Assembly (NCBI GenBank): GCA_003218375.1
Contig: QHNH01000008.1
Coordinates: forward strand, 124,001-188,000
DNA length: 64,000 nucleotides
Source of the DNA: Verrucomicrobiota bacterium
GTDB taxonomy: Bacteria > Verrucomicrobiota > Verrucomicrobiia > Chthoniobacterales > UBA10450
Direction: 5' to 3'
Part shown: in pieces, positions 1-64,000 of the stretch
Numbering within the stretch: position 1 is the first letter of the stretch
How the letters are laid out: each line of letters starts with the position of its first letter
Program-made: the position numbers and the translations under genes
The notes under the pieces: generated by a model
What the model saw: only the letters and a program-made list of their open reading frames with translations
Told to the model about the DNA's origin: nothing
Databases searched by the model: none

Positions 1-82
1 TACCCAATGTAGAACGTTAATGCGCGAAACTGGAATCAGGGTGGAATTTTGGGATCGTACCCGCTAACCTTTGAAGCTCGCC

Positions 83-1072
83 ATGCAAGGGACCTTCTAT
101 TACGCCGAATTCGAACAGCCCCATCCGGAGCGAACGCGCGCAATCCTCAAGGCGCATCCGGAAGTCCGTTCCCTGATGGGCCGCAACCCATTCACGGCGC
201 TGATCGCGTTGCTGGTAGTGGCGGTTCAAACCGCGATCGCCTTCGGGGTGAGCCGCCTCGGTCCCAACGGTTGGTGGGCCGGCCTTCTCCTCGCCTACGC
301 GTTCGGCGCTTTCGCGAACCATTGCACCTACGTGATCATCCACGACGCCACCCATAATCTCGTCTTTCGCTCTCGAATCCTGAACAAGCTGGTCGCGATC
401 GGCGCCGATTTGCCCAACCTCCTTCCAGCCGCGGTTTCCTTCGGGATTTACCATCTCAAGCATCATGCGCATCAGGGTCATTACGAAGTGGACGCCGATA
501 TTCCCAACCAATGGGAGGCGCGCCTGGTCGGCGACAAGTGGTACCGAAAAGCGTTCTGGCTTTTCTTCTTCCCGATTTTTCAGCTGACGCGGCCGCCGCG
601 CCTGAAAACGATCGCAATGTGGAATTCCTGGACGGTAGTGAACGTCCTTGCCGTCCTCGGCTACGGGCTCGCCGTTTTCTATTTCTGCGGCTGGGTCGGG
701 CTCTGGTATCTTGGATGTTCGTTCTTCTTTTCCGTCGGCCTTCATCCGGTGGGGGCGCGCTGGGTGCAGGAACACTACACACTCGATCCGGATCAGGAGA
801 CGTTCAGCTATTACGGACCGATTAACCGGGTGGCGCTCAATGTCGGTTACCATAATGAGCACCACGATTTCCCTTCCATCGCCTGGAATAATCTGCCGAA
901 ACTTCGAGCGCTCGCCCCGGAGTTTTATGATTCATTGCGATCGCATTCTTCCTGGAGCCGGTTGCTGATCCAGTTTTTGTTCGACCGGCGCTACACCTTG
1001 TTTTCGCGCGTCGAGCGGTCGAACGATCTTCCTCCGATCGATTCCCGGTCCCCGCGTCTCGGTCTTGTCTGA
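83..1072 (+). CDS. DEGS1-like sphingolipid/fatty acid desaturase
   Basis: Membrane di-iron desaturase of about 329 residues. The three histidine boxes are visible: HDATH near residues 87-91, HLKHHAHQGH near 124-133 and NEHHDFP near 258-264. The context of the last box (GYHNEHHDFPSI, then an EFYD-x-L segment and SW) matches eukaryotic dihydroceramide delta-4 desaturases more than ordinary acyl-CoA desaturases. Several hydrophobic segments separate the boxes. In that family it would place a 4,5-trans double bond in the long-chain base of ceramide, at the cytoplasmic membrane. The ATG at 83 is preferred over an upstream TTG at 71. The next gene begins almost at its stop, and a serine palmitoyltransferase and an FA2H-like hydroxylase follow, which supports a sphingolipid role. 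The family call is firm; the exact substrate is inferred. Confidence 0.85.
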   Translation: MQGTFYYAEFEQPHPERTRAILKAHPEVRSLMGRNPFTALIALLVVAVQTAIAFGVSRLGPNGWWAGLLLAYAFGAFANHCTYVIIHDATHNLVFRSRILNKLVAIGADLPNLLPAAVSFGIYHLKHHAHQGHYEVDADIPNQWEARLVGDKWYRKAFWLFFFPIFQLTRPPRLKTIAMWNSWTVVNVLAVLGYGLAVFYFCGWVGLWYLGCSFFFSVGLHPVGARWVQEHYTLDPDQETFSYYGPINRVALNVGYHNEHHDFPSIAWNNLPKLRALAPEFYDSLRSHSSWSRLLIQFLFDRRYTLFSRVERSNDLPPIDSRSPRLGLV

Positions 1073-1106
1073 GTCGTCCGCCTCTTCCGGGGGGAGCGGC
1101 AATCTT

Positions 1107-3500
1107 GTGAGAAACGGGCGTAAAATTGCTCTCGGTCTGGTGCCGCTGGTGTTGCTGCTGGCCGCGATGCACAGCCTCGCGCCTGAAGCGAGGGATCGGG
1201 CCGCGAACCAGCATCGCGCTTTCGAGCCTTCGAAGCATTTTCGCATCGTTGTCTTCATTCTCGATAGCGCGGGGAAATCGGAAATGTTCGATCCGGCGTT
1301 GATGCCGTTTCTCAGCTCGCTGCAAAAATCGTCGCTTTCAGGGCGGTCGCGATCGTGCGCGGCGAAGGCGACGTTTCCGTGCATCAAGAGCATTTTCGAA
1401 GGGCGCGAAGCGACGATGGGAACGACGCTCCAGGATTTCTCCGCGTTCGCCTCGAGTCGCACCACCTGGCCGGCGTCGCTCGCGGCAATGGGCACGCGGC
1501 TGGTGGTCGCCTCCGATCACACGCTGAACCGGCTCTATCCGCACGCCTTCGTCGATGCGCTGAATTACGAGGACCTTCACGCGCCGCTCCTGGAACGGGA
1601 CGCGTTTGTTTACCGCAAAGCCCGGCAGTGGCTCGATGATCCCTCCATCGACGTGCTCGTTCTGCACATCATTGGGACCGATAAGGTCTCGCATGAATAT
1701 CCGGTCCGCGGTCCGGAGTACCGCCAGAAATACCGCGAGGTCGACGATTTCATCCGCGAAGTGAGCAATCGTCTCCAGCCGGACGATTATCTCTTCGCAA
1801 TCAGCGACCACGGCCACAATGAGCTGGGCGGCCACACCGAAGACGCGGCTTATCTCGCCCACGGTCCGGTCTTTCCCGCCGATGTTCACCAGGACTTGAA
1901 CGCCGAGGATTTGCTGTTTTTTCTAAGCGTGCCCTATGGTCTGCTGCTGCCGGCCAATTACGACGGACAGATCCGGTTTGATCTAACGCGACTCGCGCCA
2001 GATGCGGCGGAGAAATGGCTCACCGCGCAGGCGGAATCCTGGCGGATCGCGATCGCAGGGTTGCCCTTGGACCAGGCTCAGGCGCGGCTGAACGAAGAGA
2101 TGCTTCGTCGTGGCACCGAGGACGCGCACGCAAACGCGATCGAAGCGGCGTGGCGAAGCGCTCCGTTTTGGTTCGCCGCTGCTCTGTTTCTGACTGGGAC
2201 GATGGTGGAGAGACGCGCCCGGGAAAAAAGCCGGGCGCGGTTCTTGCAGATCGCGCTTTCCGCGCTCGGTCTCGCGCTCGTCTCGATGGGTTGGAACTGG
2301 GCGGGTTGGATCATCGCGGGCACGACCTTCCTTCGTTGTCTTGAACGCTTCGACATCGCGCGTTCGCTGGTTTTGCTGCTGGCCGTAACGATCCTGGGCG
2401 CCGCCGCCTTCTGGTTGTTTCCGGCGGGTCTGAGCTGGATTCACGATGAGGCGCATCGACCGCTCGCTTTCATCGCGTTTTACATCGCGGCCGCCGTCTG
2501 CGGCGTTCTTTTCACTCGCGCCTACCGGCCCGCTTCGTGGCGAATTGCGGTCGCAGACGTGCTTTGGATAATGGCGCTCGCAGTCTGGCTTCTCGCCTAT
2601 TTCGGGCCGCTCGGTTATTCGCTGAATCGCCAGGGATCGCTTGTCGTCCTGGCCGTCTTTCCGATCGCCGCGGTGATTGCGGCCGGCGGGCTCAGCACAT
2701 TCTTCTCCAAACCGGCACTCCTGCTTCCCGGCCTGCTGCCTCTCATCTGGTACGACGTCGAATCGTTCAACCTCAAATATCCGCTGGTCGACCGGATCCC
2801 GGAGCTGCTTCCAGGCGGACAATGGCTCGTGGTCATCCTCGCCGCGGCGTTGTTTGTCCTTCCGTTCCGGCGGGACGGTCGCCGTGCAATAACAGCGGCG
2901 CTTTTCGTGGCGGTCTGGCTGGTTCTTGGCTTGTTCTTCTTCCAGTTCGGTCTCTCGAAATTGGTTGGGGCGCTCTGTGCCTGTCTGTGGCTGGCCGGGT
3001 GTCTCGAGCTTTTCCGGCGCGCGCAACTTCCCGTCCGCTGGTTCGCGCTCGTCAGCGCGGTTTTTCTTTTCGTCCTTCTCACCTTCTTCCTGAACGGCTT
3101 CGCCCTGAGCCACGTCGATTTTCGTTTTGCGGCGAACAAGATTTTCCCATTCGCCAGGGAAGTCTGGCGCGCGCCGCAACTGATCGCATGGGCTGCGGCC
3201 AAGTACGCCTTCGCCTTGCTCCCGGCGTTTGCCGTAATCGGTCTCTCCCCGGCCGGCCCGCGCGTCTGGGATCAATTGCTCCTGCTCGGATGGTGGCGCG
3301 AGCTGACGATCGTGGCGAGCGCCCTTGGTCTGGCCATTTTCAACGCGCGTGGAATGCGGGATTTGTGCGAGGAGGAAATTTATTTCTGGACGTTCCTGAA
3401 CTTCGTTCTTTTCGCCGCCGCCCTGATGGCAGCGATAGCGTCCCGGGTCAGACCTCATCCAGCGGATAAGCCGCCGAGCCCCGCGGCGGCCCCGGGATAG
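1107..3500 (+). CDS. GPI-ethanolamine-phosphate-transferase-like membrane protein
   Basis: About 797 residues. An N-terminal signal-anchor helix is followed by an alkaline-phosphatase-fold domain (about 45-300) and then about 10-12 hydrophobic segments. Metal and active-site elements are visible: FILDSAG near 50-56, the candidate nucleophile Thr in KATFPCIKSIF near 89, HIIGTDKVSHEY, and SDHGHNELGGHTED near 233-246. This arrangement follows PIG-N/PIG-O/PIG-F-dependent ethanolamine phosphate transferases of eukaryotes. It may transfer phosphoethanolamine or another phospho head group onto a lipid outside the cytoplasm. The GTG at 1107 is preferred to the TTG at 1065 because a purine-rich GGGGGGAG lies about 10 bases upstream. 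It lies between the desaturase and the serine palmitoyltransferase, so a ceramide or glycolipid acceptor is plausible but unproven. Confidence 0.72.
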   Translation: MRNGRKIALGLVPLVLLLAAMHSLAPEARDRAANQHRAFEPSKHFRIVVFILDSAGKSEMFDPALMPFLSSLQKSSLSGRSRSCAAKATFPCIKSIFEGREATMGTTLQDFSAFASSRTTWPASLAAMGTRLVVASDHTLNRLYPHAFVDALNYEDLHAPLLERDAFVYRKARQWLDDPSIDVLVLHIIGTDKVSHEYPVRGPEYRQKYREVDDFIREVSNRLQPDDYLFAISDHGHNELGGHTEDAAYLAHGPVFPADVHQDLNAEDLLFFLSVPYGLLLPANYDGQIRFDLTRLAPDAAEKWLTAQAESWRIAIAGLPLDQAQARLNEEMLRRGTEDAHANAIEAAWRSAPFWFAAALFLTGTMVERRAREKSRARFLQIALSALGLALVSMGWNWAGWIIAGTTFLRCLERFDIARSLVLLLAVTILGAAAFWLFPAGLSWIHDEAHRPLAFIAFYIAAAVCGVLFTRAYRPASWRIAVADVLWIMALAVWLLAYFGPLGYSLNRQGSLVVLAVFPIAAVIAAGGLSTFFSKPALLLPGLLPLIWYDVESFNLKYPLVDRIPELLPGGQWLVVILAAALFVLPFRRDGRRAITAALFVAVWLVLGLFFFQFGLSKLVGALCACLWLAGCLELFRRAQLPVRWFALVSAVFLFVLLTFFLNGFALSHVDFRFAANKIFPFAREVWRAPQLIAWAAAKYAFALLPAFAVIGLSPAGPRVWDQLLLLGWWRELTIVASALGLAIFNARGMRDLCEEEIYFWTFLNFVLFAAALMAAIASRVRPHPADKPPSPAAAPG

Positions 3501-3662
3501 GCGAAAAAGCATGGCTGTTTTTTCTGTAGACGTCTCCCCGGCATTTCCATATCTTGCTGGGCTGCTTAATCGAATGACTATCCCGGCGAACGCTGCTGCG
3601 TGGCGCCTCATTCGCTCCGATAAGAATAATCGTCAGGCGCGCAAGCGCCGCACCTTCCCGAT

Positions 3663-4976
3663 ATGTCACTGAATCCAGATTTTTCGGCGCCCGCAACCAA
3701 GATCAATTCCGCGGTCGAAAACGATCCGAACAAATTCAGCCTCGGCGATTTCCTGGTGGGCGACAGCAAAGATCCCTTGAAGCCGCCGCCGGCGTTTACG
3801 CAATGGCTGCATGCCATCAACAAAGCGGTCGAATTGTATGAGCCGGTCCTGCTCGGTCCGGCCGAGGCGCGCACCACTTTGCGCTATCGCGGGAAATCGC
3901 TCCCGGTCATCAATTTTTCTTCCTACAACTATCTCGGCCTCGCGAATCATCCCGAGGTGATCGCAGCCGCGCATGAAGCTCTCGCCACTCACGGCCTCGG
4001 CGCCTGTGGCTCGCCCGTTCTCTCCGGGATGAGCGATCTCCATCGCCAGCTCGAGAAACGGATGGCGGAATTTCTTGGTTACGAAGATGCGATGCTTTTC
4101 AATAGCGGTTTCGGCGGCGCCCTCGGCACGATCTCAGGATTGCTGCGCAAGTCCGATGTCGCGGTGATGGACAACCGTTCCCATTTGAGCCTGCGAGATG
4201 GTGCTGTGCTCGCGCGCACCCGCTGCGAGCGCTTCGATCATAACGATCCCGAGTCGCTCGACCGGGCGCTGACCCGTCACAAGGGCAAGCGCCACCTCGT
4301 CATCGTCGAAGGCATTTACTCCATGGACGGTGACTTCGGGCAGTTGGATGAGGTGATGGATGTGGCCGACGCACATGGAGCGAGAGTGTTCGTTGACGAA
4401 GCGCATTCGATGTTGGCCTGCGGCGAGAACGGTCGGGGCGCGGTGGAACATTTCGGGATCGAAAAGCGGGTGCGTATGCTTTACGGCACGTTCTCGAAAG
4501 CATTCGGGGCCATGGGTGGATTTGTCGCCGGGTCCAGGGACATGATCGATTATCTGCGGTTCTATTCGCATCCCTACGTTTATTCCTGCGCTCTCCCGCC
4601 GGTGATGGTCGCATCCATCCTGAAAGCGCTCGAGCTCGGAACGACCAGGCCAGAATTGCGTCAGCGTCTCTGGGAGAACGCCGAATATTTTCACAGCCAG
4701 CTCGATTCGCTCGGGATCGACACCGGGGACTCGACCACCTACATCATGCCGATCGTCATCGGGGACCGCGAGCGTCTCTATGACCTCGGGCATGAATTGC
4801 GCCGGCGTGGATTGTGGGTGGCGCCCGTCGATTACCCGGCCGTTCCACAGGACAAAATCTGTTTCCGCGCCTGCGTCACGGCGAACCACACCCGCGCCGA
4901 CCTCGATGAGGCGCTCAATATTCTCTCGGACACGCTGTTGCCGGCGCGGGTCCCGCAGCTCCAGCACGCGGTTTGA
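3663..4976 (+). CDS. spt: Serine palmitoyltransferase-like alpha-oxoamine synthase
   Basis: PLP-dependent class II enzyme of 437 residues that would condense L-serine with a fatty acyl-CoA or acyl-ACP to 3-ketosphinganine, the entry step to sphingolipids. Visible landmarks are NFSSYNYLG, the cofactor-stacking His in NRSHLSLRDG (about 174), DEAHSML (about 245-251), and the Schiff-base Lys in GTFSKAFGAMGG (about 279). The roughly 60-residue N-terminal extension and the HPYVYSCALPP segment fit SPT better than KBL or BioF. It is cytosolic, or peripheral to the membrane. The flanking genes are a sphingolipid desaturase, a head-group phosphotransferase-like protein and an FA2H-like hydroxylase. BioF- or KBL-type activity is the main alternative, and the context argues against it. 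Confidence 0.85.
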   Translation: MSLNPDFSAPATKINSAVENDPNKFSLGDFLVGDSKDPLKPPPAFTQWLHAINKAVELYEPVLLGPAEARTTLRYRGKSLPVINFSSYNYLGLANHPEVIAAAHEALATHGLGACGSPVLSGMSDLHRQLEKRMAEFLGYEDAMLFNSGFGGALGTISGLLRKSDVAVMDNRSHLSLRDGAVLARTRCERFDHNDPESLDRALTRHKGKRHLVIVEGIYSMDGDFGQLDEVMDVADAHGARVFVDEAHSMLACGENGRGAVEHFGIEKRVRMLYGTFSKAFGAMGGFVAGSRDMIDYLRFYSHPYVYSCALPPVMVASILKALELGTTRPELRQRLWENAEYFHSQLDSLGIDTGDSTTYIMPIVIGDRERLYDLGHELRRRGLWVAPVDYPAVPQDKICFRACVTANHTRADLDEALNILSDTLLPARVPQLQHAV

Positions 4977-5007
4977 TGCGGCCGAAGAATAGAGCATCGT
5001 AAAACGT

Positions 5008-5682
5008 ATGGGGCAGCGTTACGTCTCGAATAAGAACGAATCGGTCCGCATGTTCGAGAGCCGGTTCATGGAATTCCTCTCGCATGTTCACCCCGTCACG
5101 CCGCTCGTGATTTACCTGCCGGTTATCGGCTTCATGGTCGATCTGGCCCTGCGCCAACGAGGGCAGATGATCGGCGCGGTGGTCGGCTGGTTAGCCCTCG
5201 GCGTTCTTATTTGGACCTTCGTCGAATACACGATGCACCGCTGGGTTTTCCATTATCAACCGACCAGCCGCTGGGGCCAGCAGCTCCACTTTCTCTTGCA
5301 CGGCGTCCATCACGATTATCCGAAAGATGCCAGCCGTCTCGTGATGCCGCCAGTTGTGAGCATTCCGCTCGCGCTCTTTTTTTACGGATTGTTCCTGGCC
5401 GGGTTTGGCCGGTTCGCGCCGGCGGCATTTGCCGGGTTGCTCCTGGGATATCTTTTCTACGACATGCTTCACTACGCGACCCACCATTTCTCGATGAAAG
5501 GCGGCGTGTGGCTTTGGTTGAAAAAATATCACATGCGTCATCATTACGAAGACGACCACGTCGGCTACGGAGTCAGCTCGCCGCTGTGGGATTATGTTTT
5601 CGGCACGAGAGCGCCGCGTGGGCAGGCTGAGGCCGGCTCCTTAGAAACCGATCGGCAGCTGGTAGGCACTTCGAATCACTGA
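5008..5682 (+). CDS. FA2H-like ceramide fatty-acid 2-hydroxylase
   Basis: Membrane di-iron hydroxylase of 224 residues from the fatty acid hydroxylase/sterol desaturase superfamily. The histidine clusters are EYTMHRWVFH (about 73-82), HGVHHDYPKD (98-107), DMLHYATHH (152-160) and KYHMRHHYEDDH (173-184), in the spacing of eukaryotic FA2H/Scs7 catalytic domains. No cytochrome b5 domain is fused to it. It would 2-hydroxylate the N-acyl chain of ceramide. About 30 bases separate it from the SPT-like gene, so it is probably in the same transcript. Its 3' end overlaps the convergent dehydrogenase gene by about 42 bases. A carotenoid or sterol substrate cannot be excluded from sequence alone. Confidence 0.82.
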   Translation: MGQRYVSNKNESVRMFESRFMEFLSHVHPVTPLVIYLPVIGFMVDLALRQRGQMIGAVVGWLALGVLIWTFVEYTMHRWVFHYQPTSRWGQQLHFLLHGVHHDYPKDASRLVMPPVVSIPLALFFYGLFLAGFGRFAPAAFAGLLLGYLFYDMLHYATHHFSMKGGVWLWLKKYHMRHHYEDDHVGYGVSSPLWDYVFGTRAPRGQAEAGSLETDRQLVGTSNH

Positions 5683-6615
5683 GAGGCAGACCGCGGCCTC
5701 TTCGAAAGATTCGCGCGCCTGTTCCGGGGAGCAAAAGCCGGCCAGCACATCGGGCAACATCGCTGCAAACCAATCGGCGTGATGCGACCCGGCAGACAAC
5801 GCGCTCTCGAATCGGATTTCTTCATTGCCAATCTTTAACGTGTCGTCGTTGATCGCGATCTCGCCGCGATCGCCGGTCAATCGCATTGTGTTTCGGCGCG
5901 TCTCCGCCCGCCAGGTAAGAAAAATTTTCGCGGGACCTTTCGGAAAATGGAGGGTCAACGTCGCTTCGTCTTCGATTCCGCTCGCCGTCGCGCGATGCAG
6001 CCTGGCGTCGACTCCGATCGGATCGTCCCCGAACCAATGGCGCGCCAGATAGATCGCGTGCCAGCCGTGATCCATCAGCACCCCGCCGCCTGCCAGGGCT
6101 GGATCGCGCCGCCAATTCGGATGGGCCGGGTCGGCGGCCGCGCAATCCTCGATGCGTAGCGTTTCGATTTCGATTTCGCGGAGCGATCCAATCGTACCGG
6201 CGTGCAACGCTTCGGTCGCACGTCGAATGATCGGCGCGTATTTCCAATTATGAACCGGCACCACGGCCAGGCCTGAATCGCGGGCGAGGATTCGCACTCT
6301 CTCGAGCTCGTCGAGGTCGAGCAGCAGCGGTTTTTCGCAGAGAACATTCCAACCGCGCCGGAGCGCATCGACCATCGGCTCACCATGCAGCGCCGGTGGC
6401 GTGCAGATATCGACAAAGTCGATCTCGGCGCCGGCCGCCAATTCTTCAATCGTCGCGAACGTCGCAATTCCCGGCAGCGATTCTTCCGCGGCTTTCCGCC
6501 GTGTTTCCGTCCGATCGACCACCGCGACGATCTTCGCTTCGCGTGAATTCAAATACGCGGGCACATGCCCGTTGGCGGCGACTGCGCCAAAACCGATTAT
6601 CGCGCCGCGCAACAC
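5641..6615 (-). CDS. Gfo/Idh/MocA family oxidoreductase
   Basis: NAD(P)-dependent dehydrogenase of 324 residues. An N-terminal Rossmann fold starts with GAIIGFGAVAANGH. The family signature CEKPLLLD lies near residues 92-99, and PVHNWKYAP and DHGWHAIYLARHW contribute to the substrate site. The family oxidises or reduces hydroxyl groups of sugars, inositols and amino-sugars. It is the last gene of a minus-strand run of six genes that begins with a CDP-alcohol phosphotransferase and includes an aminotransferase immediately upstream. A dehydrogenase plus aminotransferase pair could convert a polyol hydroxyl to an amine, but the substrate is not identifiable. Confidence 0.82.
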   Translation of the reverse strand: MLRGAIIGFGAVAANGHVPAYLNSREAKIVAVVDRTETRRKAAEESLPGIATFATIEELAAGAEIDFVDICTPPALHGEPMVDALRRGWNVLCEKPLLLDLDELERVRILARDSGLAVVPVHNWKYAPIIRRATEALHAGTIGSLREIEIETLRIEDCAAADPAHPNWRRDPALAGGGVLMDHGWHAIYLARHWFGDDPIGVDARLHRATASGIEDEATLTLHFPKGPAKIFLTWRAETRRNTMRLTGDRGEIAINDDTLKIGNEEIRFESALSAGSHHADWFAAMLPDVLAGFCSPEQARESFEEAAVCLSVIRSAYQLPIGF

Positions 6616-6619
6616 GGTC

Positions 6620-7936
6620 TTATTCGGTTTCGAATTTCTCGAGCACGCGGTCGACGATCTCGAGCGCGGAATTCGCCTGTTCGACAGAAAGAATGAGCGG
6701 CGGATGAACGCGCACCCGCGGCGTGTAACTCATCATGATCAGCCCCTCGGCCAGGCCCCGCTTGAAGAACTCGATGCATCGTTCTTTCGGCAGCAGCGTT
6801 TTCGATTCCGGATCGGCCACGAGATCGAAGCCGATGAGCAGGCCTTTTCCACGAACGTTCGCGATCGACCGCCGTCTCTGTGCGATCGCTTCGAACCCGT
6901 CGCGCAATACGCGTCCCACCTTTTCAGAATTCTCGATCAGCTTCTCCGACAAGATCGTTTGGATGGCGACCAACGCCGCTGCTGCGGCGAGCGGATTACC
7001 GCCGTAGCTCGAGGAGGAAGCGCTCGGCAGCGAAAATGGTTTGGCCGCCATGATCTTCTCGGTCGAGACCAGTGCGCTCACCGGAAAGCCGGAGGCCATT
7101 CCTTTTCCGAGCGTCATGATGTCGGGAACCACTTCGTCGTGATCGCACCCGAACAGAGTTCCGGTGCGTCCAAACCCGGTGATCATTTCATCGGCAAGCA
7201 GCAGCGCCCCGTATTCATGCGCCACCTCGTGGACTTCGCGGAGAAAACCCGGAGGCGGCACGATATTGCCGGCCGTTCCCTGGATCGGTTCGATCACGAC
7301 GACTGCGGGACGCCCGCCGACTTCTTCTTCAATCACCCGCCGCAGCTGCTTGATCGCGTGTTCCTGGCATTCGTCCGGCGAGCCCGCGAACCGCGTCGGA
7401 TCGGCGAAGGGAGCGAGATGGTGTCCCGTCGGCAGCGGACCGATGAGCGTTTTCCAATCCACGTCCGAGATCGGGAGAACGCCGGCGGTTTTGCCATGAA
7501 AACCCCCGGTGAAACCGACCACGTCCGTTCGCTTCGTGAACGAGCGGGCGAGTCGGATCCCAGCTTCGACGGCTTCCGCGCCGCCGCTAAAAAATTGCGT
7601 GCGCGACAATTCGCCCGGCGCCAGCTCCGCGATCAGCCTAACGAGTTCAGCGCGCGGCTGCGAAGTGAAGCTCCCGACCGTGACCGCTTCCAACTGCTTC
7701 GTTAGCGCGGCTACATACTTTGGATGCGCATGGCCGAGACTGGCCACCGACACTCCGGCGTTCAGATCGAGGTAGGTCCGCCCATCGAGATCGGTCAGGG
7801 TCGCGCCGCGACCGTGCGCGATCGCCAGTTGCGACACGAGCGCGATCGTTTGCACTCCGGGCGCGATGAATTGCTGCTCTTCATCGAAGAGCGCTTTGGT
7901 GCGGGCCTGAGAAGGACTTTCGGTTTTAGCCGGCAT
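6620..7936 (-). CDS. Class III PLP aminotransferase
   Basis: 438-residue fold-type I enzyme of the GABA/ornithine aminotransferase class. Landmarks are the FFSGGAEAVEAGIRLAR cofactor-binding segment, GFHGKTAG, ADEMITGFGRTG with the PLP-binding Asp, and the Schiff-base Lys in LGKGMASGFPVS (about 278). It would transfer an amino group to a terminal aldehyde or ketone. The upstream gene's stop codon overlaps the chosen ATG at 7936 by about 11 bases; a longer start at 7969 is possible. The stop lies only a few bases from the start of the Gfo/Idh gene, so the two are probably co-expressed. The partner genes (NTP transferase, CDP-alcohol phosphotransferase) suggest a head-group or specialised-lipid role rather than GABA catabolism. 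That is inference. Confidence 0.82.
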   Translation of the reverse strand: MPAKTESPSQARTKALFDEEQQFIAPGVQTIALVSQLAIAHGRGATLTDLDGRTYLDLNAGVSVASLGHAHPKYVAALTKQLEAVTVGSFTSQPRAELVRLIAELAPGELSRTQFFSGGAEAVEAGIRLARSFTKRTDVVGFTGGFHGKTAGVLPISDVDWKTLIGPLPTGHHLAPFADPTRFAGSPDECQEHAIKQLRRVIEEEVGGRPAVVVIEPIQGTAGNIVPPPGFLREVHEVAHEYGALLLADEMITGFGRTGTLFGCDHDEVVPDIMTLGKGMASGFPVSALVSTEKIMAAKPFSLPSASSSSYGGNPLAAAAALVAIQTILSEKLIENSEKVGRVLRDGFEAIAQRRRSIANVRGKGLLIGFDLVADPESKTLLPKERCIEFFKRGLAEGLIMMSYTPRVRVHPPLILSVEQANSALEIVDRVLEKFETE

Positions 7937-8738
7937 GGACACGCTTGGTGATGAACTCGGCGATGGCATAAGAGGCGCGTTCCCGACAGGGCGCGAATGA
8001 CGGCCAATCGTTGAGATCGATCAAGGTCAATTCGCCCGACGGTGAAACAATCACGTCGCCGCCAAAAATGTCGAGCCCGGCCGCCGCCGCCGCTGCGTTC
8101 CCGAGGTTTTGCAGCTCCGAAAAATCGAACGGATGTTTGCGCACGTTGCCCGAATAAAACCAGTGGAAGAACGCGCCGCCGGCGACGCCGTAGAATTTGA
8201 TCTCGTCACCCGCGCGATGGGCCTGGAGCGCGGCCAGGTCGATTCCGCGCCGGGAGAAGTCCGCGAGCCCCGCCACGAGACGCTCGCGCGAGTCGATCCA
8301 CTGGACGTCCGCGGTGACGGAGGCATGGACGTCGCCGCGCTTTAGCCAGATGCCGGCATCGAGATCGAGCGAATGCGCATCCGCGTTTTCGTTCGTGTTT
8401 ACCAGATGCGTCCGCGGAAATGGAATTCGCGCATTTACCATCAACGCCGGCAAACGATCGCGATGCGTGTTCAGCGCGGCGCGAGGGCTGTTGATGATCC
8501 TCACTCCGTCACGCTCCCACTCGGCCAGATTCTCGAGCGCCGATCTTCCCTGGCACATGGAAAAAACCAGCGCTGCTCCCGAACGCGAACCATTCGCTTC
8601 ACCCAGCGTCATCAGGTCGACGGAAAATTCACGTTCCCGCAGCCGATGCGCGATCTGGTCGAGGAGCAGCACGTCGTTCGATTGATGGCGGCCGGGCGAA
8701 TACTGCTTCTCGCGGTACAATCCAAGAAGGCGTTTCAT
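7926..8738 (-). CDS. ATP-grasp family protein
   Basis: 270 residues resembling small ATP-grasp ligases. SPRAALNTHRDRLPALM is the typical entry segment, GIWLKRGDVHAS carries a nucleotide-binding Lys, and the C-terminal IDLNDWPSFAPCRERA corresponds to the metal-binding D-x-N motif. Such enzymes join a carboxylate to an amine or thiol through an acyl phosphate. The start overlaps the NTP transferase stop by four bases, so translation is probably coupled. The substrate is unknown. Next to an aminotransferase, it might amidate or link an amino compound made in the same pathway. Confidence 0.6.
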   Translation of the reverse strand: MKRLLGLYREKQYSPGRHQSNDVLLLDQIAHRLREREFSVDLMTLGEANGSRSGAALVFSMCQGRSALENLAEWERDGVRIINSPRAALNTHRDRLPALMVNARIPFPRTHLVNTNENADAHSLDLDAGIWLKRGDVHASVTADVQWIDSRERLVAGLADFSRRGIDLAALQAHRAGDEIKFYGVAGGAFFHWFYSGNVRKHPFDFSELQNLGNAAAAAAGLDIFGGDVIVSPSGELTLIDLNDWPSFAPCRERASYAIAEFITKRVHAG

Positions 8739-9460
8739 ATTCGAGCGGTTCGAAGAAATGTTTCAGCGGCCTCAATGTCCGTCGGACGATCGACGTCGAC
8801 CGATCGGGAAATCGGAATGCCGGCGAGGGGGTAGCCGCGATCGAGCAGGCGAGCCACGAACTTTCGCAGCGCGTCGATTCCATCCCGGCGCGCCGCCTCC
8901 GCTTCGCGAAGAACGTCCGGACGCACGGCATACACGCCCGCAGTCGCGTATTCGCCTTCGCCGAACGCGGCGATCCGCGATTCTCCAGCCGCCAACCGAA
9001 GCAGAAGAGGTTTCTCATCATTACCTGGGGAGGTGAGCGCCAGAGTCATTGCGACTTGCTGGGCGCGGGCGCGTTCCATGAAATTGGCGTACGCTTTTGG
9101 GCCCGCCACCGTATCGACAGTAGACAGCAAGAACGGCCCTTGGTTTCCATCGGCGGCGAGCGCTTCCACCAGCCGAAGAAAACTGTGCATTGAAGTCGGC
9201 GTCGTCTCGACGATCCAGCGCAATGTAAAAGGCCATCGCCTGGCGGTGACATGATCGCGCACGGAGGCGGAATCTTCATTGATGATCACGGTCACTTCCG
9301 AGGCATTCGCTTCCGCCATGGAATTCAGGACGCGCTCGATCAGGGTCTCGCCGCCGACGCGCACGAGTGGTTTCAAGTCGCCCGAGATTGCACGCAAGCG
9401 CTCGCCGCGTCCTGCGGCCAGCACTCCTGCTCGAAGAGAAAATGCGCCGGATGTCTTCAT
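8735..9460 (-). CDS. NTP transferase (sugar/alcohol-phosphate nucleotidyltransferase)
   Basis: 241-residue GT-A fold nucleotidyltransferase. The N-terminal loop GVLAAGRGERLRAISGDLKPL contains the nucleotide-binding G-x-G-x-R-L and the catalytic Lys in KPL. STVDT near the middle is the metal-binding Asp region, and DVDRPTDIEAAE near the C-terminus supplies another metal ligand. It would activate a phosphorylated polyol or alcohol as an NDP derivative. It is followed, with four-base overlaps, by the ATP-grasp gene, and preceded by HAD and CDP-alcohol phosphotransferase genes. It may therefore make the CDP-alcohol used by that transferase. It is distinct from the inositol-type cytidylyltransferase at 13.5-14.3 kb. 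Confidence 0.72.
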   Translation of the reverse strand: MKTSGAFSLRAGVLAAGRGERLRAISGDLKPLVRVGGETLIERVLNSMAEANASEVTVIINEDSASVRDHVTARRWPFTLRWIVETTPTSMHSFLRLVEALAADGNQGPFLLSTVDTVAGPKAYANFMERARAQQVAMTLALTSPGNDEKPLLLRLAAGESRIAAFGEGEYATAGVYAVRPDVLREAEAARRDGIDALRKFVARLLDRGYPLAGIPISRSVDVDRPTDIEAAETFLRTARI

Positions 9461-10158
9461 GCCAAAGCCATCGAAGCATTCGCCAACGCCGCGGGAAGAT
9501 CAGCCAGCCGGCGCAGATGAAGATCGACAAGGGAAGGATCGGGGCACTCACGCGGCCTGGCGCCTTCGACCCATGCTGTTTTCATCCCGACCTTTTTCGC
9601 AGCCACGACATCACGCTCAAACGAGTCGCCCACCATCAGGATCGTCCCGGGATCGCATCCCAGCTTTTCCGCGGCGTAGCGAAAGATCGCGGGATCCGGT
9701 TTGCAAAATCCCACCCGCCGCGAGTCCACGATGACCGAGAGAAAAGGCGCAAAACCAAAATCCGCGCAGAGCGTTTCGACGTTGCCGCAGCCATTGGAGA
9801 CCACGCCCAACTCAAAACCGCGTTCGGCAAGAGTCGCCAGTAACTGCGCATTCTCCGCCGTCGTCGCGCGCATCGGCGTGACAAATCCTTCCACCAAATG
9901 TCGCTGGAGCTCCTGGTCCTGCAATCCGAGATGCGCGAGCTGCCATTTCACGTAGAGCTCCGTCATCTGCGAGAGATTGGACGATCCGATTGTTTCGTCC
10001 ACGACGGCCTTTCGCTCGGCGGCGTCGAAGGCCTCTCGAAGCGATTCGCGCGGAAGTTCCACCCCGAAACTTCGGTAAAGCGCGACGAAGCGATCCTGCC
10101 AATGCAGACCGTCGCCATCGAGGGTGCCGCCCATGTCGAAAAGGATCGTGCGAAGCAT
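9457..10158 (-). CDS. HAD superfamily hydrolase
   Basis: 233-residue HAD phosphatase with an alpha-helical cap. The nucleophile motif is ILFDMGGTLDG near residue 6; the second Asp of D-x-D is replaced by Gly (FDMGGT), as in several HAD subgroups. GVVSNGCG is motif II, and MVGDSFERDVVAAKKVGMKTAW is motif IV with the metal-binding Asp. The family dephosphorylates small phospho-metabolites. Four-base overlap with the NTP transferase places it in the same operon. A role in removing phosphate from a polyol phosphate or a phosphatidyl-alcohol phosphate is plausible from the neighbours. The missing acid-base Asp makes phosphatase activity uncertain. Confidence 0.72.
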   Translation of the reverse strand: MLRTILFDMGGTLDGDGLHWQDRFVALYRSFGVELPRESLREAFDAAERKAVVDETIGSSNLSQMTELYVKWQLAHLGLQDQELQRHLVEGFVTPMRATTAENAQLLATLAERGFELGVVSNGCGNVETLCADFGFAPFLSVIVDSRRVGFCKPDPAIFRYAAEKLGCDPGTILMVGDSFERDVVAAKKVGMKTAWVEGARPRECPDPSLVDLHLRRLADLPAALANASMALA

Positions 10159-10176
10159 TGGCGGAAGTTTAGTCGA

Positions 10177-11043
10177 TTAGAGGCTGGCGAGAAACCTGCG
10201 ATCCGCGTGGCGTTGCCAAAGCCAGAGGATGACGAAAGCCAAATTCATCGCCACCAGAACGAAAGCGAAAAAGAGATCGATTCGGTGCAGACAGACCAGG
10301 ACGCCGATGGCAAAGAACCGGGTGTTGTCACCGAGGAAATTCCAGCCGCGAATTAGCGGATAAAAGATTTCGCGATAACGAGAGCGGTCTTCTTCGCGGA
10401 CCTGACTCGCCACGGCCCGCGCCGCCAGGGCCGCTTCGACTTTGTCATGCAGTCCGACGAACCAGCGCTGCACCCCGAGATAGGCGCGAAACAGCCAGCC
10501 GATCACGGGCGGGATATTTGCCGGAGCGATGCCTGGCGCCAATCCTTTCGTCACAACAATGATGTAGGCGTCGCGATGATACACGTACATCTGGGCGTGA
10601 ACGGCGGTTGCGACCCCGGCGAACACCATCCAGAAAAGAATCGACGCGCTCCAGCCGCGGTGAAGGAGACTCGCGCCGATCGCCAGAAAAATGGCGGCAT
10701 GAGTGAAGTATCCACCCGCGGCGTCGAGGGCTCGGCCAAGATCCGTCACCCGGCCCGTCATTCGTGCGAGCTGCCCATCCGCCGAGTCGATGATCCCGTG
10801 CAGAATGAGAAGGGCAAAGGCAAGCAGGCCCAGGCGTTCGTCATAGAGCAACGCGCCCCCGGCAATCCCAATCAACGCGCCAATGATTGTAACTCCAATC
10901 GGACCCATACCGATGGAGCGAGCGCCGCGCGCGATGAGCGACCCGGCCGGGCGGAAAAAATAAACGTCCGTTAGTTCCTCGATCTCGACCGCTTTAAAAG
11001 CGAGGCCTTGGGCGAAAACTGGCTCATCGTTGCGGGGCGTCAC
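10177..11043 (-). CDS. CDP-alcohol phosphotransferase with altered fourth Asp
   Basis: Integral membrane protein of about 288 residues with roughly six hydrophobic segments. The family signature D-x2-D-G-x2-A-R-x8-G-x3-D-x3-D is present as IIDSADGQLAR...LGRALDAAGG. The first three Asp residues and both Gly residues are kept, but the fourth Asp, the proposed catalytic base, is Gly. Family members move a phospho-alcohol from a CDP-activated donor to a second alcohol in the membrane. The GTG at 11043 is my choice; longer ATG starts at 11127 or 11184 would overlap the divergent GNAT gene. It heads the six-gene minus-strand run. Either it has a modified mechanism or it is a non-catalytic partner of the second family member at 12.3 kb. 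Confidence 0.75.
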   Translation of the reverse strand: MTPRNDEPVFAQGLAFKAVEIEELTDVYFFRPAGSLIARGARSIGMGPIGVTIIGALIGIAGGALLYDERLGLLAFALLILHGIIDSADGQLARMTGRVTDLGRALDAAGGYFTHAAIFLAIGASLLHRGWSASILFWMVFAGVATAVHAQMYVYHRDAYIIVVTKGLAPGIAPANIPPVIGWLFRAYLGVQRWFVGLHDKVEAALAARAVASQVREEDRSRYREIFYPLIRGWNFLGDNTRFFAIGVLVCLHRIDLFFAFVLVAMNLAFVILWLWQRHADRRFLASL

Positions 11044-11125
11044 AAGGCCGTTGCTACTACTCGGTTTCGCGAGCGCTGCAAGCTTGACGCTGGCGGCGTA
11101 GCCTCGCCTGAGACAAGATTGTCTC

Positions 11126-12271
11126 ATGCCGCAAATCGAAATTAGCCGGGTCGCTTCTCGATCGGACCGCGACGCTTTCATCAAGTTCCCTTGGCGTATT
11201 TATGCGAACGATCCGGCCTGGGTCCCGCCGCTCCTGCTCGAGCGAAAAGAATTTCTTGATCAGGAGAAGCATCCTTTTTTCGAGCATGGGAAAGCTGAGC
11301 TTTTCCTGGCTCGCCGAGGCGGCGAAATCGTGGGGCGCATCCTGGCGAGCGACGATCCGAACTACAACGCCCTGCATCAATCCAATGTCGGCTGTTTCGG
11401 GATGTTCGAATCGATCGACGATCCAGAAGTGGCGACCGCGCTCTTTGACGCGGCGGCCGGATGGCTGCGCGGGCTCGGCCGGGACGAGATCGTGGGACCG
11501 ATCGATTATTCGACGAATTACGTCTGCGGCCTGCTCATCGACGGGTTCGAATTCCCGCCGATGCTCCTTACCTCGCATAACCCTCCGTATTACAGCGGGC
11601 TGATCGAGCGCTGGGGCTTCGAGAAAACGATGGACCTATACGCGTGGTGGTTTGCGAATCCGGCGGAGGCTGCCGAGCGTTTGCGACGTCTCGCCGGCGC
11701 GCTGAAAAAACGGCGCGCCGACGTGACCTTTCGTCCGGCCAATCTGCGCCGCATCGCCGAGGAAGGCCGGAGAATCCGCGACATTTATAATCAGGCGTGG
11801 CGGAATAACTGGGGTTTCGTGGCCTTCACGGAAAAGGAGTTCGACTACATGACCAAGGAGTTGAAGCCGCTCGTCGTCTCGGAGCTGATCTGGCTCGCCG
11901 AGATCGAGGGCGAACCGGTCGGCTTCATTCTTTGCGTGCCGGACATCAACGCCGCGCTCAAGAAAATCAACGGACGCCTGACGACCTTCGGTTTGCCGAT
12001 TGGACTGGCGAAATTGCTTTATTACAAAAGCCGGCTGAAAACCACCCGGCTTGTCGCGCTCGGCGTGGTTCCGAAGTATCGCCGGCACGGGATTGCCGAG
12101 ATGCTGGTGTTGCGCATCATCGAGGAAGCGATGATTAAACGCGGCTTCATCGGCGAATGCAGCCTGATCCTAGAAAACAATGTCATGATGAATCGCTTCC
12201 TCGAAGCGATCGGCGCCGAGAAATATAAGACCTACCGGATTTACCGCCGTCCTCTGCCGCCGGGAAAATGA
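11126..12271 (+). CDS. GNAT-type acyltransferase resembling bacterial ceramide synthase
   Basis: 381 residues with a duplicated GNAT-like fold. The N-terminal half has WRIYANDPAWVPPLLLER, HPFFEHGKAELFLA, GRILA, GPIDYSTNY and LTSHNPPYYSGL. The C-terminal half has the acyl-CoA loop VALGVVPKYRRHGIAEML near 310-330 and ends with EKYKTYRIYRR. To my knowledge this long GNAT family includes the ceramide synthase (bCerS) of Caulobacter, which N-acylates the long-chain base; this recollection was not checked against a database. With SPT-, KDSR-, FA2H- and DEGS1-like genes around it, N-acylation of sphinganine is the most attractive role. It overlaps the next gene by four bases, so translation is probably coupled. 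Confidence 0.65.
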   Translation: MPQIEISRVASRSDRDAFIKFPWRIYANDPAWVPPLLLERKEFLDQEKHPFFEHGKAELFLARRGGEIVGRILASDDPNYNALHQSNVGCFGMFESIDDPEVATALFDAAAGWLRGLGRDEIVGPIDYSTNYVCGLLIDGFEFPPMLLTSHNPPYYSGLIERWGFEKTMDLYAWWFANPAEAAERLRRLAGALKKRRADVTFRPANLRRIAEEGRRIRDIYNQAWRNNWGFVAFTEKEFDYMTKELKPLVVSELIWLAEIEGEPVGFILCVPDINAALKKINGRLTTFGLPIGLAKLLYYKSRLKTTRLVALGVVPKYRRHGIAEMLVLRIIEEAMIKRGFIGECSLILENNVMMNRFLEAIGAEKYKTYRIYRRPLPPGK

Positions 12272-13476
12272 ATCCGTGCCGAGTCCTCCTCCTCGCCGAT
12301 GAATCCGCGGATTGGATCGTCGCCGGTTTGCGCCAGCTCGATCGCCTCGCCCTCGCGATCGATGAATACGCCGTCGACAATAATGAAACCGCGCCCATCG
12401 TCGTCTGCATTTTCTGGCGGCCCGATCTCGACGAATCGCAACGCTGGATCCCCGGCAACCCGCGCCTGACCAAGGTCGCTTTTACCCAGGACATCGATAC
12501 CCAGCCTTACGATCTCGTTTTGACTACGCGTCTGTTTCCTTATCGAAAGGGCGTCCGCTCGTTATTCTCGGAGGGACGTGCTTCCGCACGTCCCATTTCT
12601 TCTGACGACGCGCTCCCCAAGTCTGGGGACGTGCAGAAGCACGTCCCTCCGAGTGAGAAGGAATCTTGGGAGAACTATCGGCGCGCGGCGGAATCTCTGC
12701 CGCCATCAGCCCAAGGAGCGTGGGAGTACATCACCGCCGGCGAGCAAATCGACCGGATCGAAAAGAAATTTCTCCGGGCCAGCGGCAAGTCGCAGGATGG
12801 TTTCGTTTCCCGCTATCTGAATCGTCCCATTTCCCGCGCCATCACCCGGCTGTTGCTGCGTTTTCCCGCCACGCCTGACGCGTGGACCTGGTTGATCTTT
12901 CCGATTCCCGTTATTGGGTCGCTTGTTCTCAGCCACGGAACTTACTCGTCGTTCGTCTGGGGTCTCGTTCTCTTTCAGATTTTTAGCATTCTCGACGGCT
13001 GCGACGGCGAGATCGCGCGCGCGAAGTTCATGGAAAGCGAACGCGGCCGGAAGCTCGACGATCTCTTCGATGTCCTGAGCAACATCCTGCTTGTCCTTGG
13101 TCTCGGCTTCGGACTGCGGCAGGCGCATCCTCGGTTCGGATGGCTCTATCTGGTGGAGGGAATCGTTGCTGGGGTGCTGGTCGCGATCAATGAATGGTAT
13201 TTGGCCACGCGAAAGCCGGCGCCGGCCGGCGAGGCAACAGCCGATTCGTTAGGTGGCGCGCTCTATCCACGCCATCGCGATTTGGTCGAGCGCTCCGGCC
13301 TGCTTAGGTTCGGAGAGAAATTCGCCTCGCTCCTTATCCAGCTTACAAAGCGCGATGTCGCCGTTCTGTTCTTCGTCTTTCTCGCGGCCATCGGATTGCC
13401 GTCTCTTATTCTTCATCTGCTTTTCGTCGTGACAGCGGCGAGTCTTGGGTTGGCGTTGAAAGCACGTCTTCTGTAG
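12268..13476 (+). CDS. CDP-alcohol phosphotransferase with N-terminal extension
   Basis: 402 residues. The N-terminal ~110 residues form a soluble Rossmann-like domain containing VAGLRQLDRLALAIDEY, perhaps a degenerate nucleotidyltransferase. Residues about 170-400 form the membrane domain with a complete signature, ILDGCDGEIAR...RGRKLDDLFD, so all four Asp residues are kept. It would transfer a phospho-alcohol from a CDP-linked donor; the nearby inositol-1-phosphate cytidylyltransferase suggests CDP-inositol, with ceramide or diacylglycerol as acceptor. A palindromic repeat is inserted in frame between the two domains (codons about 100-129). The last two codons and the TAG stop come from another repeat. 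Start ATG overlaps the GNAT stop. Confidence 0.78.
   Translation: MNPCRVLLLADESADWIVAGLRQLDRLALAIDEYAVDNNETAPIVVCIFWRPDLDESQRWIPGNPRLTKVAFTQDIDTQPYDLVLTTRLFPYRKGVRSLFSEGRASARPISSDDALPKSGDVQKHVPPSEKESWENYRRAAESLPPSAQGAWEYITAGEQIDRIEKKFLRASGKSQDGFVSRYLNRPISRAITRLLLRFPATPDAWTWLIFPIPVIGSLVLSHGTYSSFVWGLVLFQIFSILDGCDGEIARAKFMESERGRKLDDLFDVLSNILLVLGLGFGLRQAHPRFGWLYLVEGIVAGVLVAINEWYLATRKPAPAGEATADSLGGALYPRHRDLVERSGLLRFGEKFASLLIQLTKRDVAVLFFVFLAAIGLPSLILHLLFVVTAASLGLALKARLL
12567..12653. repeat. In-frame palindromic repeat inside a CDS
   Basis: 87 bases (29 codons) with 28-base terminal inverted arms differing at one internal position, 12567-12594 and 12626-12653. Each arm contains its own hairpin, GGACGTGC-TTCC-GCACGTCC on the left. 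The reading frame stays open across it and encodes a Ser/Lys/Pro-rich linker between the two domains of the CDP-alcohol phosphotransferase. Confidence 0.85.
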
Positions 13477-13552
13477 CCGCTTCGCTATGCGAAGCGCGAG
13501 AGCGACGTCGCCAGCACACACGTCGCCCACAGGGCGACGGCTACAGAAGACG
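13465..13552. repeat. Palindromic repeat, TAGCCG family
   Basis: 88-base element with 15-base inverted ends CGTCTTCTGTAGCCG / CGGCTACAGAAGACG. It contains internal hairpins CTTCGCTATGCGAAG and GTCGCCCACAGGGCGAC. It lies between two convergent genes and supplies the TAG stop and the last Leu-Leu of both. It could also form a bidirectional terminator. Related copies lie at 26577 and 29371. Confidence 0.88.
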
Positions 13553-14260
13553 CGTCGCTTCCTGCTCCGCTCGCCCCAGCATTTCTGGCGTGTCGACGTC
13601 CTGCCACCAGGCTTCGCCGATGTCCACGGCGAGCGCATTTCCTTCCTCCGCCATTAAGCGAACGCCGTCCGCCAGGCTGCAATCGCCTTTTCTCAAAACG
13701 CGCCGCAAATACTCGAAGATCGATTCCGGACAAATAAAGATACCGGTATCGATGGCGTCGTAATCATCGAGCTTTTTCCCGATGGCGACGATCCTGTTGC
13801 CCGCGGTGCGGACCTTCATCGCGTCGTCCAGGTCGAAGATCGAAGCGATCTTCCGGTCGATCGCGAGGTTGAGCCGCGTTGGATCGGCCTGGGCGAGGAG
13901 CTGGTCGAGGATCGACCGTTCAAAGAGATGGTCGCCCATCGCGAGAAAGAACGGCGCCCGAACTTTCCCCGCTGCGGCGAGCACCGAGACGCCATTTTGT
14001 TTCTGCCAGTTCTGATTCGGAATCGGGTTGAATTTCATGAGCGCCGGCAGCAGAGGCGCGACCGCGGCGGCCAGCTCGTCGCCGTTCGGGCCGACGACGA
14101 CGTGGATCGTTTCGACGCCGGCTTTGTCGAACGAATCGATTGCGTAGGAAATCAGAGGCCGGCCGACAATCGGGATGAGCGGCTTGGCGATTGTCTCCGC
14201 CGAGCCGCGCAAACGGGAGCCGGTTCCCGCCATGAGAATGACCGCGTCGCTGATCTTCAA
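13541..14260 (-). CDS. CTP:inositol-1-phosphate cytidylyltransferase-like protein
   Basis: 239-residue GT-A nucleotidyltransferase. The N-terminal loop AVILMAGTGSRLRG and AKPLIPIVGRPLI bind nucleotide. QNGVSVLAA, FFLAMGDHLFE (metal-binding Asp), IFDLDDAMKV...IGKKLDDYDAIDTGIFI and WWQDVDTPEM follow the pattern I recall for thermophile IPCT domains that make CDP-inositol from inositol-1-phosphate and CTP. The start overlaps the SDR stop by four bases, so it closes a minus-strand run of ABC ATPase, flippase and SDR. Two CDP-alcohol phosphotransferases lie within 4 kb and an inositol-phosphate synthase is at 28.3 kb. A glucose-1-phosphate nucleotidyltransferase is the alternative. The C-terminal Leu-Leu-stop comes from the adjoining repeat. 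Confidence 0.72.
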   Translation of the reverse strand: MKISDAVILMAGTGSRLRGSAETIAKPLIPIVGRPLISYAIDSFDKAGVETIHVVVGPNGDELAAAVAPLLPALMKFNPIPNQNWQKQNGVSVLAAAGKVRAPFFLAMGDHLFERSILDQLLAQADPTRLNLAIDRKIASIFDLDDAMKVRTAGNRIVAIGKKLDDYDAIDTGIFICPESIFEYLRRVLRKGDCSLADGVRLMAEEGNALAVDIGEAWWQDVDTPEMLGRAEQEATRLL

Positions 14261-15066
14261 TTCGGCAACCGGTAATATTTCTTCAAGCCCCAGATCCGGA
14301 CCCGCTGCGGAAGGAACCGAAGGATGAACGGCGCGATCGCCGCCTGAAATGTGCCGCCGACAGTGACGCGTGGCGGCGGGTTTTTGTCGTCGATCAATTT
14401 CGCGATGCGCCGCGAGACTAGCTCCGGTTTCGGCGCGGCCTGCATATTTTGCTCCACCATGCGCCAGGCGTGCTCGACGAGTTCGGTGTAACGCGGGTCG
14501 CCGCCGTCCGTTCTCGCGACCGCGTTATTGAAACTCGTCGAAATGTCCGCCGGCTGGAGATCGATGACGCAAATGTCCGACCCGGCGAGCTCGAGCTGAA
14601 GCGACAGGACGAAGGAAGCCATGGCAGCTTTGGCGGCGTTATAGGCCCCCATGAACGGCACCGGCAAACGCGAGGCGAGCGACGTGACGTTGATGATCCG
14701 GCCGTTGCCCTGGGCGCGCATCGAAGCCAAAGCGAGACGGCATAATTCGATGTGCGAGAAGAGGACGGTTTGGAATTGGGCGTGGACCGCTTCCGGCGAG
14801 AGATGTTCGGCCGGTCCGAAGTGGCCGCTGCCCGCGTTGTTGATGACCACATCGAAGTGGCCGGCTTCGCGGAGCGCGATCTGAAAATTTTCGCCTAACG
14901 AGACGTTATCGCTCAGGTCGAGCCGGACCGCATGGAGTCGCGGCAATTCCGGGACCCGAGAGGGATCGCGCGACGTTCCCCAAACTTCGTCCCCGCGCCC
15001 AGCCAGCAATTTCGCCGTCGCCAACCCGATGCCAGCGCTCGCGCCGGTGATGAAGACGCGTTTCAT
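14257..15066 (-). CDS. Short-chain dehydrogenase, candidate 3-ketosphinganine reductase
   Basis: 269-residue classical SDR. It has the cofactor loop GASAGIG near residues 8-14, NNAG near 86-89, the catalytic Ser in NVTSLASRLPVPF and the catalytic YNAAKAA near 157-163. The C-terminal stretch after about 230 ends in PFILRFLPQRVRIWGLKKYY, which could associate with the membrane. KDSR, which reduces 3-ketosphinganine to sphinganine, belongs to this broad family. Gene order (flippase upstream, inositol cytidylyltransferase downstream with a four-base overlap) and the nearby SPT make it the best candidate in the window for that step. SDR substrates cannot be read from sequence alone, so the role is inference. 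Confidence 0.68.
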   Translation of the reverse strand: MKRVFITGASAGIGLATAKLLAGRGDEVWGTSRDPSRVPELPRLHAVRLDLSDNVSLGENFQIALREAGHFDVVINNAGSGHFGPAEHLSPEAVHAQFQTVLFSHIELCRLALASMRAQGNGRIINVTSLASRLPVPFMGAYNAAKAAMASFVLSLQLELAGSDICVIDLQPADISTSFNNAVARTDGGDPRYTELVEHAWRMVEQNMQAAPKPELVSRRIAKLIDDKNPPPRVTVGGTFQAAIAPFILRFLPQRVRIWGLKKYYRLPN

Positions 15067-15067
15067 A

Positions 15068-16600
15068 TCAGATCAGAATCCGGGCCCGATGCGTTCGCCG
15101 GTAATGCAGCCACGCTCCCCCGTAAATGACCAGGAACGCAAGGGCACTGATAACCTGGCCGGCCGCGCTGTCGATCATCATCCGGCAAACGATCGCGGGG
15201 ATTCCCGCAATCGTGGCCGCCAGCAGGGGATGGCCGATGTCGCCCCATGGATTTCGCCAGCGGAAGACCATCCGTAACGCGCGATACCGCAAAATTCCCT
15301 GCAACACGTAGGGAAGAAGAATGCCGAACGCGGCCCCAGTCACGCCGAAACGCTGGATCAACCAAAGATTCGCGGTCAGCGCGGCGACGCAGGTAATGAT
15401 CGAGTTCAACAAATTCAGCCGCGGCTTTTGCACCATGATCACGACTTCGGCCAGGCTCACGAAGGCGTTCGTGGCGCAGGCGAGCGCGATGATGCCGAGC
15501 CAGAGTCCACCCTGCGCGAAGGCCGGTCCGTAAAGCGTGAGGATCCAGGAGCCGGCGAGGGACATGACCGCGACGAGCGGGAGGAGAATCCAGAGCATCC
15601 ATTGCGAGACCCGGGAGAAGGCGAGCGCGGCATGTTCCTGATCGCCGTCCACGGTCAGGCCGGCGACCACCGGCGCGAAGATGGGATTGAAGGCCTGATT
15701 GATTTTGCGCAACCCGCCGGCGACTTCGACCGCGGCCGCGTAGATGCCGAGCGTAATAAGCGTCACGCCGGGCGCGCGCCCGACGAAACAACCGAGCATG
15801 ACGACGTCGAGACGAACGATAATGGAGTTGAGCAAGTCATAGGCGCTAATGGGCGCAGCGTAGGTGAGCAACCGCCGGGACTCGGCCGCATAAGAAAAGC
15901 CTGCCGCGTGCGCGCCGGCCCTCCGAAATAACGACGCCGCCAAAGACAGCGCGACGATTCCCGACGCGCCCATTCCCACGATCACCGCGATCTCGGGACC
16001 GAATTTCCTGAGCCCGAGCTGGAGCGCGATAAGAAACGCGACCGTTGTGACGATTGTTTCGGTCATGCCGCGCGAGAAAATGTCGTGCCGCATTACTTTC
16101 ATGCCGCGGGAGACGGCGGTGTTGATGCGGTAGAGCGCGATCACCGGCATGCCGCAGAACATCACCGAGAGCGCGTCCGCCATTTCCGGGTCGAGACCGA
16201 AGCGATGGCCGAGGAGCCGGACGAGCGCGATGGAAAACGCGGCGAGGACGGTGCACTGGGCGACGCCCAAAAAAACCGCCAGCCGAAAGAGCGCCCGGCT
16301 CCGGGCGCGGTCCCCGGAGGTTTCGGCGCGAGCGATGAAGGTGATGACGGTATCGTCGAGACCGAAGATGCCGATCTTGCTCACCAGATCGGTCGTGGCC
16401 CAGGCCACTGAAAAAACACCGAGCGCCGCCGGACCGAGCAGCCGCGTGACCAGGAACGTGAAGATGCCCCGGAAATTCGAGGCGAGCATTGCGATGAAGT
16501 TCGGCCAGGCGCCGCGTTTCAATTCCGGCCCCGGATCGACGGTATGGACCACGCCCCCCGGCGGCGTGATCGGCCGCAACATCGTCTCGGCCGCGGTCAT
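15068..16600 (-). CDS. Lipid/polysaccharide flippase of the MOP superfamily
   Basis: About 510 residues with roughly 14 hydrophobic segments and the MOP (MATE/Wzx/MurJ) pattern: an N-terminal FIAMLASNFRGIFTFLVTRL, a central basic loop with RINTAVSRGMKVMRHD, and a C-terminal half starting near APISAYDLLNSIIVRLD. Such proteins move polyprenyl- or lipid-linked sugars across the cytoplasmic membrane. The ATG at 16600 avoids most of the overlap with the ABC ATPase; a longer TTG start at 16654 exists. It lies directly upstream of the SDR and inositol cytidylyltransferase genes, so it may flip a sphingolipid or inositol-lipid product. That link is inference. Confidence 0.78.
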   Translation of the reverse strand: MTAAETMLRPITPPGGVVHTVDPGPELKRGAWPNFIAMLASNFRGIFTFLVTRLLGPAALGVFSVAWATTDLVSKIGIFGLDDTVITFIARAETSGDRARSRALFRLAVFLGVAQCTVLAAFSIALVRLLGHRFGLDPEMADALSVMFCGMPVIALYRINTAVSRGMKVMRHDIFSRGMTETIVTTVAFLIALQLGLRKFGPEIAVIVGMGASGIVALSLAASLFRRAGAHAAGFSYAAESRRLLTYAAPISAYDLLNSIIVRLDVVMLGCFVGRAPGVTLITLGIYAAAVEVAGGLRKINQAFNPIFAPVVAGLTVDGDQEHAALAFSRVSQWMLWILLPLVAVMSLAGSWILTLYGPAFAQGGLWLGIIALACATNAFVSLAEVVIMVQKPRLNLLNSIITCVAALTANLWLIQRFGVTGAAFGILLPYVLQGILRYRALRMVFRWRNPWGDIGHPLLAATIAGIPAIVCRMMIDSAAGQVISALAFLVIYGGAWLHYRRTHRARILI

Positions 16601-16625
16601 GAAGCGATTGCGCCGGCGGTCCGCT

Positions 16626-17330
16626 TCATCGGCGGCCGCGGGGATGACTGCCAACGATCAATCCATCCTGCATCTCATGGATCCAATCACAGGCCTCGGC
16701 GATCTCCGGATTGTGGGTCACGAGCAGCAACGCCTTGCGCTCTTCCTGCACGATGCGCTGGAGCAATTCAAAGGCGCGCCGGGAATTCGCGCTGTCGAGG
16801 TTCCCGGTCGGTTCGTCGGCGAGAATGATGCTGGGATTATTCGCGAGAGAACGCGCCACCGCCACGCGTTGCTGTTCGCCGCCGGAAAGATGACGGCTCG
16901 GCCGTTTCCGTTTGGCGCCGAGCCCGACTTCCTCCAGCAGATACGCGGACCGTTCCAGCATCTCTTCTTCGGTTAACACGGCCAGGCGCCGCATCGGAAT
17001 CATCACGTTTTCCTGGGCAGTGAAGTCTTCGAGGAGAAAATGGAATTGGAAGATGAACCCGAGGAGCTCGTTTCGTTTTCGCGCGAGCGCGTCATCGACC
17101 AGGTGCGAGACGGCTTCGTTCTCGATCGTGACCCAGCCGCTATCCGCGTGATCGAGCAGCCCGAGGATATAGAGCAACGTGCTTTTGCCGCAGCCGGATG
17201 GACCCACCACGGCGTGGACCGTGCCGCGCTCGAGTTGGAGCGACACCCCGCGCAACGCGTGGACCCGCGAATCTTCCTCGCCGAGGTAGCGTTCGATCCC
17301 TTCGCAGCTCAGCGAAACTTCGGCTTCCAT
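16626..17330 (-). CDS. ABC transporter ATPase, LolD/MacB/DevA type
   Basis: 234-residue nucleotide-binding subunit. Walker A GPSGCGKST lies near 43-51, the Q-loop in FIFQFHFLLEDFTAQENV, the signature LSGGEQQRVAVARSL near 145, and Walker B IILADEPTGNLDS with the H-loop in LLVTHNPE. The LDHADSGWVTIE segment and short length are typical of ATPases paired with FtsX-like permeases. A matching permease, periplasmic adaptor and two TolC-like proteins lie at 22.9-28.1 kb on the same strand, separated from it by the RiPP locus. It is probably part of that tripartite exporter. Confidence 0.9.
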   Translation of the reverse strand: MEAEVSLSCEGIERYLGEEDSRVHALRGVSLQLERGTVHAVVGPSGCGKSTLLYILGLLDHADSGWVTIENEAVSHLVDDALARKRNELLGFIFQFHFLLEDFTAQENVMIPMRRLAVLTEEEMLERSAYLLEEVGLGAKRKRPSRHLSGGEQQRVAVARSLANNPSIILADEPTGNLDSANSRRAFELLQRIVQEERKALLLVTHNPEIAEACDWIHEMQDGLIVGSHPRGRR

Positions 17331-17345
17331 GAATCTTAAATAAAC

Positions 17346-17367
17346 ATCGCGCGGCTGAGCGCGCGAT
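17346..17367 (-). terminator. Hairpin after the radical SAM gene
   Basis: Perfect 8-base stem ATCGCGCG / CGCGCGAT with a 6-base loop, immediately after the TAG stop of the radical SAM gene, and followed on the minus strand by a TTTA-containing stretch. It may be a weak terminator or another repeat-type hairpin. Confidence 0.45.
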
Positions 17368-17370
17368 CCA

Positions 17371-18438
17371 CTACGCCTCAGCCGGCGCCGGCTGACTCGG
17401 CTCGGTCGGCTCGGGCGTGCTGATCGCCTGCTTGATCAAACCGGGAATGCGCCGGGCGCGATTGACGACTTCCTTTGAGATCACGCTGGCCGGATTTTGC
17501 ACGAGCAACGACGTGCTCACCGCGCAATACACTCCACAACCGGTCTGGCAGCTTTTCTTGCGATAGTTCGCGTAGAGATCGTCGAGCGTCACATCCATGA
17601 TGTGTTTGTCCGTGTGCACCATGCTGCACTCCCAGAATTTTCCCTGGGCCGAGACAAAGAAAAGTTTGTAGCCGGCCGTGCAGGTCCACTCGACCGGCTC
17701 ACCGCGGAGCAGGCTTTTCTGGTAGCGGAGGATCGCCTCGTTCGTGTGGATTTTTTCGCCGCGCCGTTTCCGTTCGATCATCGAATCGATGAACGCTTCC
17801 AGTTCTTCCTTGTTGCCGCGCTCGACCCGGAACCGGCTGAGCGGATCGGCATGGACCAGCCGCACTTCGGTGGGAATTGCGCGGGATAATCCCGTTTCGA
17901 GGACCGCTTTCGATTCCGGCAGCGTGTCGGCGCAGATCACCCCGGTGATGTGCAGGCTGATCTTCGAATCCTTGAAGTAATCGAGCTTCGGCAAAATCGT
18001 CTTGAACGATTTCTTCGTGACCGGGCTCGGGGTCATCCGATCGACGCTGATCTGCATCACTTGCAGGCCAGCTTCTTCGAGCTGCTTCAATAGTTTTCGC
18101 GTGAGCAAGAACCCGTTTGTCGTCAGGCTGGTGGCGAAGCCGAGCTCGCGGCAATAGCGCACGATCTCGACCACGTTCGGATGCATGAGCGGTTCGCCGC
18201 CGACGAGCGCGATCCGCATCGTCCCCAGATCGCGGATTTTTTTGATCCAAATCTTCAGGTCCTCGAGCTTCGGATGCGGCCGCGAGTTGTCGTACTCGGT
18301 GCAATAAGAGCAATCGAGGTTGCAGCGGTCGGTGAGGTAGAGGCTACACTGGAGCGGCTTCCGATCGAAGAGCCGCTTGCCCGATTCGAGCAAATTAAAC
18401 CCGGAAAATTCCCGGCCGATTTTATCGAGCAGATTCAT
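17371..18438 (-). CDS. Radical SAM protein with C-terminal Cys cluster
   Basis: About 355 residues. The [4Fe-4S]/SAM motif is CNLDCSYC near residues 37-44 (TDRCNLDCSYCTEYD), with LVGGEPLMHP as the GGE SAM-binding element. The C-terminal part has additional Cys residues (WTCTAGYKLFF, WECSMVH, CQTGCGVYCA), compatible with a SPASM/Twitch-like auxiliary cluster. The ATG at 18438 is preferred; 18492 is possible. It is divergent from the RiPP precursor and lies about 40 bases upstream of the ABC ATPase on the same strand. It may modify the precursor, for example by thioether or other C-linked crosslinks, or belong to the lipid operon instead. The substrate is not determined. Confidence 0.75.
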   Translation of the reverse strand: MNLLDKIGREFSGFNLLESGKRLFDRKPLQCSLYLTDRCNLDCSYCTEYDNSRPHPKLEDLKIWIKKIRDLGTMRIALVGGEPLMHPNVVEIVRYCRELGFATSLTTNGFLLTRKLLKQLEEAGLQVMQISVDRMTPSPVTKKSFKTILPKLDYFKDSKISLHITGVICADTLPESKAVLETGLSRAIPTEVRLVHADPLSRFRVERGNKEELEAFIDSMIERKRRGEKIHTNEAILRYQKSLLRGEPVEWTCTAGYKLFFVSAQGKFWECSMVHTDKHIMDVTLDDLYANYRKKSCQTGCGVYCAVSTSLLVQNPASVISKEVVNRARRIPGLIKQAISTPEPTEPSQPAPAEA

Positions 18439-18702
18439 GGAGTGCCGGAGCGGCCACAGACTGTACCGGGCGCACTCCGGGCTGTCATCCATTATTGACG
18501 TAGCCCACGGCGCCCTACTTATAGACCTGCGCGGCGGGGAACCCGGACCAAGTCATTCGGGGTAACTTGCCAGCGGCTGATTTTTTGGCTTGCACAGCCG
18601 GCGCCTTTCGGCGCAATCTCTCGATTAACCCCTTCCCCACTCACCCCGACTAACTTCTATCCCGGATGCCCAAACCCTGAACCCCAGAGAGGAAAAGCAG
18701 TT

Positions 18703-19014
18703 ATGCAATTCAAAACCAAGGATCTCCTTGTAACCGTATTACCGCAGGCCCAGCTTTCAGAAAAGGAGCTGGCCAAGCTCTGTCTCCTTCGAACGTATGT
18801 CTGTCGATACCCAACCTTCTGTCAGCGAGGTTCGGTCGGCTGCTATTTTCGTCCGACTTTTTGTATTGGATGCACCGTGATCGGCACTCTTTGCGCGGCT
18901 TGCTCGTTTCAAGGCACGATCGGCTGCCAGTTTGGTCTGTCTTGTGGCGGTTTTTCAGTCTGTGATCCGACCACCCCTTGCGTCGGCGGCGCCGGCGACG
19001 CCTGGGTCCTCTAA
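18703..19014 (+). CDS. Cys/Ser/Thr-rich RiPP precursor peptide
   Basis: 103 residues. The first ~26 residues form a charged leader (KTKDLLVTVLP, then AQLSEKELAKL). The remainder contains 12 Cys (27, 34, 40, 47, 54, 57, 64, 67, 75, 81, 87, 93) and 12 Ser/Thr (31, 38, 44, 52, 58, 62, 68, 72, 80, 85, 90, 91). Nine Cys are preceded within one to three residues by Ser or Thr, the arrangement expected for (methyl)lanthionine rings. There is no Sec signal, so it should stay cytosolic until modified. A strong ribosome-binding site, GAGAGG at 18687-18692, fixes the start. A kinase-cyclase synthetase lies 1.4 kb downstream. It has no obvious relative that I recognise, and a metal-binding Cys-rich protein is the alternative. 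Confidence 0.75.
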   Translation: MQFKTKDLLVTVLPQAQLSEKELAKLCLLRTYVCRYPTFCQRGSVGCYFRPTFCIGCTVIGTLCAACSFQGTIGCQFGLSCGGFSVCDPTTPCVGGAGDAWVL

Positions 19015-19122
19015 CGTCCCGAGGACTTGGCCTTTGGTTCCAAGGCAGAGGCCGATTCGCTGGAGCGCGGATTAAGCGAAGCATTGGATCAAGTGCGCGC
19101 GGCCAAAAAGAATCTTTCTTAA
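19015..19122 (+). other. Open reading extension after the precursor stop
   Basis: The frame of the precursor stays open for 35 codons after its TAA, up to a second TAA at 19120. It would encode a charged amphipathic helix (EADSLERGLSEALDQV then RAAKKNLS). A TTG at 19027 could start it separately, but no clear ribosome-binding site is visible. It may be a former C-terminal tail cut off by the stop, or chance. The rest of the gap to 19239 holds nothing recognisable. Confidence 0.4.
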
Positions 19123-19239
19123 ATAGTGATTGTGCACGCCGGTCCGGCGACGGTGGGGCGCTAGCCTCGGCAGGCGCCCCGCCTTGGTGAGCATACTTCT
19201 GCGTCGAGTAACGCCCGGAAGTGGGAGCGCTAGCCTGAA

Positions 19240-20421
19240 ATGACGGCCGAGGAAATTGCCCAGTTATCTCGACGGACCTTTCGGGCCGGAAAAGCTTACA
19301 ACCTGGTAGTGTTCGATCGCCTCCCGCCAGGGGAGCAAGTATTGTTGAATGAATTGCGGGAAGATCGTGATTTTTACGGAGTCTTAAGGCCGGATCCGCA
19401 CAGCGGACGAACCATCAAAGCGGTGGGAAAAGAAACGGCCCTGCTGTGGTTGACACTACAGTCGGCAGGCCCCTTGCCTTTTTTTGTCTTCGAAGACGAC
19501 GGCGAAGCGCTCCACGCGATTCCGGAGTTGCTGCTCGACGGTGTCCTGGAGATGGAGGACAACGGACGTTTTCTCTGCGGCGCAGAAGCCGCTGACTTGC
19601 TGGCGCAAAATCGTCCGATGGTTTCCGCGGGCGCGCAAGGCCGGCTGGCGCACCTGTCCGAAGCCGCGTTGCGTTATGGAGAGAGCCTCCTGCTGGACGA
19701 ACCGCGTCAACTCGCTTTCCGCTTGTACGGATTTGGCCGGCTACCCGTGACGCCAAAGTGGACCCGGCTTTTTAGAAATCGTGAAGCTATCCTGTCTTTT
19801 CTGGGCGCGGGAGCAGGGACAGATTCTCGCCGGCGTCTCGATTCCGATTGGCAGGAAATGGACGATCCGAAAATGCCGGCATGGCTTGTCTGGTTTAACC
19901 GGACGCCGGGGAAATCGGATAAGGGAAACGTCCATTTCAAGCTATACGTTAGCCCCGCCGCCCACGTCTTGCCCCAAGCTTTCGCGGCGGTGGTGGAGGT
20001 GGCCTCGGGACGTGGCGGCCACTTTAAGATTGGCAGTGATGCTGCAGGTCTTTTGCGGCCAGACAAAATGGTCCTCTACTTCCAGAATCAGGAGGCTCTC
20101 TTCGAGGTGGCTTCCGAATTGGCGGCGCGGTTGAGCGGAATCGTGGCGCACGGCGTGCCATTCTCGGCGGAGATCACCTCGGATGGATTGCTCTCGTGGG
20201 GTATGGATCCGCCGCAAGCTCAAAGAGTGCTCAGCTGGCAAGAACCAGAAAGCTGGCGACTGTGGATTGTGCGCCGCCTGGCTGCCGCCATGATTGCGGC
20301 GCAAAGCAACGCCAAGTCAGGGATGACACCGGTGCAATTCGCCCTCGAGCGGCTGCGGCATGAAGGAGTGGATGTGGAAACTTGGACTCCGTCGGTTTCC
20401 ATCTGGCAGAAACGAAAGTAA
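19240..20421 (+). CDS. Stand-alone lanthipeptide lyase/HopA1-like protein
   Basis: 393 residues, not recognised with certainty. The N-terminal half is alpha/beta-like and Leu-rich. The C-terminal half contains HFKLYVSPAAHVLPQAF (about 232-248), GGHFKIGSDAAGLLRPDKMVLYF (about 261-283) and GVPFSAEITSDGLLSWGMDPP (about 308-328). This order of a KxYVSP strand, an FKIG strand, a DKMVLYF strand and a late DGxL-x-WG motif recalls the lyase domain of class III/IV lanthipeptide synthetases and HopA1-type partners of class V systems. It would eliminate phosphate from phospho-Ser/Thr in the precursor. It lies between the precursor and the synthetase, 17 bases before the latter. The function is inferred from weak pattern similarity and position. 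Confidence 0.5.
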   Translation: MTAEEIAQLSRRTFRAGKAYNLVVFDRLPPGEQVLLNELREDRDFYGVLRPDPHSGRTIKAVGKETALLWLTLQSAGPLPFFVFEDDGEALHAIPELLLDGVLEMEDNGRFLCGAEAADLLAQNRPMVSAGAQGRLAHLSEAALRYGESLLLDEPRQLAFRLYGFGRLPVTPKWTRLFRNREAILSFLGAGAGTDSRRRLDSDWQEMDDPKMPAWLVWFNRTPGKSDKGNVHFKLYVSPAAHVLPQAFAAVVEVASGRGGHFKIGSDAAGLLRPDKMVLYFQNQEALFEVASELAARLSGIVAHGVPFSAEITSDGLLSWGMDPPQAQRVLSWQEPESWRLWIVRRLAAAMIAAQSNAKSGMTPVQFALERLRHEGVDVETWTPSVSIWQKRK

Positions 20422-20438
20422 TTACGCCAAAGAAACCG

Positions 20439-22853
20439 ATGTCCTTCCATCTCTCCGGTCCGTTTATCCTAAACGAAGATGTTCTCATTATTCCGGTAGC
20501 CGATCTGCCGGAGGAGTCCCGGACGCAGATCGAATTCCATCCCGGTGACTTTGCGGTATCGCGCCTGCAGGCACGCAGCGGATCGAAGATAATCGACCCG
20601 GATGCGGCCGCTCTCCTCGGGCGTTTTCGCGATCAACGCACCGTCGTGGAGGCGGTGATCCTTTTCGCGCGAGAGAAACAACTCGATCCCAATAACGTCC
20701 TGGAAGGTGCCTACCCGTTTCTCAGAAACATGATCGATGGCGGATTTCTCATTCCGTCGAGTTCGGCGGACGAGGAGGGCAAACTAGTCCCGGAGCAAAT
20801 TGTTCCTGGCGCCAGGGTGCTGGACGCTTCGGTCTTGCGAACCCTCCATGTGCTGGAGGACACCGAAGTTTATTTGCTCGGGAAAGGGGATCGATCGGCG
20901 TCGGTGCTGAAGATCGAACGACGTTCTCGGCGCGTGGGCACTTCGGCCACCGTTCGCGGGCGCCTCGAGCACGAAGCCGAATTTCTCTCGCGCCTGAAGG
21001 GCGCTCTCGCTCCAAGGCTCCTGGGAAAGGGGGAACTCGATGGCCGGCTTTACTTGGAGATGGAGTTCATTCCCGGCGTGGATGTCGTGACTGCCGCCAC
21101 GGAATGGCGCGAGCGCGGCGGAGAACAGGCCCAGGACGCTCTTTTGTGCTTGGCCCAAAACGTGGCCCGGACTTATGCCGCATTGCACGAGCGCGGCATT
21201 CTGCACGGCGACGTTCATCCCAGCAACGTGTTGATCAAGCGAGATGGCACGCCGGTGCTGATTGATTTCGGCGTCGCCGGCGCCACGACGTCGGCCACTT
21301 CATTTCCCAAGCCCCCTGACCGTGGCGGGATTCCATTTTTTTTTGAACCGGAAATGGCTGCTGCCGCGCTCGCCGGACTTAATTCAATTCCCGCCTCCGA
21401 GGCGGGCGAGCAGCATGCCGTCGCTTCTTTGATTTATCTGCTGCTCACAGGTGCTCACTGGCAAAACTTTCGGCTCGGCCGCGAAGCGATGCTTGAGGAT
21501 ATCGCCACGCTTCCCCCTTTGAGCTTTCGAGAACGCGGGGTTTCTTCCTGGCCCGCCCTGGAAACCGTGCTCGTCCGCGCGTTGTCAAAAGTCCCAGCCG
21601 ATCGATTCCGATCCATGGCGGCATTTGCCAGCGCCCTGTCCGGCGTCTCGCCGCCGTCGGTCCCGATTTTGCCGGCTCGTCGAGAGCCGCTCGCGCAGTT
21701 GCTTGAGCGCGCCCTCACGCGAGCCGCGCCGGATGGGGAATGGAGTCAGGCCGCCCTCACGCCCGCCCCGGCAACCTCGTTAAATTACGGATCCGCCGGC
21801 GTGGCGCTCGGATTACTCCAGATCGCGTCGCGGCGAAACGATGGTTCGCTCCTGGCGCTGGCGGACATCTGGTCGCGTCGAGCTATTCGTGAGATGGGGC
21901 GGGAAGATGCTTTCTATAACGAGGAGATCGAGATCACACCCGAGCTGGTAGGAAAATCTTCACCGTACCATTCCCCGAGCGGAGTTCATGCCGTGGCCGC
22001 GCTCGTGGCGGTCGCCGCGGCCGATCCCTTGGTTCAAATGGAGAGCCTTGCTCATTTCCTTAAAGCAGTAGACCAGCCGACGAATGGCTTGGACCTGACC
22101 CTCGGCCGCGCCAGCATTCTATTGGGCGCGGCAATCCTGCTCGATGCGCTTCCCCGGGATGGCCTGATCGATCTTTCACCTTTGCGTTCCCGCGGTGACG
22201 CTCTCCGCCGCGAGCTCTGGCAGGCCCTCGATGCCGAACCGGAAATTGCTCGCGCCGGAATAGCGTACCCAGGTATCGCTCACGGCTGGGCGGGATTTCT
22301 CTACGCGACCCTCCAGTGGTGCAGTATCTCGGAAACTGAACTGCCGCCAAACCTCGAGCGACGCCTTGGGGAACTGGCAGCCCTTGCCCTGCCCGCGGAT
22401 CGCGGCTTGGACTGGCCTTGGATGTTCGGTCAATCGGGCGAGCCTGTCACGATGCCCGGCTGGTGCAACGGTGCGTGTGGCTATGTTTTTCTTTGGACTC
22501 TGGCGCACCGCCTCCTCGGTGATTCTTGTTACCTCGACCTCGCTTATGGCGCGGCCTGGCGAAGTTGGGATGCGCCCGATCGAGTCATTACTCTTTGCTG
22601 CGGTCTTGCTGGCCGGGCCTATGCGCTCCTTAATTTGTACCGCCACACTGACGAAACGATCTGGGTGGATCGGGCGCGCGCGCTGGCGGTGCGTGGCGCG
22701 ATAGCCAGCCCTAACTCGAAAGAATATCCCCACAGTCTCTACAAAGGGGAGTTTGGTCTGGCAGTCCTCGCGGCCGATCTAGAACAGCCCGATGAAGCCG
22801 CGATGCCGTTCTTCGAGCCTTTAGGTTATCGGCACCAGGGCCGGAAGGCCTAG
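20439..22853 (+). CDS. RRE-kinase-LanC lanthipeptide synthetase-like protein
   Basis: 804 residues. Residues about 10-105 look like a PqqD/RRE-type leader-binding domain (IIDPDAAALLGRFRDQRTVVEA, then YPFLRNMIDGGFLIP). About 130-420 is a protein-kinase-like domain with Lys158 in VLKIE, the catalytic loop HGDVHPSN at 256-263 and DFG at 276-278. About 440-790 is a LanC-like cyclase with HGWAG near 616, WCNGACG near 675 and LCCGLAG near 719-725. The third zinc ligand is Cys (CCG) instead of the usual CHG His. No N-terminal lyase domain is present; the preceding gene may provide it. It would phosphorylate Ser/Thr in the precursor and close thioether rings. ATG 20439 is preferred to the TTG at 20382. 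Confidence 0.75.
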   Translation: MSFHLSGPFILNEDVLIIPVADLPEESRTQIEFHPGDFAVSRLQARSGSKIIDPDAAALLGRFRDQRTVVEAVILFAREKQLDPNNVLEGAYPFLRNMIDGGFLIPSSSADEEGKLVPEQIVPGARVLDASVLRTLHVLEDTEVYLLGKGDRSASVLKIERRSRRVGTSATVRGRLEHEAEFLSRLKGALAPRLLGKGELDGRLYLEMEFIPGVDVVTAATEWRERGGEQAQDALLCLAQNVARTYAALHERGILHGDVHPSNVLIKRDGTPVLIDFGVAGATTSATSFPKPPDRGGIPFFFEPEMAAAALAGLNSIPASEAGEQHAVASLIYLLLTGAHWQNFRLGREAMLEDIATLPPLSFRERGVSSWPALETVLVRALSKVPADRFRSMAAFASALSGVSPPSVPILPARREPLAQLLERALTRAAPDGEWSQAALTPAPATSLNYGSAGVALGLLQIASRRNDGSLLALADIWSRRAIREMGREDAFYNEEIEITPELVGKSSPYHSPSGVHAVAALVAVAAADPLVQMESLAHFLKAVDQPTNGLDLTLGRASILLGAAILLDALPRDGLIDLSPLRSRGDALRRELWQALDAEPEIARAGIAYPGIAHGWAGFLYATLQWCSISETELPPNLERRLGELAALALPADRGLDWPWMFGQSGEPVTMPGWCNGACGYVFLWTLAHRLLGDSCYLDLAYGAAWRSWDAPDRVITLCCGLAGRAYALLNLYRHTDETIWVDRARALAVRGAIASPNSKEYPHSLYKGEFGLAVLAADLEQPDEAAMPFFEPLGYRHQGRKA

Positions 22854-22878
22854 CCTATCTACAAGCCTAACGAATCGT

Positions 22879-24120
22879 TCACGCGCTCGAGCCGCGCAAT
22901 GTCGCGACTGGAGCGAGCTGGGCGGCGCGGCGGGCGGGGACGTAGCTGGCGATGAAGACAGCGATAATCGCGAGCACGGTAGCCCACAAGTAATGGCGCC
23001 AGTCCCACGTCACCAGAAAATGGTTCGCGTATAACAGGCCGCGGACCTGGATCGGAATTTTCGAGACGCCCCAGGTGAAAAGAGCGCCCACGAGGCAGCC
23101 GATGACTGAGCCGGCGGCGGCGATCATCGCGCCTTGCCAGAGGAAGATCGATGAGATGTCGCGGGAGCGGTAGCCCATCGAGCGGAGGATCGCGATCTCC
23201 TTGATCTTGGAAAGGACCGACATGGTCAGGACGTTGAAAATGCCGAAGCCGGCAAGAAGGATGATCAGCGAGACGGTGATGGCGGCGGAGATGCGCACGG
23301 TCAGAAAGAGCTGAAGGTTTGCTTCCTCGCGTTCCTGCCAGCTCTGGGCTTCGTGTTGAAACAACGATTCGAACGCGCGGGCGACCCCGGGCGCGCGCTC
23401 GGGGTCGCGCAGTTTGTAGACGATCATCGAGGCGGCGAACGGTTTTCGCAGGAGCGTCTGCGCCACGCGCACGTGACAATAAACGCGGACGATATCGACG
23501 ACGCCGACGCCGCTTCGGGCCGTGGCGGCAATCGCAAAACGACGGTATTCGCCGCCGGGCGAAAGGAGGAGGAGGGCGTCACCGGGACCAACCTGAAGCG
23601 CCTCGGCCAGGCGCGAACCGATGATGACGGCGTTGGGGTTGTTGCGAAACTCGTCGAGGTCACCGCTGGTGAGTTGCTGCGCGAGATTGGTGGTTTGGAG
23701 ATGCGACGGGGCGTCGATCCCGAAAAGATCGACGGTGGCGTTATCGAACCCGGCCCGGGCGCTGACCGTGCCGCGCAAAACCGGCGAGCAAGACGCGACG
23801 TCGGCGAATTGCCGGCTGATCCGCATGATTTCGGGCGCGTTGGAAATTCCATCGAGCGAATGGCGCCGCGGCTGATCGGGATTGCGGACGTTCTTCGGCG
23901 GCACGAGCAGACCGCTGGTCGCGTTTTGAAAACGCGAACGGAGCAGGAGCGCGCCGTTACTTCCAAGAGTGGAATCGATAAAGTTCTTCGCGAACCCCTG
24001 GGTCTGGGCCTGGGTGCAGATGAAAATCGCCACGCCGAAGACGACGCCGGAGAGGCTCAGGATAAAAGACCGCCTGCGATGGCGGAGAAACCGCAGCGCG
24101 ATGTAGAGGGGCGGAGTCAC
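22879..24120 (-). CDS. FtsX-like ABC permease, MacB/LolC/DevC type
   Basis: 413 residues. A TM helix near 20-40 (SFILSLSGVVFGVAIFI) is followed by a ~230-residue periplasmic domain, then three helices with the FtsX pattern: SAAITVSLIILLAGFGIFNVLTM, a loop with KEIAILRSMGYRSRDIS, and two further helices. The C-terminal YVPARRAAQLAPVATLRG is typical of MacB/LolC permeases. The start overlaps the stop of the adaptor gene by four bases. It should work with the HlyD-type adaptor, the TolC-like proteins and the ATPase at 16.6 kb as a tripartite exporter of a lipid or peptide. Confidence 0.88.
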   Translation of the reverse strand: MTPPLYIALRFLRHRRRSFILSLSGVVFGVAIFICTQAQTQGFAKNFIDSTLGSNGALLLRSRFQNATSGLLVPPKNVRNPDQPRRHSLDGISNAPEIMRISRQFADVASCSPVLRGTVSARAGFDNATVDLFGIDAPSHLQTTNLAQQLTSGDLDEFRNNPNAVIIGSRLAEALQVGPGDALLLLSPGGEYRRFAIAATARSGVGVVDIVRVYCHVRVAQTLLRKPFAASMIVYKLRDPERAPGVARAFESLFQHEAQSWQEREEANLQLFLTVRISAAITVSLIILLAGFGIFNVLTMSVLSKIKEIAILRSMGYRSRDISSIFLWQGAMIAAAGSVIGCLVGALFTWGVSKIPIQVRGLLYANHFLVTWDWRHYLWATVLAIIAVFIASYVPARRAAQLAPVATLRGSSA

Positions 24121-25283
24121 TGGACATCGGCGCGGGGCGCGACTTTGGTCACCCGTTGCCGCACCGGCCGGCCCGGTCGCAGTTTGTCCTGGTCGGAAAG
24201 CACGGCGTGATCGCCCTCGGAAACGCCGTCCAGGATCTCCGAGAAATCGAGGGTGCGATAACCGATCTTGACGGTGCGCGATTGGACGATGCCGTGTTTC
24301 ACGATGAGCGCCTGGTCGATGAGCAACGCGCGCGTCGGCAGGAGCAACGCGTTCTCGTGTCTGCCGGTGATGATGTTCATTTCGCCGGTCATGCCGGCCA
24401 TGAGATTTTCAGGGGGATTTTCGAGATCGAGCACGATCGTGTAACGCTGGGTCTCGACATCCGCGGCCGGCTGGATCGCGGCAACTTTCGCGCGGAACGT
24501 CCGGGTGCGGAAGGCATAAACCTGGACGATCGCTTCCATCCCGACCTTTACTTCGCCGACATCTTCCTCGTCCACTTCGCCGCGCACATAATTTTTGCGC
24601 GACGAAACGGTGAAGAGCTCGGCGCGTTCGGCGACCAGCTCGCCATCGATGGTCTTGATCCCGGTGAGAAGGCCGTCCATCGGCGAACGGATCTCCGAAT
24701 TCTTCATCTGGGCCTCGAGCTTTTTCGCGGCCTCATCCAGCGCGGCCAAATTGCGATCGCGCTCGATCCGTTCCGTCTCGACCAGCGCTTTGAGCCGGTT
24801 CACTTCGCTCTTGGCTTTTTCAAAATCCACCTGCGCCACGTTGCTCAGTCCCGTGAGTTTTTCGAGCCGGCCCAGGTTGTCTTCCGCCACTTTCAGCGCT
24901 TCCGCGGACGGTAACGGCAATTCCGCGCGTTGAATCGCCGCCCGGAGATCGGCCCGCGCCTGTTTCAGAAGACGCGCCGTCGCTTCGTCCGCGATCGTCG
25001 CCAGCAGTTCGCCTTTCTCCACGTTGCGCCCGATCGCGCCGCGGCCGGCTGAAAGCACTTCGGCGAGCTGAATGAACCCGGCGTTTTGCGCCCGCACCGG
25101 AATAACCAAAGACGGCTCGATCCGGACCGTGCCGTAGATCGCGGAGATCGCGGGGCCGCGTTGGACGATCGCGACTTCCGCGACCGGCAGGGTCATGAAA
25201 TAAATGATCGCGAAGATCACCAGGACCGCGGCGATCCCGGCGAGGATGAGATTTTTCGAGCGCGGAAACTTCAATGGCTCCAA
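24117..25283 (-). CDS. HlyD-type periplasmic adaptor (membrane fusion protein)
   Basis: 388 residues. An N-terminal signal-anchor helix (NLILAGIAAVLVIFAIIYFM) is followed by a split lipoyl/barrel-sandwich domain around a coiled-coil hairpin (about 100-190, rich in Ala, Glu, Arg) and beta-barrel segments (EVKVGMEAIVQVYAF and NLMAGMTGEMNII). It would bridge the inner-membrane permease and an outer-membrane TolC-like channel. Its start abuts the TolC-like gene's stop and its stop overlaps the permease start, so the genes are one transcript. Confidence 0.88.
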   Translation of the reverse strand: MEPLKFPRSKNLILAGIAAVLVIFAIIYFMTLPVAEVAIVQRGPAISAIYGTVRIEPSLVIPVRAQNAGFIQLAEVLSAGRGAIGRNVEKGELLATIADEATARLLKQARADLRAAIQRAELPLPSAEALKVAEDNLGRLEKLTGLSNVAQVDFEKAKSEVNRLKALVETERIERDRNLAALDEAAKKLEAQMKNSEIRSPMDGLLTGIKTIDGELVAERAELFTVSSRKNYVRGEVDEEDVGEVKVGMEAIVQVYAFRTRTFRAKVAAIQPAADVETQRYTIVLDLENPPENLMAGMTGEMNIITGRHENALLLPTRALLIDQALIVKHGIVQSRTVKIGYRTLDFSEILDGVSEGDHAVLSDQDKLRPGRPVRQRVTKVAPRADVQ

Positions 25284-26681
25284 CTAAGGCACCTTTCGGT
25301 CGTTCGAAAACTGAAAGTAGCGGCCGGTGGCCCGGTCCCACTCCGCCAGCGCGACGTTTTGCTGGTAAGCGGCGGAAAGGAGTGCGCTCCTGGTTTCCAG
25401 GAAACTACTTTCGGCGGTGCGGAATTCCAGTTGCGAGGAAAGCCCTTCCGCCAAACTCCGCTGAATGACGATCACGTTTTGCTCCGCGCCGGTGACCGCG
25501 GCGTTCAAGGATTTCCACCGTCCTTCGATGGCGCGGAAGTTATTCGAGATGCGTTGCAGATCGAGCGAGACGTTGGCCTCGATCTGGCGCAGCGAGATCT
25601 CGTTCATCTCGCGAATGGCGCGTTGCCGCGCGACCTGGCCGCCGACCCGGCCGTTGTCGATCACGCGCCAGGTGAACGCGACGCCGCCGGCGATTTCCGA
25701 GGAGAGAATGTCGTTCGAACTGAGCGCGGACCCGCTGTTGGCGGTCCTGACGGTCACCGGAATCCCGAGGCCGGAAACGACCGCATCGAGCGCGGGATAA
25801 TATTGCGCCTCGATGATGCGCTGGTCCTCGGCGGCGGCGCGAACCAGGAGACGCGCGAGCTGGAGATCGGCGCGTTGCGAAAGGGCGGTCGAAGTTTCGG
25901 AGGCGACGTCGTAATTAAGGGCGGCAAATTGCAATTGTCCGTCAGGTCGAACCGTGTCGTCGGCACTTCCCATCGTGGTAGCGAGAGTGAGGAGAGCGCC
26001 TTCGTAGCCGCGTTCCACTTCCTGGATGCGCGGCTCGAGCTCGCGCTCCAGCAATTGCGCGCTCACGATCGCGGCACGGTTCGTCTGGCCGGCGCGATAA
26101 CGTTCCGACTGGGTCGTGACATTTTGGGCAAGCCGTTCCCGCTGGGCTTCCCCGAGAGCGCGGAGCGAATCATTATAGAGCGCCGTGTAAAAAGCGATCC
26201 GGGTGGTGTGGAGTTGCTCGACGATCGCGACGTTCAAGCGCTGTTGGGCGATCAACATTTCGATGTTGCCGCGCCGCAGGGAGGCCGGGACTGCGGCGTC
26301 GAATAATGGCTGCGAAAAAAAGCCGCGCGCGAACGCGAAGGGACGCAGCGTCGGTTCGTCCGCGCGTTTGCCGCCTTGCAAGCCGGCGAGACCCTGGATC
26401 TTGAAGTCGGGCAACGCCGTGGATCGGAAGACCAGGCGCTTCCCCGCTGCTTGTTCGAGAACGATGCGCGCCTGCACGATCTCGGGATTTTTCTCGAGCG
26501 TCCGGGAGAGCGCGGCATCGAGGGTGATTCCGTCGACTCTTGCGACGCCGAACACGATAAAGCCGAGAGCTAACTTCTTCTGTAGCCGCTTCGCTATGCG
26601 AAGCGTGAGATCGGCTCTGAATTTGTCCACGGCGCGCTTTTTCGCGTCGCCCACAGGGCGACGGCTACAGAAGATTTTCAC
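25284..26681 (-). CDS. TolC-like outer-membrane efflux protein with repeat-encoded N-terminus
   Basis: 465 residues of TolC-type architecture: two homologous halves of long alpha-helical segments (ITLDAALSRTLEKNPEIV, and later DVASETSTALSQRADLQLARLLVRAA), Gln/Arg/Ala-rich with periodic Asn-Arg. The GTG start at 26681 overlaps the previous gene's TGA and has GGGAGG about 7 bases upstream. The first ~37 codons run through a palindromic repeat, and only then comes a hydrophobic segment (LALGFIVFGVA) that could serve as the signal peptide. The exporter neighbours support a role as the outer-membrane channel. Confidence 0.82.
   Translation of the reverse strand: MKIFCSRRPVGDAKKRAVDKFRADLTLRIAKRLQKKLALGFIVFGVARVDGITLDAALSRTLEKNPEIVQARIVLEQAAGKRLVFRSTALPDFKIQGLAGLQGGKRADEPTLRPFAFARGFFSQPLFDAAVPASLRRGNIEMLIAQQRLNVAIVEQLHTTRIAFYTALYNDSLRALGEAQRERLAQNVTTQSERYRAGQTNRAAIVSAQLLERELEPRIQEVERGYEGALLTLATTMGSADDTVRPDGQLQFAALNYDVASETSTALSQRADLQLARLLVRAAAEDQRIIEAQYYPALDAVVSGLGIPVTVRTANSGSALSSNDILSSEIAGGVAFTWRVIDNGRVGGQVARQRAIREMNEISLRQIEANVSLDLQRISNNFRAIEGRWKSLNAAVTGAEQNVIVIQRSLAEGLSSQLEFRTAESSFLETRSALLSAAYQQNVALAEWDRATGRYFQFSNDRKVP
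26577..26673. repeat. Palindromic repeat, TAGCCG family
   Basis: 97-base element with ends CTTCTGTAGCCG / CGGCTACAGAAG and the same internal hairpins (CTTCGCTATGCGAAG and GTCGCCCACAGGGCGAC) as the copy at 13465, but a different centre. It lies within the 5' coding part of the TolC-like gene and is translated. Confidence 0.88.
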
Positions 26682-28060
26682 TTCGCGCCTCCCAGTGTCG
26701 CCGGCGGGGCGGCGACGTCCGCAACGGCTTTCGCTCCGGGCGCATTCTGTGAAATTTTCGGGGCGAAGCCTAACGAGTCTGGTTCGCGCGCGGTGGCGCG
26801 AGCGAGGCGCGCGAGCGCGACGTTATGCAGGTAAATCGCGCCCAGCCGGGTGGTCCGCGTCCGGGTTACATCAGAAGCGGCTTGCAGGATGTCGAGCTGG
26901 GTCCCAAGTCCGGCGCCGAGATTTCCCTTCGCGATCTCGAGCGCTTCGTCGGCGTTCTGGACATTGCGGGTCTCGGATTGCAGGACGCGATCGGCCTGCC
27001 GGAGATCGAGAAAGGCGCTGCGCACATCGGCGGCGACGGAAAGTTTCGCCGCTTCCAGGGCATGGCGCGCCGCGTCGCGCCGGGCGCGCGTCGCCTGCAT
27101 GCGGCCCCGGGTCGCGAAGCCATCGAAGATGTGCCAGGTCGCGTTGAGCCCGACGACGAAACCATGATTGAATTCCGGCCCGACTGCCGGATCACGCTCG
27201 CTGTAAGCTTCGTAGCCTGCGAAAGCTTCCACGCGCGGCCGCGTCTCGCTCCGGTCGAGGATCAACTGCGCTTCTTCGATCTGGACGTCGATCTCGCGCG
27301 CCCGGATTTCCGGCCGCTTCGTATCCGCGTAGGCGAGGCATTCATTGAGATCAGGATGCTTCGGCGCGTATTGCAAGTGGCCGGCCGTGTCGGCGGAGAC
27401 CGGTTTACCGGAGGCGTCCACGCCGATGAGCTGACCCAGTCGCAGCTCGGAATTTTGCAGGCGCGTCTGGGCGTCGATCAATTCCGGTTGCTCGTTCGCC
27501 AGCGCGACTTCGGCGCGGCTCACATTCAGGGAGCCGACGGTTCCCGTCTCGAAGCGTTGCCGCTGCGTCTTGAGTTCCTCCTCGAAGACGCCGACGGATT
27601 GCTCGCGCACCAGGATCTTCGCCCGGTTCAGGAGGACATCGTAAAACGCCAGCCGCACATCCATCGACACGCGGTTGACCAGCGCCTGATATTCGAGCGT
27701 CCGCTTTTCCTCGATCAACCGCGCGATCGTCACCTGGCTCGTGATCGCGCCGCCCGTGTAAAGATTCTGCACCACCCGCAACGTCGCTTCGTAGTCGTCG
27801 GACCGGAGCCGCGACGCTTCCGCGCGTTCCCGTTTCCGCAGTAGCCCCGTCGAAACGACTCCCGGTAAAAAGCCCGAGCGCGCTTCGGTCACGCCGCCCT
27901 TCGCGGCCTCCAATTGTTTCGCCGCCATCAGGATTTCCGCGTTCTGCTTGCGCGCGGTCGCGACGGCCTCGTCGACGGTATAAGCCGGGCCCGCATCGCA
28001 AACGCCGGTTCCCAACCCAGCCGCGACCAGCAAAAGAACGATCTGGACCCTACGGCGCAT
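26678..28060 (-). CDS. TolC-like outer-membrane efflux protein
   Basis: About 460 residues. A signal peptide is visible (MRRRVQIVLLLVAAGLGTGVCDA), followed by helical TolC/CusC-type repeats: YTVDEAVATARKQNAEILMA, QNLYTGGAITSQVTIARLI, TGTVGSLNVSRAEVALANEQ, WHIFDGFATRGRMQATRA and LGAGLGTQLDILQAASDVTRTR. The ATG at 28060 gives a normal signal peptide; upstream in-frame starts would bury it. The TGA stop overlaps the GTG of the second TolC-like gene. Two consecutive TolC-type genes in one operon may be a duplication or a hetero-trimer. Confidence 0.85.
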   Translation of the reverse strand: MRRRVQIVLLLVAAGLGTGVCDAGPAYTVDEAVATARKQNAEILMAAKQLEAAKGGVTEARSGFLPGVVSTGLLRKRERAEASRLRSDDYEATLRVVQNLYTGGAITSQVTIARLIEEKRTLEYQALVNRVSMDVRLAFYDVLLNRAKILVREQSVGVFEEELKTQRQRFETGTVGSLNVSRAEVALANEQPELIDAQTRLQNSELRLGQLIGVDASGKPVSADTAGHLQYAPKHPDLNECLAYADTKRPEIRAREIDVQIEEAQLILDRSETRPRVEAFAGYEAYSERDPAVGPEFNHGFVVGLNATWHIFDGFATRGRMQATRARRDAARHALEAAKLSVAADVRSAFLDLRQADRVLQSETRNVQNADEALEIAKGNLGAGLGTQLDILQAASDVTRTRTTRLGAIYLHNVALARLARATAREPDSLGFAPKISQNAPGAKAVADVAAPPATLGGAK

Positions 28061-28254
28061 CCATCCCATCTCACGTGCGGACGCGGGCTTTATCAACAAA
28101 ATTCCCATAATCCCACGAGGGAAAAGGCCGGCTGGCCTGGCCCCGCGGGGAAAGTTCCGGCCTAAGATTGCATCGACGCACATTTGCTCTATGATGGCCA
28201 CCTTGGCCTTGCGCAACCCCAGGGGCGGCGGCTAATCTCGGTGTTTTTCCTGCA

Positions 28255-29361
28255 ATGAACAAAATCAGAATTGCCGTGGTCGGGGTGGGAAATTGCTTTA
28301 GCTCGCTCCTGCAGGGAATCAATTTTTATGGGCGCCCCTCCAGCAACGGTTCCGCGGACATCGGGTTGATGCATCGCCGGATCGGGCCTTACGAGCCGCA
28401 GGACATCGAAGTCGTGGCCGCGTTCGACATCGATCGCCGCAAGGTCGGACTCGATGCGGCCGAAGCGATCTTCGCCCGGCCGAATTGCACCAAGGTTTTC
28501 TGCGACAAGGTCGCGCCGACGGGCGCCATCGTCATGATGGGCTGCGTGTTCGACGGCTTCGCCGAGCACATGAAGGAGTACGATGCCGACCGGACTTTTC
28601 TCCCCCTGGAAAAAGAATCGACCCGCGAACAGATCATCGAGGAGCTGCGGAAGTCCGGCGCCGAGATCATGGCGAATTACCTGCCGGTCGGTTCCGAGGA
28701 AGCCACGCGCTTTTACGCGGCCTGCGCGCTCGAAGCCGGGCTCGGGTTCGTTAACAACATCCCGGTCTTTATCGCGAGCGATCCGGCCTGGGCGAAACGC
28801 TTCGCGGACAAAAATCTGCCGATCGTGGGCGACGACATCAAGGCGCAGATGGGCGCGACGGTTTTGCATCGCACGATCGTCGATCTCTTCCGGAAGCGCG
28901 GCGTGAAAGTCGAGCGCACTTATCAGCTCAACACCGGCGGCAACACCGATTTCCTGAACATGCTGAACCGGAGCCGGCTCGCCTCGAAGAAGACGTCCAA
29001 GACCGAGGCCGTGCAATCCGTCATCGGCACCCGGCTCGCCGACGAAAATATCCACATCGGCCCGAGCGATTACGTGCCGTGGCAAAACGACAACAAGATT
29101 TGTTTCATCCGCGTCGAGGGAAAACTTTTCGGCGACGTGCCGATGGAACTCGACATAAAACTTTCCGTGGAAGATTCGCCGAATTCAGCCGGCGTCGCCA
29201 TCGACGCCATCCGCTGCTGCAAGCTCGCGCTCGATCGCAAACAGGGCGGAGTCCTCCATTCCGCCTCCGCCTATTTTTCGAAACATCCGCCCCAGCAGAT
29301 GACCGACGACGAGGCCCATCGGAGCGTCGAAGAATTCATCGCCGGCACGCGCGCGAGCTAG
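28255..29361 (+). CDS. ino1: myo-inositol-1-phosphate synthase
   Basis: 368 residues, the short prokaryotic form. NAD is bound by IAVVGVGNCFSSLLQG near residues 6-21. The diagnostic blocks NNIPVFIASDPAWAKRF, IVGDDIKAQMGATVLHR, QLNTGGNTDFLNML, SKKTSKTEAV, HIGPSDYVPW and VEDSPNSAGVAIDAIR are all present, including the catalytic Lys residues. It converts glucose-6-phosphate to inositol-1(3)-phosphate in the cytosol. It is transcribed alone, convergent with addA, with a TAGCCG repeat between them. It supplies the substrate that the cytidylyltransferase-like protein at 13.5 kb would activate. Confidence 0.95.
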   Translation: MNKIRIAVVGVGNCFSSLLQGINFYGRPSSNGSADIGLMHRRIGPYEPQDIEVVAAFDIDRRKVGLDAAEAIFARPNCTKVFCDKVAPTGAIVMMGCVFDGFAEHMKEYDADRTFLPLEKESTREQIIEELRKSGAEIMANYLPVGSEEATRFYAACALEAGLGFVNNIPVFIASDPAWAKRFADKNLPIVGDDIKAQMGATVLHRTIVDLFRKRGVKVERTYQLNTGGNTDFLNMLNRSRLASKKTSKTEAVQSVIGTRLADENIHIGPSDYVPWQNDNKICFIRVEGKLFGDVPMELDIKLSVEDSPNSAGVAIDAIRCCKLALDRKQGGVLHSASAYFSKHPPQQMTDDEAHRSVEEFIAGTRAS

Positions 29362-29370
29362 TTCGCGCGT

Positions 29371-29465
29371 CTTCTGTAGCCGTCGCCCTGTGGGCGAGGA
29401 GGGGCGCGCGCGTTTTCAAATTCAGCGTCGATCTCACGCGTCCCACAGGGACGCGGCTACAGAAA
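29371..29465. repeat. Palindromic repeat, TAGCCG family
   Basis: Element of about 95 bases with ends CTTCTGTAGCCG / CGGCTACAGAA, between the convergent inositol-phosphate synthase and addA genes. The internal hairpins differ from the other copies (CGCGTCCCACAGGGACGCG on the right). The addA frame passes through the right arm and stops inside the element. Confidence 0.85.
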
Positions 29466-32400
29466 GCTGCTCGGGCGGCAACGCTCTCAGGCGTTCCCAT
29501 TCCGCTTCGAGCTCGTCAGCGTCGTAAGGCATGAATTTCCCAATCGCCGTCGCGAAGATGCCGGCCTGGACTTTATACGCCGTGATCTCATGCACAGCTT
29601 TCCAATACGCGGCGATCTGCGGCCGATAACGTTGTTGCAGGTTTTCCGCGTCGGCCGGCGTGATGCGATTCGTTTTCCAATCAATGAGCAAGGCGCGGCG
29701 CGCGGCCGGATCGACAAGAAGAAGATCGATCATTCCTTCGACACAGCTCCGCTCGTTCATGCGCCAGAGGAACGGGAACTCGGTGTGCGGGACGATTGCG
29801 GGACGCGCGAGGAATTTCGTGAGCGCGGAAGCCGGCGCGGCATTTGTGAACAGTTTCCACTCGCGCGCGGAACGATCGGGTTCAGGCGAACTTGGTTGCA
29901 ACGCGGTGAACGCGGTCTGCCATTGCGACGGGGCGCTGGTCCAGGGGAAATGTTGGAAGAGGGTGTGCCACCAACTGCCGTAGAGCGTGGCCGCGTTGTC
30001 CGCCAGGGAACGCGCCGGGAGAGCTGTGCGACGATGGACGGATTCGGGCGCCGGCTCAGGTAACTCCTCGTAACCGCTGGGAATTTGTTTGCGGATGAAA
30101 TCAGACGCACGCGCGCGAGCGTGCGCGAGCGCGGCGGGGTCGAACGGAGCGAAAGCAAAGGCCGGGGCCTTGGACGCGTCGATTATTTTCGCCGCGGCGC
30201 GCAAGGTTTTCGAACACGCTTCCGCGTTCGTGGCCAACGCCTCGAGCGCGACGCAACTCGTTTCGCCTTTGTCGCCGCGGAGATATTTGAGTTGCGAATC
30301 AACGGCCAGCCGATCGTGCACCGGCGAAAAAAGATTGCGATCGAGCGCAAGCACGAGCGTGTGCCGCGCGCGCGTGACCGCGACGTAAAGCAGCCGCTCC
30401 ATTTCCTGTCGGCGCAAGATTTTCGTGGCTTCCTTGATTTCCTCCTCGCGATCTTCCTTGTGCAGTGCGGCAATAATTTCGTCTTTTCCCGGGACGCGGA
30501 TTATGGACGGATAACGCGGCGAGAATCCGGTGATGCGCCGACTGAGGAACGGGACGATGACGGCGTCCCATTCCGAGCCTTTCGCTTTCTGCGCGGTGAT
30601 GAGCTGGATGGCGTCCTTATCGGAAAGACGCGCCGGACGCTGGCGTTCCATTTCGGAACGCAGGCGGTCCGCGAAATCAGCCAGAGTGGCGCCGGATGCG
30701 GCCGATTCGGCGGCAAGGGTGACAAGGGTATCCAGGTCGGCAAGGGGATCCTTGAAGTCTTCCGGCGGAAGCGAAGCAAGCCGCGCCCGCAAGGCGGTGC
30801 GAGTGATCAGTTGCTCGACCGCGGCGAAGAGCGGCAGCTCCTGGATCGCGCTACGAATCTCGGCGAGCTCGCCGATTTGCGATGAGACAATGCCCGCCGC
30901 GGCGCGCGGAGTTTCGATTTGAAATCGGTCGCCGTGTCCTTCGCTGAACACCGCGAGGTCGTGATCCGACACACCGTAAACTTCCCGCAGGACGCCAACG
31001 ATCTCATAGTGGTTCTGCGCCTCGACCATGATGGTGCAAAGCGCGGTCAGCCACGCGTAGGCGGGCGAGTCCACTTGCAGATCGCTTTCCGATTGGACCT
31101 CGACCGGGAGGCCGATTTTTCGCAGCGCGGTCGCCGTCGTGCGCAACCAATCGCGCCGGGGACAAAGAATCGCGACTTCGCGCCAACTGCGCGCGCGCAA
31201 CTTTTCGGGGCCATGCTTCTTCAGCCAACGCGCGAGCTCCTCGGCTTCGATGCGCGCGACCTGCCGATCTTTCAATTTCTCTTTGCCGTTGCGCAGCGCG
31301 GCGGAAAGCGAGAGGCGAATCACCTGGCCGGGCAAAACGTGCGGGCGCGGCTGGAGCTCCACGAACTTCACCTGGCCGGCCTCGCCATTCAGGATTTCTC
31401 CGAAGGTCGCGTTGACGAAATCGAGTTGTCGTTGATCGAGCCGGAAGGTCACGGAAAACGTGACGGCCTCACCGGCTTCGGCGGCGACCAGGGCATCGTG
31501 GACGCGCTGATAGTGCGCGAGATCGGCGCGGTCGTGGTAGATCGACTGCTGAAAATCACCCACCATCGAGAAGCTCCCGGGGCAGGGCGGATCAATCTTC
31601 GTCTCGAGCCAGCGGCCGGTGGCCTCGGGCGGCCGCGTCAATTCGAGGAGCACGGAAAACTGCGCGGGATCGGTATCCTGCGCTTCGTCGAGGATAACGA
31701 TCGGATCAAGCTGGCGAATACGGCGTGCGGCTTCGGGGTGTTGCAGAAGTTCATCGGCGAGCGCAACCTGGTCGGCATAGGTAACGACACTGCGCTCGAG
31801 GCGAAAATTGCGGTAATCGCGCTGCACTTCGGCCGCGACGCAGATCGCGGTCTGGTTCACCCAGCGGCGCAATGGAACAAAAGCCTGCTCCCAGATCTGA
31901 TCGATGCCCTGTGCTTTGGTGCTACAGATCGGCCACCGCAGAAAACCGGTCCCTTCGCGATAGCCTTTCTCCCACGCCTGGAGCTGCGCAATGGAATTCC
32001 CAATCGTGTCGCTCTTCCGCGCCGCCATGGCCGCGCGGTAAACTTCCCGCAACTCAATCTCGGGACACCGACATTGTTCCGCGGGACGGAGCAACGCCGA
32101 GCCGGCTTGTCGTCCCAGTTCCATGATGTGCCGGATGGAAGCGAGCCGCAGCAGCCGGGCGCGATTTTTCGGTGAGAGGGAACGACCCACGCGCGTTTGC
32201 TGCTGAACGAATTCGTTCCAGAGATCGTCGTCGTCCGTGATCAACTCGAGCGGTGCGGGCAGGCCGAGGTAATGGCCGTAGTCGTTCAGCAACTTGAGAC
32301 AGAAAGCGTGAATGGTTCCGAACCACGCGCGATTGAACGCCGCCAGGATTTCGGGCTTTGGTTTCGCACGAAGGATTTGTTCCCGGGCGCGCTGCTGCAT

Positions 32401-32604
32401 TTCATCGGCGGCGCGGTTGGCAAAAGTGACGACGACCAGACGCGGCAACATCCGCACCGCATCGCTGGCCTGCGCCAGTTGTGCGATGCGATCCGTCACC
32501 GCGCGGGTTTTCCCGGAACCGGCCGCCGCGATTACGGAAAAATTCCGATCGAGCGTTTGGGCAAAACGATCGCGGGCGGCCTGATCTTGCGGCTCCATCG
32601 TCAC
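29434..32604 (-). CDS. addA: AddA/RecB-type helicase-nuclease
   Basis: 1056 residues. UvrD-superfamily helicase motifs are present: Walker A AAAGSGKTRAV near 31, DEAQDTDPAQF, DFQQSIY, KAKGSEWDAVIVPFL and LLYVAVTRARHTLV. The C-terminal RecB-like nuclease has EGMIDLLLVDP and LLIDWKTNRIT, with the PD-(D/E)xK residues kept. It unwinds and resects double-strand breaks with AddB. The GTG start at 32604 overlaps the addB stop (GTGA) and has AGAGG about 7 bases upstream. The last ~8 residues (VAASLWDA) and the stop come from the palindromic repeat. Confidence 0.9.
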   Translation of the reverse strand: MTMEPQDQAARDRFAQTLDRNFSVIAAAGSGKTRAVTDRIAQLAQASDAVRMLPRLVVVTFANRAADEMQQRAREQILRAKPKPEILAAFNRAWFGTIHAFCLKLLNDYGHYLGLPAPLELITDDDDLWNEFVQQQTRVGRSLSPKNRARLLRLASIRHIMELGRQAGSALLRPAEQCRCPEIELREVYRAAMAARKSDTIGNSIAQLQAWEKGYREGTGFLRWPICSTKAQGIDQIWEQAFVPLRRWVNQTAICVAAEVQRDYRNFRLERSVVTYADQVALADELLQHPEAARRIRQLDPIVILDEAQDTDPAQFSVLLELTRPPEATGRWLETKIDPPCPGSFSMVGDFQQSIYHDRADLAHYQRVHDALVAAEAGEAVTFSVTFRLDQRQLDFVNATFGEILNGEAGQVKFVELQPRPHVLPGQVIRLSLSAALRNGKEKLKDRQVARIEAEELARWLKKHGPEKLRARSWREVAILCPRRDWLRTTATALRKIGLPVEVQSESDLQVDSPAYAWLTALCTIMVEAQNHYEIVGVLREVYGVSDHDLAVFSEGHGDRFQIETPRAAAGIVSSQIGELAEIRSAIQELPLFAAVEQLITRTALRARLASLPPEDFKDPLADLDTLVTLAAESAASGATLADFADRLRSEMERQRPARLSDKDAIQLITAQKAKGSEWDAVIVPFLSRRITGFSPRYPSIIRVPGKDEIIAALHKEDREEEIKEATKILRRQEMERLLYVAVTRARHTLVLALDRNLFSPVHDRLAVDSQLKYLRGDKGETSCVALEALATNAEACSKTLRAAAKIIDASKAPAFAFAPFDPAALAHARARASDFIRKQIPSGYEELPEPAPESVHRRTALPARSLADNAATLYGSWWHTLFQHFPWTSAPSQWQTAFTALQPSSPEPDRSAREWKLFTNAAPASALTKFLARPAIVPHTEFPFLWRMNERSCVEGMIDLLLVDPAARRALLIDWKTNRITPADAENLQQRYRPQIAAYWKAVHEITAYKVQAGIFATAIGKFMPYDADELEAEWERLRALPPEQLSVAASLWDA

Positions 32605-35603
32605 CAGCTTTCCTCTTCCAACGCGAGGTCCGGGTGGGTGAGTTCCCAGCGTTCATCGATGATTTCGGGATCAATCGGAAGCGTGGCCAGCGGATAATCT
32701 TTCGTGAAACTAAACGCGCCGCGGAGCGGGCCCTTCATTCCGAAGATCCCGGTGGCCTGCATGCGGGCGAGCTCCCGAAACGCCGGGCCGCAATCCGTGA
32801 AGTCTTCGGTGCGCAATTGCGGCTCGGGCTTCGCAATGATGGGCGAAAAAATGCTCACTTCCACGCTTTGCGCTCTGAGCTGTTGCGCGGCGAGAGTGTA
32901 GAGCGCGAGCTGGAGCGCGTCGCCCTTCAGGACGGACTTCAGGACACGGGGCGAGCGCGGTTCGTCTTTTTTACGGCTCTTCGGAGCGAGCGAACTTTTG
33001 TTCCCGGTTTTGTAATCGACGATCCAGAGATCGGGCAGCGCGAGAGAAGTCGGCAGCGCGTCGGTTTTGCCTAACAAGAGGTCGGCCTGTCCTCTCAGGA
33101 GAAGAGTGCGATTCTCGCCGACGGCAATAGGTTGGGCCTGGAGCCGCCATTCCGCCGCCGCCCATTTCCAGCCCTCGATTGCGCCCACGATGCGGCCAAG
33201 GGTTTGCGCGAGGCAGAGCGCATGCTCCCAACCGGAGTCCCACCAGTCAGGAATCGTCCGGCCCACACGCCGACAAAGCTCGCGCACTTCCGCGCGCTTC
33301 CGTTCCGCCGCGGCCGAAATGCGAGCCGCGCACTCGTCACCATCGGGAAGCGCTACGAAAGCGTCGCTGCGCCCGAAGACGGCGGCCAGCCAATCGTGGG
33401 TCCATTTGCCGATAGTCGCGTTCCAGGCATAGGTCGCGTCTTCCGCGCCCTCGATGCCGAGAAAGCGTTCCATCCAAATAAGCGCGGGCGACTTGAGCAA
33501 TGCCTCTGTGTCGCTCACGCTCAGCGGCTTGATTTCGTTAGGCGCGGTCCGGAGCGCGAAGTCGTATTCGTTCGACGCTTCCAGCGCGCGGCGGCTCAGA
33601 TAGGCTGCGCGCGTTTGGCGAATGCCGGGCGTTTCTGATTGGTCGTTAGGCTCGGGCAGACTGGCGGCATCCAGCCAGCGACGGGTTTGGTCGCGCAAAG
33701 CGCGCATGTTCGCCTGGGAGACGGGGTGCCCGTGCACCTCGTGATAAACGCGTCCGAAGAATTCGCCCGGATTGGAGAGGCGCTCCGGGGCCTCCTCCTG
33801 GACGAGGCTGACAGTGAGGGCGAGACCGTGGCTCGCGGATTCGATAAGGCCGTCGAACTGGGCGCGCGCGAGCTGACGTTGCTGCTCGGTGCCGAGGAAA
33901 AGCGTGTCGCCTTCGCGGACCACGGCGTGGCCTTCGCCCTGGCTGCCACGCTGGGTGGCGGCGCGGTTGAGTTTCCGCACGCGTTGGTTGAGCGCGTCGA
34001 TCTGACCGGCGGGGAGAAAATCGCCGCGCGCGCCGGCGGGCCACGCGCCTTCGTTCAAACCACAGAGAATGAGATGCGACCACGATTGATTCTCGGCCTG
34101 CGCGGGCGTGAGAAGCTGGATGCGGGCGTACGGATGCTGGCCGAGCAAATCGCGCGTAACGCGGACGCTGACAGCAAGCTCGTCGAGCCATTGCAGAAAG
34201 AGAGTGCGCGAAAAGATGGCGTCAACCTTCGCTGTCCAGGCTGTGCGTTGCGCGATCTCGCGCCAGCGTTGGTTCCAACCGAGAACCGCGAAAGCATTCG
34301 CAGAGACCCGAAGAAACTCGGCGAACGTCGCGTTGTCCGGTAGGAAAACTATGTTCTCGAGCGCAGCGGAAATGCGCTCGCTGTTGCCTTCGCTGGCGCG
34401 TGCAGCTGCGATCAACAGAGGGAGATCGTCAATCGCGATATCGGCCAGCGCTCGTTCCAGCACGCGACCGATTTTGTCGCGGGACGGGTCCTGGAGGAAC
34501 GACTGGTCGTTAGGCAGGGCGGTCAGGAATCGAAGAAGCACGTTCAACCGCGGCGTGCGCTGCAATTCTATCCAGCTCCAGAAATCAGGCGCTTCGAAAA
34601 GCCCTGGCGCCATCTGGCCCATTGCGTCGTAGTGCGGCAGGCCGTGGCGCGTCAGGGCGGCCGCCACGAGACGCGGAAGTGACCCGGCCGCTGGGAAGAC
34701 GATGCCAAGGCGAGTGCAATGTTCGTCGGCGAGAAACTGATGTGCAGCCGCGGCGATCGCTTCGACCTGTTCGCGCATGTCCATGCCAGCCAGGAAGATT
34801 GTGGCGCGCCCGGATGCGGCCGCATCCGAGTCAATCGCGATAAGCTGCGCTTCGCCCAGCGTTTCTTCCCAAGTGCCGATCCAGGCGGAGTCGAGATCGT
34901 GCGCTTGCTCGCGCGGATGTGGCAGGATGACAGTGGCGTGCTGCGAAGACTGCACTGCCGCGCGTAACAAATGCCAGAGCGGCCAGTGGCCGCCGTGAAA
35001 CCCCGTGATAAGAACCGGACCTAGCGCGGGCGTTTCGTGCTGGGCGTGCCCGAGCGCGCGCCGATCGGAATCCGGCGAAATCTCAAACTCTGTTGCCTTC
35101 AAGTAACTGTGAAATTTCTGCACTACTGGACGAAAAGCCGGCAGGTCGATCTTCTCGAAATCGGCTCCCGCGCCGCTGAGTTGCTCGAGCAGGCGCAGGA
35201 GATGATCTGGGGTGCGGCGGACAGAAACCGCGGCGAGACGCGCTGCTTCCGAAAGTCCTTTACCGGCCAGCAACTGTTCCGCGGCGAGGGCCAGCAAGAA
35301 GCGCAGGTGCTCGCGCGGGGGCGGCAGCGTCCCACTTTCCGCGCTGAGGTGCGCACGAAGATAGGGCGGCGTGACGAATTCTAAACCGAGCGCGGAGAGT
35401 CCGGCTTCGAGAAGTTGGCCTTTGAGCGCCTGACTTTGACCCCGGGTCGGAACGACTACGAGCGTGGGGCGTTCGTTTCTCCAAGCCTCCGCAGCGGCCT
35501 GCTTGAACCAATTCAGCATCGCACCCTGCCAGGCTGCTTCCGGCGAGGACGCGAGCAGTACGGCGTGCCCCCGCCGCGGTTGAAGCTCCAGTTCCAGTTG
35601 CAC
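32601..35603 (-). CDS. addB: AddB-type PD-(D/E)xK nuclease subunit
   Basis: 1000 residues. The N-terminal region is a degenerate UvrD-like fold without a Walker A (SSPEAAWQGAMLNWFKQA; VVVPTRGQSQALK), as expected for an AddB-like partner. The C-terminal RecB-type nuclease shows LRGQADLLLG and DLWIVDYKTGNKSS. It overlaps addA by four bases and is translationally coupled. Together they form an AddAB-type recombinase entering homologous repair. A gap of about 90 bases separates it from divergent ileS. Confidence 0.85.
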   Translation of the reverse strand: MQLELELQPRRGHAVLLASSPEAAWQGAMLNWFKQAAAEAWRNERPTLVVVPTRGQSQALKGQLLEAGLSALGLEFVTPPYLRAHLSAESGTLPPPREHLRFLLALAAEQLLAGKGLSEAARLAAVSVRRTPDHLLRLLEQLSGAGADFEKIDLPAFRPVVQKFHSYLKATEFEISPDSDRRALGHAQHETPALGPVLITGFHGGHWPLWHLLRAAVQSSQHATVILPHPREQAHDLDSAWIGTWEETLGEAQLIAIDSDAAASGRATIFLAGMDMREQVEAIAAAAHQFLADEHCTRLGIVFPAAGSLPRLVAAALTRHGLPHYDAMGQMAPGLFEAPDFWSWIELQRTPRLNVLLRFLTALPNDQSFLQDPSRDKIGRVLERALADIAIDDLPLLIAAARASEGNSERISAALENIVFLPDNATFAEFLRVSANAFAVLGWNQRWREIAQRTAWTAKVDAIFSRTLFLQWLDELAVSVRVTRDLLGQHPYARIQLLTPAQAENQSWSHLILCGLNEGAWPAGARGDFLPAGQIDALNQRVRKLNRAATQRGSQGEGHAVVREGDTLFLGTEQQRQLARAQFDGLIESASHGLALTVSLVQEEAPERLSNPGEFFGRVYHEVHGHPVSQANMRALRDQTRRWLDAASLPEPNDQSETPGIRQTRAAYLSRRALEASNEYDFALRTAPNEIKPLSVSDTEALLKSPALIWMERFLGIEGAEDATYAWNATIGKWTHDWLAAVFGRSDAFVALPDGDECAARISAAAERKRAEVRELCRRVGRTIPDWWDSGWEHALCLAQTLGRIVGAIEGWKWAAAEWRLQAQPIAVGENRTLLLRGQADLLLGKTDALPTSLALPDLWIVDYKTGNKSSLAPKSRKKDEPRSPRVLKSVLKGDALQLALYTLAAQQLRAQSVEVSIFSPIIAKPEPQLRTEDFTDCGPAFRELARMQATGIFGMKGPLRGAFSFTKDYPLATLPIDPEIIDERWELTHPDLALEEESW

Positions 35604-35697
35604 CTGTTAATTCTAGCAGAACGAAGGACAAACACTGTCCGAGCCTCACAGAAAATTGCGCGGGCGCGCGACGGATGTTAGCCTCGCCGCTCCGCGC

Positions 35698-38408
<2,711 letters not shown>

Positions 38409-38412
<4 letters not shown>

Positions 38413-38885
38413 AATACATCGTGCTGCTCTCGCTCCCGCTCTACGCGCTGGACCAGATCACGAAGGGACTGGTGCTGCGTAGAATCGGGCCGGAGGATCC
38501 TCCACACATCGTGGTCCCGGATTTTTTCGCTATCGTGAATATCACCAACGACGGCGCGGCCTTCGGTTCGTTCAAGAACAACAACTGGTTCTTCATCGTG
38601 CTGTCGTGCGTGGCGTTCGTTTTCGTTTTCGCGCTGCTCCTGCGGCGCACCCGCTCACGCGATCGGCTGCGCGATATCTCGCTTGCCTTGCTCCTCGCTG
38701 GAATCATGGGAAACCTGACGGACCGATTCCTCCACGGTCACGTCATCGATTTCGCATTGTTCGATCTGCACGTGCCGTTCGCCCATCCCTGGCCGGCCTT
38801 CAACGTAGCCGACTCGTGCATTTTCATCGCGGTCTTCTGTTTCATCGTTCATTCGCTGAGGAAACGAAAAGAAACGTCGGTGTAG
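38409..38885 (+). CDS. lspA: Lipoprotein signal peptidase II
   Basis: 158 residues with four hydrophobic segments. The aspartyl-protease motifs are NLTDRFLHGHVIDF and FNVADSCIF, each with its catalytic Asp, and NDGAAFGSF precedes them. It cleaves signal peptides of lipidated prolipoproteins in the inner membrane. The start overlaps the ileS stop (ATGA), giving the common ileS-lspA arrangement. Its TAG stop is inside the TGTAG end of a palindromic repeat. Confidence 0.95.
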
Positions 38886-38973
38886 TGGCGGGTGTCTCAC
38901 CCGCAGGGATAGCAGTTGTCGTTTGGAGGGATAGCAGTTGTCGTTTGGAGCGGGTGAGACACCCGCCGCTACA
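38881..38973. repeat. Palindromic repeat with internal tandem duplication
   Basis: 93-base element with 24-base inverted arms (38881-38904 and 38950-38973) that differ at one position. Each arm has an inner hairpin GCGGGTG-TCTC-ACCCGC. Between the arms a 22-base unit starting AGGGATAGCAGTTG is repeated twice exactly (38905-38926 and 38927-38948). It provides the lspA stop codon. Confidence 0.88.
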
Positions 38974-38978
38974 TCCGC

Positions 38979-40023
38979 TCAGGGCAAAGGCGATTCCGTG
39001 CCGACGTGCGGTTCGGGCAGGTAGAAGAAAAGAATCCCGAGGATCAGGTAGACGGAGAGCAGCTGGACGCCTTCGATCCAGTTCGTCTCGCCGTCGCCGC
39101 TGATCTGGAAGATGATGTAGACCGACGCCACGACGGCGAAAATCTCCGGCAACGAGAACTCGAGATTCATCGGTCGGCCGAGAAAATAGGACAGAAAGAC
39201 GAGCAGGGGCGCGACGAAGAGCGCGACCTGGAGACTGGAGCCGATCGCGATCCCGACGCTCAGGTCCATCTTGTTTTTCATCGCCATCACGATAGCGGTG
39301 GAATGCTCGGCGGCGTTGCCCACGATGGCCACGACGATCACGCCGACGAAAACTTCGGTGATGCCGAGCGAATTGCGGACGGCCTCGATTGTCCCAACCA
39401 GGAATTCGGAGAGAAGCGCGACCACTGCGGTCGCCTTCGCAACCGATGAAGAAATGTTTGTGGGTCCCGAGGGTAAAAACGAGCACGCAGAGATAGGTCA
39501 CGAACAGGACGATGGCGATGCCTAACGAGAGCCTGTGCTCGACGTTTGGCACCCAACCGCTCGGGCTCGCTGCCGCCGTCATATGAAAAACCGTCGGAAT
39601 AATGAGCGCGATGGCGGCGAGCGAAAGCGAGATCACCGACGTGCGTGCGCCCGTCGGGTTAAAGCGCTGCTCCTTGTGCTTTATTCCACCGAAAAGCGCC
39701 GACAGGCCGAGGACCAACAGGATGTTGCCGATGATCGAGCCGGTAATCGACGCCTTCACGACGCCGGTGAGTCCTTTCGACAACGCGACGCCGGCGATGA
39801 TCAGCTCCGCCGCATTCCCGAACGTCGCGTTCAACAATCCGCCCACACCTTCGCCGACGCGCGCCGCCAATTCTTCCGTAGCCCTTCCGATCCAGCCTGC
39901 GACTGGCACGATGGCAATCGCGGAGCAAATAAAAAGCGCCGTCGGATTCGCGATCGCGGGCCAGTAACGAAAAGCGACGGCGACTGGAACCAGAGCGAGC
40001 AGCCAGTTCATGGACGGTTTCAT
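38979..40023 (-). pseudogene. Ca2+/H+ antiporter (CaCA family), frameshifted
   Basis: The N-terminal half reads MKPSMNWLLALVP, GGLLNATFGNAAELI, ASITGSIIGNILLVLGLSA up to LGTHKHFF in one frame. The C-terminal half ([35 protein letters not shown] and [14 protein letters not shown]) is in another frame. Together they give the two alpha repeats of ChaA/VCX-type antiporters with a total near 350 residues, so a single frameshift lies at about 39425-39460. The first frame stays open to 38842 but its translation there is not family-like. It could be a real pseudogene, a sequencing error, or a recoded gene. The segment between the halves is also shorter than usual. Confidence 0.8.
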
Positions 40024-40139
40024 CTGGGTGACTTTATCGGCAAGGTGGCGTCGCCCGCCAGCTTTCGGTTTGGGTCTTTGCATGGGGCAGGCACGCGCGG
40101 GCCTGTTTTGATCCGAACTAAAAAATGCCGAGGTCCCTT

Positions 40140-43100
40140 ATGAAAAAAAACCGCCACTCACGATCTGCGTACACTCACTTCCGCGTCTTCCTTGCCTTCA
40201 CATTTTGTCTGGCCGGATTTTTCCTGGCGATCACGGCGCTGGGGGCATGGCCGGATTTAACGGCGGCAATGCGGGCGAACTCGCAGAATCAGAAGAGCGC
40301 TGCGGCGAAATCGAAAATTAAAGGCCACTACCCGGGCGGGGCTTCGATGAGCGTGAAAAGCAGCTCCGGCAGCGGAACGACCGCGCCGAATCCGGCAACC
40401 CAAACGCAGCCTGGCAACGTCGCGCAAAACACCGTTACGCAGCACACCAACGACCTGGGCCAGATCGTTTACTCGATCTCGCCTTCGAACTTCGACATCT
40501 CCCCGCCGCTGACTGAACTGGCCAAGATTGTGATTCCAGAGTTGCCGGTGGAAGAACGGCCGGAACTCGAACTGCCATCCTGGCTCATCCCACACTCGGA
40601 TCGGCCGGACCCGGTGACTCAGGTCGCGCCACCCGTCAGACTTCCCAACAGCCCGCTGGCTCCGACGGCGCCGAGCACTGGCTTCAATTTCGCGGGCATC
40701 ACCGGGTCGCCGACGGGTGGGTTCCCGCCGGACACCAACGGCTCGGTGGGTAATGATCAGTACGTCGAGACGGTTAATACAAGATACCAAGTGTGGTCCC
40801 TCAACCGCAGCACCAACGTAGCCACTTCGCTTTTTGGCCCGGTTAGCATCAATACGCTCTGGGCAGGCTTCGGCGGAGCGTGTCAGACCCAGAATTCCGG
40901 CGACCCGGTTGTGCTCTATGACAAGCTGGCGAACCGATGGTTGATCTCGCAGTTTACCTCTGCCGCATCGGGCGGCGTCTACTATCAGTGCGTGGCCATC
41001 TCCACCACGGCCAATGCCGCCGGGAGTTATGCCCGCTACGCCTTTGCGGTGCCGAACGGCAACTTCGGCGACTATCCGCACTATGGCGTCTGGACCGACG
41101 CCTACTATGTGATGGCCCACAATTTCACCGCCGCCTCTTCCAGTGCCAGCTTCGTCGCCGGCTTGTTCGGCGCCATGGATCGCACGAAGATGCTCGCGGG
41201 CGATCCGACCGCCACGTGGCAGGTCATCCTCGATCCTTCAGAAGGTGGCCACTTGCCCGCCGACTTGGATGGGTTCACTCCGCCTCCGGGAGGTGCTCCG
41301 GGCATTTTCACCTCGGTCCACTCGGATGGCATGCATCTCTATCGCATGACGGTCGATTTCACGACGCCGACAAAAACCAAAACACTCCAAGCGATCATGC
41401 CCATCGCCCCGGCCAGTGGCGCTTGCGGCGGCGGTTATTGTATTCCACAACCCCAAAGCGCTTTCGCCATCGCTTCGCTGGGGGATCGTCTCATGTTCCG
41501 TCTCGCCTATCGGAACTTCGTCGACCATGAATCCCTCGTAGTCTCCCACTCGGTGGACCCCGGAATCACCGGAGTCGTCTCGGGCGTTCGCTGGTATGAT
41601 TTCCGAATTTCCGGACAGCCCGACGCTGTCTGTTCGACCTATCCGTGCACCTATCAGCAAGGGACCATCGCCGACGCGCCTAACGGCCGTTCTCGATGGA
41701 TGCCTTCGATCAGTATGGATGGCGCTGAGAACATCATCGTCGGCTACAGCACCACCGGCACGGTAGCAGCGACCGACGCTCACTCCATCCGCTACACGGG
41801 CCGGGCCAAGAGCGATCCGCTGGGGACGATGACGGCCCCTGAAGCCATCATCTTTACCGGGACTCGAAATATTGTGAACGATCCCGCCGGTGCCTCGCCC
41901 GGGCGCTGGGGCGATTACACCAGCACGAGCATCGATCCCGCCGACGACTGCACCTTCTGGCATGCGAACGAATATTATGCCGCCGGTGGCGCCACCAACG
42001 CGGACTGGCATACTCAAATCGCTTCCGCCAGTTTTCCGGCCGGTACCGGCGCCGGACAGTGCCAGCCTTCTACTTGCACCTCTCGCCCAACGAGTGCGCC
42101 AACTATTGGGAGCGCATCAGTTATCGGCAATAACCAGATCCAAATAACCTGGACCGGTATCACGCCCACGCCCGGTAGCTATGCCATCGAACGCGCGATC
42201 GGCGCTGTTGGCAGTGAAGGTCTTTATCAGCCGCTCGCCTCCGTTCCCGGCTCGTCCTCCAGTTTCACCGACACGACGGTCCAAGGCGGGTTGACCTATA
42301 CCTACCGTGTGATTGCGGCGACTGATTCCGCAGGGAAATGCCAGGCGCTCGTTCGCAGCGGCGGCGCCAGCGCTACCGCCACCGGAAACTGCACCCTGAA
42401 ACCAACCTTCGCCGGTATCACGAGTGCCACCAACCTCCCCGGCCCCACTTGCAGTATAACAGTGGCCTGGTCGGCGGGCAGTTCGAGTTGTCCGCTCGCC
42501 TCGAGCTTGACCTATAACGTTTACCGCGGGACCGTGCCCGACTTCGTGCCGTCGGCGGCGAACCGGATTGCCAGCTGCGTTTCGGGTTCCAGCTATCCCG
42601 ATAACAACGCCCTTATTAGCGGGAGGACTTACTACTATGTAGTGCGCGCCGAGGACAACAGCGCGGGCAATGGCGGCCCATGCGGCGGCGGTAACGAAGA
42701 AACTAACAATGTCCGTGTCGCCGGAACCGCCTACGACTCCGGCACGCAATCCACGACCGGTACTTGGACGGATGGCGGCGGTGACACTACCGCATTGCTC
42801 CAGCTCAATGCCACCGGAACCGGCAACACGGCGGAACAGGCCTGGCGAATCGTAAGGAATGCCGACGACCCAGGCGCCAACCATACTTCCGGCGGCTCCT
42901 ACGCCTACCGCAACGCCGGACCAGGCCCTAATGCGGCCTATGCCAACAATACATGCGCGGTAGCCGAAACGCCGATCCTGACCGTCGGCTCGACTTCTCT
43001 CAATCTGACTTACTGGGAACGGCACCAACTCGAGAAAGGCTGGGACGGCGTCGCGATCGAGTATTCGCGTAACGGTGGTGCATGGACCGACGTCCCGGCG

Positions 43101-44561
43101 CCGAGCATGTTAACCACAGATGGATGCATGGTTTCAGACATAACGGCTGACTATGCGGCCTTGGAGTGCACCGGAGCTCCGCCGATTAATGCCTGCGGCT
43201 ATCCCGCCTCGAAGTCGGTCATTACCGGCCCAAATAATGTCCCCGGCGGTAATTGCACTACCTACATGACCGGCGCGCTGACGGCCTATGGCCGCCGCTG
43301 CCACCTGCTCACTGGACTGACCGCGGGCGATACCATCCAGTTCCGTTGGCGGTTCACCTCCGACCCGGGCGCGCAATTCGCGGGCTTCTATCTCGATGAC
43401 GTCGCGGTAACGAATATTAATTTGCCTAATACTTGCGCGCCCAATGGGGTGCCGTCTCCGACCCCAACAGCTACTGCCACAGCTACGGCCACCCCGACAC
43501 CCACGGCTACTGCTACGGCCACACCCACTGCGACAGCTACCGCTACAGCGACCGCAACCGCTTCACCAACTGCCACTGCTACGGCGACAGCTACAGCTAC
43601 GGCTACGCCGACTGCGACTGCGACCGCGACAGCTACCGCGACCGTTGCGCCAACTGCTACTGCTACGGCTACAGCTACAGCAACTGCTACGGCCACACCT
43701 GCGGCTACAGCTACTGCAACGCCGACTGCTACTGCTACGGCCACACCTACAGCGACTCCCACTCAGGCCGTTAACCTATCGACCCGCATGCGAGTGGATA
43801 CGGGCGATAATGTTGGAATCGGCGGCTTCATCATCACCGGAAACGCTCCCAAGCATGTGGTCGTTCGAGCTATAGGACCCTCATTAACCAAATTCGGTTT
43901 CCCGTCTGCTCAACTGCTGGCCGATCCGTTCCTGGAGATCCATGGCCCCGGAGGCTTCGGGACCATTACGAATAATAACTGGAAAGATACGCAGCAAGCT
44001 CAGATCCAAGCCGACGGCTTAGCGCCCACAAACGATCTGGAGTCAGCTATCGACGCGACATTACCTCCGGGCAATTACACGGCCATCGTGAAAGCGAATA
44101 CCGGTACAGCCCAGGCCGGGATCGCGCTGGTCGAAGTCTACGACCTCAATACTGCGGCCGCTTCGAAGCTCGGTAATCTCAGCACCCGGGCCTTCGTTGG
44201 CACCGGTAGCAACGTCGTGATTGCCGGCTTTATTCTGGGTAACAATCAAGGCAACGACCGCATCGTTGTCCGCGGCCTCGGTCCAAGCCTCAGTGCATAT
44301 GGTGTTCCTAACCCGCTCCAGGATCCAACCCTGGAGCTTCGCGATCCCAATGGTGCTCTCATCCGGGCGAACAACGACTGGACGGACGATGCTGCGCAAG
44401 CCGCCGAGATTACCGCTGCTGGGCTGGCGCCTTCGAACATGAAGGAGTCCGCCATTGCCGCGACGCTTCCGCCGGGACTCTACACCGCGATCCTGGCCGG
44501 GTTGAACAACAGCACCGGCAACGGCCTGGTGGAAGTTTACGATCGCGGCGGCGGGCCGTAG
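40140..44561 (+). CDS. Large secreted multidomain protein
   Basis: 1473 residues. A signal peptide lies near 8-36 (FRVFLAFTFCLAGFFLAI). The N-terminal region up to about 640 contains SPTGGFPPDTNGSVG, DPVVLYDKLANRWLISQF and SRWMPSISMDGAENIIVGYS, a beta-rich sequence of unknown activity. About 650-880 looks like two fibronectin-type domains (ITWTGITPTPGSYAIERAI; TYNVYRG). A ~230-residue Cys-containing beta domain follows (WERHQLEKGWDGVAIEYSRNG). Residues about 1105-1209 are a Pro-Thr-Ala linker. Two ~130-residue C-terminal repeats close it (STRMRVDTGDNVGIGGF; STRAFVGTGSNVVIAGF). GAGG 7 bases upstream supports ATG 40140. It is probably extracellular or cell-surface; the function is unknown. Confidence 0.8.
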   Translation: MKKNRHSRSAYTHFRVFLAFTFCLAGFFLAITALGAWPDLTAAMRANSQNQKSAAAKSKIKGHYPGGASMSVKSSSGSGTTAPNPATQTQPGNVAQNTVTQHTNDLGQIVYSISPSNFDISPPLTELAKIVIPELPVEERPELELPSWLIPHSDRPDPVTQVAPPVRLPNSPLAPTAPSTGFNFAGITGSPTGGFPPDTNGSVGNDQYVETVNTRYQVWSLNRSTNVATSLFGPVSINTLWAGFGGACQTQNSGDPVVLYDKLANRWLISQFTSAASGGVYYQCVAISTTANAAGSYARYAFAVPNGNFGDYPHYGVWTDAYYVMAHNFTAASSSASFVAGLFGAMDRTKMLAGDPTATWQVILDPSEGGHLPADLDGFTPPPGGAPGIFTSVHSDGMHLYRMTVDFTTPTKTKTLQAIMPIAPASGACGGGYCIPQPQSAFAIASLGDRLMFRLAYRNFVDHESLVVSHSVDPGITGVVSGVRWYDFRISGQPDAVCSTYPCTYQQGTIADAPNGRSRWMPSISMDGAENIIVGYSTTGTVAATDAHSIRYTGRAKSDPLGTMTAPEAIIFTGTRNIVNDPAGASPGRWGDYTSTSIDPADDCTFWHANEYYAAGGATNADWHTQIASASFPAGTGAGQCQPSTCTSRPTSAPTIGSASVIGNNQIQITWTGITPTPGSYAIERAIGAVGSEGLYQPLASVPGSSSSFTDTTVQGGLTYTYRVIAATDSAGKCQALVRSGGASATATGNCTLKPTFAGITSATNLPGPTCSITVAWSAGSSSCPLASSLTYNVYRGTVPDFVPSAANRIASCVSGSSYPDNNALISGRTYYYVVRAEDNSAGNGGPCGGGNEETNNVRVAGTAYDSGTQSTTGTWTDGGGDTTALLQLNATGTGNTAEQAWRIVRNADDPGANHTSGGSYAYRNAGPGPNAAYANNTCAVAETPILTVGSTSLNLTYWERHQLEKGWDGVAIEYSRNGGAWTDVPAPSMLTTDGCMVSDITADYAALECTGAPPINACGYPASKSVITGPNNVPGGNCTTYMTGALTAYGRRCHLLTGLTAGDTIQFRWRFTSDPGAQFAGFYLDDVAVTNINLPNTCAPNGVPSPTPTATATATATPTPTATATATPTATATATATATASPTATATATATATATPTATATATATATVAPTATATATATATATATPAATATATPTATATATPTATPTQAVNLSTRMRVDTGDNVGIGGFIITGNAPKHVVVRAIGPSLTKFGFPSAQLLADPFLEIHGPGGFGTITNNNWKDTQQAQIQADGLAPTNDLESAIDATLPPGNYTAIVKANTGTAQAGIALVEVYDLNTAAASKLGNLSTRAFVGTGSNVVIAGFILGNNQGNDRIVVRGLGPSLSAYGVPNPLQDPTLELRDPNGALIRANNDWTDDAAQAAEITAAGLAPSNMKESAIAATLPPGLYTAILAGLNNSTGNGLVEVYDRGGGP
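43452..43766 (+). repeat. Low-complexity Pro-Thr-Ala coding repeat
   Basis: About 105 codons of ACN/GCN/CCN in irregular period-6 order (Thr-Ala with interspersed Pro). It encodes an extended linker before the C-terminal repeats. Because of the codon composition the reverse strand is also open (Val-Ala-Val runs), which is a shadow. Confidence 0.9.
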
Positions 44562-44620
44562 AAGCGCGTCGCTCCAATCTGAGACGGCGCTCGCCGCGGC
44601 GGGCCGTGTTATTTTGGTTT

Positions 44621-44641
44621 AGGCGCTGGGCCCAAGCGCCT
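44621..44641. terminator. Hairpin after the secreted-protein gene
   Basis: AGGCGCTGGG / CCCAAGCGCCT forms a near-perfect palindrome with one bulged A, about 60 bases after the stop at 44561, followed by CTACAATTT. It could be a terminator or another short repeat. Confidence 0.4.
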
Positions 44642-44668
44642 CTACAATTTCGCCAAAGTAAACGGGTC

Positions 44669-46003
44669 ATGAAAACTGCCACGATCATGGAGCAGACGGC
44701 GCATTCCATTGCGCGCAAGCTGCGCGCGGCCGGCCACGTCGCCTACTATGCCGGCGGTTGCGTGCGCGATTTGTTACGCAGCCAGGTTCCTAAGGATTTC
44801 GACATCGCCACCGACGCGCGGCCTGAGGTCGTGCAAAAATTATTTCCGCGCACCTATGCAGTGGGCGCGCATTTCGGCGTGATCGTGGTACTCGAAAACG
44901 ATTTCCAGTTCGAGGTCGCGACCTTTCGGTCGGATGGCGTCTACCTCGATGGCCGGCGCCCGGTGGAAGTCCATTTCGCGACGGCGGAGGAAGACGCGGC
45001 CCGACGCGACTTCACCATCAACGGGATGTTCTTCGATCCGGAAAAAGACGAGGTCATCGATTTTGTCGGTGGCCGGGCCGATCTCGAAAGCAAATTGATT
45101 CGCGCGATCGGCGATCCGGCCCAGCGCTTCGCCGAAGATCGGTTGCGGATGTTGCGCGCAGTCCGGTTTGCGACGGTTCTTGGTTTTGAGATCGATCCGG
45201 TGACCTGGGGCGCCGTCCGGGCGAGCGCGGCGTCGATCACGGAAATCAGCGCCGAAAGAATCCGGGAGGAGCTGGTGCGGATTTTCCTTTCGACAAATCG
45301 TGCCCGCGGCTGGGATTTGCTCGACGCGAGCGGACTGATGAAAATCATTTTGCCGGAACTCGAGGCGATGAAAGGCTGCGAACAGCCGCCGCAGTTCCAC
45401 CCTGAAGGCGATGTCTTCAAGCACACCCGGATCATGCTCGAGATGCTGCCGGCGGAAGCGTCGCTGCCGCTGGTCTTCAGCGTTTTGTTTCACGATATCG
45501 GCAAGCCGCCGACTTCCATCGTGGATGAAGAAGGACGCATCCGATTCAACGGCCACGACCGGATCGGCGCCGAAATGACGGCGGCGATCATGGAGCGGCT
45601 CCGATTTTCCCGGGCAGAAATTGACGCGACCGTCGAGGCGGTGCGGCAGCACATGGTCTTCAAGGACGTGCCCAACATGCGGGTGGCGAAACTGAAACGG
45701 TTCATGGCGCGTCCGACTTTCACCGACGAGCTCGAGCTGCATCGGGTCGATTGCGCGAGCAGCCACGCGATGCTGGATAACTACGAATTCCTCCTGCAGA
45801 AGAAGGAAGAGTTCGCGAACGAGCCGATCATCCCGCCGCCGCTCGTGACTGGAGACGACCTGATCGCGATGGGATTGAAGCCCGGACCGAAGTTCGGCGA
45901 GATTTTGGAGGCGGTGGAAACGCGGCAACTGGAGGGAGCGCTGAAAGATCGGGAGGAAGCGCTGGCGTGGGTGCGAAAAGAAGTTGAGGGGTTGAGCGGT
46001 TGA
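44669..46003 (+). CDS. CCA-adding enzyme/poly(A) polymerase family protein
   Basis: 444 residues. The class II nucleotidyltransferase core is visible: YYAGGCVRDLL near 25, the catalytic DFDIATDA, then RDFTINGMFFDP. The RNA-binding helix follows (RFAEDRLRMLRAVRFATVLGF). A C-terminal HD domain has HTRIMLEML, LFHDIGKPP and HD-type NGHDRIGAEM. It would add CCA or A residues to tRNA or RNA 3' ends. The HD domain may carry a phosphohydrolase activity as in E. coli Cca. ATG 44669 is preferred (the longer start lies in a hairpin). Its TGA stop falls in an inverted repeat before glgA. Confidence 0.88.
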   Translation: MKTATIMEQTAHSIARKLRAAGHVAYYAGGCVRDLLRSQVPKDFDIATDARPEVVQKLFPRTYAVGAHFGVIVVLENDFQFEVATFRSDGVYLDGRRPVEVHFATAEEDAARRDFTINGMFFDPEKDEVIDFVGGRADLESKLIRAIGDPAQRFAEDRLRMLRAVRFATVLGFEIDPVTWGAVRASAASITEISAERIREELVRIFLSTNRARGWDLLDASGLMKIILPELEAMKGCEQPPQFHPEGDVFKHTRIMLEMLPAEASLPLVFSVLFHDIGKPPTSIVDEEGRIRFNGHDRIGAEMTAAIMERLRFSRAEIDATVEAVRQHMVFKDVPNMRVAKLKRFMARPTFTDELELHRVDCASSHAMLDNYEFLLQKKEEFANEPIIPPPLVTGDDLIAMGLKPGPKFGEILEAVETRQLEGALKDREEALAWVRKEVEGLSG

Positions 46004-46071
46004 GTGGTTGAGAGGTTTTTGTTGGCTACGTCTTGATCTTCTCAACCTCTCAACCTATCAACCACTCAACC
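45990..46071. repeat. Inverted repeat between the CCA-type gene and glgA
   Basis: Arms 45990-46017 and 46044-46071 (GGTTGAG/CTCAACC units) match at 25 of 28 positions. The arm supplies the TGA stop of the CCA-type gene, and the glgA ATG begins two bases after the other arm. Confidence 0.82.
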
Positions 46072-46073
46072 CA

Positions 46074-47522
46074 ATGCGTATCCTCATGATCAGCGCGGAA
46101 GGGCCGCCGCTCGCGCGAGCGACGGCGCTCGTGGACGTGCTCGAGGCGCTCCCGCGCGAACTCCGCGCGCGCAAACACGAGGTCGGGATCGTGATGCCGT
46201 TCTATCGCGAGATCAGCGAGAACATGGCGTTCGACCTGCGCGATACCGGGATCACGGTGGATATCCGCCTCGGCGCGAAGAATCATGTGGCGGAATTCAT
46301 CGAAGGCCGCACGGCCGGCGGGGTGCAAACGTTCTTCATTCGTTGCGATGAGTTCTTCGGCCGCGCCAGCATCTACGGCGAACACGGCATCGCCTACGAA
46401 GATAACGCCGCGCGCTTCATCTTCTTTTCCAAAGCCGCGCTCGAATTGGCCCGGCGAATGACGCCCACGCCGCAGATCCTGCATGTCCACGATTGGGCGG
46501 CCGCGCTCGTCCCAGTGCTGGTGGCCGATCAAAAGCTTCCCTTCGCCACCGTGCTCACGATTCATCATCTGGCGGAGCAGGGAAGTTTCTGGGGCCTCGA
46601 TTTCGATCTGACGAATTTGCCCGAGCGCTATTTCAAACCGGCCGGCGTCGAGTATTTCGGACGCCTCAACCTCCTCAAGGGGGGAATCGTTTTCGCTGAC
46701 AAAGTCACGACCGTCAGCGAACGTTACCGGCGCGAGATGCTGACGCCCGAAGGCGGTTGCGAGCTCGACATCGTGCTGCGCGAGCACGCGCATCGGCTCG
46801 TCGGCATCTTGAACGGCGCGGATTACCAACGCTGGAATCCCGAAACCGATCAACTCCTGCCGCACGCGTTCAGTCCCGGAAATCTCGAAGGCAAAGTGAT
46901 CTGTCGCGCGTTGCTGCTCGATGCGGTCCAGCTCGCGCCCGGACCCTCAGGCCCGGTCTTCGGAATGGTCACGCGCCTCGTGCCGGAAAAAGGATTCGAT
47001 CTGCTGATGCCGTTGCTCGATCGCCTCCTTTCCGACGACGTCCGTCTGATCATCCTCGGCGAAGGCGATGCCGGCTACGAAACCGCGCTCGCCATCGCCG
47101 CCCGGAAATATCCCACGAAATTCGCCTATCGCCGGACCTACGACGAAGCCCTCGCCCACCTCATCGAAGCCGGCATGGATATATCGCTGATCCCGTCCCA
47201 GATCGAGCCGAGTGGACTGAGCGCGATGTATAGCTTGAAGTATGGCGCGCTGCCCATCGCGCGCGCGACCGGCGGCATCCAGGAAATCATCGAAGACTAC
47301 GATCCGTCGATCGACTCCGGCTTCGGTTTTCTCTGCTACGAAAAAACTCCCGACGCCTTCTGGGATTCCATCAAGCGCGCCCGCGAAGTTTTCCACGACA
47401 AACCGACGTGGACGACGCTGATGGAACGCGCCATGTCCCGCGATTTTTCCTGGAGCGAAGCCGCGGTTCGCTACGAAACGCTTTATGAAGAATTAGCCGA
47501 CGCGAGAAGCGTCGCTGCGTAA
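46074..47522 (+). CDS. glgA: Glycogen synthase (GT5) with divergent ADP-glucose motif
   Basis: 482 residues. The GT5 fold is recognisable from MRILMISAEGPPLARATAL, HVHDWAAALVPVL, KGGIVFADKVTTVSERY, GILNGADYQRWNPETD, GMVTRLVPEKGFDLL and IPSQIEPSGLSAMYSLKYGALP. The usual N-terminal K-x-G-G-L motif, which binds ADP-glucose, is replaced by RATAL (Lys to Arg, both Gly lost), and EPCGL is EPSGL. It would elongate alpha-1,4-glucan from an NDP-glucose donor. The changes suggest altered donor use or reduced activity. The start codon lies directly after an inverted repeat. Confidence 0.85.
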   Translation: MRILMISAEGPPLARATALVDVLEALPRELRARKHEVGIVMPFYREISENMAFDLRDTGITVDIRLGAKNHVAEFIEGRTAGGVQTFFIRCDEFFGRASIYGEHGIAYEDNAARFIFFSKAALELARRMTPTPQILHVHDWAAALVPVLVADQKLPFATVLTIHHLAEQGSFWGLDFDLTNLPERYFKPAGVEYFGRLNLLKGGIVFADKVTTVSERYRREMLTPEGGCELDIVLREHAHRLVGILNGADYQRWNPETDQLLPHAFSPGNLEGKVICRALLLDAVQLAPGPSGPVFGMVTRLVPEKGFDLLMPLLDRLLSDDVRLIILGEGDAGYETALAIAARKYPTKFAYRRTYDEALAHLIEAGMDISLIPSQIEPSGLSAMYSLKYGALPIARATGGIQEIIEDYDPSIDSGFGFLCYEKTPDAFWDSIKRAREVFHDKPTWTTLMERAMSRDFSWSEAAVRYETLYEELADARSVAA

Positions 47523-47569
47523 CGAGTTAAAGTTCAGTGGGCTCAGCGCTCGCTGCGAACGACCCACTT

Positions 47570-48016
47570 TCATCGTGCGAGCTTAGCCCCGTATGTCATG
47601 AGGATCGCACACGCCAAACGACAGGCTCCATACGCCAGCGCTGCCAGCTGAACATAAAATAAACTCCACGAAATTGGCCCTAGCCATTTGGCAAGAAATT
47701 CTGCAGCGCTCTGGCGCCAGTCCGAATATTTCTTTTTGATTTTGATGGTCGTGCACCGGAAATCGAGCAGTCGAGAAAGCGTGGTTAGCGTCCCGAATAC
47801 TATCGAAGCCGCCAAGCCGTATATCGCGTGGCGAAGTAACCATCCGCTGCCCGGTGGTGGTATGAATGCCGCTTCCTTAATCAGGGCGAACGAAAAGCCG
47901 AGCGCTGCGACAGCGAACGTGAGAAACAAATTGATGGCAAACGAGAACTGCGTGATGCGGTAATCCTGCCAACGGACGTACTTCTCTCTCTCATCGGGTG
48001 TCATAGTACTGGGCAT
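47570..48016 (-). CDS. Small membrane protein of unknown function
   Basis: 148 residues with three to four hydrophobic segments (ITQFSFAINLFLTFAVAALGFSF, HAIYGLAASIVFG and GPISWSLFYVQLAALAYGA) and a charged loop containing KIKKKYSDWRQSAAEFL. No family is recognised. It lies at the edge of the accessory region, convergent with glgA; the start at 48016 could be 48004 instead. Confidence 0.6.
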   Translation of the reverse strand: MPSTMTPDEREKYVRWQDYRITQFSFAINLFLTFAVAALGFSFALIKEAAFIPPPGSGWLLRHAIYGLAASIVFGTLTTLSRLLDFRCTTIKIKKKYSDWRQSAAEFLAKWLGPISWSLFYVQLAALAYGACRLACAILMTYGAKLAR

Positions 48017-48055
48017 AATGAGAGTAAGGTCAGCGCGTGGTAGGGCGCTCTGGAG

Positions 48056-48502
48056 TTAGTGTTCCTCATAAAGTCCGTATTTCGGTTGTAGCACGGCGGC
48101 CAGAAAGCACTCTGCCAGGAATCGCTCCCGCATATCGGAAATAGCAATCCAGCGCGCATGACAGTTCGCGCGAATGAATGTCTTTGAGGTGGGCAGGTCG
48201 AGGCACTCTTGCGCTTCAATTAGATATTTCTTCAGGCGCGCGTTGTTGAGTGGTCCCATTAAATGGTTGTTGTAGAGGCGCTGCCTCAGATTCTTTGTGC
48301 GGCCAATGTAGTAAGGAGCGGTAGGACCTAACGCCGTTGTGTAGATGATATAGACGCCGGCCAACTCTGGGAGTTGAGAGGGCTTCATCGTGGCGAACGC
48401 GATCGGAGACGCGGAAAGGACGCCATCCAAATGCGTGCTCAACGCTGCGATGCGGGAGGCATAAGCCGCGTGGGAGAGTCCTTCCGGAGGGTGTTTGGTC
48501 AT
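48056..48502 (-). CDS. GIY-YIG domain protein
   Basis: 148 residues. The GIY-YIG core is visible: GVYIIYTT, then YYIGRTKNLRQRLYNNH, and the C-terminal E in RERFLAECFLAAV could be the metal-binding Glu. The N-terminal 45 residues are not conserved in the fold. Such small stand-alone domains occur in homing, restriction or repair proteins. No partner is clear. Confidence 0.7.
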   Translation of the reverse strand: MTKHPPEGLSHAAYASRIAALSTHLDGVLSASPIAFATMKPSQLPELAGVYIIYTTALGPTAPYYIGRTKNLRQRLYNNHLMGPLNNARLKKYLIEAQECLDLPTSKTFIRANCHARWIAISDMRERFLAECFLAAVLQPKYGLYEEH

Positions 48503-48728
48503 GATGGAAAGCTGCAGAATCGCCTAACGAGAACTAGACGGATATTCGCAAGCAAAGGCGAACATTTTCTCGCCCATTCCGGGGACTGACGCATTGAAAT
48601 GTCTCGCGCTGGCTACGGTCGCCCGGACGGGAGAGTGTCCGCCTTGGCGCCGGATCGCCGTCCGACTCAGTCGCCGATGGGCGCGCCGCTGCTGCGGACG
48701 CCGTTAGTTTGTCAGAGAGGTGCCGAGA

Positions 48729-49913
48729 TCAAGATCGAAGGTGAAAGTCGCCGATAAGTTCCGGCCGTGTAGCAAGGAGCCGTTCCAGATGGCTGCTCGG
48801 CCACATCTCAATCCGCATAGCTTCGGTTCCTCGGTTACTTCTTTCGACATAATCTATGGCGTCTGTCGTAAATCGGCCTGAAGAAACGATTATCAATTCA
48901 TCAATCCTTGGCGGTTCCCACAGCTTCATCTGTTCTTTAAGTTCCGTAACCATTGGTAAATTGACGCTGTCGACACGTTTGCAGGCTAAAATAATCCGGA
49001 GGGTTCTCGTTCCCGCGAGACGATCTTCGATCGTTCGCTCCACCGAAAGATCCCGACCGCGATCAGGCGCGTTAGTATGGGTGAGCCATTTCGGATTGAT
49101 GTACCCGGGAGTTCGATCGATGAGATTAAATATCAGGCGTTCGAATTCTGTGGGCGAAAGGACAGCCCAATTTAACTCCGTCGAAACCGGCCCTTGCGGT
49201 TCTGCCCTAACCAAATCTCCCAAGTCCGTTGCGGTCACGGGCAGCGGATCGGCCTCACTGTATAATGCTCGGTCAAGCCAGCGACGAACGTCAGGCCAAT
49301 CGTGTTTTACAATATCGTCATAGTCTTGCCGGACCCCGAAGCTGATGTGTCTCAACATCATGCCCCAGCGCGGTGCCCGGCCCGTGCTGCTACCAAGTAA
49401 TGCGTCGATGCTCTTAAAACTGTTCTTAAGTTCATCCCACTCTTCACTCGGCATTTTTTTGTTGTCTTCCAACTCTGCGGCGGTAAATCGCAACCCTTGA
49501 AGCAACTGCTCGATTTTTGCGGACAGTGACTCGACGGATTGCCGCGCAAGCTCTCGTCGCTTTGATTCTACGCGGAAGCGGTATTCCGCCAGCACCTCAC
49601 CTTGTCTGAAAACCTCCCGCGTGAAAGTGACCGAAACGCTGATCTCACCGAGCTCCAAGCAATCAATGCTATTTTTCAGAATTTCGTCAGGATCAAGAAG
49701 GCAACAATCAAGACCGAAACCGTCGACTCTCGGCATTCCTCTTGCGATGTGATTGAACGACCTCTGAAGCTCGATGTACTTACCTTCATCTGTGACCGAT
49801 GCCTCGCGTTCGGAGGCCGGAAGCAGTGGTTTAATTTGCGTCCACAGCCGTTCAAGCTTTGAAAGATTTGCTTCAACCGCCTCGAACTGCTTCAACGTGT
49901 CATTCAGATCCAT
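48729..49913 (-). CDS. Mrr-like restriction-endonuclease-fold protein
   Basis: About 394 residues. The N-terminal ~250 residues are helical, with a coiled-coil-like start (LKQFEAVEANLSKLERLW). The C-terminal ~150 residues resemble Mrr_cat: LSPTEFERLIFNLIDRTPGY, DRGRDLSVERTIE, IILACKRVDSVN and IVSSGRFTTDAIDYVERSN. In the usual D-x(n)-(E/Q)-x-K core, the residue two before Lys is Ala here (ACK), so cleavage ability is uncertain. ATG 49913 is chosen. Mrr-type proteins defend against modified DNA. It stands without a methylase, in an accessory stretch. Confidence 0.65.
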   Translation of the reverse strand: MDLNDTLKQFEAVEANLSKLERLWTQIKPLLPASEREASVTDEGKYIELQRSFNHIARGMPRVDGFGLDCCLLDPDEILKNSIDCLELGEISVSVTFTREVFRQGEVLAEYRFRVESKRRELARQSVESLSAKIEQLLQGLRFTAAELEDNKKMPSEEWDELKNSFKSIDALLGSSTGRAPRWGMMLRHISFGVRQDYDDIVKHDWPDVRRWLDRALYSEADPLPVTATDLGDLVRAEPQGPVSTELNWAVLSPTEFERLIFNLIDRTPGYINPKWLTHTNAPDRGRDLSVERTIEDRLAGTRTLRIILACKRVDSVNLPMVTELKEQMKLWEPPRIDELIIVSSGRFTTDAIDYVERSNRGTEAMRIEMWPSSHLERLLATRPELIGDFHLRS

Positions 49914-50676
49914 TGCGATTCGGGGGAGGCCGAAAGCCAATTATAGTAAATCGCGAGCGGACCGATGGGCGCCGAAGATTTGGCTGGCACAACGGAAGTT
50001 ATCCGACTCCGTGGGGGCCGCGTCAATGAGGGCGCACATTCGAAGGCAATGCGATTCTCGCCATTGTGACGGCGCTGGCCTATATCCTGCCGATGCGCGC
50101 GCCTCCGCTATAAACGCATACCGAACCCGAGGGAGCCGGCCTTGGATTTCACCATAACGTTTGTGTGATCCTGCTCGATCCGAAGGTGGCGCGGTATCCG
50201 ACGATTTTTCGGATCAATCCGAAGCGGGATCCGGCGAAGCCGTGCGTGTGTGTCGGGAACGCGGGAAACGGGATTTTCACGGCAAATGATACATCAGACC
50301 GCTGCGCAGCGGTTTAGCGGGCACGGATGACTCCTGAGCCGATGCAAGAAGGCGTTTTCCTTATAATAAAGCGCGAAACGTCTTATATGAGGCGCGCGGC
50401 GACGGGCATGAAACGTGGGAGAATGCACATGGATCAGTCGGCGATTTAGGTGCGGGATTTGGCCGTGACGTTGAACGAATCGCATGAACCGCTGAACGGT
50501 TCGAGTGCATTGCGAAATGGTTTGGCCATGGCCGGTGGCGATGAGGGTGAAGCGGACGGCGCCTTATACAAGACGGCGCGAGTTTCATGTAAGGCGGAAA
50601 GATTTTTTGCCGCGTTTTCGGCGATTTCCCGAATTGGCTGGTATGAAAAAACGACAGGGAGCCTGAACTTCGAGAC
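49914..50676. other. Gene-poor stretch with one gene remnant
   Basis: About 760 bases without a convincing complete gene. It holds a decayed GIY-YIG fragment at 50146-50262. Small frames at 50294-50485, 50361-50588 and 50450-50725 have no recognisable family or ribosome-binding site. Nothing else is visible. Confidence 0.6.
50146..50262 (+). pseudogene. Remnant duplicate of the neighbouring GIY-YIG gene
   Basis: Translates as FHHNVCVILLDPKVARYPTI, then FRINPKRDPAKPCVCVG, nearly identical to residues about 20-56 of the intact gene at 51276-51650. Both ends are lost. The DNA identity is high, so the duplication or recombination is recent. Confidence 0.85.
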
Positions 50677-50949
50677 TCAGATCGCTACCAAACCGCGTTG
50701 TGCCCGCAATTCGTTCACGCTGTAGCGCATCTTGCCTTTGTCGGCGTCGCGAGCCTCGCGAATCATACGAAGGTCCAGAGCGTCTTCACGAACGCGGCTT
50801 AGGTCGGTCGAAACGCTCGCTCTGACGTATCGGCTCGCTTTCTTCTTCGCGGGCGATTTTCGAATCGTCGACGGACGAGCCTTCTTGATGGCGGCTGCCT
50901 TAGTGCTCGCCCTTTCGTTTTTTCTGGCCCGGTGATGAAGCGTAGGCAT
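50677..50949 (-). CDS. Candidate antitoxin of the ParE-type pair
   Basis: 90 residues with a Lys/Ala-rich N-terminal half (RKNERASTKAAAIKKARPS; KSPAKKKASRY) and a C-terminal segment DLRMIREARDADKGKMRYSV. The latter ends in a motif seen in small antitoxins paired with RelE/ParE proteins. It starts inside the toxin gene's 3' end (about 50 bases overlap) and is downstream of it, the reverse of the usual order. The family is weakly recognised. Confidence 0.6.
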   Translation of the reverse strand: MPTLHHRARKNERASTKAAAIKKARPSTIRKSPAKKKASRYVRASVSTDLSRVREDALDLRMIREARDADKGKMRYSVNELRAQRGLVAI

Positions 50950-51190
50950 GGCGGCGGTGCAGGACGCGCCGAATCGTAATTTGAGCGCCCCGCAGGTCAA
51001 ATAAAATCCGGTAATCGCCGATCCGCAACCGGCAGTCGTAGCCAAAGTTCGACAGCCGCCTGACCGAGCCCGGAAGACCGTTCTTCAGTGCGTCAATCCG
51101 ACGGGTGATCGTATCGAAGAGATTTGTCGGCAATTCTGCCAAATCTTTAGCGGCAACTTCGCCGATCGTGACTTCGAACTGAGGGGACAT
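50900..51190 (-). CDS. RelE/ParE-type toxin
   Basis: 96 residues with the RelE/ParE pattern: VTIGEVAAKDLAELPTNLFDT, IDALKNGLPGSVRRLSNFG, then CRLRIGDYRILFDLRG and TIRRVLHRRHAY. The R-x-GDYR-hydrophobic core is the strongest signature. It would cut mRNA at the ribosome or poison gyrase. A small antitoxin candidate follows with overlap. Confidence 0.85.
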   Translation of the reverse strand: MSPQFEVTIGEVAAKDLAELPTNLFDTITRRIDALKNGLPGSVRRLSNFGYDCRLRIGDYRILFDLRGAQITIRRVLHRRHAYASSPGQKKRKGEH

Positions 51191-51275
51191 CTATTCCCGT
51201 GCTTTTCAAAGTTTGAAAAGAACGTCAAATCAAATTTCAACTGATACACGCGACGCTGCGCTATCATGAACCCTA

Positions 51276-51650
51276 ATGGCGCGGCTGAAATACCGGACGG
51301 ACGAGGAGCTGAAGGAAGAAACGGCGGTGAAATTTCATCACAATGTCTATGTGATCCTCCTCGATCCGAAGGTGGCGCGGCATCCGACGATTTTGCGGAT
51401 GAATCCGAAGCGGGATCCGAAGAAGCCGTGTGTGTATGTCGGAATGAGCGGGCTGCCACCGGAGCATCGGTTCGAGAATCACAAGCATGGTTACAAGGCG
51501 GCGTGGGTGGTGGAAAAGTACGGGGTGCGGTTGCTGCCGGAACTTTATGAGCATCTGAACCCAATGCCGTACGAAGCCGCGCTCCAGATGGAGCTGGAGC
51601 TGGCGGACGATCTGCGGAACGAAGGGTATACGGTGACGGGCGGGCATTGA
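51276..51650 (+). CDS. GIY-YIG-like small protein
   Basis: 124 residues. A variant GIY-YIG core is visible: HNVYVILLDP, then PCVYVGMSGLPPEHRFENHKHG, with a later Glu in MELELADDLRNEGY. An N-terminal RTDEELKEET segment precedes it. It is intact, while a 117-base fragment of a copy lies 1.1 kb upstream. Role unknown; mobility- or repair-related nucleases of this type are common in accessory regions. Confidence 0.65.
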   Translation: MARLKYRTDEELKEETAVKFHHNVYVILLDPKVARHPTILRMNPKRDPKKPCVYVGMSGLPPEHRFENHKHGYKAAWVVEKYGVRLLPELYEHLNPMPYEAALQMELELADDLRNEGYTVTGGH

Positions 51651-51669
51651 TGCGCAGAAGGCGCCTCAA

Positions 51670-51798
51670 AAGCTCCAAATTCCAAGCTCCAAGCTCCAGA
51701 GAAGCTCCAAATCCGAAGCTCCAAACAGCGCGTCAGCCGGCATTTGATGTTTGGTGTTTGGTATTTCTCTGGTGCTTGGAGCTTGGAATTTGGTGCTT
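51670..51798. repeat. Inverted repeat of GCTCCAA units
   Basis: 33-base arms (51670-51702 and 51766-51798) built from AAGCTCCAAATTCCAAG-like sequence match at 31 of 33 positions, with a ~60-base centre that includes partial copies. No gene lies between 51651 and 52017; the remaining bases hold nothing recognisable. Confidence 0.85.
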
Positions 51799-52017
51799 CA
51801 GGAAGCTGAACCGCGCCGGGCGGACTGGATGCGACCGAGCCAAAACGGACCGACGAATAAATGGACTACCCTCCCGTCCAAGATTGCTCTGAAAACGGCA
51901 AACGACACCCAGCTTCTCGAGCCTCCGCGATTCCAGCCCGTGCTGGTGGAACCGCGGACAGAGCCTTGTATTGGCGAGAGCTTTCGTGTCTCCTCGGCCC
52001 TTCCGAAAGCGGGCCCG

Positions 52018-53244
52018 ATGAATTCCAAGCCGATTCTGTTCAGACCGTGGGCGCTCGGATTGATGATGACGCTGCTGCAGATCATCGTCGCGGTGGGCCT
52101 GATCGCGCCGGAAGGGCCGCTTTCGTATCGTTACGACACGCTGATCCAGCATGACAGCTATTGGTTCGCGAACATTGTCGATCGCGGTTACGAGACGACC
52201 GTGCCGCCCATCAGCCATAAAATGATGGAAGTCTCGAACGTGGCGTTTTTCCCAGCTTATCCGGCGATCGCGGCGGTCCTCCACTACGGATTGCGCCTGA
52301 GTATTTATGACGCGCTCCTCGTCACGGCCCAGGCGGCGGCGTGGGGGTTTTGGAGTTATTTCTTTCTCTTCTGCGAACGCTGGAACATCTCGCCGCTCCT
52401 CCAATTTTTCGGCGCCCTTTCGATCCTCGCGCATCCGACGGCGTTCTTTCTCGTGGCCGGATATTCCGAGTCGCTTTTCATGATGGGGCTGTTCGGGTTC
52501 ATGTTCTGGAGCACGGCTGAGGGAAAGGGAGCGAAGGCCCTGGCCGTGCTTCACGGCTCTCTCATGTCGGCGACGCGGATCGTAGGAATTCCGTGCGCGG
52601 CTTATCCGGTCGTCCAGACGGTTTTTCGAGACGGCTGGCGCGGCTTGGTGGAAGTCCGTTGCTGGTGGAGGCGGTATGCCACGCCCGCAGGGTTGATGGT
52701 GGGAGCCACGCTAGGGGCTGGCCTGTTCTTTTTTTATTGCCTCCTGCGCTGGGGACGCTGGGATATGTACATGCTCACGCAGCAATCCGGCTGGGCGATC
52801 ATCCCCGATTATCTGGCAGTGTTTAAGCCTTCGAGCTACCACTGGCTTGTCCCAGCGCTCAACAATCCGACCGAAGCCAGCCAGATGACGATGACACTGG
52901 GCGGCATTCTGCTGCTCGCGGTGATTCTTTGCGAACTGCTGCCCGTTGTCCGCCGCCGGTTCCCCGGGACCACCCGGGTCGGCTTCTATTTTTGCGCCGC
53001 GGTCATTTACTACATTTCGGTGAGCGGGGTGGCCTCGGTGGAGATGGAGAGCATGCTGCGCTACGAATTTTGCGTCCACGCGTTAATCGTGCTGGCAATT
53101 CTCCATTTTTTGCATCAATTACCGGCCCCGCGACTGTGGGTGCGCGCGAGCGGCATGGCGGCCATCGCGTTGCTCAGTGCGGCTGGGCTCAGCGTGCAGG
53201 GGTGGTACGTGTGGAATTTTACGAGGGGCAACTGGGTAGCTTAA
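52018..53244 (+). CDS. PIG-V-like membrane mannosyltransferase
   Basis: 408 residues with about nine or ten hydrophobic segments. HDSYWFANIVDRGYE near 39-53 followed by VAFFPAYPAIAAVL near 70 is the signature of PIG-V/GPI-mannosyltransferase-II-like GT-C enzymes (Asp-containing loop plus FFPxYP). GYSESLFMMGLFGFM is a second conserved segment. It would transfer mannose from a polyprenyl donor to a lipid-linked acceptor on the outer face of the inner membrane. The ATG at 52018 is preferred; a frame extending to 51751 runs through a repeat. Its neighbour is an FAD flavoprotein six bases downstream. Confidence 0.72.
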   Translation: MNSKPILFRPWALGLMMTLLQIIVAVGLIAPEGPLSYRYDTLIQHDSYWFANIVDRGYETTVPPISHKMMEVSNVAFFPAYPAIAAVLHYGLRLSIYDALLVTAQAAAWGFWSYFFLFCERWNISPLLQFFGALSILAHPTAFFLVAGYSESLFMMGLFGFMFWSTAEGKGAKALAVLHGSLMSATRIVGIPCAAYPVVQTVFRDGWRGLVEVRCWWRRYATPAGLMVGATLGAGLFFFYCLLRWGRWDMYMLTQQSGWAIIPDYLAVFKPSSYHWLVPALNNPTEASQMTMTLGGILLLAVILCELLPVVRRRFPGTTRVGFYFCAAVIYYISVSGVASVEMESMLRYEFCVHALIVLAILHFLHQLPAPRLWVRASGMAAIALLSAAGLSVQGWYVWNFTRGNWVA

Positions 53245-53250
53245 GGACGA

Positions 53251-54774
53251 ATGAAAACCAAGGTAGCGATCATAGGTGCGGGACCGGCCGGATTGACGGC
53301 GGCGTATCTTCTTTCCAAGAACAACGTGCCCGTCACGGTGCTCGAGGCCGACCCGGTCTATGTCGGCGGCATTTCGAAGACCGCCACCTACAAGGGTTTT
53401 CATTTCGACATCGGCGGGCACCGGTTCTTCTCGAAGTCGAAGGCGGTCGAAGATTTCTGGACTGAGATTTTGCCTAACGACATGCTGGTGCGCCCGCGTT
53501 CCTCGCGCATTTATTACAACGGCAAATTTTTCGCCTACCCGCTGCGCGCGTTCGAGGCGCTCATCAAACTCGGCGTCGTCCGATCGGCCTTGTGCCTGCT
53601 CTCGTATCTGAAGGCAAAACTGTTTCCCGTTCGTAAACCGGACAATTTCGAGGATTGGGTCAGCAACCAGTTCGGCAAACGGCTCTTCAACACCTTCTTC
53701 AAAAGCTACACGGAGAAGGTCTGGGGGATGAGCTGCAAGGACATCTCGGCGGACTGGGCGGCGCAGCGCATCAAAGGCCTGTCGTTAGGCAGCGCGATCA
53801 AGAACGCGCTTTTCCCGCAGCGTTACAACGGCGATCGGAGCCACGTCATCAAAACCTTGATCAATTCCTTCCGCTACCCGCGTAAAGGCCCCGGCATGAT
53901 GTGGGAAGCGTGCGCGGAAAAAACCAGGGCCATGGGCGGCAAGGTGGAGATGGGCTGCAAAGTCGTCGGCCTCGATTATGACGCCGCCGGCGAAACATGG
54001 AGCGTTTCGTTTAAGGATCCACAAGGGGAAACGCAGAAGTTCGAAGCGGACCATGTCATTTCCTCGGCGCCGATGCGCGAGCTCGTGCGCGGAATTCGCC
54101 CGGCTGTTTCCGAAGCGGCCAGGACCGCCGCCGATTCCCTTAAGTACCGCGACTTTCTCACCGTGATGTTGATTGTGAAGAACCGCGATGCCTTTCACGA
54201 CAACTGGATTTACATCCACGATCCGAACGTCAAAGTCGGCCGCATCCAAAACTTCCGATCCTGGTCGCCCGAGATGGTGCCGGACGCGGACAAGGCCTGT
54301 TACGGCCTGGAGTATTTCTGCTTCGAACACGACGGCGTCTGGGATTCGAAGGACGAAGACCTGATCAAGCTAGCCGAGAGCGAGCTGCTTCAGATAGGCC
54401 TGGCCAAAGCGGGGGACGTGCTCGACGGCACGGTGGTTCGGCAGAAAAAAGCTTATCCGGTTTACGACGACGACTACGCCAAGCACGTCGATACGGTTCG
54501 CCAGGAACTCGACGCATGTTATCCAAACCTGCATCTCGTCGGCCGCAACGGCATGCACAAGTATAACAACCAGGACCACGCCATGATGACCGCAATGTTG
54601 TGCGTGGAAAACATCCTGGCCGACACGAAGCTTTACGATCTCTGGGACGTGAACAGCGACGCCGAATATCACGAAGCCGGCGCTGCCGCGGCGGAAGAAA
54701 CGAACGGCACTGCTTTGCGCAATGTGCCGACGCGCGTGCCGGCCACGCCGGAGCTCGCATCCGAGCAGACGTAG
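53251..54774 (+). CDS. FAD-dependent oxidoreductase of the UDP-galactopyranose-mutase-like type
   Basis: 507 residues. The dinucleotide fold [21 protein letters not shown] opens the protein; [21 protein letters not shown] follows, and [19 protein letters not shown]...YTEKVWGM resembles UGM-like flavoproteins and amine-oxidase-type enzymes. [19 protein letters not shown] near 430 is the C-terminal FAD-binding block. It likely acts on an NDP-sugar or lipid-linked sugar. It is probably co-transcribed with the PIG-V-like gene. The exact substrate is unknown. Confidence 0.75.
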
Positions 54775-54785
54775 CGCGTCACGGC

Positions 54786-54893
54786 GGAACATAGGCTTGC
54801 AGCCTGTGCGCCCAGCGGGATTGCATCCCGCTGCTTCTCGATTGTCAGCAGACTACAAGTCTGCTGGGCGCACAGGCTGCAAGCCTATGTTCC
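54786..54893. repeat. Palindromic repeat with perfect 31-base arms
   Basis: Arms 54786-54816 and 54863-54893 are exact inverted copies beginning GGAACATAGGCTTGCAGCC. The centre has two further hairpins (AGCGGGATTGCATCCCGCT and CAGCAGACTACAAGTCTGCTG). The right arm encodes the last residues and the TAG stop of gcvP, and the element separates two convergent genes. Confidence 0.92.
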
Positions 54894-57827
54894 GGCGCCA
54901 AATTCTTCCATCGGCGGGCAGGTACAAAACAAATTCCGGTCGCCGTAGACGCTGTCGATCCGCGCGACCGCCGGCCAGAACTTATGCTCGCGCGTCCACG
55001 GCGCGGGATAGGCGGCCTGCTCGCGGGAATAGGGCCGGTCCCATTTGTCGGCGATAACTTGCTGCGCCGTGTGCGGCGCATTTTTCAAGACGTTGTTCTG
55101 CTTGTCGGCCTTTGCGGAAACGACGGCCTGGATCTCGGCGTGAATTGAAATCATCGCGTCGCAAAAGCGATCCAGCTCGGATTTCGCTTCGCTCTCCGTC
55201 GGCTCGATCATCAGAGTACCAGCCACCGGGAATGAAACCGTCGGCGCGTGAAAGCCGTAATCCATCAGGCGCTTCGCCACGTCTTCCACTTCCACGCCGC
55301 CACTTTTCCATTGGCGCAGATCGACGATGCACTCGTGCGCGACGAGGCCGCGTTTGCCTTTGAAGAGCACGGGAAAATAACCGTCGAGCCGTTTCGCGAT
55401 GTAGTTCGCGTTCAGGATCGCGATCTTCGTTGCTTCCGTGAGCCCTTCGCCGCCCATCATCCGGATGTACATCCAGGAGATCGTGAGAATGCTGGCGCTG
55501 CCCATCGGCGCGGAAGTGATGGGGCCGACTCCATTTCGGATTTCGGATTTCGGATTTCGGATTTGGGCAAGAGCGGGAAGAAAGGGGACGAGATGTTTGG
55601 CGACGCCGATCGGACCAACGCCGGGGCCGCCGCCGCCGTGCGGAATGCAAAAGGTCTTGTGGAGATTGAGATGGCAAACATCGGCGCCGATGTCGCCGGG
55701 GCGGCAGAGGCCGACCTGGGCGTTCATGTTCGCGCCATCCATGTAGACCTGGCCGCCGTGTGAGTGAACGATCTCGCAAATCTCGCGGATGGTGGTTTCG
55801 AACACGCCGTGAGTGGACGGATAGGTGACCATGAGTGCGGCGAGATCGTCCTCGTGGGCGTCGGCTTTCGCGCGGAGATCGGCGAGATCGATGTCGCCAT
55901 CTTTCAGACAGGCGACGGCAACGACTTTGAATCCGGCCATGACGGCGCTGGCCGGATTGGTCCCGTGGGCCGAGGTAGGAATGAGACAAATGTTACGACC
56001 CGCCTGGCCGCGGGAGGCGTGATATTCACGAATGGCGAGCAACCCGGCATACTCACCCTGTGAACCGGCATTCGGTTGGAGCGCGACCGCGGCGAAGCCG
56101 GTAAGCTCAGCGAGCCAACCCGCGAGTTGATCGCACATCTCACGATAACCGGCCGTTTGCTCGTCCGGCGCAAACGGATGCAGCTTCGCGAACTCGGGCC
56201 ACGAGATCGGGAACATCTCCGCCGTGGCATTCAGTTTCATCGTGCATGAGCCGAGCGGAATCATCGACGTCGTGAGCGAGAGATCGCGCGACTCGAGCTT
56301 GCGCAAATAACGCAACATCTCGGTCTCGGTGTGGTGGGTGTTGAAAACGGGATGGGTGAGGAAGGGGGAATTGCGGATTGCGGATTGCGGAATGCGGAAT
56401 GTCTCTTCGGTCGATTTCGCTTCGATTTCGGCGCCGAAGATTTCGCAGATGGCCGTTAGATCCTTCTCGGTCGTTGTCTCATCAAGAGATATTCCGACGC
56501 TATGTTCGTCGAGCCGCCGCAGATTGATCCCGGCTTTAGCAGCGCGCGTCACGATAGGGTCACGATCGGCGGATTCGACCCGCAGGGTGTCGAAGAAATC
56601 GTCATGCACGATCTTGATGCCGGCGGTCCGCAGAGAGTCCGCGAGCTGACTCGTTAGGCCGTGCACGCCTTGCGCGATCGCGCGCAGGCCGCGCGGGCCG
56701 TGATAGACAGCATACATCGATGCAATCACGGCGAGGAGGACCTGGGCGGTGCAAATGTTACTCGTCGCCTTGTCGCGGCGGATATGTTGTTCGCGGGTTT
56801 GCATCGCGAGCCGGTAACCGGGACGCCCCGTGGCATCGTGGGAAACGCCGACGAGACGACCGGCCATGTGGCGTTTGTAGGCGTCGCGGGTGGCGAAGTA
56901 GGCGGCGTGCGGGCCGCCAAATCCGAGCGGAACGCCGAAACGCTGGGTGCTGCCGACGGCGACATCGGCGCCGAATTCGCGCGGCGGTTTCAGTAAAGTT
57001 AACGCGAGAATATCCGCCGCAACCACCAGCAATGCGCCGGCCTCGTGCGCCGTTTTGGCGAACGATTCATAGTCGTAGATCGCGCCATCAGTCGCGGGGT
57101 ATTGGACGAGCGCGCCAAAAACCATCTCGTCGAATTTGAAGCGCGAAAAATCTCCGACGACGATCTTGATGCCGAGCGGCTTCGCGCGGGTTTGGACGAT
57201 TTCGATCGTCTGCGGGTGACAGTTATCGGCGAGAAAAAACTTCGTCCGATTGACGCCGACGGCGGCCCGGCAGAGCGCCATCGCTTCGGCGGCGGCGGTG
57301 CCTTCGTCGAGGAGCGATGCGTTGGCAATGTCGAGCGCCGTGAGGTCGGTGATCATCGTCTGGAAATTGAGGAGCGCTTCCAGACGGCCCTGCGCGATCT
57401 CGGCCTGATAAGGGGTGTAGGCGGTATACCAGCCCGGGTTCTCGAGAATGTTTCGCTGGATGACCGGCGGTGTGATCGTGTCGTGATAGCCGGCGCCGAT
57501 GAAGGAACGCGCGACGGTGTTTTTCCGGGCGAGCCCGTGCAATTCCGCGAGCGCTTCCGCTTCCGACTTGCCTTCGGACAAATTAAGCGGCCGATCGAGT
57601 CGGATGTTTTGCGGAACGGTCGCGTCGATCAGTGCATCGAGGTTTTCGAAACCGAGCTCGGTGAGCATCTCAGCGCGGGCCTGGTTGTTCGGGCCGATAT
57701 GGCGGTGCGCGAAAGAATCGACCCGATCTTTCTCGCGCGGCGGGCGCGAGGCGGACGTGGATTTGGCCGGCGATTCCGTTTCAGCGCTGGGCATCCGCCA
57801 AACTACGGAGTCGATTTGGGCATTCAA
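54885..57827 (-). CDS. gcvP: Glycine dehydrogenase (decarboxylating), P protein
   Basis: 980 residues, single-chain P protein. Landmarks: [17 protein letters not shown] near the N-terminus, [82 protein letters not shown], and the PLP Lys724 in [17 protein letters not shown]. It decarboxylates glycine with the H protein in the glycine cleavage system. Two insertions of 7-base tandem repeats are translated in frame (near residues 485-495 and 755-770, encoding RIPQSAIRN and [10 protein letters not shown]). The stop is in the adjoining repeat. GGGG is close to the ATG at 57827; a start at 57794 is also possible. Genes for H and T proteins are not in the window. Confidence 0.95.
55533..55567. repeat. 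7-base tandem repeat inside gcvP
   Basis: Five units of ATTTCGG (the last ATTTGGG). Translated on the minus strand as an Arg-Asn-Pro-Lys-Ser-Glu-Ile insertion just after the PLP-lysine region. Confidence 0.9.
56370..56397. repeat. 7-base tandem repeat inside gcvP
   Basis: Four units ATTGCGG/AATGCGG, a cousin of the ATTTCGG repeat 0.8 kb away. Translated as a short Pro-Gln-Ser-Ala-Ile-Arg linker between the two homologous halves of the P protein. Confidence 0.85.
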
Positions 57828-57854
57828 GCCCCAGCATGGAAAACGGCTTGGGCA

Positions 57855-58577
57855 TTAAGAAGCGGCGGTTTGAATCCGCCGTTTTTGTTGGCTCGGCGGT
57901 TGCAAATCGCCGTTCCTTGAAAGGCAAATCTGTTCGCCGGGCCAGGGACGAGTGATCGGTTTCCGATTCCCGACGGTGAATCCAGCGTTCTCGAAAACGC
58001 GGACGAGCTCATCGATATTTTTCCAGAAAAAGCTTTCGAAGAATCCCGGATTGATTCCTTGATCGCGGCCATGGACCGCTTCGAGCACAAAAAGCCCACC
58101 GGGCGTCAGGACCTTCCGCACTTCTCTGGCGATCCGATCGATGTCGAAGGCGTGGTCGAGCGAATTCGTGTAGACGACGTCCATCGATTCCGGGGCAAAT
58201 TGCAGATCGTGGAAATCGCCCTGGACGACATACGGATTATTCTCTCCCGGGTTGAGATCGATCCCGATGGCGACGGCGCCGAGTTCGAGAAACGCTTTCA
58301 CCTCCGTGCCGATGCGCGCCCCGAGGCACAGGACGCGGCGATCGCGCCAATCGATATCGAGCGCAGCCAACCGTTCGCGGAGCGCGTTCCGAAATTCCGT
58401 GTCGTATTCGCCAAATTCGTGGGTTTCGAGTTTCGCCGCCTGGTGGGCGAGGTAATCGTCGTAGGACGCGTAGCTGCGTTTTCGAAATGCATCGCTTTCC
58501 TCGTGCCAGGCTTCGCCAAACTTTCGCGCCAACGATCGCTTTCGGAGCGAGCGTTTGAGCCGAGTGAGAAAGCGCAT
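57855..58577 (-). CDS. SAM-dependent methyltransferase domain protein
   Basis: 240 residues. The methyltransferase type 11 pattern is visible: RRVLCLGARIGTEVKAFLELG (motif I), VAIGIDLNPGENNPYVVQGD, MDVVYTNSLDHAFD and VRKVLTPGGLFVLEAVHG. The substrate is unknown. The N-terminal 65 residues are basic. The last ~18 residues come from a palindromic repeat (GDLQPPSQQKRR...), so the original C-terminus probably ended near GEQICL. It sits between ilvA and gcvP on the same strand. Confidence 0.75.
   Translation of the reverse strand: MRFLTRLKRSLRKRSLARKFGEAWHEESDAFRKRSYASYDDYLAHQAAKLETHEFGEYDTEFRNALRERLAALDIDWRDRRVLCLGARIGTEVKAFLELGAVAIGIDLNPGENNPYVVQGDFHDLQFAPESMDVVYTNSLDHAFDIDRIAREVRKVLTPGGLFVLEAVHGRDQGINPGFFESFFWKNIDELVRVFENAGFTVGNRKPITRPWPGEQICLSRNGDLQPPSQQKRRIQTAAS
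57863..57912. repeat. Paired hairpin repeat, GGCGGTT family
   Basis: Two related hairpins in tandem: 57863-57881 (CGGCGGTTTGAATCCGCCG) and 57894-57912 (CGGCGGTTGCAAATCGCCG). They encode the C-terminal tail of the methyltransferase and lie just upstream of gcvP. Confidence 0.82.
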
Positions 58578-58584
58578 TGGCCGG

Positions 58585-59805
58585 TTACTTCGAATCGAAG
58601 GTTTCGACGCCGTGTTCCTTCAGCCGGGCGCGGAGTTCGGCGAGATGCTGATGGTTCCGCGTCTCGACGGTGCAGAGGACATGGACTGCGGAAACATCCG
58701 AGCTGGCGAAAGCACGATCGTGCACGACTTCCTTGATGCTCGCGCCACTGGACGCGATTTGGGAGGCGAGATCAGCCAGGCCGCCGGGACGATCGCTGAT
58801 CATGGCGGTGAAACGGCAGAGCCGTCCGTCAGCGACGAGGCCGCGTTCCACGACGCGGCTGAGCACGTTGGGATCGATGTTGCCTCCGCAAAGAAGAAGC
58901 ACGACGCGTTTGCCGGCGAGTTCCGGGAGCTGGCCGGAGAGGCAGGCTGCGAGTGCTGTGGCGGCGGCGCCTTCGACAACGCCTTTCTCGAGCTCGACCA
59001 CGCGGAGAATCGAAACAGCGATTTGTTCTTCCGTAACAACGACGATCCGATCGATGAGCGGCGCGGCGGTCGCGAAAGCATTCTGCCCGACCTGGGCGAT
59101 GGCGAGGCCGTCCGCGAGCGTTGGTTGCATGGCGATGCGCACCGGTTTTCCAGCCTGAATGGCCGCGGAAAAGCTCGCGACGTGATTCGCTTCGACCGCG
59201 ATAATCTTCACCTGCGGCCGCAGACTTTTCACGGCGAGCGCCACGCCGGCGAGCAAGCCGCCGCCGCCGACCGGAATAACGACCGCGTCCAGATCCGGCA
59301 CTTGCTCGACGATCTCCAGGCCCATCGTTCCCTGGCCGGCGATGATCGCGGGATCGTCGAAACCATCGATGTAGGCGAGCCCGCGTTCTGTCGCGATCTC
59401 GTGCGCGTGTTCTTTCGCTTCCGTGAAATCTTTTCCGTGCAACACCACGTTCGCGCCGAGCTTCTGGCAGTTGCCGATTTTGATGAGCGGCGCGTACTTC
59501 GGCATGACGACGGTGGCCGGAATGCCGAGCAATTTTCCCTGGTAAGCGAGGGCCTGGGCGTGGTTCCCGGCGGAGGCTGCGATCACGCCGCGTTTCTGTT
59601 GTTCCGGCGGCAATTGTGCGAGGGCGTTGCGCGCGCCGCGTTCCTTAAAGCTGCCGGTGCGCTGGAGGTAATCGAGCTTCGAGAAGATCTTCATCCCGGT
59701 GACTTCGCTGAGCGGAATCGATTCGGGGCAGGGCGAGTAATAAACGGCGCCCTCGATCCGTTTCCGCGCCGCTTCGATGTCCTTCAACGTGATCACGCGA
59801 GGCAT
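58585..59805 (-). CDS. ilvA: Threonine ammonia-lyase with C-terminal ACT domain
   Basis: 406 residues. Fold-type II PLP enzyme: Schiff-base Lys54 in GSFKERGARN, SAGNHAQALAYQGKLLGI, the phosphate-binding VGGGGLLAGVALAVK, and a C-terminal ACT segment (CRFTAMISDRPGGLADLASQIAS). The single ACT domain and ~400-residue length fit the shorter threonine/serine dehydratase type rather than the two-ACT biosynthetic form. It makes 2-oxobutanoate from threonine. The start lies in a short inverted repeat that ends the histidine-kinase gene. Confidence 0.92.
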   Translation of the reverse strand: MPRVITLKDIEAARKRIEGAVYYSPCPESIPLSEVTGMKIFSKLDYLQRTGSFKERGARNALAQLPPEQQKRGVIAASAGNHAQALAYQGKLLGIPATVVMPKYAPLIKIGNCQKLGANVVLHGKDFTEAKEHAHEIATERGLAYIDGFDDPAIIAGQGTMGLEIVEQVPDLDAVVIPVGGGGLLAGVALAVKSLRPQVKIIAVEANHVASFSAAIQAGKPVRIAMQPTLADGLAIAQVGQNAFATAAPLIDRIVVVTEEQIAVSILRVVELEKGVVEGAAATALAACLSGQLPELAGKRVVLLLCGGNIDPNVLSRVVERGLVADGRLCRFTAMISDRPGGLADLASQIASSGASIKEVVHDRAFASSDVSAVHVLCTVETRNHQHLAELRARLKEHGVETFDSK

Positions 59806-59806
59806 A

Positions 59807-59840
59807 ATAGGTCATTTAAGACCTATGTGACCTATAGGTC
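59807..59840. repeat. Short inverted repeat between ilvA and the kinase gene
   Basis: ATAGGTCA (59807-59814) and TGACCTAT (59828-59835) are exact inverted copies, with a further GACCTAT at 59820. The TAG stop of the histidine-kinase gene (59832-59834 on the minus strand) is inside it. Confidence 0.65.
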
Positions 59841-61487
59841 GAGTGCTTCGCGGATCTTTGCGGCGAGCTGCTCGGGATCGAACGGCTTCGGGAGGAAAAA
59901 CATTTCCTGGTCGCGGCGATCGCCGGGATGGAGCGACTCCTGCAGGTAACCGGAAATGAAAATCACTTTCGTCCCCGGGCTCGTCTTGTTCATCCAATCG
60001 GCAAAACAGCGTCCGCTCATCTGCGGCATCACCATGTCGGTGAGCAATAGATCGATCTTCTTTCCGGCGCGGCGGCCGATCAATTGCTGGGCGTCGTCGC
60101 CGTTGGCCGCTTCCAGCACGTCGTAACCAAGGCTGCGCAGGACGCGCACGGAAAGATGCCGCACACTGATGTCGTCCTCGAGGACGAGAATTGTCTCGGT
60201 GCCGGTGGGAAGTTTGTTCGCGCCGGGCTTCTTGTAAGAAGGCGGCGCCGGGGCTGGAACCCTGGGCAAAAAGATTTTCACAGTCGTGCCGTGGCCCAGC
60301 TCGCTCTCGACACAAATATGACCGCCGCTTTGTCGCACAATCCCGTAACTGGTCGCGAGACCAAGGCCGCTGCCGTGGCCTTCTTCGCTTTTCGTCGTGA
60401 AAAACGGCTCGAACAAATGCTGCTTCACTTCGTCGGTCATGCCGCTGCCGTTATCCGTCACGCAGATGCGAACGTAATCGCCGGCCGGAAGTTCTTCCGC
60501 GGCGCCTTCGTGATCTTGCGTCGGTTCGATGGTGATGGAGGTCGTTTCCAACCCCAGACATCCGCCACCGGGCATCGCGTCGCGGGCGTTCACCACGAGA
60601 TTGAGAATGATCTGGGTCAACTGTCCTGGATCGACTTTGGTGTGCATTCCGTTTTTGCCGCGCTCGAAGTCGCATTGAACGGAAATGTTTTCGCCGAGCA
60701 GCCGGAGGAGCGAACGCTCGAGATTCGTGAGGAGTAAATTCACGTCCACGACGGCGGGGGCCAGCGGATGCTTGCGGGAGAACGCAAGAAGCTGACCAGT
60801 CAGGGCCGAGGCCCGGCCCGCGGCGCCGCGGATTTCGCGAATGTGACCTGCGATCTCGCCGTTCATTTCTAGCTCGTCGAGAAGCAGATCGCTATAACCG
60901 AGAATGGTGGTGAGGAAATTATTGAAGTCGTGCGCAACCCCGCCGGCGAGCTGGCCGAACGCTTCCATTTTTTGCGAACGAACAAGCTGATCCTGGAGTT
61001 GTTTCCGGGCCGTGATGTTCATGAGGGAGCCGACCCATTGCACTGGCCGGCCCAGGCGATCACGAACGATGTAAGCACGCTCGAGCAAATCGAGATACGA
61101 CCCGTCCAGGTGCCGGAAGCGGTATTCGCCGGTCCAATGATTGCCGTCAGCGGCGAGCGCATCGCGAATGCTGGCGGCGGCGCGGGCGCGGTCCTGGGGA
61201 TGAAGCTGTTTTTGCCAGAACCCGATCTCGTCCGTGGAAGGAGAGGGCGTGTAGCCGAGGAGGGAATCGAGGCCCTGAGGCCAGGAAAGCGCGCCGGTGG
61301 CTACAGTCCAAACCCGAACAGCATCATTCGTAGCCTGGGCAGCGCGCGCAAGATGTTGCGAGATTTCATCCGGGCGGCTCGAAGAGTCAGAAGGAGTTTC
61401 ATGAGATTGATGGGGAGCGTCCATTGCTCCCCGGTAATGGTTTTGCTGGGATGCCTCGTCTCCCTGAATTTCGGCCGCTAATCGCAT
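59832..61487 (-). CDS. PAS-containing hybrid histidine kinase
   Basis: About 551 residues. Domains in order: an N-terminal linker, a PAS domain (WSWPQG-like SWPQGLDSLLGYTPSP...ITARKQLQDQL), HisKA with the phosphorylatable His in GGVAHDFNNFLTTILGYS, HATPase_c (VVNARDAMPGGG, TDNGSGM, GSGLGLATSYGIV) and a C-terminal receiver with the phospho-Asp in LLLTDMVMPQMSG and the conserved Lys in FLPKPFD. No transmembrane segment lies in the chosen frame, so it should be cytosolic. The ATG at 61487 is chosen; 61424 is also plausible, and a longer frame would overlap the divergent SDR. The downstream target is unknown. Confidence 0.88.
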   Translation of the reverse strand: MRLAAEIQGDEASQQNHYRGAMDAPHQSHETPSDSSSRPDEISQHLARAAQATNDAVRVWTVATGALSWPQGLDSLLGYTPSPSTDEIGFWQKQLHPQDRARAAASIRDALAADGNHWTGEYRFRHLDGSYLDLLERAYIVRDRLGRPVQWVGSLMNITARKQLQDQLVRSQKMEAFGQLAGGVAHDFNNFLTTILGYSDLLLDELEMNGEIAGHIREIRGAAGRASALTGQLLAFSRKHPLAPAVVDVNLLLTNLERSLLRLLGENISVQCDFERGKNGMHTKVDPGQLTQIILNLVVNARDAMPGGGCLGLETTSITIEPTQDHEGAAEELPAGDYVRICVTDNGSGMTDEVKQHLFEPFFTTKSEEGHGSGLGLATSYGIVRQSGGHICVESELGHGTTVKIFLPRVPAPAPPSYKKPGANKLPTGTETILVLEDDISVRHLSVRVLRSLGYDVLEAANGDDAQQLIGRRAGKKIDLLLTDMVMPQMSGRCFADWMNKTSPGTKVIFISGYLQESLHPGDRRDQEMFFLPKPFDPEQLAAKIREALDL

Positions 61488-61617
61488 CTTCAGGTCGTGT
61501 TGGAACCCACGATGAAATAAGCTAATTCCATGCCTCTGTGCGAAGCTGTTACCAACTATCAAAGCGCTTGCCTTTGCTGCGCAGGAAAATGACTTTGCCG
61601 CTCGCATTTTACAGATC

Positions 61618-62439
61618 ATGAGCCTCTCGCCAGACCCACTAAAACCACTGAAAAACCAGAAGGCGCTGGTGACCGGCGCGAACTCCGGCATCGGCGAAGC
61701 CTGCGCCCTCGCGCTGGGCGCGGCTGGCGCCGACGTGGTAGTCAATTACTATTCCGATTCCGAGGAAGCCGAGCGCGTGGTCGCTTCCATTCAGGCAAGC
61801 GGAAGCGAGGCCATGGCGATTCGCGCCGATGTCAGCCGCGAGGAAGAGGTGCAACAGATGTTTGCCGGGATGCTCAAGGAATTCGGCACGATCGACATCC
61901 TGGTGAACAATGCCGGCCTGCAACGCGACGCGGCCTTTGCCGACATGACGCTCGAGCAATGGAACACCGTGATCTCGACGAATCTCACGGGGCAGTTCCT
62001 CTGCGCGCGCGAAGCTGTGCGGGAGTTCTTGCGGCGCGGCGTGGTGCCGAAAACTTCGTCGGCCGCCGGCAAGATCATTTGCATGAGTTCCGTCCACGAG
62101 GTGATTCCGTGGGGCGGCCACGTGAATTACGCCGCGTCGAAAGGCGGCGTGATGCTCTTGATGAAAAGCATGGCGCAGGAGCTCGCGCCGAAAAAAATCC
62201 GGGTGAACAGCATCGCGCCGGGCGCGATCAAGACCGCGATCAACCGGGCCGCGTGGGAAACGCCGGCGGCGGAAGCGGAATTGTTGAAACTGATCCCGGA
62301 AGGACGCGTCGGATTGCCGGAAGACATTGCCCGCACCGCAGTCTGGCTCGCCTCCGATGCGTCCGATTACGTGACGGGCACGACGCTCTTCGTCGATGGC
62401 GGGATGACGCTTTACCCGGGATTCGCGACCGGCGGCTAA
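61618..62439 (+). CDS. Glucose 1-dehydrogenase-like SDR
   Basis: 273 residues. Classical SDR: ALVTGANSGIGEACALALG near 17-35, NNAG near 100, catalytic Ser in MSSVHEVIPWGGHVNYAASKGG with Tyr-x3-Lys, and the C-terminal FVDGGMTLYPGF typical of glucose dehydrogenase-type SDRs. It would oxidise a sugar or a similar hydroxyl with NAD(P). It is divergent from the histidine kinase and convergent with the TPR gene (four-base overlap). Confidence 0.85.
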   Translation: MSLSPDPLKPLKNQKALVTGANSGIGEACALALGAAGADVVVNYYSDSEEAERVVASIQASGSEAMAIRADVSREEEVQQMFAGMLKEFGTIDILVNNAGLQRDAAFADMTLEQWNTVISTNLTGQFLCAREAVREFLRRGVVPKTSSAAGKIICMSSVHEVIPWGGHVNYAASKGGVMLLMKSMAQELAPKKIRVNSIAPGAIKTAINRAAWETPAAEAELLKLIPEGRVGLPEDIARTAVWLASDASDYVTGTTLFVDGGMTLYPGFATGG

Positions 62440-64000
62440 CTGTCCGCGGCCGCGGTTTTCATCACGGTCTGCGAATCGTGTTGCAGAAGTTTGCGGGTCG
62501 CGGCGGTTAGTAACTGTTGTTCTTCCGGCAGAAGCTGGGCTTTGTTCGCTGCGGAGAGGAATGAGTGCGCCCGTTCCATCTTCCCGTTCTCGACCAGCAT
62601 CACGAAGTAATAGGCCGCGATCGACGGATGGCGCAGCTGCGGTTCCTTGAGCGTTTCCATTTCCTTGAGCGCTTCACTGGTTTTGCCCTCGGTAAAGAGC
62701 GCGAACGCGTAGGTGGAACTGAAAGCCGCATTCGCAGGGTTTTCCGCGTGCAACTTCGTCGCCAGCCGGCGCGCGGAGCTGTCTCCATTCAAGAGCAAAC
62801 CGAGGCTGGCGCAATTGTTCGCCGCCACCAGATCGGCCGGGTTCAATTCCAGGGCTCGCTTGGCCACGCGCAGCAATCCGTGGCTGTTCTGTTTCGCTTT
62901 ATAGAGCCGCTGCAACGCGCTCAGGGCCTCTTTCGCGTTTTCATTTCCATTCGCGATCAGCCACCAGGCGTCCGCGGCTTCCTCGGAATAATTCCAGCCT
63001 TCCGCGAGTTGGGCGATCGCGGCCAACCGCTCGGGGCGATTTTTTGTCGCCTTCAACGCCGCATTCCAGGCCGTCTGCGATTCCATCGAAGCGCGATCGC
63101 CGGGCGTGAGATGATGGAGCGCGTGGCTCAGCACCGCCAGGCGGAGGAATTCTTCCTCGCCCCAATTCTTATCGTTCACCCAGGCGTGCAATCCGCTCCA
63201 GTCCTGAAGAAAACTGCAGGTTTCCGCGATGGCGAGCGGAACCGGATGCGCGTCCAGAATTTCTTTCGGCAACGTGAGGCCCCATTCGCGCGCGGCCGTC
63301 GCCATGCCATGGCGATTCATCCACGTAATAAGGACCGCGGCGATAGACGGGGACCGGGTCGCGTTCGCTTCGGCATCGCGCAAGGCGGTCGCCGCCGCCT
63401 CCGTTTTTTCGGTCGCGTCGAGGTAGAGCAGCAGATCGGAAAAGGTCGCGCCCTTCTCGAGCCGTAACTGCGTCGCCCATTTTTCGGCGGCGCCTAACGA
63501 CTTGTTCGCCAGCGCGTCCATGGTGAGCGCGCGAAGTGCCTCGAGGCGTAACGCGGTCTGCGCGAACAGCCGTCCCAGCTCCGTGCGGGCCTTTTCCCTC
63601 GTCGGTAAATCCGTCGAGGTCAGCCGGACAGTGGCAAGATTCAGGGCGAGCTGGGCATTCTCGGGTTCGAGTTGCAAGGCTGCGGCGAATTCGCTTTCGG
63701 CCAGGGCCGATTTTTTCTCCGCGATCGCCGCTGCGCCCGCGAGTTGATGATATTTTACGTTCGCGCGGCGGGTCGCGTCGACGGCGTCGAGCGTTTTCCG
63801 GGCAAGGTCGAGTTGGCCGAAACACATTGCCGCGCTGGCGAGCGCGATTTGATTCGCGGCAACGCCGGGCTCGAGGGCGACGATCTGTTCGCGCCAGGAA
63901 AGCGTCTCGCGTTTTCCCGCCAGCTCCGCGGTCTCCGCCATGATTCGGCAGGCGGCGACGTTCTGTGGATCGAGTTGCAACAGGTGCCGCGCGACGAGCA
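62436..64000 (-). CDS. Tetratricopeptide-repeat protein, cut by window edge
   Basis: At least 521 residues; the frame is open to the window end, so the N-terminus is missing. Repeated TPR-like helices are visible (QLDPQNVAACRIMAETAELA, AALQLEPENAQLALNLATVR, RALELNPADLVAANNCASLG, AENPANAAFSSTYAFALF). A scaffold or assembly role is likely; related large TPR proteins in this phylum are often membrane-associated. No catalytic domain is seen in the visible part. Confidence 0.82.
   Translation of the reverse strand, partial: LVARHLLQLDPQNVAACRIMAETAELAGKRETLSWREQIVALEPGVAANQIALASAAMCFGQLDLARKTLDAVDATRRANVKYHQLAGAAAIAEKKSALAESEFAAALQLEPENAQLALNLATVRLTSTDLPTREKARTELGRLFAQTALRLEALRALTMDALANKSLGAAEKWATQLRLEKGATFSDLLLYLDATEKTEAAATALRDAEANATRSPSIAAVLITWMNRHGMATAAREWGLTLPKEILDAHPVPLAIAETCSFLQDWSGLHAWVNDKNWGEEEFLRLAVLSHALHHLTPGDRASMESQTAWNAALKATKNRPERLAAIAQLAEGWNYSEEAADAWWLIANGNENAKEALSALQRLYKAKQNSHGLLRVAKRALELNPADLVAANNCASLGLLLNGDSSARRLATKLHAENPANAAFSSTYAFALFTEGKTSEALKEMETLKEPQLRHPSIAAYYFVMLVENGKMERAHSFLSAANKAQLLPEEQQLLTAATRKLLQHDSQTVMKTAAADS

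What the first reader, a model, noticed from the sequence alone, without database searches (positions are those of the whole stretch)
17371..22853. Undescribed RiPP locus: Cys-rich precursor, split lyase and RRE-kinase-LanC synthetase
Gene order is precursor, lyase/HopA1-like protein and kinase-cyclase, with a radical SAM gene divergent. Known class III and IV enzymes fuse lyase, kinase and cyclase; class V systems split them. Here the lyase candidate is separate, the kinase and cyclase are fused, and an RRE-like domain is added at the N-terminus. I do not recognise this combination as an established class.
Basis: partly seen in the sequence, partly recalled or inferred. Interest (0 to 1): 0.88.

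Follow-up and report, generated by a model that had tools for sequence, protein, structure and literature searches.

The report
New split lanthipeptide synthetase family
Three linked genes in a soil bacterium, also found together in six other genomes and plasmids from three more phyla, appear to make sulfur-bridged peptides with an enzyme layout (a docking, kinase and ring-closing protein plus a separate lyase) that I found in no described lanthipeptide class.

Summary
The window carries a Cys-rich precursor (18703-19014), a separate protein (19240-20421) and an 804-residue protein (20439-22853) with an RRE-like N-terminus, an intact Ser/Thr kinase and a Zn-type LanC domain.

The cassette is a real, mobile family. 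I found lyase and synthetase together in six more places: four Acidobacteriota genomes and two plasmids (Paenibacillus peoriae, Cupriavidus oxalaticus). Six of the seven loci keep the order precursor, lyase, synthetase; Cupriavidus is rearranged. Kinase, LanC and lyase catalytic residues are invariant wherever sequence is available. Single-sequence Pfam hits of the lyase to HopA1 are sub-threshold, but a seven-sequence profile aligns with bona fide HopA1 lyases over 141 columns, catalytic residues in register (0 of 400 shuffles as good). RRE evidence is moderate; the same domain is also fused to a 2OG oxygenase in Cupriavidus.

The window's precursor has an in-frame TAA before a C-terminal helix that other precursors carry in frame.

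Best reading: kinase phosphorylates Ser/Thr, the LanY-like lyase eliminates, a CCG-type LanC closes thioether rings, guided by an RRE. This mixes class IV and V features. No activity has been shown.

The parts
18444..22882 (.). Whole inserted cassette: homology to the congener G005 stops at the permease stop codon and at the radical SAM start; G005 has only about 160 bases here
18703..19014 (+). Precursor peptide: leader motif MxFxxKDLLV, core with 12 Cys and 13 Ser/Thr; AGAGAGGA ribosome-binding site just upstream
19015..19122 (+). In-frame continuation after TAA (19012-19014): remnant of the C-terminal helix that other precursors carry in frame
19240..20421 (+). Separate HopA1/LanY-like phosphoSer/Thr lyase (393 aa); K234, K263, R273, Y280 invariant in seven orthologues
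20439..22853 (+). RRE-kinase-LanC synthetase (804 aa)
20439..20768 (+). RRE-like domain, residues 1-110
20841..21638 (+). Ser/Thr kinase domain, about residues 135-400; K158, D258, N263, D276 invariant
21771..22823 (+). LanC cyclase domain, about residues 445-795; H615, Zn ligands C676, C720, C721 (CCG type)

Best explanation
This is a mobile three-gene lanthipeptide cassette. The precursor's N-terminal motif (F-x-x-K-[DE]-L-[LM]-[VI]) is bound by the RRE-like domain of the synthetase. The kinase domain phosphorylates Ser/Thr in the Cys-rich core, the separate HopA1/LanY-like lyase removes phosphate to give dehydroamino acids, and the LanC domain, with a three-Cys zinc site, adds Cys thiols to make thioether rings. 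A C-terminal helix present in most precursors is probably a second recognition or folding element. Shown by sequence: gene order, domain make-up, invariant catalytic residues, lyase homology, co-occurrence. Inferred: every reaction step, leader binding, ring formation and the role of the helix.
For: Same precursor-lyase-synthetase order in L084, L085, L086, L097 and Paenibacillus L111, with the genes also together but rearranged in Cupriavidus L112. Of 72,556 plasmids only two have the synthetase, and the same two have the lyase. Kinase residues invariant in all five sequences checked, LanC residues in the four with that part present; 65 invariant lyase positions in seven proteins. Lyase K263-R273-Y280 spacing (10, 7) equals CaoY K219-R229-Y236, and CaoY R187 and R229 were shown to matter by mutation in PMC9486802. 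Profile alignment to HopA1: score 33.1 against 13.3 +/- 2.4 for shuffled columns, 0 of 400, reversed 14.5. RRE: ThcOx 1.5e-4, PqqD 0.0085 in orthologues; the same domain precedes a 2OG-Fe oxygenase in Cupriavidus. The leader motif occurs exactly once in each of the five cassette genomes searched, at the precursor, and never in two genomes without a cassette or in the reversed-pattern control. dN/dS 0.14-0.22. 11 of 12 core Cys have a Ser/Thr within six residues upstream.
Against: No biochemistry. Single-sequence Pfam scores for lyase and RRE stay below curated cut-offs. Single-sequence AlphaFold models are poor (pLDDT 40 and 65) and fold searches gave nothing. The lyase has Lys where CaoY has an essential Arg. 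The window's precursor is cut by TAA before the helix, so this copy may be impaired. No dedicated protease or exporter travels with the cassette.
Confidence: 0.8

Rival explanations
1. A diverged class IV (LanL) system whose lyase domain was split off as a separate gene. The mechanism is as in LanL, and the RRE-like stretch is only a linker or remnant.
For: NCBIfam LanL is the best model for kinase plus LanC (157 bits), matched from model position 232 on.
Against: The separate lyase aligns with HopA1/LanY, not OspF-type LanL lyases: K to Y spacing is 17 as in CaoY (SpvC 22), and no KxH motif. The N-terminal domain is conserved, also occurs in front of a 2OG oxygenase, and scores to ThcOx/PqqD.
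Confidence: 0.12
2. A subtype of class V: the familiar LanK-LanY-LanC set with kinase and cyclase fused and an RRE added.
For: HopA1-type lyase on a separate gene; class Vb uses LanC (PMC12291118). Acidobacteriota also hold APH kinase-HopA1-LanC loci, some with fusions.
Against: Kinase scores better to PF00069 than to APH in every member scanned; lyase only remotely like HopA1 (nothing significant); CCG instead of CHG zinc site; RRE, which class II-V enzymes are said to lack (PMC10604976).
Confidence: 0.25
3. The window copy is a decaying cassette: enzymes still readable, precursor truncated and no product made.
For: In-frame TAA at 19012-19014 before a homologous tail; absent from all other congeners searched.
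Against: Leader and full Cys-rich core are intact, both enzyme genes are open, and catalytic residues are kept. The helix may be dispensable. It is a draft assembly in 52 contigs, so a sequence error is possible.
Confidence: 0.2
4. The three-gene set modifies proteins or scavenges phospho-proteins (as eukaryotic LanC-like proteins are thought to act on dehydrated proteins) rather than making a secreted peptide.
For: No exporter or protease in the cassette; large cores (128-269-residue precursors); LANCL1 among PDB hits.
Against: A Cys-rich peptide with a shared leader motif adjoins the lyase gene at every locus examined.
Confidence: 0.07

Closest known systems
Class V lanthipeptides (LanK, LanY, LanX or LanC; cacaoidin, lexapeptide, SmoC)
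   Same: HopA1/LanY-type lyase encoded on its own gene; Ser/Thr phosphorylation then elimination; Vb uses LanC
   Different: Kinase is PF00069-like and fused to LanC; RRE-like N-terminus; lyase far outside PF17914 with K for R187; CCG zinc site
Class IV LanL
   Same: Kinase fused to Zn-type LanC; best NCBIfam match
   Different: No N-terminal OspF-type lyase in the protein; RRE-like domain in its place; separate HopA1-type lyase; far below the LanL cut-off
Class III LanKC and class VI LanKCb
   Same: Kinase and cyclase in one chain
   Different: LanKC lacks zinc ligands, ours has three Cys; class VI is described as having truncated lyase and cyclase domains, only in Streptococcus (PMC10676316), ours has a full LanC and no lyase domain
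CCG-type LanM (ProcM, SyncM) and the 'L-CCC' predictions of PMC11251773
   Same: Cys-Cys-Gly zinc site; PMC11251773 lists 8 predicted peptides near lyase-type synthetases with a CCC cyclase
   Different: LanM dehydratase domain absent; whether any of the 8 belongs to this family was not checked
RRE domains (PqqD, ThcOx, LanB)
   Same: Weak but repeated profile match; N-terminal fusion to a modifying enzyme; also found on a second enzyme in Cupriavidus
   Different: Not previously reported, in the papers searched, on a kinase-LanC protein

Membership tests
Class V lanthipeptide synthesis | Stand-alone HopA1-family (PF17914) lyase | tested here: inconclusive
   Pfam E 0.029 and 0.0073 in two of seven, below cut-off; profile test positive, 0 of 400 shuffles, catalytic residues in register: homologous, but outside the Pfam family limits
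Class V lanthipeptide synthesis | Stand-alone APH-type (PF01636) kinase | tested here: not met
   Kinase is fused to LanC and scores better to PF00069
Class IV LanL | One chain with OspF-type lyase, kinase and Zn LanC | tested here: not met
   No lyase domain in the synthetase; match starts at LanL position 232; 157 bits against cut-off 650
Class III LanKC | Lyase-kinase-cyclase chain without zinc ligands | tested here: not met
   C676, C720, C721 invariant; no lyase domain
Class I | LanB dehydratase | tested here: not met
   No LanB over cut-off in G000, G513, G601, G684; G1195 and Cupriavidus do have one
Class VI | Kinase with truncated lyase and cyclase, miniature peptides, streptococci | tested here: not met
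   Full-length LanC and a 103-aa precursor; definition from PMC10676316; original paper not held
LanC cyclase | LanC fold with zinc ligands and catalytic His | tested here: met
   PF05147 6.9e-19; H615, C676, C720, C721
RRE (PqqD superfamily) | PqqD-like fold binding the leader | tested here: inconclusive
   ThcOx 1.5e-4 and PqqD 0.0085 in orthologues, none in the window copy; single-sequence model pLDDT 65, no fold match; no PDB profile hit
Lanthipeptide | Lanthionine or methyllanthionine in the product | not testable with these tools
   Needs mass spectrometry

The most novel reading that the evidence does not exclude
A distinct, RRE-dependent lanthipeptide class: RRE-kinase-LanC(CCG) synthetase plus a remote LanY-type lyase acting on precursors with an N-terminal leader motif and a C-terminal helix (in Paenibacillus three leader-core-helix units in one chain), carried by plasmids and insertions across four phyla.
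Probability: 0.6. Interest if true: 0.85.

Novelty: new variant of a known kind. Interest (0 to 1): 0.75.

Why it matters
Lanthipeptide classes are defined by their enzyme layout. A family that pairs a HopA1-type lyase with an RRE-bearing kinase-LanC would join the class IV and class V lines and, by the survey in PMC10604976, would be the first RRE seen in a kinase-type (class II-V) lanthipeptide enzyme. An RRE and a CCG-type LanC together are useful for engineering, since RREs make leader swaps easier and CCG-type LanM enzymes are known for broad substrate use. The Paenibacillus peoriae plasmid offers a complete copy in a named strain. Pipelines that call any PF00069-LanC protein class III/IV (PMC7268733) would hide it.

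Tried and rejected
Radical SAM as a tailoring enzyme: rejected, core genome. The MacAB-TolC-like exporter as part of the cassette: rejected for the same reason, though it may still be used. HMMER with five HopA1 proteins against the lyases among 2,738 decoys: nothing significant; a four/five-sequence profile gave only 2 of 200 shuffles; seven sequences were needed. PDB sequence-profile searches for lyase and RRE: no relevant hit. Single-sequence AlphaFold and Foldseek: uninformative. Kinase hits across the order and L036-L040 are generic kinases. No phage carries it.

Full report
What is there. The window is contig C10:124001-188000 of a roughly 4-Mb verrucomicrobial genome (the phylum is inferred from its closest named relative, a Spartobacteria MAG in the same family). 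Between a permease gene (22879-24120, minus) and a radical SAM gene (17371-about 18442, minus) lie three plus-strand genes: a Cys-rich peptide (18703-19014), a 393-residue protein (19240-20421) and an 804-residue protein (20439-22853). Lyase and synthetase genes are 17 bases apart.

An insertion, not an ancestral locus. In the congener G005 the permease, radical SAM and ATPase genes are 92-93% identical and in the same order, but only about 160 bases separate permease and radical SAM. Homology to the window stops at 22883 and restarts at 18443. The lyase was found in no other of 98 relatives or 388 genomes drawn across the phylum. G+C of the insert (0.597) does not differ from its surroundings (0.603). 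The radical SAM gene and exporter are therefore neighbours, not members.

The synthetase. Pfam finds LanC (6.9e-19) and a protein kinase (3.4e-11). The nearest curated model is class IV LanL at 157 bits, cut-off 650, matched from position 232: LanL without its lyase. Kinase K158, D258, N263, D276 are invariant in five homologues; LanC H615, C676, C720, C721 in the four that include that part; all recur in six full-length proteins. C720-C721 makes this a CCG-type zinc site, as in ProcM (PMC10027976).

The RRE-like domain. Residues 1-110 match no RRE family in the window copy, but orthologues hit ThcOx (1.5e-4; that ThcOx carries an RRE is my background knowledge) and PqqD (0.0085). In Cupriavidus the same domain (65% identical to that of its own synthetase) precedes a 2OG-Fe(II) oxygenase (2.7e-12). 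In a Candidatus Angelobacter genome it is fused directly to LanC with no kinase, and that genome has LanB. A module that moves between RiPP enzymes is what an RRE should look like. The structure model was too poor to confirm it.

The lyase. HopA1 is the top Pfam family for the window protein (0.029) and for L097 (0.0073), both under the cut-off. To test it I fetched six undisputed HopA1 proteins from Acidobacteriota and used five. A profile of seven lyases aligns with them over 141 columns at score 33.1; 400 column shuffles gave 13.3 +/- 2.4, maximum 23.3; the reversed profile gave 14.5. Column shuffling is a lenient null, so this is strong support rather than proof. In that alignment K234, K263, R273 and Y280, all invariant, fall on the HopA1 catalytic positions; the last three keep the spacing of CaoY K219, R229, Y236 (PMC9486802). 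The first is Lys where CaoY has Arg187 and where OspF/SpvC has Lys104.

A family. Searches with the Angelobacter protein and then the lyase profile found four Acidobacteriota cassettes (L084, L085, L086, L097). Two plasmids out of 72,556 carry the synthetase, and the same two carry the lyase: Paenibacillus peoriae HS311 NZ_CP011513.1 and Cupriavidus oxalaticus X32 NZ_CP038636.1. In Cupriavidus the order is changed and the cluster also holds a LanB, the RRE-oxygenase and a cupin_8/JmjC protein. Identity to the window is 36-44% throughout. dN/dS between L085 and L086 is 0.14-0.22.

The precursors. All five cassette genomes searched contain the leader pattern ATGNNNTTYNNNRYNAARGANYTNNTNRTN exactly once, at the precursor; two genomes without the cassette contain none and the reversed pattern none (the pattern was written from these precursors, so its presence at them is by construction, its absence elsewhere is not). 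Cores are Cys- and Ser/Thr-rich and often repetitive: L085 has seven CYASGG repeats. Paenibacillus carries three leader-core-helix units in one chain. Most precursors end in a charged helix. In the window this helix is encoded in frame but after a TAA: its match to the L097 tail scores 57 against 23.6 +/- 4.4 for shuffles, 0 of 2000. Either the helix is dispensable here, or this copy is decaying, or the assembly has an error.

Mechanism. By analogy with LanL and with CaoK-CaoY (PMC9486802): leader docking, phosphorylation, elimination, Zn-assisted Cys addition. Domains and residues for each step are present; none was tested.

Comparison. Class V has stand-alone APH kinase and LanY lyase, with LanC in Vb (PMC12291118); class IV has a three-domain chain; class VI has a kinase with truncated lyase and cyclase in streptococci (PMC10676316). 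PMC10604976 states that no class II-V enzyme has an identifiable RRE. Searches of open papers found no description of this layout, but subscription journals are mostly missing. PMC11251773 counts eight predicted peptides near lyase/CCC-type synthetases, some of which could be this family.

Verdict. A real, rare and widely transferred lanthipeptide-type cassette with a layout new to me: new variant of a known kind, possibly a class of its own.

Noticed in passing
window 19012-19122: In-frame TAA separates the precursor from a C-terminal helix that relatives encode in frame; decay, tolerated loss or assembly error.
   Followed up: partly
L051:2-967 (minus) and L035:2-700: Candidatus Angelobacter has the RRE domain fused directly to LanC with no kinase, beside a divergent class-I-like precursor (L051:1148-1345); its genome has LanB elsewhere. 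The gene is split over two contigs.
   Followed up: partly
L112:12393-13466 (minus): Cupriavidus oxalaticus plasmid: RRE-like domain fused to a 2OG-Fe(II) oxygenase, next to lyase, precursor, a full LanB (15039-18203) and a cupin_8/JmjC protein; both dehydration chemistries in one cluster.
   Followed up: partly
L111:7801-8610: Paenibacillus peoriae plasmid precursor with three tandem leader-core-helix units.
   Followed up: partly
L087, L088, L089, L090, L092: Acidobacteriota carry class V-like APH kinase plus HopA1 lyase loci, most with LanC; HopA1-LanC fusion in L087 and HopA1-APH kinase fusion in L090. A 2025 review says class V is known only from actinobacteria (PMC12328550).
   Followed up: no
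L034, L013 (G016:C33): A Spartobacteria genome of the same family has a class I locus with LanB, two small precursors and two LanC genes, one of them CCG type and 38% identical to the window's LanC.
   Followed up: no
window 15068-28216: Radical SAM, LolD/MacB-like ATPase, FtsX permease, membrane-fusion protein and two TolC-like genes form a locus conserved in several congeners, with different cargo at the same place in some (a nucleotidyltransferase/CDP-alcohol transferase-like gene in G001-G004).
   Followed up: partly
L097:3696-4400: A contractile phage-tail sheath gene lies divergently next to one acidobacterial cassette.
   Followed up: no
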